Origin: a virus
Length of the DNA: 35,498 nucleotides
Virus record (IMG/VR): IMGVR_UViG_3300030419_000230
Coordinates: 3,658-39,155 of that record
Reading direction: 5' to 3' (one strand)
The notes beneath the pieces were generated by a model. That model was not told where the DNA came from. It saw only the letters and a list, made by a program, of their open reading frames with translations, and made no database searches. Within the stretch, counting starts at the first letter, position 1; every line of letters starts with the position of its first letter. A program made the position numbers and the translations under genes. This document shows, one piece after another, positions 1 to 35,498 of the stretch.

Positions 1-1566
1 TCCTGTTCCATCTAGTGAACTATCGAATATCTCATCAAGTATCAATAGATTTGTATTCGCAGAGTTTTTCATCTTTGCGATGGCTCTCCAAGTAAACAGT
101 AACGCAAGGTCAATACGCATCTTCTCACCCTCACTAAATGATGAATAGGTGAACTCATCACGAAACCTTGACTTGATAGTTTCTTCAAAGTTCTCATTGA
201 GTGTGAAGTTGACATAGAACTCCATAGATGTGAGATACTTATTTATCAATTTGTTCATTATCGGTAGATACTGTTTGATAATCTTGGTCTTGATACCTGT
301 GTCTTGTAGTATCGACCTAATCGCATCTATGTAAGTTTTCTCCTCTTTCAAACCTTTTCTCTGATCATCTATCTTTGCAAATGTCTCTTTTAGATTTTTT
401 AGTTTCTCTGTATCTGCATCACCGACACTACCTTTTTCTAATGCTTCGATATCCCATTGCAACTTATCATTGAACTTTTGTAGTTCAGTAATACTACTTG
501 CAAGTTTTCCAATCTCTACACGACTTCTTTGTATCTGTTTAGATTTTGCAGTAAACTCTTTTATCTGTGTTTCAATCTTAGACATTTCCTCTGCCATCTT
601 ATTCAAACCCTTAGATAGCTCCTCAACCTCTACACTTTTACTCTCTATACTTTTTCTTTTGAACTCTTCATCTATGTGTTGTTCACAAGTTGGACAATCA
701 TCATTATCCTCAAAGAATTTTATGAGTGTTGACCCACGATGATGTTTGTCTTTGATAGAGAACTGCATATCTTTGAGTTTATCTCTCTTGTCTATTGTGG
801 ACTTTTCATCAGACATCTCCTCTAGTAACAGTTCAACCTCTGTTTCAAAACCCATCTTCGATATGCCTCTTTCTGATATCTGTTCATCATTTTTAGATAT
901 GGTAGTTTGTTTTTCCTCTATGATACTATCTTTGTTCTTCTTGATATCTTCAATAAAGTTTTCTTGTAGTTCTATTTTTTCAGATGTAATATCATACTCA
1001 TAATCTACCTCACGGATTTCATCAGATAGACTTTTGAGTTGTTGTCTTGCGAGTAAGTTCATTACAGAGAATATTTTAATATCTAATATTTCTTCTACAA
1101 CCTCACGCCTGTGCGTGGCCTTGAGTTGCATGAAAGGTACAAATGTTGAACTACCAAGTATCACAACTTGTGTGAACGACCTGTAATTCAGTTTGAGTAT
1201 TTGTTGTTCTAGTATTCTTTGGTAATCTCTGACGTTTGCCTCTTGGTTCATCATCTTACCATTCTGGTATATCTCAAACTTATTTGGTTTTATACCACGA
1301 ATAACTTTGTAATCTCTTGTTCCAATAGAGAACTCAATCTCTATCATGGTTGATGAGTTGTTGATTGAGTTGACCAGTTGGTTTTTGTTGATGTTTCTAA
1401 ATGGTTTACCAAACAAACCAAAACAGAGAACATCTAATATCGTAGACTTACCAGCTCCGTTCTCACCTATGATAAGTGTCGTAGGACTTCTGTCTAGTTG
1501 TATCTCTGTAAATGTGTTGCCAGTAGATAGAAAGTTTTTCCACCTTGCATATTTAAATATTATCAT
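1..1566 (-). CDS. gp46: Recombination endonuclease subunit gp46 (SbcC/Rad50-like), 3' end cut by window
   Basis: ATPase subunit of the T4-type gp46/gp47 nuclease that resects DNA ends for recombination-dependent replication. The start at 1566 gives an N-terminus with Walker A IIGENGAGKST at about residues 33-42. A long coiled-coil region follows, with a zinc-hook CPTC near residues 291-294 (plus-strand bases 685-696). The frame is open to base 1, where it reads LLILDEIFDSSLDG, the Walker B and D-loop of SMC-type ATPases, so only the last few dozen residues should be missing. The ATG overlaps the stop of the 27-aa gene upstream (ATGA). It closes the gp55-gp47-gp46 operon. Partner gp47 is encoded 1.8 kb upstream, separated by five inserted small genes. 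Function is inferred from conserved motifs and gene order. Confidence 0.95.
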   Translation of the reverse strand, partial: MIIFKYARWKNFLSTGNTFTEIQLDRSPTTLIIGENGAGKSTILDVLCFGLFGKPFRNINKNQLVNSINNSSTMIEIEFSIGTRDYKVIRGIKPNKFEIYQNGKMMNQEANVRDYQRILEQQILKLNYRSFTQVVILGSSTFVPFMQLKATHRREVVEEILDIKIFSVMNLLARQQLKSLSDEIREVDYEYDITSEKIELQENFIEDIKKNKDSIIEEKQTTISKNDEQISERGISKMGFETEVELLLEEMSDEKSTIDKRDKLKDMQFSIKDKHHRGSTLIKFFEDNDDCPTCEQHIDEEFKRKSIESKSVEVEELSKGLNKMAEEMSKIETQIKEFTAKSKQIQRSRVEIGKLASSITELQKFNDKLQWDIEALEKGSVGDADTEKLKNLKETFAKIDDQRKGLKEEKTYIDAIRSILQDTGIKTKIIKQYLPIMNKLINKYLTSMEFYVNFTLNENFEETIKSRFRDEFTYSSFSEGEKMRIDLALLFTWRAIAKMKNSANTNLLILDEIFDSSLDGTG

Positions 1567-1646
1567 AGATAGTTGACCATCATGTACATAGTAACACAAC
1601 CAAATATGAACATTACAAAATGTGTTATCACTGCTTCTTTATTCAT
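1563..1646 (-). CDS. 27-aa predicted single-pass membrane microprotein
   Basis: A very short frame of 28 codons starting MNKEAVITHFVMFIFGC and ending NYL. It is joined on both sides by ATGA overlaps: its ATG overlaps the stop of the 66-68-aa membrane gene, and its stop overlaps the gp46 start. Roughly residues 8-24 are hydrophobic, enough for one membrane span. Tight translational coupling in an operon of essential genes argues that it is real rather than chance. I recall similar tiny membrane frames in T4-like cyanophages, but function is unknown and I cannot check homologues here. Confidence 0.6.
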   Translation of the reverse strand: MNKEAVITHFVMFIFGCVTMYMMVNYL

Positions 1647-1843
1647 AGTTTCACCGCCAGTATTATTAATATCCCAATAAGTAGTATGTTTGTAAGTATC
1701 ATCTGTATACACAAAATCAAGTGATACCATACCCATCTGTGTTTATAAAGAGTGTGTATATTTACTTTAGTATCAACATTATCATCTGATTCTTCTGGAT
1801 GTTTTTTTACACCCAATATAGTTAATATATCTTTAATCATCAT
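1643..1843 (-). CDS. Small membrane protein of unknown function, 66 aa
   Basis: Hypothetical protein with a polar N-terminal half (MMIKDILTILGVKKHPEE) and a strongly hydrophobic C-terminus (about residues 38-63) predicted as one membrane segment. An upstream ATG at 1849 would add two residues, but the AGGAG ribosome binding site at 1850-1854 directly abuts it. The ATG at 1843 sits 6 nt from that site and is preferred. The gene overlaps the end of the upstream oxygenase and its own stop overlaps the next gene's ATG. No family recognised. Confidence 0.6.
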   Translation of the reverse strand: MMIKDILTILGVKKHPEESDDNVDTKVNIHTLYKHRWVWYHLILCIQMILTNILLIGILIILAVKL

Positions 1844-2471
1844 CAACATCTCCTAATTGTATATCCATCTTCTCAACTCCAGAGCCATTTTGAATTACAT
1901 CATGCACAAAATAGTTGGCCCCAATAATGATTTTATTCTTATCACTTAGGTTTGGTTTAGTTTCGTGAGTCACCCATGATGGGAATAATATTAAATCTCC
2001 AGTTCTAACTTGATACTCCCAAGAATATGAATTAAAAGTATTCCAGTTTTTAACCTTAAATGAAAAATTATATCTTTCTCTCAGTCTACTTTCAAGGTTA
2101 AACATAATATTTCCACTATCTTCTACAGCATCAACATAAAATACTAAACTAAATATATTATTTGGGTGATTGTGTGGATGATGTCTCTCACCTTTCTTTG
2201 TAGTGGTTGACCAACTCTGTGTCATAATAAATTTATTTTCTATCTCAACAGTATTCTCAATATAGTTTTTCATGTGTTCATCTAAGAAATTTTTTATACG
2301 TTTTAATCTGGGGTCTTTTAATAAAAAACGAGTTTTTGTTAAGTGATTTTCCATTGGTTGATGATAGTCTTTACTAACAATTATATTCAACTCCTCATCA
2401 GTTAATCTAAATGATGTTTTCTTATACTGAACTAGCACTCCATTCAGCGAGTCTGTTCTAATATTAGTCAT
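1833..2471 (-). CDS. Putative Fe(II)/2-oxoglutarate oxygenase, TIGR02466/2OG-FeII_Oxy_5 type, 212 aa
   Basis: Likely non-heme iron dioxygenase. The iron-binding part is the H-x-H stretch HHPHNHPNN followed by the strand IFSLVFYVD. The distal iron ligand is the His in GDLILFPSWVTHETKP, a typical family block. Where relatives have an Arg for 2-oxoglutarate (R-x-S-x), this copy reads NKIIIGANYF, so the co-substrate contact may be a Lys or shifted. It overlaps its neighbours on both sides in the gp47-gp46 interval. Substrate unknown; marine T4-like phages often carry such genes without assigned targets. The fold assignment is by motif, the function by inference. Confidence 0.75.
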   Translation of the reverse strand: MTNIRTDSLNGVLVQYKKTSFRLTDEELNIIVSKDYHQPMENHLTKTRFLLKDPRLKRIKNFLDEHMKNYIENTVEIENKFIMTQSWSTTTKKGERHHPHNHPNNIFSLVFYVDAVEDSGNIMFNLESRLRERYNFSFKVKNWNTFNSYSWEYQVRTGDLILFPSWVTHETKPNLSDKNKIIIGANYFVHDVIQNGSGVEKMDIQLGDVDDD

Positions 2472-2694
2472 TTATCCTCACTTCACTTTCAGTTTCGATA
2501 ACCACTCTTGCACCACATGGTAGTATTGGGTGATCATTTCCACCATAACGAACAACAGAGGGGCCCAGCACTTCTACTGAGTGACAGTAGGTATTTTTTC
2601 TACCTTGTTTTATTGTTATTACTGGTTCGTTAGTTCCATGCTTTTTATTTGCACGAATTTTATGTTGATTTACATGAATATAAGTTTTTGTCAT
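2464..2694 (-). CDS. Conserved small phage protein, 76 aa, unknown function
   Basis: Basic N-terminus (MTKTYIHVNQHKIRANKKHG) followed by a beta-rich segment, ending GARVVIETESEVRIND. It contains one Cys in NTYCHSVEVLGPS and one in ILPCGARV. I recognise the overall pattern as a small hypothetical protein common in T4-like marine phages, but no function is known to me. It is embedded between two oxygenase genes with 4-8 nt overlaps, so it is co-translated with them. The KxxR-rich start could bind nucleic acid; that is only a guess. Confidence 0.7.
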   Translation of the reverse strand: MTKTYIHVNQHKIRANKKHGTNEPVITIKQGRKNTYCHSVEVLGPSVVRYGGNDHPILPCGARVVIETESEVRIND

Positions 2695-3347
2695 AGGTTT
2701 TCAGTATTGTCGATGTTTATTGATAAATTTCCAGAGATTGATATTCTAGTTTCATTAGTTGTATAGAAAGGGTAAACTTGATGTGATAAAAGAGATGGAA
2801 AAAATAACATTCTACCAGCATCATTTTTATTTAATCTAATTGTTACTTTTTGAGTCCCACCTAATGTATCAGTATAATGAAATTGAAAACACGATGCATA
2901 ATCATTACCCTGTTTTATCTCATCTTTACTGTCGTAAGGGATGTTTATCCATATAGTATAACTAAAAACTCCAAGATGGTTGTGTTTAGGAATAAATTCA
3001 TGTTTTTTATGGTAATTTATCCATGGCCTATGTATTATAAATTTTGTTTTATTAACTGAATTTTCATAATTAATACTTCTATTAATTATTCCATCAGATG
3101 GGTCTAAACCATACCTTTCTTTGTAAATAGGTACTAATGTTTTTAAAAAGTCTCGAAGATTTTGTAAATTTTCTTCGTTTTCAATATATCTGTGTACAGG
3201 CACACCGCTTCCAGTTATTGCAGAAACCATTTCTTCATTTTCATAACCTGTTGTGTAACATTCATTTTTTAATGATTGAAATAAATTATCAGGAATTTTT
3301 ATATCTAAATATCCCATATTAAAAAAGTGCATATCATCAATTTTCAT
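2691..3347 (-). CDS. Putative Fe(II)/2-oxoglutarate oxygenase, 218 aa
   Basis: Dioxygenase-like protein with iron ligands H-x-H in KHNHLGVFSYTIWINIP, a distal His in FFPSLLSHQVYPFYT, and a co-substrate Arg in ETRISISGN. This exact block order also occurs in the plus-strand gene at 20376-21068 (MHDHCGLFSWVIFVNIP, TLHGVNPFYTSDE, YRITVSGN), so the two are paralogues within one genome. The first 80 residues hold no recognised motif. The gene lies between gp47 and the 76-aa gene with 4-nt overlaps. Substrate unknown. Confidence 0.75.
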   Translation of the reverse strand: MKIDDMHFFNMGYLDIKIPDNLFQSLKNECYTTGYENEEMVSAITGSGVPVHRYIENEENLQNLRDFLKTLVPIYKERYGLDPSDGIINRSINYENSVNKTKFIIHRPWINYHKKHEFIPKHNHLGVFSYTIWINIPYDSKDEIKQGNDYASCFQFHYTDTLGGTQKVTIRLNKNDAGRMLFFPSLLSHQVYPFYTTNETRISISGNLSINIDNTENL

Positions 3348-4405
3348 AGTTCTAAATCCTGTGCCTCATGATACAGTTTTGATATATCACCTTTTAGTTT
3401 AGTTTTATCTAGGTTTACATCTAAGTCATCTATATATTTTCCTAATAGTGTCATAGTATCTTGCGTGTTTTCTACGATATCATCTGATACTGTGTTTGCA
3501 TCTAGGTCTGTAAAATCCTCTATTATCTTCACTTCATGACAATCAGCCTTAAATAGTTTGTCTGTAAATTTATCAAACTTGTATAAATCATTTTTATTAA
3601 CTACTACGAGTTTTACATATTTACTTTTGTACTGATCGACATCGTGACCATCATAATCCTCTTGTGTGTCATCATAGTATATCTTTTCAAATATCTTCTG
3701 TGGATTTACTATTCGTGTCAGTTCTCTAGTTTCTGTATCAAATACATGAAAACCTTTTGAACAATTGTAATCGCTCCATGTCATTTGATATGGTGTTCCA
3801 AGATAATATATCTGACCATCATCTGATTTCTTATGATAGTGTCCAGAGAATACTGTATCAAATCGTTTGAATTGTTCTTTGTCAAAACCAGACTCAGATG
3901 TGTGTCCACCATGCATTTCAAATCCAACCACCTCTAAGTGACTCATCATTGTGTCTGCTTTGGTTTCGTCCATCATACCAAAAGAATATATCTCGTTCTG
4001 TGGATTAATCCAAGGCATCATCAATATAGGAAATCCATCAAAGTCTACCTCTTGTGCTTCTGGATATAAATGTATGTTGTCGTGTCGTTCACCTAATAAC
4101 TCTTGTAAAGAGTTCACATCATTTGTATTTCTAAAATAAATATCATGGTTTCCTACCAAAATGTGTAGATTTATTTTCAAATAATTAAATGGTTGTATAA
4201 ATCTCTCTCTAAAATCTTTCAATATTCGATATGATACAAACTTTCGTCTATCCATCAAATCTCCAAGATGTATACAATGTTTTATATTATTTTGTTGTAA
4301 ATAAGGAAAGAACAATCCCTCGTAGAAATTGTAGAAGTATTCATTAAAATTTACGTTGTCGTTTCTCGCACCAAAGTGTGTGTCAGTTATTAGGGCTATC
4401 TTCAA
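3344..4405 (-). CDS. gp47: Recombination endonuclease subunit gp47 (SbcD/Mre11-like)
   Basis: Calcineurin-like metallophosphoesterase, nuclease subunit of the gp46/gp47 complex that processes DNA ends. All signature blocks are visible: D-x-H in ITDTHFGARND (residues 8-10), GDLMDRRK (48-55), GNHDIYF (85-91) and GHYHKK (188-193), the usual two-metal ligands. Length of 353 aa is near T4 gp47. It overlaps gp55 by 4 nt upstream and the oxygenase by 4 nt downstream. In T4, gp46 follows 47 almost directly; here five small genes separate them. Confidence 0.95.
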   Translation of the reverse strand: MKIALITDTHFGARNDNVNFNEYFYNFYEGLFFPYLQQNNIKHCIHLGDLMDRRKFVSYRILKDFRERFIQPFNYLKINLHILVGNHDIYFRNTNDVNSLQELLGERHDNIHLYPEAQEVDFDGFPILMMPWINPQNEIYSFGMMDETKADTMMSHLEVVGFEMHGGHTSESGFDKEQFKRFDTVFSGHYHKKSDDGQIYYLGTPYQMTWSDYNCSKGFHVFDTETRELTRIVNPQKIFEKIYYDDTQEDYDGHDVDQYKSKYVKLVVVNKNDLYKFDKFTDKLFKADCHEVKIIEDFTDLDANTVSDDIVENTQDTMTLLGKYIDDLDVNLDKTKLKGDISKLYHEAQDLEL

Positions 4406-4947
4406 TCGTCAGGCTCCATAAAGTTCTCTAAACCATTTGTCTTTTGTGTAGTTTCTTTCTTCTTAGGTTTATACACATCTTCATCTGGTAACATCAAGTC
4501 TGGGTCAAATCCTCTAACTTGATATTGTGTATCATCACCCTCCATAACTGTAAAGGTGTCATAAGATCTTTTTTCTATCATCTTATTTTTTATATGTGCT
4601 TGTTTCTTTTCTTTTTGTATCCTACGAATAAACGCAAAATATATTATCTGTGTAAAATATGAAAAGGGGTTTTTAGATTTATCTGGGTCAAAGTTATGTA
4701 CATATTGCAGACAGTTTTCTATACCATCTGATATCATCTCTTGTTTATATGTATAATTGATAAAATTAGGTCTGTACGATAATCCATTTGCAATCTTGAG
4801 AAAACATTCACCAATATAATTTGATATTCTTGGTTTCTCATCACCAGTTTCTTCTGCATCTTTACACTGGTCTTTCCACTCTTTCATTGCTTCAAGAAAC
4901 TTTGCATTATCGACATAATGTATACTTTTCTTCTTAGTTCGAGCCAT
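4402..4947 (-). CDS. gp55: Late-transcription sigma factor gp55
   Basis: Phage-encoded sigma factor that directs host RNA polymerase to TATAAATA late promoters. The protein is 181 aa, the length expected of gp55. The region SDGIENCLQYVHNFDPDKS followed by NPFSYFTQIIYFAFIRRIQ matches the sigma region-2-like core of gp55 proteins. The C-terminus is acidic and ends NGLENFMEPDD, consistent with the short terminal tail that contacts the sliding clamp in T4. The ribosome binding site AAAGGA lies a few bases upstream. It is the first gene after the 128-nt gap and is probably read from the promoter at 4983-5011. Its predicted target sites occur at several places in this window. Confidence 0.93.
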   Translation of the reverse strand: MARTKKKSIHYVDNAKFLEAMKEWKDQCKDAEETGDEKPRISNYIGECFLKIANGLSYRPNFINYTYKQEMISDGIENCLQYVHNFDPDKSKNPFSYFTQIIYFAFIRRIQKEKKQAHIKNKMIEKRSYDTFTVMEGDDTQYQVRGFDPDLMLPDEDVYKPKKKETTQKTNGLENFMEPDD

Positions 4948-4982
4948 GATAATCCTTTACATAAAAAATAGTTATTAGAACC

Positions 4983-5011
4983 AATGTACCATAAAAATAA
5001 ATCTATGTCAA
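4983..5011 (-). promoter_or_regulatory. sigma70-type promoter for the gp55-gp47-gp46 operon
   Basis: On the minus strand a consensus -35 TTGACA (5006-5011) is followed after exactly 17 nt by TACATT (4983-4988), preceded by TGG as in an extended -10. The gp55 ATG lies about 35 nt downstream of the -10. It is the only sizeable non-coding gap upstream of gp55, consistent with an early or middle promoter used by unmodified host polymerase. Confidence 0.6.
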
Positions 5012-5025
5012 TACCTTTTTTGGTC

Positions 5026-5054
5026 TTGACAAACTATATACTTGTGTGTATAAT
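5026..5054 (+). promoter_or_regulatory. Perfect consensus sigma70 promoter, plus strand
   Basis: TTGACA (5026-5031), 17-nt spacer, TATAAT (5049-5054): both hexamers exact at ideal spacing. It points away from gp55 and into the 3' end of the Sm-like gene, so the transcript would be antisense to the minus-strand genes from 5076 upward. No plus-strand gene with convincing coding character follows it closely. See findings. Confidence 0.6.
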
Positions 5055-5075
5055 CAACTGTGTTGTATATAGAGA

Positions 5076-5468
5076 TTAATGTATAGTTACATCATTTTTG
5101 ATGTATTCTAACATTTGGTCTTTTAGTTCTTGTTTTTCTTCTTCCTCAATTGCTTTCAATTCTTCTTCAGATGGGCCTTTATCAATGTCCATCTTTTTTA
5201 ATACGAACTCATAATATTTACTCAACCCTATTGTGACAGGGGTATTTAAAATTACTGAAGTTTTATTTAAACTAAACGTGTTTTCATCACTAAAAGGTTG
5301 CATCCATTTACCCAAACTCAAAGACTCGACAATACCTGTTTTTGTAACTCTAGAAATAGTTTCCATTTTAAGTGGTGATTTTATTTCTATAGTTTTATCC
5401 GAATCATTAACTACATTACAGATAATGTTTTCACCATTTAATAATTTTATTACGTTTATATTTGTCAT
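5076..5468 (-). CDS. Sm/Lsm-like conserved phage protein, 130 aa
   Basis: The N-terminus (TNINVIKLLNGENIICNVV) has the strand pattern of Sm-like proteins, with a conserved LxGE turn, then IKSPLKM and SLGKWMQPF, blocks I recall from small marine T4-like phage proteins described as Sm/Hfq-like. The last 40 residues are a charged helix (EEELKAIEEEEKQELKDQML). Role unknown; an RNA-binding or structural role is possible by fold analogy only. It starts 1 nt after the oxygenase stop, so it belongs to the uvsW operon. Confidence 0.6.
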   Translation of the reverse strand: MTNINVIKLLNGENIICNVVNDSDKTIEIKSPLKMETISRVTKTGIVESLSLGKWMQPFSDENTFSLNKTSVILNTPVTIGLSKYYEFVLKKMDIDKGPSEEELKAIEEEEKQELKDQMLEYIKNDVTIH

Positions 5469-5469
5469 T

Positions 5470-6105
5470 TTATTCTTTTTCGTGTATATCTATATTTACG
5501 GCAATAGTCATCCTTAAATTGTCACTCTCTTGTTTAGGTACACTGTGCATCAATGTTGCTGGAGAAAAACAAATATCATCTTCTTCAATTTCAAATATCC
5601 AACTTCTTAAAGCCCAAGAGTTTGCTATATCATTTATATCTTTCATTTTAGTGAATTGATCAGATAATGATGTTATATAATCAATGTGAGAATGTCTATT
5701 ATGAAACTTTGTTCCTATATGTTCTCCCTTTTTAAATTTTATATAATGGACAGCACTAAATACACAACCACTATGTATGTGTTTATTCATAAATTGTTCT
5801 TTACCACTGCAAGTATAATTTGCTATTCTAAACGTATAACGATAATCTCTTTTAAATTTAAAATTACTTAAATACTCTCTAATTTTTTCATCGTATAATG
5901 GTAACAAACTTGAATAATCTATCTCTCTAAATTTATCGTTACCCTCATCTGCTGTTTGTTGATGTATGTAACTAACTCTGTCCCAACTATTTCTATTAGA
6001 ATCTATTTCATAATTATGAATTATATCACTTATAATTTTTTCCTTATCATAATCATTAGGATTTATTTTATAATTACCTATAGGAAATCCAAAAAGATCA
6101 ATCAT
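5470..6105 (-). CDS. Putative Fe(II)/2-oxoglutarate oxygenase, 211 aa
   Basis: Starts MIDLFGFPIGNYKI, like family members with an N-terminal FPxxxY segment. Iron ligands fit the H-x-H in NKHIHSGCVFSAVHYIKF, the distal His is in CFSPATLMHSVPKQ, and the Arg that binds 2-oxoglutarate fits LRMTIAVNID. It sits between uvsW (8-nt overlap) and the Sm-like gene (1-nt gap). It is not closely similar to the other oxygenases here, so it looks like an independent acquisition. Substrate unknown. Confidence 0.75.
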   Translation of the reverse strand: MIDLFGFPIGNYKINPNDYDKEKIISDIIHNYEIDSNRNSWDRVSYIHQQTADEGNDKFREIDYSSLLPLYDEKIREYLSNFKFKRDYRYTFRIANYTCSGKEQFMNKHIHSGCVFSAVHYIKFKKGEHIGTKFHNRHSHIDYITSLSDQFTKMKDINDIANSWALRSWIFEIEEDDICFSPATLMHSVPKQESDNLRMTIAVNIDIHEKE

Positions 6106-7609
6106 TTTTTTTCAATCTCACTTTATCTATCTGATAGTCAAATTCTTCTTCGTTGTATATATTTATTCGTTCTTGAAAGTGATTAAACGTAAAATTAGTC
6201 CAAGCGGTATGAGATAAATTATCTGCAATATCATAAATTGTCACTGTATCTTTTGTATCTGATGTTCTTAAACCTCTACCAATAGACTGTAACACTCTTA
6301 TTCTTGATTTTGATGGACTTGCAAATATTATATTGTTTATATTTTTTATATTAATACCAGTACTAAAAGTACCATAGGATGCAACAATAAACATATTATT
6401 ATTTTTTTCTGCAGCCTCACGAATTAGTTCTCTTCTTTTTGTGGGAGTTTCACCATCAACAAGAAATATTTTTTTTGTTTCATCCAAACCCAATCCTAAC
6501 CCCTGGCCAGATTTATAACAAAAATATTCTAACCATCTATAAAGAATTTTACCATGTTTTTCTACGAACTGATATAATATTAATGTATTACCCTCTAAAG
6601 CCATAGATAAATTAACAATAAATCTATTACGATTTGTATGTGATACAAGATAATCCATTTCTTCTGCGTATGTGCATCCTTTTATTTCTTTACATTCTTC
6701 TTCTGCGTGTTTAAGAACAATACATTTTATGTTTAGTTTTGCAAGTGTATTTTTATCCATAAGATCTTTTGTTGACACAACCTTTTCTACTGTACCAAAT
6801 AAACCCTCCAATATTAATCTGTGTGTTTGTGTTCCGTCTAATGTTCCTGTAAACCCATGACGATATTTACAGTTCTCTAATTTAGTTAGTATACTTGTAA
6901 GTGACCTTGCTTTAAAAAGATGTGCTTCATCACCTATGATACAACCAAAATCTTTAAAATATTTTTTAGGCATCTTATATAAAGACTGCCATGTAGATAC
7001 GACTACAGGTTTGTCTGTAGTACGTTCATGTCCAGAATATATCCTGTGAATATTTTTATCACTCCAACCATAGTCTATAAAATCAGAATACATCTGTTCT
7101 ACTAATGATGTGGTGGGTACGAGTATGAGTATTTTTTTATCTTTGAGTAGTAGGTTATAATACCTAACTAACGTATATATTATTAATGACTTCCCAGATG
7201 CAGTAGGAGAAATAATAAGAGAGCGATGTTTTCGTAAAGAATGAAATATGGCATCTGTTTGGTAATCTCGTATATCAAGTTTTTTCCCTTTCGACTGTGG
7301 ACGTAGTGATTCGGTAAATTTTCTAACATCCTCACGAATAAGATTCCTGTCATCTTCAACCCCCTCTTCTATTATGTAGTCAATTGAGTTTTTTGAGCAA
7401 AACTTTTTTACATAAGGTAAAAGTCCACAGTATATCTTACCTGTTTGTTGTGAATATAATCTAACTTTACCATCCCAGATACGTTTTTTATACATAGGCA
7501 TAAACTTTGCACCTGGCACATCAAAGGTAAAATAGTCTGAAAGTTCCTGACCCAAACCTGAATCAACTTCCAAATTTAAGTAAACCTCGTTTACTTTAGA
7601 TATGTGCAT
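6098..7609 (-). CDS. uvsW: Recombination helicase UvsW (SF2)
   Basis: Superfamily 2 helicase that branch-migrates and unwinds recombination intermediates and R-loops. From the chosen start, Walker A SPTASGKS is at residues 134-141 and the DEAH box (IIGDEAHLF) at 227-230. C-terminal helicase motifs include VASYGTFSTGINIKN and QSIGRGLR. The N-terminal domain (RIWDGKVRLY) matches T4 UvsW. In-frame upstream starts exist (GTG 7642, ATG 7633), but they overlap the upstream gene further. ATG 7609 gives an N-terminus aligned with T4 UvsW; no strong ribosome site separates the options. Start confidence is moderate, identity high. Confidence 0.94.
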   Translation of the reverse strand: MHISKVNEVYLNLEVDSGLGQELSDYFTFDVPGAKFMPMYKKRIWDGKVRLYSQQTGKIYCGLLPYVKKFCSKNSIDYIIEEGVEDDRNLIREDVRKFTESLRPQSKGKKLDIRDYQTDAIFHSLRKHRSLIISPTASGKSLIIYTLVRYYNLLLKDKKILILVPTTSLVEQMYSDFIDYGWSDKNIHRIYSGHERTTDKPVVVSTWQSLYKMPKKYFKDFGCIIGDEAHLFKARSLTSILTKLENCKYRHGFTGTLDGTQTHRLILEGLFGTVEKVVSTKDLMDKNTLAKLNIKCIVLKHAEEECKEIKGCTYAEEMDYLVSHTNRNRFIVNLSMALEGNTLILYQFVEKHGKILYRWLEYFCYKSGQGLGLGLDETKKIFLVDGETPTKRRELIREAAEKNNNMFIVASYGTFSTGINIKNINNIIFASPSKSRIRVLQSIGRGLRTSDTKDTVTIYDIADNLSHTAWTNFTFNHFQERINIYNEEEFDYQIDKVRLKKND

Positions 7610-8222
7610 TTTGGAGTGTGTTTGGTTCACCATATTCACCACGAACTATTATATTCCACGCAATACTAATTCTTTCGTCTTTTGTTTCAGGCACCCAATG
7701 TACTAACCAAGATGGAAAAACTACACCCCAACCAGTTTCAGATTCAAACTGAGCCATGTCTGAGTTGAGTTTATTAAATCCACTTTTTCTTGGTTTTAAT
7801 ACACTTGATTGTGGTCTTGGGTCAAAGAATTGTATTGGTGATGTATTAGATGATGTCTTTAAATAAAAGACACCAGATAAAAAATTATTTGAATGTGAGT
7901 GTGGTGCATGAGCTCTTTGAGATTGTGGTCTTAATATATTACCCCACATATTTGTAATCTCTACCTCTCCCATATACTCTTGTTCTTCTAAGATAGTTTT
8001 AGTTACCTCTGTAATTGTTTTAGTTAGGTTTGCAAACGTATCTGTTTTGTGTAATTCATTTTGTGGTTGACTTCCAGTTATTTTAATTAACTGATTATTT
8101 TTTTCTATTAGACTATTATCCTCAATATGTTTTACCATTTGATTGTGTTCGTTGTCTTCAAATTCATGTTTGAACCTGTATAAACAGGTTGGAAAAAATT
8201 CGTGTCTTTCTACATTAGCCAT
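7596..8222 (-). CDS. Putative Fe(II)/2-oxoglutarate oxygenase, TIGR02466 type, 208 aa
   Basis: The clearest member of the TIGR02466/2OG-FeII_Oxy_5 family here. It has N-terminal EFFPTCLYRF, the iron site H-x-H in APHSHSNNFLSGVFYL, then IQFFDPRPQ, distal His in GVVFPSWLVHWVPET and the Arg in ERISIAWN. All catalytic positions are present, so it is probably active. It overlaps the preceding prolyl-hydroxylase-like gene by 13 nt and the uvsW start by about 14 nt. The physiological substrate is not known for phage members. Confidence 0.85.
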   Translation of the reverse strand: MANVERHEFFPTCLYRFKHEFEDNEHNQMVKHIEDNSLIEKNNQLIKITGSQPQNELHKTDTFANLTKTITEVTKTILEEQEYMGEVEITNMWGNILRPQSQRAHAPHSHSNNFLSGVFYLKTSSNTSPIQFFDPRPQSSVLKPRKSGFNKLNSDMAQFESETGWGVVFPSWLVHWVPETKDERISIAWNIIVRGEYGEPNTLQNAHI

Positions 8223-8779
8223 GTTACTATACTATACCTCGTTCCTTTTTCAACTTTTGTAACTGCATGGGGAAACATGAAGTTAGATGGAAATACTATT
8301 GCAGAACCTTTTTTAGTTTTAAACTCGTTGTTTGCAACAATAAAATCTCCACCCTCATAATCATCATTTAACATCAATAAAGATGTCAGTTGAGGATATC
8401 CATATGTCTGTCCATGTGAGTGATGTATGTTATCTATGTGTCTTGACATGAACCCACCCTCAGAGTATTTGTTCAGTCTGAAGTCTGTATATCTTTGACA
8501 AACACAGTCGGTGTGTTTCTTTTGATACTCTTTAAGTGTAGACATAAAACACTCTCTTATTTCTTTGTAGTATTGTTCTCCGTTACGAAACCAACCATCA
8601 TCCATCTTTACTCGCTCATCACTTCTATCTGACTTACCATCAGATGTTGAGTATGTAGATTTTTGTAAGGGTTTGATATTATCACAATAGTCTATGATTT
8701 TATCGCATAGATCATTCGATACTATGTTTTCATAATATCCTATCCAATTCATTTGAAGTGATATCCATTTTGCGTTCAT
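8210..8779 (-). CDS. Prolyl 4-hydroxylase-like Fe(II)/2OG oxygenase, 189 aa
   Basis: P4H-type dioxygenase. The iron site is H-x-D in GGFMSRHIDNIHHSH, followed by LTSLLMLNDDYEGGDFIV, the typical LNxxYxGGxf strand. The distal His is in FPSNFMFPHAVTKV and the co-substrate Arg in GTRYSIVTW. This HxD class differs from the HxH neighbour next door. The start overlaps the uvsY stop by 4 nt, so the pair uvsY-P4H is translationally coupled. Target unknown: protein hydroxylation of a phage or host protein is plausible. Confidence 0.85.
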   Translation of the reverse strand: MNAKWISLQMNWIGYYENIVSNDLCDKIIDYCDNIKPLQKSTYSTSDGKSDRSDERVKMDDGWFRNGEQYYKEIRECFMSTLKEYQKKHTDCVCQRYTDFRLNKYSEGGFMSRHIDNIHHSHGQTYGYPQLTSLLMLNDDYEGGDFIVANNEFKTKKGSAIVFPSNFMFPHAVTKVEKGTRYSIVTWLM

Positions 8780-9204
8780 ATCATTCCAGCCTCAAATTGT
8801 TTCCAACTAATCGCATTTTTAATATCCCAACCACGACTTTGTACCGACCTTAAAACCCCATCAATATATTTGATGGTTGTTTCCAGATATGCGATTTTAT
8901 GTTCTGCTTTGATTATGTCTTCATCTGATTCTATGTATATATTCAAATCTGTCTTGAGAACTTTTAGGTCAAATGGTTTGGTTACATATATTTTTGCATC
9001 TGCCTTACCACCATAATACTCCCACTTATCTCTAAACAAAACTTTATAGTCACCTTTTGCTTTGTACAATAGGAGTTCAAAGTTCGTTTTGTGATCTAAG
9101 TATTTTGCGTAAAGTTCTTGATTTTTGTAGGACTCTTTGTCAAGAGTTTCATCATCTACCTCCAAGTCTTTTTTGACTTGAAGTTTCAATTCGTCTAACG
9201 TCAT
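8776..9204 (-). CDS. uvsY: Recombination mediator UvsY
   Basis: Helps load the UvsX recombinase on ssDNA covered by gp32. The 142-aa product is the usual UvsY length and is highly charged and helical, with landmarks NQELYAKYLDHKTNFELLL, FRDKWEYYGGKADAKIY and the helix AYLETTIKYIDGVLRSV before RGWDIKNAISWKQFEAG, typical for UvsY. Ribosome binding site TGGAG precedes the ATG. Gene order uvsY-(oxygenases)-uvsW matches T4-like marine phages, where uvsY and uvsW are near neighbours. UvsX itself is not in this window. Confidence 0.93.
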   Translation of the reverse strand: MTLDELKLQVKKDLEVDDETLDKESYKNQELYAKYLDHKTNFELLLYKAKGDYKVLFRDKWEYYGGKADAKIYVTKPFDLKVLKTDLNIYIESDEDIIKAEHKIAYLETTIKYIDGVLRSVQSRGWDIKNAISWKQFEAGMI

Positions 9205-9214
9205 TCATTCTCCA

Positions 9215-10255
9215 TCATTCATAAACTCTATTATGTGTATTATTTACTCGTATAAAAGTTGCACACTTTGATAGTGATTTCAATCTTTTCGCACCCATGT
9301 ATGTACACGCAGAACGAACACCACTTAATATATCTATAAGGGTATTTTCGACTGCACCACGATATGGAACTATTACTGTTTTACCCTCAACTCCTCTATA
9401 TTCTCTGTTACCTATTTGATGTCTATCCATTGCAGACTCAGATGCCATACCATAGAACTTCATACCTACTGGCACTTCATTATCATCTTCAAAAATAAGT
9501 TCTCCATCACATTCATCATGCCCAGATAACATACCACCAATCATAACAAAATCTGCACCCCCAGCGAATGCTTTAACAATATCTCCAGAACTGTTACAAC
9601 CACCATCTGCGATTATGTGACCACCCAAACCATGAGCTGCATCTGCACATTCTATTACTGCACTTAATTGTGGAAACCCTATTCCAGTTTTTATTCGTGT
9701 TGTACAGACAGAACCAGGCCCTACTCCGACCTTTACAATATCTGCACCAGCAAGTATTAACTCTTGTGTCATATCAGCAGTCACTACATTACCAGCAATA
9801 ATTGTTGCATCTGGATTCATATCTCTGGTTTTCTTAACTGCATCTACAAAACTAATTGTATATCCATTTGCAACGTCTAATCCAAGAAATGCACATTTAC
9901 TGTTTTGGTATATTTCAGATTGTACCTGTAAATCTTTTTCAGATATTCCACCCATTACACACAATGTATTTGCAGAATTTTCGTAGGGTAGTTTCCACCA
10001 GTTTTCTTTATCGTAGTTATAGTGTCTTGCGATACAAGTAATCATATCGTACTTGTTTAATGCTTTGTGCATTTCAAATGTTCCAACTGTGTCCATGTTT
10101 GCAGCCATGATAGGAACACCTGTCCATTGTTTTTTACTGTGATAGAAAGTGTAGGTTCTTTTCATCTCCACATCAAATCGTGATGTGAGTGTAGACCTTT
10201 TAGGACGAATTAATACGTCTGAATAATCTAATTTTATATCATCATCAATAATCAT
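9215..10255 (-). CDS. guaC: GMP reductase (GuaC)
   Basis: Enzyme of the IMPDH/GMPR family; GMP reductase converts GMP to IMP and ammonia with NADPH. It shows [14 protein letters not shown] at the N-terminus, [10 protein letters not shown] (51-60), the catalytic-Cys loop [10 protein letters not shown] with Cys184, [17 protein letters not shown], and [15 protein letters not shown], then [12 protein letters not shown]. The sequence follows bacterial GuaC more closely than GuaB: there are no CBS domains and the length (346 aa) equals E. coli GuaC. As a host-derived metabolic gene it could redirect guanine nucleotides during phage replication. It lies between a membrane-anchored small gene and uvsY. 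All visible catalytic residues are intact. GuaC versus a GuaB-like activity cannot be proven from sequence alone. Confidence 0.9.
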
Positions 10256-10258
10256 ACT

Positions 10259-10666
10259 TTAGTTATTTATAATGACTTCTGCACCACTACCATTTCCAAT
10301 TATACAGGCCCAATCTGGATTGATAAACTCAACAAGACTCCAAGTTCCAGTTTCAATATTCATACCAAAAATAATATTAGTTGATATTATAATACCCTTC
10401 AAATTAGATGATACGTTATATAATTTCATTTTTGGTTTTTCACCCCACTTATCTACTAATTGTATTATTGTGTCTGGGTGATTGCATAATACAGGTTTTG
10501 ATGCAGTACTTACTTGTCTATCAATATGTTTGTGCAACAATTTTAAGTCCATTGATTGTTGACTTTTTGCTGGTTCACCCCAAAACAAACTAGCCACTAT
10601 TACAAAAACAATTAGTACGCCATAAAAAATATAATTAGTGTTTTCTGGGTCTTTGAATATTGTCAT
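10259..10666 (-). CDS. Membrane-anchored protein of unknown function, 135 aa
   Basis: N-terminal hydrophobic span at about residues 12-29 (YIFYGVLIVFVIVASLFWG), then AKSQQ, which could be a signal anchor or cleavage site. It is followed by a ~100-residue soluble domain with conserved-looking WGEKPKMKLYNVSSN and TGTWSLVEFINPDWACIIGNG. One Cys each in VLCNHPD and WACIIG might form a disulfide outside the membrane. I do not recognise the family. The ribosome binding site TGGAGA lies upstream. The gene sits between the tail-tube-like gene and guaC. Confidence 0.6.
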   Translation of the reverse strand: MTIFKDPENTNYIFYGVLIVFVIVASLFWGEPAKSQQSMDLKLLHKHIDRQVSTASKPVLCNHPDTIIQLVDKWGEKPKMKLYNVSSNLKGIIISTNIIFGMNIETGTWSLVEFINPDWACIIGNGSGAEVIINN

Positions 10667-10678
10667 GTCTAATCTCCA

Positions 10679-11266
10679 TTATAAAGTCACAATTTCATAC
10701 AAAGTATATTTAAAATCACAGGTCGCTGTAAAATACTCTACATCTGTATTGTTTTGATTGTAATCTAATCCACTTAGTGATGCTGGATAAACATCTCTAA
10801 ATCTAACTTCTACAAGTGGATTGTTTTTATTTGAAAGTATTGTAAGTGTTGCATCTCCAAAAAGACCTCTAGATGGTGTTGCTGGTTTTACATCACCAAT
10901 ATCATCACTAATACCTCTTGTTGCAGTTGGTGTTACTGACTCATCTGATCTAAATTCAGTAAATTGTTGTCTACTTTTTGGAAACCCTATACCATATAAC
11001 CATTTATGAAGTTGTATATAATTTTCTAAACTCTCATCTACTATAAAACCAATAGTTAAATTGTCAAATGTTAGTTTGTCACCTTGCACTGGAATATTAG
11101 TAAATGGTGTAGGAAAAATTGCATCTGCAAGGGTGATGCCTGGAAGATTTGCAGCCGTAGTAAAAAATTCTACTTTAGGTAATTGCATAATAGAAAACTT
11201 AAACTGAGTCGGACTTGCATAGTCTAACTGAGTTGGTTGTCTATCTATTCCATAAGTTTGTGCCAT
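10679..11266 (-). CDS. Tail-tube-fold virion protein, position of marine-phage gp3
   Basis: Starts MAQTYGIDRQPTQLDYASPT. It carries the pattern of T4 gp19-type tail-tube proteins: a first strand PTQFKFSIMQLPKVEF, AANLPGITLAD, then LTIGFIVDESLENYIQLHKWLYGIG and a C-terminal strand ATCDFKYTLYEI. It is distinct from the gp19 copy at 17338. In many T4-like cyanophages the gene next to gp23 is called gp3 (tail completion), so this may be its equivalent, or a gp54-like tube initiator. A GTG at 11296 in frame is rejected because it lies inside a terminator hairpin. Tail role probable, exact identity open. Confidence 0.65.
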   Translation of the reverse strand: MAQTYGIDRQPTQLDYASPTQFKFSIMQLPKVEFFTTAANLPGITLADAIFPTPFTNIPVQGDKLTFDNLTIGFIVDESLENYIQLHKWLYGIGFPKSRQQFTEFRSDESVTPTATRGISDDIGDVKPATPSRGLFGDATLTILSNKNNPLVEVRFRDVYPASLSGLDYNQNNTDVEYFTATCDFKYTLYEIVTL

Positions 11267-11281
11267 AATATTATTTAGGTC

Positions 11282-11304
11282 AAAAAAAAAGACCACTAAG
11301 GTCT
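11282..11304 (-). terminator. Rho-independent terminator after the 25-aa gene
   Basis: On the minus strand AGACC-TTAGT-GGTCT forms a 5-bp stem with a 5-nt loop, followed by eight or nine T residues (plus-strand A-run 11282-11290). The stem overlaps the TAG stop of the 25-codon gene. It separates the capsid unit from the genes downstream. Confidence 0.65.
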
Positions 11305-11380
11305 AATTATTTTTATTAAATTTTATATTCCAGATTCTACATAACCATTCAACATATTTTCTATGTTCTTCTTTTGTCAT
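11303..11380 (-). CDS. 25-aa microprotein gene between two terminators
   Basis: ATG at 11380 preceded by a perfect AGGAG 7 nt upstream, 25 codons (MTKEEHRKYVEWLCRIWNIK..., basic, two Trp, one Cys), TAG stop at 11303-11305. It begins just after the gp23 terminator hairpin and ends in the stem of the next terminator, so it occupies its own tiny transcription niche. It is too short to recognise. The strong ribosome site and exact fit between hairpins are the only evidence for coding; translation is inferred. Confidence 0.5.
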   Translation of the reverse strand: MTKEEHRKYVEWLCRIWNIKFNKNN

Positions 11381-11391
11381 TACTTTCTCCT

Positions 11392-11417
11392 AAAAAAGAG
11401 GGGTCTTGCGACCCCTC
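11392..11417 (-). terminator. Strong rho-independent terminator after gp23
   Basis: Minus strand reads GAGGGGTC-GCAA-GACCCCTC followed by six T: a perfect 8-bp GC-rich stem closed by a stable GCAA tetraloop. It starts about 28 nt after the gp23 stop. It should end most of the abundant capsid mRNA and may also protect its 3' end. Confidence 0.88.
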
Positions 11418-11445
11418 CAAGTTTACACTAATAATATTATACTGA

Positions 11446-12777
11446 TTACATGAGGTTTGTAACTTTAACTCTTCTGTAATACTTGTTAGTATTTGCAGAG
11501 ATGGAGATCGCTCCCTCAGCAGAAGCTGCAACTGTTCCTGTGTGGAATGGGTTGGCTGCGATACCATATCGAGTTTTAAAACCGATTTTTGGTTGGAAAG
11601 TGTGTTCCCCAACTGCACGAACCATTTGTAATGGAACGTATGGGCAGTAGAACATACCAGCATCATAAGGTGATGTTCCTTTGTATCCACAAACATAATA
11701 CTGTGATGCAGCTACGTTTGCAGAATATGGGTCAACATACACTTTGTAACGTCCATTAAGGACACCAGCAAAAGTTGTTGTTGTGTCGTCAACATTCAAG
11801 TTGTTGTTAAGAGCAGGAGTATAGTCAAGAACACCAGCCATTTGAAGTGCAGATGCAACATCAGCAGAACAAATAACCATGTTACCTTTTCCTCGTCTTG
11901 TTTGTTGACCGATAGCGTTTGCATCTCTTTCAAGTGCGAACATAAGACCTTTGAACTTTTCAACTGACCATCTACCATTTGAGTCTGTATCTAAGTCAAA
12001 GATACCAGCGGTAGTTGTGTTCACTTGAGCACCAGCAACAGAAGAAACGTAGATATTTCTAACAACTTCTCTGTTTATTTCTGCAAGTATTTCAGCAGAT
12101 AAGATGTTTGCAAGTTCAGTTTCAGCGTCAAGACCATGAATTGCTTTCAAGTCTTGTGCAAGTTCCATTGTGTACTCTGCCTTTAGAGCTCTAGTAACAG
12201 CGGTAACTGTGTGCTTCTCAATTGAGAACGCCATTTGAGCGAATGTGTTAGTTGATGAGTTATCACCTAATGCTTCACCCTGTGCAGTTGTCATACCAGT
12301 TGCAGTTTCGTATGTTCCAGCAGATGGACTATCGTTAAGAACAGCAGGGTTAGTTGCAGTATCAGTGATATCTCCACCACCTGTTGTTCCTTGTGCGTTT
12401 TGGTTTGAGAAATCTTGAAGTGACTCGTCTGCGAGCATTTCTGCACCAGTTTGTGAAGTCTTTCTTGATCTCATTGCGAATATAAGACCTGTAGGCCCAG
12501 TCATTGGTTGGACACCACATATATCATACGCAATTAAGTTAGGCATAGACCTTCTGACAAGAGATATTAGGATCGGATCCCAATTATCTATAGAAGTACC
12601 AGTGCTGTTTTCTGGTGCGGCTTCAGATAGAAACGCTCTATCTTCTCTAAGTGCCTTTTCTTGGTTTTCAAGAATTAAAGTAGTAACTGCCCTTTTGTAT
12701 GCATCCTCAATCTTAGGTAGATCTGGGTGTGCAAGGACTGGCGACCACTTCTCTTGTAGATGTTCTGTCTGAAACAT
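11446..12777 (-). CDS. gp23: Major capsid protein gp23
   Basis: Main head shell subunit. Strong T4 gp23 blocks: RRSMPNLIAYDICGVQPMTGPTG in two pieces near residue 80, KAEYTMELAQDLKAIHG, LSAEILAEINREVVRNIY, GRYKVYVDPYSA and FQPKIGFKTRYGIAANPF near the end. The first ~52 residues form a prodomain: FLSE-AAPEN fits the gp21 protease site (hydrophobic-x-Glu), so cleavage is predicted after Glu52. Ribosome site AAGGAG is 6-8 nt upstream, and an exact TATAAATA late promoter lies 32 nt before the ATG. A strong terminator follows. No inserted repeat module is seen in this protein, unlike gp14 and gp18. Confidence 0.97.
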   Translation of the reverse strand: MFQTEHLQEKWSPVLAHPDLPKIEDAYKRAVTTLILENQEKALREDRAFLSEAAPENSTGTSIDNWDPILISLVRRSMPNLIAYDICGVQPMTGPTGLIFAMRSRKTSQTGAEMLADESLQDFSNQNAQGTTGGGDITDTATNPAVLNDSPSAGTYETATGMTTAQGEALGDNSSTNTFAQMAFSIEKHTVTAVTRALKAEYTMELAQDLKAIHGLDAETELANILSAEILAEINREVVRNIYVSSVAGAQVNTTTAGIFDLDTDSNGRWSVEKFKGLMFALERDANAIGQQTRRGKGNMVICSADVASALQMAGVLDYTPALNNNLNVDDTTTTFAGVLNGRYKVYVDPYSANVAASQYYVCGYKGTSPYDAGMFYCPYVPLQMVRAVGEHTFQPKIGFKTRYGIAANPFHTGTVAASAEGAISISANTNKYYRRVKVTNLM

Positions 12778-12808
12778 AATGCTTCTCCTTTTTAAATATT
12801 TATCTACT

Positions 12809-12816
12809 TATTTATA
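12809..12816 (-). promoter_or_regulatory. T4-type late promoter for gp23
   Basis: Exact TATAAATA on the minus strand, recognised in T4 by the gp55 sigma factor. It lies between the gp22 stop (12824) and the gp23 ATG (12777), about 32 nt upstream of the start. Confidence 0.75.
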
Positions 12817-12823
12817 ATTTTCG

Positions 12824-14242
12824 TTACTTTGCACCATTGCCAAATTTACCGATTGCCCTCATATATGAGTTCATTGAACCAGTAACATCAACGTCCTGTG
12901 CATTGCCAGATTCCTCATCATCAACTACAGTTTCAATCTCTACTGGTTTCTTTTGTTTAGGGAAGTATGATTCCTTTAGAGTATCTAACTTCTCTTTGAA
13001 AGAACTTTCGTCTGTGAACTCCACATCTCCAGTAAGTGACTTGAACTTTTCAATTTCTGTATCGGCGAGATCTTCAGTTGCTTCTGATATCGCCTTTTCC
13101 TTTATTAGAGAGGTTTTGTCTTTTCTTAATGTTACAATATTTGATATTGCCTCGTTAAGTTTACCCTCTAATTCAGTAATCTTTTCAGATTGTGCTTCTA
13201 ACACATCATATTTTTCATCTGGTACGTCTACATAATGATCTTCAAATAGTTGCTTCAACCCAGAAATGAAATCTTCTGCAATCTCACCTTTTAGGCCTCT
13301 TTCGACTGCGAGTTCATTTTCTTTCATCCATTCTTCGACAACGTAGTTCAGATAAGTATCAACTTTCTCTGATAACTCTTCCTTTGTCTGTTCTATAGAC
13401 TCATCTAATTCTGTTTTATACTGACCTTCTAGTCTAGTAACTTCGTCACGAATTTTTGACTTGACTGCAGCTTCGAATACTGTTGCAGCCTTTCTCTTGA
13501 AGTCTTCAGAAAGGTCACCCTCTCCGTTCATGAGTGCATCAACGTGTTCTGAAACATCAACTGTTTCCAATCTCTTTTCGATTGCTTCGTTCATATCCTC
13601 ATCTTCTTCTTCATCATCATCGCCTTTATTCATGACTTGTGCATAAAGTTCTTCAACTTCTTTTGCAGGCATCTTTTTCATCATGGCCATGATATTTTCC
13701 ATTTTACCATTTTTAGTCTTAGGCATTTTCTCTTCTGCTTTATGTCCAGCCTCTTCAAGAACTTTCATGTCAGATGCCATGACTTTCTCTTCTATACCAT
13801 GTTTGAACTGTACATCATACCACTCTACATATCCGTCATCTGTTGGTATTGCGTGTGAACCATGAACTGGTTTACCCTTACCCCATACAGGGTGTTCTAC
13901 TACAACGGCACAGTCATGGTCTTTTGAGTGACATAACTCACGAATTTCTTCGTCTGTGTATCCTTCTTTTACTTTTTTCATTTTGTCAGGTTTCCCTTCA
14001 CCCTTTTGAGCTGCATCACCACTGATCTCTTTGGCGGCTCCAGCAACTTTCTTTGCTGGTGCATCTTTTTGTTCTGGGTCAACTACTGCTTTACCAGTGT
14101 CTTGTATTTCACCATTCTTGACTTTTTTCATTGGTTCGGCTGCTGTTGCACCTTTTTTATGTGGATCGTGACCATTAGCTTCTTCGAGTTCAGCCATGAC
14201 TTCCGCTTCCAACTCTTCTATAGTTTTATCTGTATTTGACAT
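12824..14242 (-). CDS. gp22: Prohead core scaffolding protein gp22 with inserted beta domain
   Basis: Major internal scaffold, removed by the gp21 protease during head maturation. It is very acidic and helical; the region from residue ~200 (YAQVMNKGDDDEEEDEDMNEA) to the C-terminus is a long series of charged helices ending RAIGKFGNGAK. A lysine-rich N-terminal part precedes a distinct globular insert at about residues 95-165 (EHPVWGKGKPVHG, YVEWYDVQFKHGIEE), which looks like a small SH3-like fold rather than scaffold coil. Length (472 aa) is far above T4 gp22 (about 270 aa). Position between gp21 and gp23 and its own late promoter support the call. Confidence 0.9.
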   Translation of the reverse strand: MSNTDKTIEELEAEVMAELEEANGHDPHKKGATAAEPMKKVKNGEIQDTGKAVVDPEQKDAPAKKVAGAAKEISGDAAQKGEGKPDKMKKVKEGYTDEEIRELCHSKDHDCAVVVEHPVWGKGKPVHGSHAIPTDDGYVEWYDVQFKHGIEEKVMASDMKVLEEAGHKAEEKMPKTKNGKMENIMAMMKKMPAKEVEELYAQVMNKGDDDEEEDEDMNEAIEKRLETVDVSEHVDALMNGEGDLSEDFKRKAATVFEAAVKSKIRDEVTRLEGQYKTELDESIEQTKEELSEKVDTYLNYVVEEWMKENELAVERGLKGEIAEDFISGLKQLFEDHYVDVPDEKYDVLEAQSEKITELEGKLNEAISNIVTLRKDKTSLIKEKAISEATEDLADTEIEKFKSLTGDVEFTDESSFKEKLDTLKESYFPKQKKPVEIETVVDDEESGNAQDVDVTGSMNSYMRAIGKFGNGAK

Positions 14243-14270
14243 GGGGATGTCTCCTTTTAACTTTAATATT

Positions 14271-14278
14271 TATTTATA
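14271..14278 (-). promoter_or_regulatory. T4-type late promoter for gp22
   Basis: Exact TATAAATA on the minus strand in the gap between gp21 (ends 14281) and gp22 (starts 14242), 29 nt before the ATG. A ribosome site AAGGAG follows. Confidence 0.72.
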
Positions 14279-14280
14279 AA

Positions 14281-14940
14281 TTATAACTTTTTGAGAAACC
14301 TTATAAATTCTAAGGCGTTCTCGTTTGCCTGTCGTTTCCGAACTCGTTCATTTATTCTTCGTTTTTGACGTTCAAGTTCTGCCTCTACGAGTGAACCATT
14401 GTTCCAAACCCACTCTTTTCCCTCCATAATTCCTTGCACAAACGCATTTGGAGCGGAAGGATCTGCAACAATATCAGCCGCAGTCGCCAGGTAAAAGTCT
14501 TTTCTCACATAGTTAGCACCATTCTTCTGGTCTAAACTCCCCATTCCTCTTGATGAAACTCCAAGTTTTGCACCCTCGTCCATCAAAGATTTAACAATAT
14601 TTCCCATTGGTGTGTTAAGTATCTTCGCTTCACCAATGAAATTCTTTCCGTCTGGTTTGAGAGATGTGATCATATGTGATGCTCTCTCAAGATTTACTGT
14701 TGGGCCATCTGGGTGTCCCAACTCACCAAACGCACGTTTTTGTCCTATATATTCTTTGTTATATCTGTTTACTTCATTATTTAGGACTTCCATAGGATAG
14801 ACACGACCATTTCTGTTCTTTATGTCTGCTTGCATAAAGACACCTTTAATCTTGTATGTCTTGTTCCCATTATCCTTTTCCTCGCAGATATATTCTACGT
14901 CTTGTATTTCTTCTGAGATTAATTTTACTGTCTGTGTCAT
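14281..14940 (-). CDS. gp21: Prohead core protease gp21
   Basis: Serine protease of the herpes/T4 prohead type (family S80) that matures gp23 and digests the scaffold. Catalytic His is in FGELGHPDGP (His76) and the Ser in KLGVSSRGMGS (Ser129/130), the conserved spacing. The N-terminal NRNGRVYP and the later ADIVADPSAPNAFV blocks are also typical. The C-terminal tail is basic (RRINERVRKRQ). It overlaps the 150-aa structural gene by 4 nt upstream and lies directly before gp22, as in T4. Confidence 0.95.
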   Translation of the reverse strand: MTQTVKLISEEIQDVEYICEEKDNGNKTYKIKGVFMQADIKNRNGRVYPMEVLNNEVNRYNKEYIGQKRAFGELGHPDGPTVNLERASHMITSLKPDGKNFIGEAKILNTPMGNIVKSLMDEGAKLGVSSRGMGSLDQKNGANYVRKDFYLATAADIVADPSAPNAFVQGIMEGKEWVWNNGSLVEAELERQKRRINERVRKRQANENALEFIRFLKKL

Positions 14941-15389
14941 ATTGTGTTACCCAATGCTACAATCTCTACATGAACTGCACCATCACTACTTGCAGTTTCA
15001 TTAATTGCAGATAAATAGTATGCTTCCTCAGCCGCATCTAATATAATAGCATGACCAGTATCATCTTCGTTTAATATTTTATCTCCTTCATTGGCGGAAG
15101 TGTCTTGTACTATAAAAAATGCACCATCATCACCAGTAATTGATGGTCTATCACCCTCTGGTACAACTGTGACTGTAGTGCCTCCTTTTACATACATTCC
15201 GTTACTTGAAGTCACTGCTGTCTGTGCATCTATACTTGTCACCTTTATGAAAATATCTTGTCCAGCAAACTCACTTACCCTAATTGCGTTTCCTCTCACA
15301 AGTTTACCTAATTCAAGACCATGAGCTGCATCGTCACCCATAGTTGATGCAGTAATCGTACCAGCGTGTCTAATTAATTTTAAAGCCAT
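14937..15389 (-). CDS. Probable virion protein, 150 aa, carries the Asp/Gly repeat module
   Basis: Hypothetical protein found here between the prohead-core genes and gp21. The N-terminal MALKLIRHAGTITASTMGDD and a beta-rich body (VRGNAIRVSEFAGQDIFIKV) suggest a small beta protein, possibly a capsid decoration or core component. Residues ~91-117 (IVQDTSANEGDKILNEDD) match the module that recurs in gp14, gp18 and two fibre-like proteins, most closely the 249-aa protein. Ribosome site AAGGA is upstream; 4-nt overlap with gp21. Function not known. Confidence 0.65.
   Translation of the reverse strand: MALKLIRHAGTITASTMGDDAAHGLELGKLVRGNAIRVSEFAGQDIFIKVTSIDAQTAVTSSNGMYVKGGTTVTVVPEGDRPSITGDDGAFFIVQDTSANEGDKILNEDDTGHAIILDAAEEAYYLSAINETASSDGAVHVEIVALGNTI
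15036..15117 (-). repeat. Asp/Gly-rich module copy in the 150-aa protein
   Basis: Encodes IVQDTSANEGDKILNEDD plus a short hydrophobic tail. The core IVQDTSAN-x-GD-x-IL-x-ED is shared almost exactly with the 249-aa protein near 27111-27234, although the two proteins are otherwise unrelated. Confidence 0.7.
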
Positions 15390-15399
15390 CTCTATATCC

Positions 15400-15648
15400 T
15401 TAAATTGTTAACATTTCTTTCTCAAAATAACCCATGAGTTCTTTTTCGGAAACCCTGTACTTTTTAGAGATTTGTTGTATAGTTTTCTCAAAAGTATTTA
15501 GGAAATCTTGAGGTTTAGAGTCCATTTTTGCAAAAATATCATCAACTGCATCTCGCATTTTAGGAGATAACTTCTTATATAACTTAGATTTTTTGTGTTC
15601 ATCTTTTTCCGTTACTGGAGTATAAAATGAATCAAACTTCCTTGGCAT
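15400..15648 (-). CDS. Conserved small phage protein, 82-84 aa, near the prohead core genes
   Basis: Charged helical protein beginning MPRKFDSFYTPVTEKDEHKK and ending KELMGYFEKEMLTI. An ATG at 15654 is possible, but AAGGA lies only 2 nt from it and 8 nt from the ATG at 15648, which is chosen. It overlaps the end of the gp67-like gene, so it is coupled to the prohead core cluster. Cyanophage genomes commonly have an unnamed gene at this position. Function unknown; a head assembly or core role is suggested only by place. Confidence 0.65.
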   Translation of the reverse strand: MPRKFDSFYTPVTEKDEHKKSKLYKKLSPKMRDAVDDIFAKMDSKPQDFLNTFEKTIQQISKKYRVSEKELMGYFEKEMLTI

Positions 15649-15811
15649 CTCCATTGTCCTTAACTACAGTTTTTACGAAACTATTTGCAACTTCTTTTCT
15701 TTTAACTTCTAAAGCTGCACCAATTTTATCTTGCATTGCAGATTTAAAAGAGTTCTCTGCATCAAGGTTTTTACCACTTTGTATTGCATTTACAAAATCT
15801 TCACTACTCAT
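15632..15811 (-). CDS. gp67: Prohead core protein gp67-like, 59 aa
   Basis: Short frame starting MSSEDFVNAIQSGKNLDAEN and continuing FKSAMQDKI...LEVKRKEVANSFV. The pattern (short helix FVNAI, helix with AMQDKI, then a hydrophobic-charged helix ending VANSF) resembles T4 gp67, which starts MEGLIEAIKSND and has KIAIARNF. Unlike T4 gp67, the acidic tail is missing. The ATG overlaps the gp20 stop (ATGA), and gp67 next to gp20 is the T4 order. Length (59 aa) is shorter than T4 gp67 (80 aa). Confidence 0.75.
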   Translation of the reverse strand: MSSEDFVNAIQSGKNLDAENSFKSAMQDKIGAALEVKRKEVANSFVKTVVKDNGDAKEV

Positions 15812-17298
15812 ATATCTTCTCCTTCTTGTTCTGGTGGTTCTTCACCACCACCTTCATCTTCTATTTCTTTTTCCATATCTTCTATCTCATAGTCGGTCAT
15901 ATTAAGAACATTTTGTTGTACCCATCTTTTACTAAAGAATGTACCAACGTATGCTTCAATACTACCTAACATATCAACTTGTTCTCTAAGTATCTCTGCT
16001 TTTTTCAGTTCTGCAAAGTGTCCATCTTGCATAAAGTCATACTGTATATGTTGACTCATATTATCCCAATCCTCAAGAGTAATTATACCTTTGAGAATTA
16101 GTTGGGTTTTCAGAATATCTGTGAATAGAGGTGTAAACTTCTTTCTTAATCTTTGTACAAACTTAGTAAATTTAAGTTCATCTCTTGTAATCTCTGTGGA
16201 ACGACCAAGACTGAAACCTTGTTCTGCTTCTAGTCTTGAGATTGGAACATTAAGTGACCTGTATAGTTTTCTCTGAAAATAAACTATATCATCTATCTCA
16301 CCAAGATTAGAACCGCCTGGAAGTGTGGTAATCTCTGTTCCTCTACCACCTTCTCTTCTAGGTAACCAGAAATCTTCCAACATAGACATATGATTTCTGT
16401 CATCTCGTATCTCACCAGTAGATGCATCATAGACCAGTTTGTTTCTGTATCTGTTCATCACATCTTTTAGATATTGTTCTGCTTTTATCTTCGGTAAGTT
16501 ACCAACATCAATATAGAATATTCTTCTCTCTGGAGCTCTTGATATACGATAGATAACAAGTGCATCTTCAATCATACGCAATTGATTTACAGGTTTGATT
16601 GATTTGTGTAAATATGATAGAACGTGTCCTTTGTTTGCATCCACCAAACCAGACGGACAATATGTAATACTATCTGGTGATATTCTAATACCCTCAGACG
16701 TTCCTGTCATAGCCATACCCTTTTCGTTGTAAAGGTAATACTCTTCTACTTTTTTAACTAAGTTAATACTACTACCATTTTTTGGTTGTTTCACTAACTC
16801 TCTAACTTTTTTGATTTTTCTGGGTTCGATATATCTAAGTTCTACGACACCCAATTTTGGATTTTTCTTATCTATCACTTTGTGATAATATAATCTTCCG
16901 TCAACATACCACCTACGAAAAATATCGTGACCTTTTGTATCAAAATCAAGAAGTCTAAGAACACCATCAAACTCCTCCATGATTTTATTTTTAATACTTT
17001 TTGGATAAGGTAATCTATCTAAGACTATTGAAACTGATTGATCTCTTTCATCAGAAACAATACCCTCATTTATAATATCTTCAATTGCAGAGTCACACTC
17101 TGGTTGTTGTGATATGTCACGATATCTTCTGATTAAGTCTTGTTCTGTGCGATCTCTACCATCTGCATCTAAAACTTGACTGTAAAAACCACCACCACTT
17201 AAATCAATAGTACCATCATTAGATGATGGAGCGGTGAATTTCTCACCACCCTTATCATCTTTGATTCTTTCAAACTTGAAACCAAATAGTTCTGCCAT
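15808..17298 (-). CDS. gp20: Portal vertex protein gp20
   Basis: Forms the dodecameric portal for DNA entry and neck attachment. T4-type landmarks: RRYRDISQQPECDSAIEDI, PYPKSIKNKIMEEFDGVL, FRRWYVDGRLYYHKV, ELRYIEPRKIKKVRE, RAPERRIFYIDVGNLPK, EDFWLPRREGGRGTEI and RLEAEQGFSLGRSTEITRDE. 496 aa is near T4 gp20 (524). The C-terminus is acidic (EDEGGGEEPPEQEGEDI). Ribosome site AGGAGAA upstream; the start overlaps nothing and is preceded by a hairpin. Its stop overlaps the gp67-like start. Confidence 0.97.
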   Translation of the reverse strand: MAELFGFKFERIKDDKGGEKFTAPSSNDGTIDLSGGGFYSQVLDADGRDRTEQDLIRRYRDISQQPECDSAIEDIINEGIVSDERDQSVSIVLDRLPYPKSIKNKIMEEFDGVLRLLDFDTKGHDIFRRWYVDGRLYYHKVIDKKNPKLGVVELRYIEPRKIKKVRELVKQPKNGSSINLVKKVEEYYLYNEKGMAMTGTSEGIRISPDSITYCPSGLVDANKGHVLSYLHKSIKPVNQLRMIEDALVIYRISRAPERRIFYIDVGNLPKIKAEQYLKDVMNRYRNKLVYDASTGEIRDDRNHMSMLEDFWLPRREGGRGTEITTLPGGSNLGEIDDIVYFQRKLYRSLNVPISRLEAEQGFSLGRSTEITRDELKFTKFVQRLRKKFTPLFTDILKTQLILKGIITLEDWDNMSQHIQYDFMQDGHFAELKKAEILREQVDMLGSIEAYVGTFFSKRWVQQNVLNMTDYEIEDMEKEIEDEGGGEEPPEQEGEDI

Positions 17299-17308
17299 AA
17301 TTTCTCCT

Positions 17309-17332
17309 ACCTACTACTTGTATTTAGTAGGT
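17309..17332. other. Hairpin in the gp19-gp20 gap
   Basis: Perfect 7-bp inverted repeat ACCTACT / AGTAGGT with a 10-nt loop, immediately before the gp20 ribosome site. There is no T-run, so it is not a classic terminator. It could be an RNA processing or stabilising element that lets tail tube and portal mRNAs be expressed at different levels. Confidence 0.45.
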
Positions 17333-17337
17333 TAGAT

Positions 17338-17871
17338 TTAGAAACTTACGCCAGATGGTTCAAAGTGTTGGTATCTCCAAGATACTTCAAATGTTTCTAA
17401 CGCACCAGCTTCGTCACTACTTAATGCAATGTCTCCAACTGTTAGTGGATACGCATTTCTAAAAATATAAGTTTTTAGAATTGTATCATCTCTATCTAAC
17501 TGTTCTACAAATAAGTCTGTCTGATAATCAGATGGGGATGTCACACCAGTATTATTTGCATAATCGTTAATACCATTTTGCCATCTTTCCATTGCATTTC
17601 TTATCATAAAGTCTGTATCATTATAAAAAGTAGTTGTCCAAGCATCTGGTGCTGGTCTGTCACCAGAAACATAAATGTTTCTTCCTCTGAATGGAACTGC
17701 AATCTCACCTAATGTTGATGCTGGTAAGATACTTGCAGTTACAAGAAAAGATGCTCTTCTTGTATCAAGTCCTATTGCAATTCCAGAGGGTGGTGTTACA
17801 GTTACCCTAAACTGATTAGCACGAGCACCACCACCGATTAAGTTTGCTTTAAAGTCATCTATGTTTGCCAT
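17338..17871 (-). CDS. gp19: Tail tube protein gp19
   Basis: Inner tube subunit of the contractile tail. It has the N-terminal FKANLIGGGARANQFRVTVT block, ILPASTLGEIAVPFRGRNIYV, the sequence WTTTFYNDTDFMIRNAMERW and the C-terminal SWRYQHFEPSG strand, all typical of T4-like gp19. Length 177 aa (T4: 163). Ribosome site GGAGG is strong, and the gene follows gp18 with a 2-nt gap, as in T4-like phages. No repeat insertion is seen. Confidence 0.95.
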   Translation of the reverse strand: MANIDDFKANLIGGGARANQFRVTVTPPSGIAIGLDTRRASFLVTASILPASTLGEIAVPFRGRNIYVSGDRPAPDAWTTTFYNDTDFMIRNAMERWQNGINDYANNTGVTSPSDYQTDLFVEQLDRDDTILKTYIFRNAYPLTVGDIALSSDEAGALETFEVSWRYQHFEPSGVSF

Positions 17872-17873
17872 GA

Positions 17874-19979
17874 TTAACCTCCTACCTCAGTAAATGCGAC
17901 ACCTGTTCTAGTTGCAATGAAGTTCAGAGTGATGAAGTTAATTGATCTTGATGGTTTGACAAAGATGTCAGCAACAAACTCGTTTCTGTCTATGACTTCA
18001 CCAGTATTGTTAGTTCCATCTGCGACCACACTAAAGTCTTGTATACCTCGTCTGCCTTGAACATCTCGTAAGAAAGGTTCTACCAAGTTTCTAAATTGAG
18101 CTCTTGTAAATTCGTCATTAAACTCAAAGAGTTGGAACTTGGCCGCAGTTGCGATTGCCTTTTCCATAACCAAGAACAATCGTCTGACATTAATTCTGTC
18201 AAACGCACTTGGTTTAGTTAATGCAGTCTTATCTCCAAAGAGTGTTACTCCTTGTCCAGAAAAGTTCACCACAGGATTTACTCTTGCACGATAAAGTCTA
18301 TCTCTTTCTGAACCACTTGGATTATAAGAAAGTTTAATTGCACCTCTTACTCTACCTCTGTTAAATCCAGCAGGAGAAAACCATGCATCAGCAACTTGGT
18401 CTGTGTTTGCACAAAGTCCAGCAGTGTCTCCGTTAAGTGGTACAAATCTGAATAAGTCATTGTACTTATCGTACATATACTTGTATCCACTATCGAATAC
18501 CACATAAGATGATGATGGACATAAATCAAATGCAGTTATGACATTATCTGTTTGGGTGGTTGAACTATTAACACCAACTGTTGCAGAACGATATGGAGAA
18601 ACAAATGCAATACAATCTTTTCTCTCTTCTACTAACTTAGTTATCATTGTAACGTGTGTGTCTTGAGTTGATGAAGTATCACCAGCTCCACCACCTCGTC
18701 CTCCAAGAACTAAGTTAACATCTATTGATTCTGTGTCTGCAAATCTGTTGTATGCAGTATCCAATTCACCAGCTGTTGGTGCATAATCATCAGTTCCACC
18801 AGAAAGTTCACTTCTTGTTGGTAGGTCTAATACTGCGTATGTTGATGAACCATCTTCCAAGTCGATATTATCACCATTGTCTGTTGAGTCACTATCAGTA
18901 CCATCTAGTAAGAGTTTGTCACCAGCGTTTGATGATGAACTATCAGTACCATCTAGTAATATATCACCCTCTTGAGTTCCATCTACATCAGTTCCCCAGT
19001 TTGTTCCACTAGAATTATGATCCATCCAGTATACATATTGTGATTGTCTGTAGATAACATCTGGGTAGAAGATACTATCTCCTTGTGGCCCTTTTGCGTT
19101 ACTATTAACAGAGAGGTTTGCATATGTTTCTAGAACTGCGTTTGTTCTTTGTCCGTCTGCATCCACACTGAAACCAGATAGTGAACCAGTTGTATCGTAA
19201 ACAACTATGTGTACTTCGTCTAATGTACCTCTGTCATTTTCAGATGCATATGTTGATGTGCCTGGAGCTGCATCAAACAGATCGTAAAATCTCCAACGTC
19301 TACGAATGTTTGTTCCACTTGAAACTGTACTCTGTAAACCCTCACCATTTGCGTTATCTTTTAGTTTGATAACTATGGTATCTGAACTTCCACTATCGTT
19401 AACAGATGTTACTTCGTATTCATGTCCACCAGACTCACCAAAGTTTACCATGTCACCAACACTAAAAACAGTCGCATCTGAAACAGATATTGTTGTCTGT
19501 CCAGCAGCCTCTTCTGCACTTGTAGTTGTGACAGCGTTTTGTGAGTAATTGTTTGCACTAGAACATATTGAAACTCCTAATGAGTTACCAAGTGTTCCAG
19601 CATCTCTTGCAGCCCATTCTCCAACTGAACCTTGTCCTGTTGAGTAAGATTCTAGATAATGGTCTGTATTTCGTATTAGTAGTCCTGTACTACCAGCAGT
19701 TGCGTTTAGTACACCAGACTCCGCTCTAACCACAAGAAGTTGGTTTGTGTACGACAGAAAGTTAGCCGCAGTAAACCATGTTTCGTAATGATTACTTGTA
19801 GTTTGGGGTTTACCAAATATCTTTACCAGTTCTTCTTCTGAAGATATAGAAGTTACTTCAGAAACAGGCCCCTTTTCAGCGGCCATTGCAATTGCACCAA
19901 TTGATGTTGCAACTGCTGGTACGACATTTGTTAAATCTATTTCTTTGACTTTAACGCCAGGAGAAACTAAAAATGCCAT
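17874..19979 (-). CDS. gp18: Tail sheath protein gp18 with repeat insertion
   Basis: Contractile sheath subunit. The N-terminus MAFLVSPGVKVKEIDLTNVVP and the C-terminal part (AAKFQLFEFNDEFTRAQFRN, GRRGIQDFSVVADG, then FVKPSRSINFITLNFIATR) are standard for T4-like sheath proteins. In the middle, two adjacent Asp/Gly-rich module copies (18825-18965) are inserted in a surface region; they share a 21-nt exact DNA repeat. 701 aa against 659 in T4. The ribosome site is GAGGGAG, and a late promoter TATAAATA lies 43 nt upstream of the start. Confidence 0.96.
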   Translation of the reverse strand: MAFLVSPGVKVKEIDLTNVVPAVATSIGAIAMAAEKGPVSEVTSISSEEELVKIFGKPQTTSNHYETWFTAANFLSYTNQLLVVRAESGVLNATAGSTGLLIRNTDHYLESYSTGQGSVGEWAARDAGTLGNSLGVSICSSANNYSQNAVTTTSAEEAAGQTTISVSDATVFSVGDMVNFGESGGHEYEVTSVNDSGSSDTIVIKLKDNANGEGLQSTVSSGTNIRRRWRFYDLFDAAPGTSTYASENDRGTLDEVHIVVYDTTGSLSGFSVDADGQRTNAVLETYANLSVNSNAKGPQGDSIFYPDVIYRQSQYVYWMDHNSSGTNWGTDVDGTQEGDILLDGTDSSSSNAGDKLLLDGTDSDSTDNGDNIDLEDGSSTYAVLDLPTRSELSGGTDDYAPTAGELDTAYNRFADTESIDVNLVLGGRGGGAGDTSSTQDTHVTMITKLVEERKDCIAFVSPYRSATVGVNSSTTQTDNVITAFDLCPSSSYVVFDSGYKYMYDKYNDLFRFVPLNGDTAGLCANTDQVADAWFSPAGFNRGRVRGAIKLSYNPSGSERDRLYRARVNPVVNFSGQGVTLFGDKTALTKPSAFDRINVRRLFLVMEKAIATAAKFQLFEFNDEFTRAQFRNLVEPFLRDVQGRRGIQDFSVVADGTNNTGEVIDRNEFVADIFVKPSRSINFITLNFIATRTGVAFTEVGG
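18825..18965 (-). repeat. Two tandem Asp/Gly-rich module copies inside gp18
   Basis: Encodes DILLDGTDSSSSNAGDK joined to LLLDGTDSDSTDNGDNIDLE and a short tail ending YAVLD. The two copies share an exact 21-nt DNA word (18891-18911 and 18939-18959), 48 nt apart, showing local duplication. Confidence 0.75.
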
Positions 19980-20021
19980 GTTTTTACTCCCTCTATTAAA
20001 TTAATTGAGTTATTCTGATAA

Positions 20022-20029
20022 TATTTATA
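20022..20029 (-). promoter_or_regulatory. T4-type late promoter for gp18
   Basis: Exact TATAAATA on the minus strand, 43 nt before the gp18 ATG (19979), in the divergent gap between gp18 and the plus-strand cassette. Confidence 0.7.
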
Positions 20030-20070
20030 AAAAACAACATTCTAAAAACTATACCTTTATATCTACAAGT

Positions 20071-20078
20071 TATAAATA
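20071..20078 (+). promoter_or_regulatory. Possible late promoter for the plus-strand cassette
   Basis: Exact TATAAATA on the plus strand, divergent from the gp18 late promoter with 41 nt between them. It ends only 5 nt before the ATG at 20084, so a transcript would be leaderless or nearly so for the first gene. Function is therefore less sure than for the gp18 box. Confidence 0.45.
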
Positions 20079-20083
20079 ATACT

Positions 20084-20368
20084 ATGAATGAACATTATGA
20101 CAAATATAAAGAAACCATCAAAAAGGTTGCAAGAAGACACAGGTTGTTAAAAGATAAATGGATTACAGATTATTTGATGTCTAACTCCTGCTCTCATTGT
20201 GGTGAATCAGAATTGATTTGTTTACAATTTTACCCAGATGATCGTAAGATAAGAGCTATGTCCAAAAGATCTGAGGATAAAACTGAGGTATTAGAGTATA
20301 TATCAAACAACGAAATTGTATGTAGAAATTGTTTTCAGAAGTTAGATTCTGATATTATTACAAAATAG
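20084..20368 (+). CDS. Small zinc-binding, degenerate HNH-like protein, 94 aa
   Basis: First gene of the two-gene plus-strand island. It has two CxxC pairs, SCSHCGESEL and CRNCFQKL, spaced as in HNH endonucleases, plus a helical basic N-terminus (ARRHRLLKDKW). In active HNH proteins the segment after the first CxxC carries FHH; here it reads LQFYPDD, so the catalytic His pair is missing and the last HNH His is replaced (NCFQK rather than NCHxx). It may be a nuclease-derived DNA-binding protein or a decayed homing-type gene. Zinc binding is inferred from the Cys pairs. Confidence 0.65.
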   Translation: MNEHYDKYKETIKKVARRHRLLKDKWITDYLMSNSCSHCGESELICLQFYPDDRKIRAMSKRSEDKTEVLEYISNNEIVCRNCFQKLDSDIITK

Positions 20369-20375
20369 GTAAGAT

Positions 20376-21068
20376 ATGAACAATTGGGAAAATGATCTGG
20401 ATAAAAGAACAAGTGCAGGCGCTATGGGAGACAAAGTTCCAGAAGAAATATTAGATTGGTTAAAAAGTATTATATCTAAAACAAAAGATAAAAAAAACTT
20501 AGACTTTACTAATAATCTGGCAGGAAATTTAAAAGAAGAATATCTTATATTTATGCGACCAACTCAGTCTAACAAAAATCGTCAAGGATTAGTAAAATCT
20601 GATGATATGAATTTTTTAAATTATCAAAAATATATTGATAGTTTATGTTTCAATCCTTTCTTCAAAAACTTTTGGGAAAATATAAATATTCTATCAGAAA
20701 ACAGACCTTTGCAAATAGACTCATCATGGGTTAATTTTCAAAAAAAATATGAATACAATACAATGCATGATCACTGTGGTTTATTTTCGTGGGTAATATT
20801 TGTAAACATACCATATGATTTAGAGGAAGAGGAAAAATGTTTTGCTACTGGAGGGCCTACAACGACCACCTCTAAATTTTTCTTTGCATATCCTAGTAAT
20901 TCCTCATATTTCAAGAGTGCTATAAAAACATCCGTATTAAATGTGGATAAAAGTTATGAGGGAAAAATAATTATATTTCCAGCACACACACTACATGGTG
21001 TGAATCCATTTTATACAAGTGATGAATATAGAATAACTGTATCTGGTAATATGGTTTTTCAAGTTTAA
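20376..21068 (+). CDS. Putative Fe(II)/2-oxoglutarate oxygenase, 230 aa (plus strand)
   Basis: Dioxygenase-like protein. Iron site H-x-H in NTMHDHCGLFSWVIFVNIP, distal His in FPAHTLHGVNPFYTSDE and co-substrate Arg in YRITVSGNM. These blocks align with the minus-strand gene at 2691-3347, making the pair paralogous. The first 90 residues (including KVPEEILDWLKSIIS) have no known motif. It follows the HNH-like gene by 7 nt and ends immediately against the convergent gp17 stop with no base between. Substrate unknown. Confidence 0.75.
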   Translation: MNNWENDLDKRTSAGAMGDKVPEEILDWLKSIISKTKDKKNLDFTNNLAGNLKEEYLIFMRPTQSNKNRQGLVKSDDMNFLNYQKYIDSLCFNPFFKNFWENINILSENRPLQIDSSWVNFQKKYEYNTMHDHCGLFSWVIFVNIPYDLEEEEKCFATGGPTTTTSKFFFAYPSNSSYFKSAIKTSVLNVDKSYEGKIIIFPAHTLHGVNPFYTSDEYRITVSGNMVFQV

Positions 21069-22718
21069 TTACCAATTAGAATCATAGTTTCTAACTATTG
21101 GATTCCATTTAGTTCCATACTCGTCCACCATATTTCCTATATTCTCATCCTCTAATCCATTAACGACAAATCCAAATGGAGCCATATCCTGTTCCAACTG
21201 GTCTTGTTGTTCTTTGAACATTTGTTCTCGTATGTCATTGTTTGTTAGTTCTTTGAAATAAGTCTGGTCTGTCGCCCAACCAAATATAAACATACACGCA
21301 ACCAAATCATCATTACAACCATCATCGGCTTCAAATGATGACCCCTTGACTATAAATGTAGATAGTTCGTTAATACAATCAAAATCCTCAACGATTATTT
21401 TATCACTTTCTAATAGTTGTTTAAGATTAGAACAACCAATCTTTTTTACTGCTTTTGTTGTTCTCACCCCCAGTTGTGCTTTACCTCCAGAGAAACCACC
21501 ACCCATAATCTGACCAGCACGACCTCTCATAGATGCCATAACTAGGTTATCATATTCCAAATCAAATTGCATTGCGTTTGCAACTTGTTCTCCTATATCA
21601 TTTACCTCTATAAGAACAAATGCTTGATTATACGCTCTTGCAACATGATATATTTTTTGTGGAAACATCATAGGTTTCACTTCGTTATCTTTAAACTTTG
21701 CAACGATACGATAAGGAACTTTTGTAACATCAAAAACAACATACGCAGAGTAGTCATTCTTCGTTCCTCTTGATACGTCTGCACACATGAAGTATGTGTG
21801 GTCTTTTTGTGGTTGTTCATATACATCTAATCCAGCGTTTGATGTTTCTGGTGTTTTATATGCGAGTGTTCTTAATTTAGATGGTGTGATAAGTGTGTCG
21901 ATAGAACCAAGAAACTCACACTCAAATTCTGTTTGGAATTGTTGTTCACTTGTGTTTGCGATTGTTTCTTTTTTCCACTTGTCATCACGACCAGGCACTT
22001 CACTCCAATGTACCTCTATAGGTATGTAAGAGTTTCGTCTTTCCTCTGCATCTGTCCAGAGTTTATAGAACATATTCATACCATGTGGAGTAGAAACAAT
22101 CATAACTTTTGTAGTTTTACCAGATGATATTGTGGGATACACAGAACTGAAGAACTGTTCTGCAACATTAGATGGAACATATGCGAACTCGTCTAAGAAT
22201 ATAATATTATAAGAACCACCACGAACTGCACTAGCAGAAGTAGACGAAGCCAAAATCTTTGATCCGTTTTCAAGTTCAAGACTCCCTTTGTTCCATGACA
22301 TAACTCCTTGTTGTAACCATTTAGGTAGGTGTTCGTATGCAAGTTGTAGTCGTCCTAATAAATCTCTTGCAGTTGCAGCCTTATTCGCAAGTATCGCTAT
22401 GTTAACACTTGGGTTGAAAAGTGAGTAGTGTAGTAGATAGGATATCATAGTCGTGGATTTACCAGACTGTCTTGGTAACTTACAGATTGTAAAACGATTT
22501 TTGTGGAACGTACCAACCATTTCCTTTTGAAAGGGGTACATCTTAAATGGTATTAAACCCTCGTCCAGAGATACAATTCGTACATAATTTTGGATGAAGT
22601 AGAGCGGGTCTTCCATACATCTTGCGTACTCTTGGACTTGTTTTTTTGTCCATTGTTGTTGGACATTAGCCTTTTTAAGATTCGGATTACCCAGATATGT
22701 TGCATCATTGATTGTCAT
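21069..22718 (-). CDS. gp17: Terminase large subunit gp17
   Basis: DNA-packaging motor with ATPase and nuclease domains. Walker A LPRQSGKST is at residues 81-89, Walker B NIIFLDEFAYV at 171-181, and the coupling motif in KVMIVSTPHG near 204-213. The C-terminal RNase H-like nuclease begins FMCADVSRGTKNDYSAYVV (Asp314) with LIEVNDIGE and a later DDGCNDDLV acidic block. Length 549 aa. The start overlaps the upstream oxygenase by 14 nt. In T4, gp16 directly precedes gp17; here two oxygenase genes are inserted between them. Confidence 0.96.
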   Translation of the reverse strand: MTINDATYLGNPNLKKANVQQQWTKKQVQEYARCMEDPLYFIQNYVRIVSLDEGLIPFKMYPFQKEMVGTFHKNRFTICKLPRQSGKSTTMISYLLHYSLFNPSVNIAILANKAATARDLLGRLQLAYEHLPKWLQQGVMSWNKGSLELENGSKILASSTSASAVRGGSYNIIFLDEFAYVPSNVAEQFFSSVYPTISSGKTTKVMIVSTPHGMNMFYKLWTDAEERRNSYIPIEVHWSEVPGRDDKWKKETIANTSEQQFQTEFECEFLGSIDTLITPSKLRTLAYKTPETSNAGLDVYEQPQKDHTYFMCADVSRGTKNDYSAYVVFDVTKVPYRIVAKFKDNEVKPMMFPQKIYHVARAYNQAFVLIEVNDIGEQVANAMQFDLEYDNLVMASMRGRAGQIMGGGFSGGKAQLGVRTTKAVKKIGCSNLKQLLESDKIIVEDFDCINELSTFIVKGSSFEADDGCNDDLVACMFIFGWATDQTYFKELTNNDIREQMFKEQQDQLEQDMAPFGFVVNGLEDENIGNMVDEYGTKWNPIVRNYDSNW

Positions 22719-23283
22719 GGAATTTCCACCACCCTGTTATGATATATTTATCTGAGTCATGGTTTGTAACTCCCCTATGAGTGTGTGTCCAGGCTGCAGG
22801 CCATATCACTGTTAATCCTTTATGACATGGAGTTGTAGTTTTTTGATGAAAGAACTCTGTACCAGCATTGTCTAAAGTATTTAAATAAGTCATAAAAACT
22901 AAATGTCTATGTAAAACAATATCATGACCACTATTTTCCATGTGCCAATTATAAAAACCTTCTCCAGGCTTATAGTGTTGTATTTTTATGGGATCAAGTA
23001 TATTATAAGAGTGTACACTATCACAGTAAGGATATCTTTCCTTATAAGAACGTAATGCAATATTTAAATGATAAACATAATCTCTCATTTCACTATGGTC
23101 TAAATCTAATTCTACATCTGTTGACCTTTTCCAATCTGGTTTTTTTTCATTACCCCAGTAGTTTGAACCATCAATCCAATGATCTTTTTCAGTGTGAAAG
23201 AGTTCAATAAGATTATCACAAATTTCTTCTGGTATATACCACCCTCCAATAAAACTACCATAGTCTATATCATATTCTTTCAT
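22705..23283 (-). CDS. Prolyl-hydroxylase-like 2OG oxygenase, tandem copy 1, 192 aa
   Basis: Dioxygenase of a type with an N-terminal GGWYIPEEICDNLIELF and a core QHYKPGEGFYNWHMEN. The iron site is H-x-E (WHME) instead of the usual H-x-D. Then come RHLVFMTYLNTLDNAGTEFF and a distal His in WPAAWTHTHRGV; a Lys in DKYIITGWW takes the usual Arg position for 2-oxoglutarate, as in several P4H enzymes. It is about half-identical to the next gene by eye, and the DNA repeat at 22854-22910 confirms common origin. It is coupled to gp17 by a 14-nt overlap. Confidence 0.8.
   Translation of the reverse strand: MKEYDIDYGSFIGGWYIPEEICDNLIELFHTEKDHWIDGSNYWGNEKKPDWKRSTDVELDLDHSEMRDYVYHLNIALRSYKERYPYCDSVHSYNILDPIKIQHYKPGEGFYNWHMENSGHDIVLHRHLVFMTYLNTLDNAGTEFFHQKTTTPCHKGLTVIWPAAWTHTHRGVTNHDSDKYIITGWWKFHDNQ
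22854..22910 (-). repeat. Duplicated segment, copy 1 (oxygenase pair)
   Basis: 57 nt matching 23441-23497 with only two mismatches, at homologous codons of the two tandem oxygenases (coding for the RHLVFMTYLN region). It shows gene duplication, or later gene conversion that kept this stretch alike. Confidence 0.8.
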
Positions 23284-23852
23284 TTCATTTTCTCCTGTTG
23301 TTCATTAAAACTATACCATCCTGTCGTGATGTATTTTTCACCAACATTGTTTACAATACCTTTGTGCGTGTGTGTCCAAGTTGCAGGCCATATCAATGTC
23401 AATCCTTTTTCACATGGTGTTGTAACATTCTGATATAAAAACTCTGTACCAGCATTTTCTAAACTATTTAAATAAGTCATAAAAACTAAATGTCTATATG
23501 TGTGCACACCTTTGCCATTATTTTCAAAATGCCATTTATGAAATCCTTCACCTGGCTTATAGTGTTGTATTTTTACATTTTCTTTTATAGTGTAAGAACT
23601 AACTTGGTCACTATGACAATATCTTTTTTTATAATTGTTTAAACACTCTTGTAAATGATCTAGATACTTTTGTATTTTTAAATAAGATGGTTCTATGTAC
23701 ATCTCTTTAAATTTTTTCCAATCTTCTTTCCCATCTTCCCAATGATTTTTTTCTGAGTGGAATAGTTTAATAAGATCGTCACATATTTCATTTGGAATGT
23801 ACCATCCACCTATGAAAGTTTTAGTATCTATTTCAAAATTTTTTTCCATCAT
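23280..23852 (-). CDS. Prolyl-hydroxylase-like 2OG oxygenase, tandem copy 2, 190 aa
   Basis: Second member of the tandem pair. Same order of blocks: FIGGWYIPNEICDDLIKLF, QHYKPGEGFHKWHFEN (H-x-E again), RHLVFMTYLNSLENAGTEF, WPATWTHTHKGI and a Lys in EKYITTGWY. The N-terminal third is more diverged and shorter than in copy 1. Two adjacent ATGs (23852, 23849) are possible starts; no good ribosome site distinguishes them. It overlaps gp16 by about 20 nt and copy 1 by 4 nt. Both copies keep the active-site residues, suggesting that both are functional. Confidence 0.8.
   Translation of the reverse strand: MMEKNFEIDTKTFIGGWYIPNEICDDLIKLFHSEKNHWEDGKEDWKKFKEMYIEPSYLKIQKYLDHLQECLNNYKKRYCHSDQVSSYTIKENVKIQHYKPGEGFHKWHFENNGKGVHTYRHLVFMTYLNSLENAGTEFLYQNVTTPCEKGLTLIWPATWTHTHKGIVNNVGEKYITTGWYSFNEQQEKMK
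23441..23497 (-). repeat. Duplicated segment, copy 2 (oxygenase pair)
   Basis: Partner of 22854-22910; see that entry. Spacing between copies is 587 nt, about one gene length, as expected from tandem duplication of the whole gene. Confidence 0.8.
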
Positions 23853-24252
23853 TTTTTTCTTTTAACATTTTCTGTAGTTCAGCAGTAGAACCAACAAACA
23901 ATGCGTTGGTAACATTCTTCGGTGCAGAATTTGGAACTTCTTTGAGTTTCTTCATCTTCTCCTGTAGGTCACCAAGTTTCTCTGTGACCTCTGCAACCTG
24001 TTTGATTAGATTACCAGCGACCTCATAACCTCTTGGATGGTCAGACTCCTTTGCAACATTGAGTATTCCCTCTATTGCATTCTGACCTTTTTCTATAAGA
24101 TTGTAAAAGTTATCTCTTTGATATTTGTAATCTGCATCAACATCATCTAAATCATCAGATGGTTTAGGTACAGGTTCGCTGACAACAACCTCTTTCTGTA
24201 TAGGTTCTGAAACACCAAGAACCTCATCAAGTATGTTCTCTGCATCTTTCAT
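23833..24252 (-). CDS. gp16: Terminase small subunit gp16
   Basis: Regulatory subunit of the packaging terminase, needed to recognise and prepare concatemeric DNA. 139 aa, T4 gp16 being 164. It is acidic at the N-terminus (AENILDEVLGVSEPIQ) with a central coiled region DNFYNLIEKGQNAIEGILNV and PRGYEVAGNLIKQVAEVTEK, typical of gp16, and ends with ALFVGSTAELQKMLKEKN. It follows gp15 with a 2-nt gap. The position before gp17, though with two genes inserted, supports the call. Confidence 0.92.
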   Translation of the reverse strand: MKDAENILDEVLGVSEPIQKEVVVSEPVPKPSDDLDDVDADYKYQRDNFYNLIEKGQNAIEGILNVAKESDHPRGYEVAGNLIKQVAEVTEKLGDLQEKMKKLKEVPNSAPKNVTNALFVGSTAELQKMLKEKNDGKKF

Positions 24253-24254
24253 AA

Positions 24255-25076
24255 TTAATTATTAGTTGATGTTTTATCCGTACCAGTTGATGAGTCTCTG
24301 TCTTTTGCATCTTGGAAGAAAGAAACAGTTTCATTGAAACCAAAATCATCATCTGAGTCAGCAGTGATTGGGTCAGGTGAAACTGTATATCTTTGTTCTC
24401 TTTTTGGAGATTGGTCTTGTAGATTTGCATACTGGTCAACTTGTACAGTTTTGATAACTTTTGCAGAAGTGACAGGGCCATACAAATAAAACTTTGAGGT
24501 AAATGCAAGAGTATAGATAATCGCTCTTCTCTCTGCATAATCACCACGATAACTATCTTCGTAACTCACACTATTTAATACTATTGGTATGTCACGTTTA
24601 ATACCCATGTCTGCCATGTCATTGATTGTGAGTGTATAGTCTGGTTGAAAGAATGGTAGTATCTGTTCAACTATCTGTAATGCATCATCAGAGTTCTTTG
24701 CCATTGCATACATTTCTATGTCCAAATTATATGGAACAGGCATGAACTGAGAGTCTAGTTTGTTTGCATCGTCAGAAGAAGATTTTACTTTTTTAAACTT
24801 TTGTACACGATTAAGTTTTCTTACAGGGTCATACGCAAGATTTTGTATCTCAAATCCTAATCGTGGTAATGTAATTGCGACTTTTGTATTTAGACTTGCA
24901 TCTGCATCTAATCTTGATAACCACTTTTGTTTTGGGCCATATGCGAGTGGAACTTTCATTGTTTGTATCACAGTTCCACTGTTATTTTTTCTTACTAAGT
25001 TTATATTATTAAATAGTGTACCAAATGAAATAATGACTTTTCGCATTGTCTCATGGTAAAATTGTTGTCCTAACAT
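24255..25076 (-). CDS. gp15: Tail sheath stabiliser / completion protein gp15
   Basis: T4 gp15 caps the tail and joins it to the neck. N-terminal GQQFYHETMRKVIISFGTLFN and the internal PLAYGPKQKWLSRL, ITLPRLGFEIQNLAYDP, MPVPYNLDIEMYAMAKNSDD and LPFFQPDYTLTIND blocks are diagnostic. 273 aa against 272 in T4. The C-terminal 40 residues are Ser/Asp/Thr-rich and variable. It overlaps gp14 by one base and precedes gp16, the T4 order. Confidence 0.95.
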   Translation of the reverse strand: MLGQQFYHETMRKVIISFGTLFNNINLVRKNNSGTVIQTMKVPLAYGPKQKWLSRLDADASLNTKVAITLPRLGFEIQNLAYDPVRKLNRVQKFKKVKSSSDDANKLDSQFMPVPYNLDIEMYAMAKNSDDALQIVEQILPFFQPDYTLTINDMADMGIKRDIPIVLNSVSYEDSYRGDYAERRAIIYTLAFTSKFYLYGPVTSAKVIKTVQVDQYANLQDQSPKREQRYTVSPDPITADSDDDFGFNETVSFFQDAKDRDSSTGTDKTSTNN

Positions 25077-26209
25077 TAATTTCCTCCAGCATCACCAAAT
25101 GGATTTGTTTCTGAGAAATCCAGAACATCATCATCCAATTGATCAAATAATTCATTTTGTGCAGACTTATCTAAGTCCGTAGTCGTTGTACTTGCATCAC
25201 CTACTATATAGTCCTCTTGTATCAAGTAGGATTTATCACCACTATCAGCTGCGTTTTCAAGTAGTATGTTCTCACCAGCAGATGTTGTTTCATCTTCCAT
25301 AATAATATTATCACTATCAGTTTCATCAAGTAATGTACCAACTGTATTTACTGTATCGTTAATCGCAACTGGTTCGTTATATGTTGATGATTGTTCCAAA
25401 GTAAATTGATATTGTGCAGTGCTTGTAGACAGATCAGTTTCTATATTGTCTAGAACTGTGATACCTGTATCTATTGCTTCTGAACTATATTCGTATTGTT
25501 TACATCTAAGTTTATATACAGGATTGTTATCTAGTTGATGAAAAGGTTCATCATGGTCAACAAAACTAATTTCAAATAGTTTAGTAAGTATTGGTGAATA
25601 TATTAGGTCACCCTCTAGTGGTCTGTCTGCATCTGTGGTTGCACTATCGTTGATTAGATAAAACTCACTACCACTCTCTTCTGATAGTATGAAAGATGTA
25701 TTGTCATCTTCTAACATTATCTTATCATCTTCATCAGTGGATGAACTATCAGTTCCACTTAGAGTTACAAAACTTTGTGTTATTTGAGTTTCTAATCTAG
25801 ATGAAGTTGCACTTTGGTCTATCGTACCAGCCTCTAATTGTAGAGAACCACCTGTAGTTCCAGTTCCGTCCTCTAATGTAATCTGACTGTCAAGTTCTTG
25901 AAATCGTTTCTTGTTGACAACAAAGGTTATCTCGTTTCTGTTTTCTAATCCAAACTGAGATATTAGTTCTCTTTCACCAGCGTATCCACCAGTTGCATCT
26001 TCGACATACATTTCTATGGGATGTTGTGCAGTAAACTTACTAAGTGAGTCCTCACCCAAAACATTATCTCTTGCAACCAAAGTTCTGTCCATATAGTACA
26101 CATCATGTCCATATATCTGTATTGCTTCTTTGATCAGATCACTATACAGATTTCTTTCTGCTTGTATTGATGCAAGATTGTTTGTTTTGAATATTGCGTT
26201 GACAGCCAT
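25076..26209 (-). CDS. gp14: Neck protein gp14 with large Asp/Gly-rich insertion
   Basis: Neck completion protein that joins head and tail. The N-terminal TERNLYSDLI-like helix (ERNLYSDLIKEAIQIYGHDV) and YYMDRTLVARDNVLGED, then PLEGDLIYSPILTKLFEISFVDHDEPFHQL and NPVYKLRCKQYEYSSE, match T4-like gp14. About 90 residues around 119-208 interrupt these blocks, with several Asp/Gly-rich module copies (VTLSGTDSSSTDEDDKIMLE), and a second cluster lies near the C-terminus (LLDETDSDNIIMEDE). 377 aa against 256 in T4. It abuts gp13 with a 1-nt gap. Confidence 0.93.
   Translation of the reverse strand: MAVNAIFKTNNLASIQAERNLYSDLIKEAIQIYGHDVYYMDRTLVARDNVLGEDSLSKFTAQHPIEMYVEDATGGYAGERELISQFGLENRNEITFVVNKKRFQELDSQITLEDGTGTTGGSLQLEAGTIDQSATSSRLETQITQSFVTLSGTDSSSTDEDDKIMLEDDNTSFILSEESGSEFYLINDSATTDADRPLEGDLIYSPILTKLFEISFVDHDEPFHQLDNNPVYKLRCKQYEYSSEAIDTGITVLDNIETDLSTSTAQYQFTLEQSSTYNEPVAINDTVNTVGTLLDETDSDNIIMEDETTSAGENILLENAADSGDKSYLIQEDYIVGDASTTTTDLDKSAQNELFDQLDDDVLDFSETNPFGDAGGN
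25207..25338 (-). repeat. Asp/Gly-rich module copy near the gp14 C-terminus
   Basis: Encodes TLLDETDSDNIIMEDE, then SAGENILLEN and SGDKSYLIQED: three related short units in a row with the same LLxxTDS / xLLEx / GDKsyLIQED pattern seen in the other structural proteins. Confidence 0.65.
25676..25766 (-). repeat. Asp/Gly-rich module copy in the central gp14 insertion
   Basis: Encodes LSGTDSSSTDEDDKIMLEDD and a following FILSE strand. The GTDSSSTD start equals gp18 copy 1 (GTDSSSSN) and the KIMLED end equals the DKILLED type of the fibre protein. Confidence 0.7.
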
Positions 26210-26210
26210 A

Positions 26211-27026
26211 TCAACCTACCATGTAATCTATTGGTGTTTCAAACGCAAGTTGTATCTGTTCTTCTAGTCTTTGTATTTCTTCTGTTGCTTGAGAGTATAT
26301 TTCTGCACCATTCATTTCGACACCACCAAGTAGTTGTACTCCATTAAACTTAGAAAGGTTTGCACCCCATTGTCTTTTAATAAGTGCAGTTGCATATCTT
26401 TTGAGGTAGATATCATCATAGATATCTGTATAGGTTGTTGGGTCTATCTTACGATAACATTCGATAATAAGATACTCGTCTGCAGCTATATCATTATTCC
26501 AATCCATATCTATATAAAGTCTGTTTTGATGTTGATTAAATCTTAATGGTTTCTCTCCTACCAGTATGTGTGATAGAAAGTCCAGTTGTTGCATTGTCAT
26601 TTGATAGTGTATAATGGATGTTGATGAAAAATCATACAAATCATTCAGTCTGAGTTGATATCGAATATCAAACATATTGTTTGTAGCCTGGTCATCAAAT
26701 GGAAATATGTTTAACACTGAAACAACAGCAGAAGGCATTGGTATAAAGTTTTTACCTTCTTTAAATGTTGCAGTTATAGTTCCATCTTTTGTATCAGTCG
26801 CAGTTGTTGTATCGTCACTTGTTGCTCTTGTTATGTCATCAGAGGTTACTTGATATTTTAAATACATTCTCTCAATACCATCATAGTGATATTGTGCAAA
26901 GTATTGTAGTGCTTCATCTATTCTGTCATCTACCTGTGCATCAGATACGTTTATATCTATAACACCAAAACCAAGATTTCTTAGACAATAATCCTTGAAT
27001 GTAGATTTGGTTGTGGGTATTGCCAT
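26211..27026 (-). CDS. gp13: Neck protein gp13
   Basis: Head completion protein, partner of gp14. The N-terminal block TKSTFKDYCLRNLGFGVIDI and VDDRIDEALQYFAQYHYDG are characteristic, as are SVLNIFPFDDQATNNMFDIR and RRQWG-type LIKRQWGANLSKFNGV near the C-terminus. 271 aa, T4 309. A short Thr/Asp-rich surface stretch (TRATSDDTTTATDTKDG) near residue 65 looks variable. Ribosome site AAGGAA upstream; follows the 249-aa fibre-like gene by 11 nt. Confidence 0.94.
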   Translation of the reverse strand: MAIPTTKSTFKDYCLRNLGFGVIDINVSDAQVDDRIDEALQYFAQYHYDGIERMYLKYQVTSDDITRATSDDTTTATDTKDGTITATFKEGKNFIPMPSAVVSVLNIFPFDDQATNNMFDIRYQLRLNDLYDFSSTSIIHYQMTMQQLDFLSHILVGEKPLRFNQHQNRLYIDMDWNNDIAADEYLIIECYRKIDPTTYTDIYDDIYLKRYATALIKRQWGANLSKFNGVQLLGGVEMNGAEIYSQATEEIQRLEEQIQLAFETPIDYMVG

Positions 27027-27037
27027 TTAATTATTCC

Positions 27038-27787
27038 TTATGAATGGTCATTATCAAACTGGAATGTGTTCCACCCTACACCAGATAGTGTTATTCCATG
27101 TGATGCAAGAACTAATAAAACATCTGAGGTTGCATCTTCAAGTAGTATTCTGTCTCCGTCATTAGCAGATGTGTCCTGTACTATATTATCACCAGCGTTT
27201 GCAGAACCATCTGTACTATTTAGTATTAAACCATCTAATAATTCTATTGTTCCTGTTTTATCTGGTAACGCAACTGTTCTATCTGCTGTTGGTTCGTCTA
27301 TACTAAAAGTTGTTTCGTGTGCATCTGCTGTTGCACCCTCAAATACAAAGGCTTCAGTTACGTTTATAGTCTGTTGGTTTGTGGTTACAGTTGTTCCAGA
27401 AACAGTCAAGTTACCAGCGATTGTAACTTCACCATCTGCAAGTGTAATTAAATCTGTATCATCTGTGTGACCTATCGTTGTTCCGTTGACTATGATATTA
27501 TCAACTGTAAGTGTAGTAAGTGTACCAACTGATGTAAGACTTGATGCAGTTATACCACTTGCAAGAGTTGAACCTGTTAATGCAGATCCAGCAATTGATA
27601 GTGACCCAAACTCAACTGCTGTTCCTCCACTATTTACTTTAAGAACCTCACCAGCACTACCGATTGTAAGTGAGGCCCCTATACCTCCGTTACTTAGTGC
27701 AACTGTATCTGATGATGCAAATTCTGCAAGACCTGTCGCAACATTACTTGCGTTAAAAACTGCTTTTATTGGAGCCGCATCTGCCAT
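27038..27787 (-). CDS. Fibre-like virion structural protein, 249 aa
   Basis: Beta-rich low-complexity protein. It has the fibre-type blocks EAFVFEGATADAHETTFSI and EPTADRTVALPDKTGTI, shared with the 776-aa tail fibre at 30894 (IVFEGATDDAYETTLTV, DPTADRTITLPNATGTV), so both draw on the same fibre repeat. The C-terminal end (about 27111-27234) holds the Asp/Gly-rich modules (LNSTDGSANAGDNIVQDT and SANDGDRILLED). It lies just upstream of gp13, where T4-like marine phages carry fibre-like structural genes. Exact role not known. Confidence 0.75.
   Translation of the reverse strand: MADAAPIKAVFNASNVATGLAEFASSDTVALSNGGIGASLTIGSAGEVLKVNSGGTAVEFGSLSIAGSALTGSTLASGITASSLTSVGTLTTLTVDNIIVNGTTIGHTDDTDLITLADGEVTIAGNLTVSGTTVTTNQQTINVTEAFVFEGATADAHETTFSIDEPTADRTVALPDKTGTIELLDGLILNSTDGSANAGDNIVQDTSANDGDRILLEDATSDVLLVLASHGITLSGVGWNTFQFDNDHS
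27111..27234 (-). repeat. Asp/Gly-rich modules near the C-terminus of the 249-aa protein
   Basis: Two joined units: LILNSTDGSANAGDN and IVQDTSANDGDRILLED. The second is almost the same as the unit in the 150-aa prohead-region gene (IVQDTSANEGDKILNED). Confidence 0.7.
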
Positions 27788-27799
27788 ACTAATTATCCT

Positions 27800-29302
27800 T
27801 TAAAATGTAAACAACTCTGGGTTTTGATCTTCTAATGCTGTTCCTGCTGCTAACGTAAATGTTCCAGAGTCAGTGAACACATAACTATTACCCACAGATT
27901 GAAATTTGAATGTTGCGTTTGCTGTTGATGTTCCACCAGCTCTACTGAAAAAATCAACATCAATTGATGTTTTACCATTTGTTCCAGCCTTAGCAATGGT
28001 GTCTGAACCAACTTTAGAATTTGATGGAAGTGTAACTCCATCTGAAGAAATTGATACTGTTCCAGTTCCATCTGAAGATATGGTTGCACCACCCAAGTCA
28101 ATTGTCTGTCCTGCTAGGAACAATTCTTTAAATCTTTTAGATGAAGAACCTAAGTTTCTTGTATTTGTTTGATCTGGTACAATATCTTGAGTAATACCAC
28201 TTAAATCTACTGTGCCACCAAAAGTACCATCCTCTAAGTCTATTCTACTTTCAGCGTCTGAACCATCTGAGTCTGTACCATCTAATAAAATTGCACTACC
28301 AGTTTCTAAAATCAAATCCTCTGTTTCCAGTGCAACACCATCAAACTTACCAGTTGTTGCATTATATCTCAAAACATTTTTATCAACTAACACAGTGTCA
28401 ATATCAATATCGTCCATGTTCTGTATTTTAACTTCACCACTACCACCACCTGAAAATGCGTTTTGTCTAGACTCAAGTTGAAGTTGTATAAGAGTTCTAA
28501 ACTGTTCAAACTCTTTGCGTAGTCTAGTAATACTATCCTCTGATTGTGTTGCTTTTCTTTGTTTTGATTTTTCGTCTGGAGTTAGTAAACTATCTTTTAT
28601 GGAGTTTGGAAAACTTTGTTCATTGACATCTATTGGTTTTTCTTCTGGTGAAATTTTATCAATATCATCTAAAACTTTAGACATGAACTTTTGTTCATCC
28701 GTAGAGATTATGGCCTTTTTGATTGTATTAGATTTTTTGGATTTTTTTGATTTTATTAACTTTTCAATCTCTTCTATAGGACTAAGTGTTTTTTCAACAA
28801 TATTTTGTTTTATAGGTTCGTCTATGGATATATCTTTTAGAGATGCAAAGAGTTGTTCAATTGCTTTAACTTTTTTATCATTATCATCAACATCTTTTTT
28901 TATCCAACCATCTAATGAGTCTTTACCACTCACATCATCAGTTGGGTCATCATCTGGTGTTAACTCTACATCATCAGTTGGATCATCATCTGGTGTTAAC
29001 TCTACATCATTTGGTAAATCTTCTGGGTATTCTTCCTCAATATGTTCTCTTAGTTCATCCTCCTCTTGATGAGAAATCTTTTCAAATAAACTTGCAAATT
29101 CATTGAGTTTATCTTTACCATTCTCGTCTGGTTTTTTTGTTTCTTGAGATACTTTTTCTAATTCAGTAAAAAGATTAGATAAATCTTTTTCTGTGGTTTC
29201 AACATAATCTTTTCTTTTTTTTTCTTCAAGTTTAGACTCTTTCGCAACAAACTCTAACTTTTCAAAAAGACTACTCAATTCATCTGTTACACTTTTCGAC
29301 AT
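27800..29302 (-). CDS. Virion structural protein, acidic helical N-terminus joined to fibre-like C-terminus, 500 aa
   Basis: Two-part protein. Residues 1-270 are highly charged and helical, with repeated SLFEKLE / NLFTELEKVSQ / SLFEKISHQ units and a duplicated VELTPDDDPTDD. The second half is beta-rich, starting near GEVKIQNMDDIDIDTVLVDK and including TRNLGSSSKRFKELFLAGQ, a unit common in marine fibre proteins, and one Asp/Gly-rich module (ILLDGTDSDGSDAE). The start is ATG 29302 with GAGG 8 nt upstream; the preceding TTG is not preferred. A late promoter lies 22 nt upstream. Head-tail junction or fibre role suspected; not identified. Confidence 0.75.
   Translation of the reverse strand: MSKSVTDELSSLFEKLEFVAKESKLEEKKRKDYVETTEKDLSNLFTELEKVSQETKKPDENGKDKLNEFASLFEKISHQEEDELREHIEEEYPEDLPNDVELTPDDDPTDDVELTPDDDPTDDVSGKDSLDGWIKKDVDDNDKKVKAIEQLFASLKDISIDEPIKQNIVEKTLSPIEEIEKLIKSKKSKKSNTIKKAIISTDEQKFMSKVLDDIDKISPEEKPIDVNEQSFPNSIKDSLLTPDEKSKQRKATQSEDSITRLRKEFEQFRTLIQLQLESRQNAFSGGGSGEVKIQNMDDIDIDTVLVDKNVLRYNATTGKFDGVALETEDLILETGSAILLDGTDSDGSDAESRIDLEDGTFGGTVDLSGITQDIVPDQTNTRNLGSSSKRFKELFLAGQTIDLGGATISSDGTGTVSISSDGVTLPSNSKVGSDTIAKAGTNGKTSIDVDFFSRAGGTSTANATFKFQSVGNSYVFTDSGTFTLAAGTALEDQNPELFTF
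28223..28294 (-). repeat. Asp/Gly-rich module copy in the 500-aa protein
   Basis: Encodes AILLDGTDSDGSDAESRIDL followed by EDGT. It is nearly identical in pattern to gp18 copy 2 (LLLDGTDSDSTDNGDNIDLE). Confidence 0.75.
28932..29003 (-). repeat. Two tandem 36-nt repeats (VELTPDDDPTDD x2)
   Basis: Units 28932-28967 and 28968-29003 differ by a single base. They encode two copies of a 12-aa acidic, Pro-containing unit in a linker of the 500-aa structural protein. Confidence 0.9.
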
Positions 29303-29323
29303 CAATAAATCCTCTTTATATGA

Positions 29324-29331
29324 TATTTATA
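29324..29331 (-). promoter_or_regulatory. T4-type late promoter for the 500-aa structural gene
   Basis: Exact TATAAATA on the minus strand in the 50-nt gap after the 152-aa gene, 22 nt before the ATG at 29302. It probably drives the 500-aa gene through gp13, gp14, gp15 and terminase. Confidence 0.7.
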
Positions 29332-29352
29332 ATTTACTGAGAATGTGTAACT

Positions 29353-29811
29353 TTACTGTTGGCCATCTACCAGAACCCACCCTTGAGTATTATCAGCCTG
29401 ATATACACTCTCATCCCACACCCAAATCTTTTGGTTTGCAAATTGGGAATCTGTTAAAGTTGGCATTGTGATAGGTGCTTCCCATGTCCATGTTGACGTA
29501 TTCAAAGTCCAAGAATTACAAGTATCACCATCTTTATCTGGTGGTTTTTGCTCATAGAAAACATCATTTGTACTATCATAATACATTCCAACACCAGCAA
29601 ATCTAAATCTTAATGATTTACTCTGATCAGAACTTTCTGTTTGAAGAGATGTATTACCAGTAGAGTCTGGTTGATAATGTTTACCCATATTTGTGTTATA
29701 ACTTGTTTTTATGTATGAAGAACTGTCAGACAGAGAGTTAATATAAGATGCATCTGCAACTATAACTTGTGTAACTATATTATTACTGTCTATTTTTGCA
29801 TAGTGTCCCAT
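29353..29811 (-). CDS. Conserved tail-associated marine phage protein, 152 aa
   Basis: N-terminal MGHYAKIDSNNIVTQVIVAD, then SYIKTSYNTNMGKHY, LRFRFAGVGMYYDSTNDVFY, QKPPDKDG and NSWTLNTSTWTWEAPITMP with WxWD-type ends (IWVWDESVYQADN). I recall this pattern (AHFAKLD...VTQVIV, FAGIGYTYD, SWTLNE...WEAP) from many marine phages, usually next to tail fibre genes and without known function. It follows the glycine-rich adhesin by 5 nt. Probably virion-associated or a fibre helper. Confidence 0.7.
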   Translation of the reverse strand: MGHYAKIDSNNIVTQVIVADASYINSLSDSSSYIKTSYNTNMGKHYQPDSTGNTSLQTESSDQSKSLRFRFAGVGMYYDSTNDVFYEQKPPDKDGDTCNSWTLNTSTWTWEAPITMPTLTDSQFANQKIWVWDESVYQADNTQGWVLVDGQQ

Positions 29812-29816
29812 GACTA

Positions 29817-30890
29817 TTAACCTTGATATTGATATCTAACTAATACAACACCAGAGCCACCTTGACCACCTCTTGAACTGCATGGCAGTCTCCATCCACC
29901 ACCGCCTCCGCCACCGCCAGTATTAGCAGCGCCAGGATTTGCAACAGCAACTAAGCCAGGACTAGGATCACCACCACCACTTATGTGTGAGAAACCACCT
30001 TGACCACCGCCACCAGAACCACCTTGAGCTCTAGATGTTGCAGAGCGACCACCGCCGCCTCCGCCACCACCTCTAGTCTCCCCTGGCCCATTTGCATCTC
30101 CTGTGGTAGAACCAGCTCCGCCTGGAGCGGCACCTGATGGATATTGTGGACTACTCGCCTGTGACCCAGCAGCACCTTTTCCACCACCACCACTGGAATC
30201 ATCAGGAACGTGTGGGGATACTTGAAAACCACCATCATTTCCTTGATTGGTTGTTCCTTCACCACCTGACCCAGTAGGATTACCACCAGCACCAGCACCA
30301 CCACCACCAGAACCCCCTGGCTGACCACCTGTTCCTTGTGCTCCCATACTACCGCCTCTACCTCCAGCAGTCGCAGTGACTATGTTTCCTAAAGCTGAAT
30401 CGTTACCATTATTGCCTGGATTAACTCCACTATCTCCAAATCCAATACCATTATTACCTCCAGCACCAATGGTCACACCATGAGTAGCAGTATTACCTGT
30501 GAATGTTCCAGTAGCATATCCACCAGCACCACCACCGCCTGCACCAATACCACCATTACTACCAGCAGCTCCTCCACCACCAGCGATTACGATATAATCT
30601 ACAGTTGTAGAAGCACAACCAGTAGCGGCCGCATTAATGACAAAGTTACTAGATGAGTTAAAAATATGAAATTTAAAATTACCAGAAGTATTAGTAGTTC
30701 CTCCAGCCCCTTCAATATATGTGGTAGAAGTCGCACCATAATATTCACCAAAGTCCGCCGTAGCACCACAAGATTTACATATCATACTTCTAATATCTGA
30801 GTCATTTATACTAACAGATGTTCCAGATGTTCCACCAGCCTCTACATGGATATCGTCTAAACTAATTGCTCCAGAGTTTTGAAGTGCCAT
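29817..30890 (-). CDS. Glycine-rich tail adhesin-like protein, 357 aa
   Basis: The N-terminal attachment part (MALQNSGAISLDDIHVEAGG, then SICKSCGAT-like MICKSCGATADFGEYYGA) is a marine-phage version of a common fibre start. From about residue 95 (VDYIVIAGGGGAAGSNGG) it becomes long runs of Gly with Ala/Ser/Asn, ending SGVVLVRYQYQG. Gly-rich blocks separated by variable loops resemble T4-like gp38-type adhesins that form polyglycine-II bundles with receptor loops at the tip. GC content is locally higher than in the neighbours because of GGN codons. Host-receptor binding is an inference. Confidence 0.75.
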   Translation of the reverse strand: MALQNSGAISLDDIHVEAGGTSGTSVSINDSDIRSMICKSCGATADFGEYYGATSTTYIEGAGGTTNTSGNFKFHIFNSSSNFVINAAATGCASTTVDYIVIAGGGGAAGSNGGIGAGGGGAGGYATGTFTGNTATHGVTIGAGGNNGIGFGDSGVNPGNNGNDSALGNIVTATAGGRGGSMGAQGTGGQPGGSGGGGAGAGGNPTGSGGEGTTNQGNDGGFQVSPHVPDDSSGGGGKGAAGSQASSPQYPSGAAPGGAGSTTGDANGPGETRGGGGGGGGRSATSRAQGGSGGGGQGGFSHISGGGDPSPGLVAVANPGAANTGGGGGGGGWRLPCSSRGGQGGSGVVLVRYQYQG

Positions 30891-30893
30891 TTA

Positions 30894-33224
30894 TTATTCA
30901 CCTTTCTTTTGATGTTCTTGCCATAATGGATGTTGACATATTGCATCCATATCTTTTTTAAGACTTAGTATGTCTCTATTTACTATCTCAGATAATTCTT
31001 TTACTGCCTCTATCAATACAGCAGTAAGTCTTCCGTAGTCCACTGATTTAGTTCCCTGTTCGTCATCTGCTGTTAAAACAACTTGAGGATATAACTTCTC
31101 AACTTCTTGTGCGATAACACCGATTTGTTCACCACCCTCTACATTGTCGTTTCTTGTGTAGGAAACACCTCTCATTTGTAATACTTTTTCAAGACTACTT
31201 TTTAGTGTTTTAATGTCAGACTTTAATCTTTCATCTGAGAACGCAGTTACGTTGTTGTTAAATGTGGCCGCACCAGCAGCAGACATATCAAGAGTAAGTG
31301 CAGTTACCTGAGAACCCCCATCTTCTCCTCTAAATATCATGTCTTTGTCATCCACTATTGATTTAATTATAAAATCTGAAGAAGAATTTGAGAATCTTCC
31401 AATAATCGTTCCATCATCCTTAAAGGTAACATCACCACCATTAGCATCTAAATGGATATCTCCTTCAACATCTATTGTTAAATCACCAGAGGATAAGTCA
31501 ATTTCTGTTCCATCTATGGTTATGTTGTCTACTGTTATACCACCATCAACATCAAGAACACCAGCAGAAGATAATGTCATTTTTGCAGCTGCAGCTTCTG
31601 AAGCAGCAGTATGAAATTCTAATCTTGTTGCGTTTGCACTTGAACTAAAGTCACCCTCTGAAACTGCTTGAATTGCAGCTGCAACTAATATCGCATCTGT
31701 TCCTGTACTTTCATCTGGTGCCTGAAATCTTATTGCACCCATGACATCATTTGCGGCCATGTCTGTTTCACCAGTTTGGAGAGTTAAGATGATGGGTTTA
31801 TCATCAGCAGTTGCAGTATGTTTTATGTTAAGACCTGTATCTGCAACGTGTGTTACTGTTATCTCTGAATCTGCACCAAACTTTAATACTGCACTATCTG
31901 ATAATAAAAGTAGATCATCACCGACAACAGCGTCTTTTGCAACAGACAATCCCCCATCAGTTTGTAGTGAACCATCAGTTGTACTTGTTGCATCAGTAGT
32001 GTCATCTGTTTTTAGAACACCACCGAAAGTACCAGTTCCAGAAGCTTCTAAATTTCCAACTACATCAATTAATGTAGCAGTTAATTCTATTTCGTCTGTA
32101 GCAGCAATATCTAATACTGTTCCACTTACACCTTGTATAAATTGAGTAGCGTCATTAAAACATAATTTATTTGTAGAGTTTAAAGTTAATCCTGTACCAT
32201 CTGTATGAGTTAGTGTTGTATCTGAGTCTGCACCAAATTTTAACACTGCACTGTCTGATAATAGTAGGACATCATTACCCAACACAGCATCCTTTGCAAC
32301 TGATAAACCACCATCAGTTTGTAATGACCCATCAGTTGTGCTTGTTGCATCAGTAGTGTCATCTGTGATTATTTTACCAGACACAGTAAGTAGTCCAGCA
32401 GAACTTAATGACATTTTTTCTGCAGCCGCTTCACTGGATGCAGTTTTAAAACTTAACTTAGTTGCATTTGAACTAGAACTAAAATCACCCTCTGATATCG
32501 CTTCGATACCAGCAGCAACCAATATTGCGTCTGTTCCTGTTCCTTCATCTGGTGCTTGAAAGTCAATCACACCTAACTTATCGTTAGCAGCGATATCTGT
32601 TTCACCAGTTTGTAATGTTAGTAAGAAAGGATTATCATCTCCAGTTGCAGTCGATTTTAGTACCAAACCATCATCTGCATCATGTGTCACTGTGACATCA
32701 CTATCTGCACCAAATGACAATACTGAACTATCAGATAGAAGTCTTAAATCATCACCTATTGATACATCTTTTGCAACACCTAAACCACCAGTTATTACCA
32801 CTGCACCATTTGTTGCAGACGAACTTTCTGTAGTCGCAGAAAATGTAACAACACCAGCAGAAGATATTGCAATTGCATCAGTATCGGATGCAGAACCTAT
32901 AGTTCCATCATCAGCGACTGTTAAAGATGATGAACCAGATAAAAGTACAGTTCCAGTTGCGTTTGGTAGTGTTATTGTTCTGTCAGCAGTAGGATCTGTA
33001 ACTGTTAAGGTTGTTTCATAAGCATCATCTGTTGCACCTTCGAAAACGATTGTTCCGTCCTCTAAAATATTCAATGCAGATGTTCCTAGTGTTGTTGCAC
33101 TAACTGAACTGAATGTGAGAGTTCCAGACTCCAACCCATTAACATCTGTTTGTAGGTTGTTATATTGTTGTCTAAAATTCTCAAGTGTGTTACTTGTTGC
33201 GATTTGGGTTGCTGATATTGCCAT
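30894..33224 (-). CDS. Tail fibre with Peptidase_S74 intramolecular chaperone, 776 aa
   Basis: Long trimeric-type fibre. Repeated beta units occupy residues ~50-640 (for example LLLSDSAVLKFGADS three times and LTLQTGETDxAAND twice), with a 119-aa duplication visible at DNA level. The C-terminal domain begins near residue 663 at NNVTAFSDERLKSDIKTLK: SDERLK is the classic S74 autocleavage site, then GEQIGVIAQEVEKLYPQVV and VDYGRLTAVLIEAVKEL. The chaperone folds the fibre and then cuts itself off. The start at 33224 has an AAAGAG ribosome site. Host recognition or long tail fibre role. Confidence 0.85.
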   Translation of the reverse strand: MAISATQIATSNTLENFRQQYNNLQTDVNGLESGTLTFSSVSATTLGTSALNILEDGTIVFEGATDDAYETTLTVTDPTADRTITLPNATGTVLLSGSSSLTVADDGTIGSASDTDAIAISSAGVVTFSATTESSSATNGAVVITGGLGVAKDVSIGDDLRLLSDSSVLSFGADSDVTVTHDADDGLVLKSTATGDDNPFLLTLQTGETDIAANDKLGVIDFQAPDEGTGTDAILVAAGIEAISEGDFSSSSNATKLSFKTASSEAAAEKMSLSSAGLLTVSGKIITDDTTDATSTTDGSLQTDGGLSVAKDAVLGNDVLLLSDSAVLKFGADSDTTLTHTDGTGLTLNSTNKLCFNDATQFIQGVSGTVLDIAATDEIELTATLIDVVGNLEASGTGTFGGVLKTDDTTDATSTTDGSLQTDGGLSVAKDAVVGDDLLLLSDSAVLKFGADSEITVTHVADTGLNIKHTATADDKPIILTLQTGETDMAANDVMGAIRFQAPDESTGTDAILVAAAIQAVSEGDFSSSANATRLEFHTAASEAAAAKMTLSSAGVLDVDGGITVDNITIDGTEIDLSSGDLTIDVEGDIHLDANGGDVTFKDDGTIIGRFSNSSSDFIIKSIVDDKDMIFRGEDGGSQVTALTLDMSAAGAATFNNNVTAFSDERLKSDIKTLKSSLEKVLQMRGVSYTRNDNVEGGEQIGVIAQEVEKLYPQVVLTADDEQGTKSVDYGRLTAVLIEAVKELSEIVNRDILSLKKDMDAICQHPLWQEHQKKGE
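31864..32008 (-). repeat. Fibre internal duplication, copy B
   Basis: About 145 nt that match 32221-32365 with scattered substitutions (many of them synonymous), at a 357-nt offset, exactly 119 codons. Encodes the unit with DATSTTDGSLQTDGGLSVAK. Confidence 0.8.
32221..32365 (-). repeat. Fibre internal duplication, copy A
   Basis: Partner of 31864-32008; codes the same DATSTTDGSLQTDGGLSVAK unit and the following VLKFGADS strand. Confidence 0.8.
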
Positions 33225-33225
33225 A

Positions 33226-33456
33226 TTAGTCTCTTTCCAATAATGTTTTTAACATACTCTTAATTTCATGCATCTCACATTTTAAATTATTTATCTCTCT
33301 TGATGCACCTCTTATCTCATCTCGTTGTCTTTGTGCTTCCTCTGCTCTTCTTTTTGCGATAAGATATGCATTTTTATCCTTATTTATAATTGCATGAGTA
33401 TTTAAATCTCTTACTAAGTTAGCGTGTCCTTGTACTTTTATATACTCACTCATCAT
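33226..33456 (-). CDS. Small coiled-coil protein, 76 aa
   Basis: Basic N-terminus MMSEYIKVQGHANLVRDLNT, then a long charged helix KNAYLIAKRRAEEAQRQRDE and a C-terminal helix NNLKCEMHEIKSMLKTLLER, a coiled-coil pattern. Its ATGATG start overlaps the stop of the large upstream structural gene (TGA in ATGA). Similar small proteins sit next to fibre genes in T4-like marine phages; I do not know a function. It could chaperone or bridge the fibre. Confidence 0.65.
   Translation of the reverse strand: MMSEYIKVQGHANLVRDLNTHAIINKDKNAYLIAKRRAEEAQRQRDEIRGASREINNLKCEMHEIKSMLKTLLERD
33381..33388 (-). promoter_or_regulatory. Possible late promoter before the tail fibre gene
   Basis: Exact TATAAATA on the minus strand, but inside the 76-aa coding frame and 157 nt upstream of the fibre start. 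It may boost fibre transcription, or may be coding coincidence in an AT-rich region. Confidence 0.35.
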
Positions 33457-35498
33457 GTCGCCAATGCTAATACTCTCAAATCTTTGATGAGTGGTGGGTT
33501 AGCTGCATCTGTGCTTTGCATCACTATCTTGATTTGAAATTGTGAAAATTCTGGTAATGGTTCTCCGATACCATCATCAGTAACACCAGCGGTAAACGAA
33601 TACTCTTGGAAGTCAGAGTCAGAAAGTGAATTTCTTACTGTAGAGTCCGTAGTTCCTGTGGTGTTAAAGAATGTAAATGCTTTCTCATCAAAATCTATAG
33701 ATTCATCTGAACCTAGAGTTTTATGTAAAACTTTTATCTCTGCATTGTTCTTCTTTGCAGCTGCAAAGAATACTCTAATTGATGTTGCTGGATTTTCAAG
33801 TGCTATACCTTTTGTCATATATATTGCAACATTGTTGTCACCATCTGGTTCAGTTGATGCGTTAAAATCTGTGGTTGGATATATGTCTGAAGAACTATCA
33901 ATATTATTAATTCTATTTGCAACTAAATTAACAGATGCTCTATCTAAGTCAATGATAGGTGATATGTTTGAGTTTGAGGTTGATAATGTCAAATCTATGA
34001 ACATAGATTTTGCACCAGACAATTCATTTGTTTCATTAATTTGTGATGCAACCATTCTACTTGTTTCGAATACAAAGTTTTCACCAAGTGGGAATCCTTT
34101 TGCATTTGTAGATGTAGTAGTTGAGAAAGATGTTTCAGAACCACTAGGGCTTGTTGCAGACGTTGTTCTAACTTTTGCATCAATAGTTGTATCGTCTAAC
34201 TCAAGAGTCGATATTGCAGTTTGCATAAGTTCAAATCTGTAATTTGCACTTGCATAAACAGCTGTTCCACCAACCTCTACATCTCCAGATGTACCAGATA
34301 CAGATGGTGTAGATGATATAGAAACTGTATATGAGTCTATACCTATGTCTGCAATTGCAGTGTGTGTTTTGTTTATCTCAGTTAAAGGAACTGAATTTAT
34401 CATATACAACTCTATTGTATCACCAACTGCGTGTGCAGCTGCATCTGAAGAGCCAACACCTCTAGTCAAACTAGAAATTGTAGTTCCAGATATAGTTCCA
34501 GAGATTATCTCATTTGATATCTTAACGTGTACAGTTCCAGAACTTGGAAAGTTTGTTGCAGAGGTAAGTATCAAACTGGTTGATGTTGTTGTTAACGCAT
34601 TTGTAGCAAGTGTCGTTGATATATCAGATGTTACACCAGTGATAACAACATTGTTACTGGTACTATACATACCATGATTTCTGTGATTTACTTTTACCTT
34701 TGTGGTTGAGTTAGAAATTGTTATTGGATTTGCAAGAAGTCTTTCTGCATAAACAGGAGTAGAAGAACCCTCTTCAATTGTTCTTGATTCTAAGATATTA
34801 TCGTTAGTTAATGAAACTGTTGATGAAGTTACATCAAACACAGCCTTATTCATTGTAAACTTCATATCTTGTGATTGTACTGCATCCCAAGTTCTATTGT
34901 TCTGAGATTTAAATAAAGTTCCTAGATGTGGTTGTGCAGATATAACTCTCTTTGTTCCACTTACATCTGTTTCTCCCATTTGAGAAATCCAAACTTTATA
35001 ATCTAAACTATTTGACATAACTACAAAACAATACTCTTGACCCTCTTGCACATAAATTGGTGAGTCAAATGTAAAGGTTGTTGATGATGATGCTGTATTC
35101 GCATCTACGTTTATATCAGATGGTTCTAAGACCTTTCTTCCAAAAGGTAATAACTTCGTGCCTGGATATCCATTAACAACATTTCTAACTTCAACCCAAA
35201 CAGGTAATGTATTATCTTTAGATGCAAAGAATAAATCTACACTTGTTACAAAACAACCACCAAATTCTTGAACTAGAAATGTTTGTGCAAGTGGGTCTGA
35301 GGGACAGTACCCAAAAGTTCTGTTAGGGTCATATGATGTATCTCTAGTTGTGGTATTGATATCGGCAGTTGTGTAAGCAATACCTGTTGCAGCATTTACT
35401 AAGTTATCCTCAACATCTTTTGCTGAAACTTTATCTCTTCCTCTATCCTCATAGATACTTACTCTAGTACCCTTTACAGATGTATCAAAAATACTTGT
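33453..35498 (-). CDS. Large virion structural protein, N-terminus beyond the window
   Basis: The frame is open from the window end to the TGA at 33453, giving at least 681 residues. The visible part contains SYDPNRTFGYCPSDPLAQTF, FGGCFVTSVDLFFASKDNTL, PVWVEVRNVVNGYPGTKLLP, YVQEGQEYCFVVMSNSLDY and VWISQMGETDVSGTKRVIS, a block I recall from big structural proteins of T4-like cyanophages (tail/baseplate, DUF4815-like), followed by a long beta-rich Ser/Thr region. A GTG at 35051 is not the true start because the frame and the conserved block continue upstream. Baseplate or tail fibre network role inferred. Confidence 0.75.
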   Translation of the reverse strand, partial: TSIFDTSVKGTRVSIYEDRGRDKVSAKDVEDNLVNAATGIAYTTADINTTTRDTSYDPNRTFGYCPSDPLAQTFLVQEFGGCFVTSVDLFFASKDNTLPVWVEVRNVVNGYPGTKLLPFGRKVLEPSDINVDANTASSSTTFTFDSPIYVQEGQEYCFVVMSNSLDYKVWISQMGETDVSGTKRVISAQPHLGTLFKSQNNRTWDAVQSQDMKFTMNKAVFDVTSSTVSLTNDNILESRTIEEGSSTPVYAERLLANPITISNSTTKVKVNHRNHGMYSTSNNVVITGVTSDISTTLATNALTTTSTSLILTSATNFPSSGTVHVKISNEIISGTISGTTISSLTRGVGSSDAAAHAVGDTIELYMINSVPLTEINKTHTAIADIGIDSYTVSISSTPSVSGTSGDVEVGGTAVYASANYRFELMQTAISTLELDDTTIDAKVRTTSATSPSGSETSFSTTTSTNAKGFPLGENFVFETSRMVASQINETNELSGAKSMFIDLTLSTSNSNISPIIDLDRASVNLVANRINNIDSSSDIYPTTDFNASTEPDGDNNVAIYMTKGIALENPATSIRVFFAAAKKNNAEIKVLHKTLGSDESIDFDEKAFTFFNTTGTTDSTVRNSLSDSDFQEYSFTAGVTDDGIGEPLPEFSQFQIKIVMQSTDAANPPLIKDLRVLALAT

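Follow-up and report, generated by a model that had tools for sequence, protein, structure and literature searches.

Most late genes of T4-like phages are expressed with a leader that contains a ribosome-binding site. The locus described here carries late promoters of the T4 type, which are gp55-dependent, with the same exact 8-bp box, TATAAATA (PMC2988020), and two related phages, Methylophilales phage Melnitz and Pelagibacter phage HTVC008M, have annotated genes for the late sigma factor and coactivator. It departs from the T4-type promoter in that the box of its first gene, orf1, is fixed 5 nt before the ATG, with an expected leader of zero length. A second likeness is to phage HNH endonucleases (PHROG_2255, PHROG_3106). 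The orf1 protein shares their treble-clef zinc fold, cysteine spacing and invariant Asn, but its catalytic His and both metal ligands are replaced in all members, and the gene is fixed at one locus. Packaging-associated HNH proteins of the HK97 gp74 type adjoin the terminase and need their catalytic residues; orf1 also places an HNH fold beside the terminase, but without these residues. Many cyanophages carry a 76-aa 'endonuclease VII' gene (PHROG_4723) behind gp17, a small zinc-finger gene in the same gap between gp17 and gp18. Unlike orf1, it lies in direct orientation and overlaps the gp17 end. The two genes match different halves of PHROG_2255, and profile comparison gave their homology a probability of 1.2%, so the cyanophage gene is taken as a parallel only. 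Endonuclease VII was not found elsewhere in six related genomes.

The ingredients of the locus, namely the late promoter, the HNH fold and a slot for accessory genes, are thus already known. What appears to be undescribed is the fixed geometry of a predicted leaderless start and the fixation of a pseudo-nuclease throughout a clade; neither was found in a literature search that left most subscription journals outside.

Inverted genes between gp18 and gp17

The window, a stretch of 35,498 nt within a viral fragment of 39,155 bases, contains two plus-strand genes between gp18 (tail sheath; 17874-19979, minus strand) and gp17 (terminase large subunit; 21069-22718, minus strand). The gp17 product shares 71% identity with its Melnitz counterpart and 68% with the one in HTVC008M. 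The first gene, orf1 (20084-20368), is divergent from gp18 and encodes an HNH-fold zinc protein of 94 aa without catalytic His residues. The second, orf2 (20376-21068), is convergent with gp17 and encodes a 2OG-Fe(II) oxygenase of 230 aa (PF13759, PHROG_81), which we regard as accessory cargo. Other plus-strand ORFs of at least 90 aa in the window all lie over minus-strand genes, as judged by coordinates alone. The last base of the orf2 TAA is 21068, and the gp17 stop follows at once (21069-21071), so that no base separates the two. No terminator-like site was found 3' of orf2; a single weak match (20987-21002) lies inside orf2, and chance alone would give 0.6 matches. An Rfam scan of the window gave no match. 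The late boxes of orf1 (20071-20078, plus strand) and gp18 (20022-20029, minus strand; gp18 ATG 42 nt downstream) both read TATAAATA and stand back to back, 41 nt apart. An earlier note on this DNA had described two plus-strand genes with a late promoter of their own, the distance between the boxes, touching stops and no terminator between the convergent genes, and all of this was borne out. Its picture of a compact convergent arrangement with an inserted gene is likewise supported. Two more 2OG-Fe(II) oxygenase genes (22705-23283 and 23280-23852, both minus strand) lie between gp17 and gp16, so that three oxygenases surround the terminase genes in the window.

Related loci were gathered in three ways, by gp17, by orf2 and by orf1. 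In this first sample of marine contigs, an inverted orf1 relative was present between gp17 and gp18 wherever a contig held both; contigs without orf1 stop before gp18 or break inside cargo. A second sample of 78 loci, with some contigs common to the first, was chosen by the orf1 profile alone. Both flanks were present in 74 of these loci and one flank in the other 4, and order and orientation were identical in all. In Melnitz the relative is gene 200, among only about a dozen reversed genes of that phage. No gene was found at this place in HTVC008M, P-SSM4 or ACG-2014d, so orf1 is dispensable for some T4-like phages. In a gp17 tree the orf1 carriers stood apart from HTVC008M and the cyanophages, with weak support for the deep split. 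Since the gene is inverted in all two-flank loci, Melnitz included, and its carriers group apart in the tree, orf1 is, as judged from these comparisons, ancestral to the Melnitz/pelagiphage-like clade and no newcomer. Sporadic presence among close relatives, which marks free-standing homing endonucleases, was not observed, orf1 being present in all two-flank loci.

Box spacing and the predicted leaderless start

The box TATAAATA occurs 8 times in the window against 4.1 expected, only mildly above chance, and the box followed by five nucleotides and ATG (TATAAATA-N5-ATG) occurs once against 0.06 expected. The case for a promoter rests on comparative conservation and not on chance statistics of a single window. 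TATAAATA-N5-ATG was found at 93 of the 94 loci of the first sample that had a readable orf1 start and gp18. In the second sample the N5 spacing was present in 77 of 77 readable loci (the remaining one of the 78 is cut off and lies outside this count), with TATAAATA in 51 and a one-base variant, CATAAATA or TCTAAATA, in 26. The N5 fraction is taken from these two samples; 133 distinct sequences gathered by the N5 pattern itself bear on the counts of start codons and box distances, not on that fraction. A conserved TATAAATA box upstream, the sequence mark of a T4-type late promoter, is thus present at orf1. Three loci depart from the N5 spacing: in L021 the promoter is taken over by a NifU-like gene, and L067 and L068 have a longer N-terminus and no box. 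The L021 gene (3034-3462, minus strand) encodes a NifU_N iron-sulphur scaffold and lies right behind the predicted leaderless late promoter, before the orf1 relative.

The gp18 box is also conserved in the relatives, where it lies anywhere from 31 to 66 nt before the gp18 ATG. Of 125 measurable distinct sequences, 120 had the two boxes 40-44 nt apart and 5 had them 36 nt apart. Between the boxes a conserved TTTATA (20056-20061; TATAAA when read towards gp18) was present in 131 of the 133 distinct sequences. This motif, seldom seen at the remaining late boxes of Melnitz and HTVC008M, may serve as a further box for gp18 or as a site for protein binding. Matches to a sigma-70 promoter for orf1 were near chance level.

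The T4 late box spans positions -13 to -6, and transcription starts about one turn downstream (PMC2988020). With the box beginning at -13, the N5 spacing places the predicted +1 at 20084, on the A of the orf1 ATG. We infer that the orf1 mRNA is leaderless, carrying the T4 start position over to distant phages. No upstream in-frame start for orf1 was found, and only at codon 32, past a conserved N-terminal stretch, does another ATG occur in frame. An alternative is that the mRNA has a leader after all, the N5 box being kept for another reason, with a start elsewhere or a short leader and ordinary translation initiation. One related family, in which N6 is as frequent as N5, speaks for this, but the spacing is exact over deep divergence, the box occupies the Shine-Dalgarno position, and no other plus-strand promoter nearby rises above chance. 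We consider a leader unlikely, although it is the strongest of the competing explanations.

The same geometry was found at other genes. All 5 TATAAATA-N5-ATG matches in HTVC008M lie at annotated starts, those of a 2OG oxygenase, CsgF, a DNA end protector, gp25 and a baseplate wedge gene. Each other spacing from 0 to 20 nt gave about 0.5 match in this genome, and the Poisson chance of five is about 2e-4. At the remaining late boxes of HTVC008M the spacers are longer, and many contain AGGAG-type sites. The N5 spacing was present in all 23 readable relatives of Melnitz gene 112, and for HTVC008M gp25 all 28 relatives counted had a spacing of 5 or 6 nt. Two matches were present in P-SSM4, one of them at the plastoquinol terminal oxidase gene (L192:2300-2315; P-SSM4 107303-107318). 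The single match in T4 lies off annotated gene starts, and Syn9 and Sf-CH5 had zero matches. A 58-aa ORF (MEKNDIKEGPIQSHNPDER..., in close copies) with its own TATAAATA-N5-ATG was observed at L022:651, L039:1614 and L081:2711. The evidence is evenly poised on whether relatives of Melnitz and HTVC008M among the marine T4-like phages possess a defined class of late mRNAs that lack a leader, the box being fixed 5 nt before the AUG. With the same even balance, its members would be orf1, the Melnitz gene-112 family and, in HTVC008M, the genes for the gp25 baseplate protein, CsgF, the DNA end protector and the 2OG oxygenase. If true, such a class would answer to 70S ribosome initiation rather than to Shine-Dalgarno pairing. 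Perhaps, and this is speculation, it is tied to phage-carried ribosomal protein S21.

The orf1 protein

Both PHROG profiles and structure prediction assign the orf1 protein to the HNH fold. The structure model matched viral folds best at E 1.3e-4 (TMq 0.72). Matches to PDB were weak, both by fold (best Z 3.1) and by sequence search. Pfam scans returned nothing useful for orf1, and PF02945 (T4 endonuclease VII) had no match in orf1 or family members. The C4 zinc site of the treble clef (C36, C39, C80, C83) is intact in 79 of 79 distinct members. In an alignment with canonical phage HNH proteins, the catalytic His is replaced by Pro in all 79. The canonical F-D-H reads F-Y-P in orf1, with the Asp of DH changed to Tyr, His or Trp across members, and N-C-H has become N-C-[WFYK], so that this His is also lost in 79 of 79. 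Only the Asn, which is invariant, is kept of the HNH catalytic and metal set (DH ... N ... H). The rest is conserved: the median dN/dS of 0.09 indicates purifying selection. The N-terminal stretch is basic, with a median net charge of +7 over 24 residues. The earlier note's 'degenerate HNH protein' was right as to the missing catalytic residues, but the adjective misleads, as the whole family lacks them and the remainder is conserved. We conclude that orf1 probably encodes a fixed, non-cutting protein rather than a decaying one, a pseudo-nuclease that would bind nucleic acid or protein.

One might instead see a nuclease whose catalytic site is rearranged but still active, serving homing or, like the packaging-associated HNH proteins, packaging. 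The retained fold and Asn, the adjoining terminase and a His directly after the Pro in 58 of the 79 members would suit this, but the general-base His is Pro throughout, the Asp of DH is replaced, the NCH His is lost in every member, and the window's own group has Asp in place of the shifted His; an active enzyme is therefore improbable. For the pseudo-nuclease, position, presumed late timing and fold favour a role as a late packaging or DNA accessory protein, binding nucleic acid or the terminase, which we put forward tentatively and as something short of an even chance.

The slot between orf1 and gp17

Most close relatives have no gene between orf1 and gp17. In these cargo-free relatives the 3' ends of the two genes overlap by 11 nt, and the gp17 3' end, TTACCAATTAG (21069-21079 in the window), also codes for the end of orf1. 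At cargo-bearing loci the overlap sequence stays with gp17, and orf1 gains a new tail. The orf2 protein scores 39.8 bits against PF13759 (cut-off 27) and 1.3e-31 against PHROG_81. Judged by eye, orf2 and its slot relatives have the H-x-H, the distal H and the Arg. The gene is confined to the window and a few close relatives and absent from others whose orf1 is 95-96% identical. In a near-identical contig (L082:2409-3099) orf2 is broken by a one-base difference beside an A run, probably a sequencing error. Other members carry different cargo, namely a TAXI-type TRAP binding protein and DctM permease, an ABC binding protein and permease, an Asp/Asn hydroxylase-like gene, or oxygenases in gp17 orientation, and in several of them kilobases of cargo separate orf1 from gp17. 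By this gene content, orf2 is accessory and the stretch that separates orf1 from gp17 is a slot for cargo. The slot oxygenases are 39-47% identical, while orf1 and gp17 beside them are about 93% identical. Separate insertions of these differing oxygenases were considered, but the proteins form one group with moderate support (89/62), so a single origin may hold despite the low identity.

TAXI-type TRAP genes (binding protein and/or DctM-like permease) were observed in the slot of L040 (3472-5716), L044, L059, L061, L075, L077, L025 and L035; in L066 the two are joined in a deletion remnant. No paper combining 'TRAP transporter' and 'pelagiphage' was found in the literature search. The ABC transporter cargo, an NMT1 binding protein with its permease, lies at L038:5623-7322 (minus strand).

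The fold family, the loss of catalytic residues, the conservation, the slot and the promoter geometry can be read from the sequences themselves; transcription start, leaderless translation, cotranscription and the role of the protein we infer. The locus is likely to be a resident late unit in inverted orientation, with a leaderless mRNA that encodes a pseudo-HNH protein and extends into a cargo slot. Transcription by the late RNA polymerase of the phage (gp55/gp33/gp45 system) would start at two back-to-back late promoters, for gp18 and orf1. The placement of the orf1 box would put +1 on the A of the ATG, and the resulting leaderless mRNA would be translated from its own AUG without a Shine-Dalgarno site. 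The product would be a domesticated, zinc-binding, basic HNH-fold pseudo-nuclease under purifying selection, possibly acting as a late accessory around DNA packaging that binds nucleic acid or the terminase. The transcript would carry on into the slot gene, here the 2OG-Fe(II) oxygenase, for which a weak ribosome-binding site of its own (AGG, 20367-20369, overlapping the orf1 stop) is predicted from the sequence, and would then run convergently into gp17, with no terminator.

Such a transcript could also act chiefly by antisense or interference, with orf1 transcription into gp17 and the close promoters regulating gp18 and gp17. The missing terminator, the touching or overlapping convergent ends and the fixed promoter spacing agree with this. 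However, orf1 is conserved as a protein (dN/dS as above), so RNA alone is an insufficient explanation, and kilobase cargo parts orf1 from gp17 in several members; we hold antisense as the main function to be doubtful, to the same degree as an active nuclease. Least probable is the earlier note's single two-gene cassette brought by a homing HNH nuclease, since, for all its HNH fold, inverted orientation and variable cargo alongside, orf1 is a fixed gene of the clade, unlike orf2, close relatives have orf1 alone at the same place overlapping gp17 by 11 nt, and catalytic residues are missing in 79 of 79 members. The ancestral arrangement that the note had named as the counter-case holds for orf1, with the same place and orientation in relatives, and fails for orf2, which occurs in a subset and gives way to other cargo elsewhere.

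The locus joins a nuclease fold probably retired from cutting, yet kept at the terminase, to a defined slot for the uptake of metabolic and transporter genes. The box-to-AUG distance, strict over wide divergence, points to a second, leaderless late start in abundant ocean phages, which is testable in culture with Melnitz and HTVC008M.
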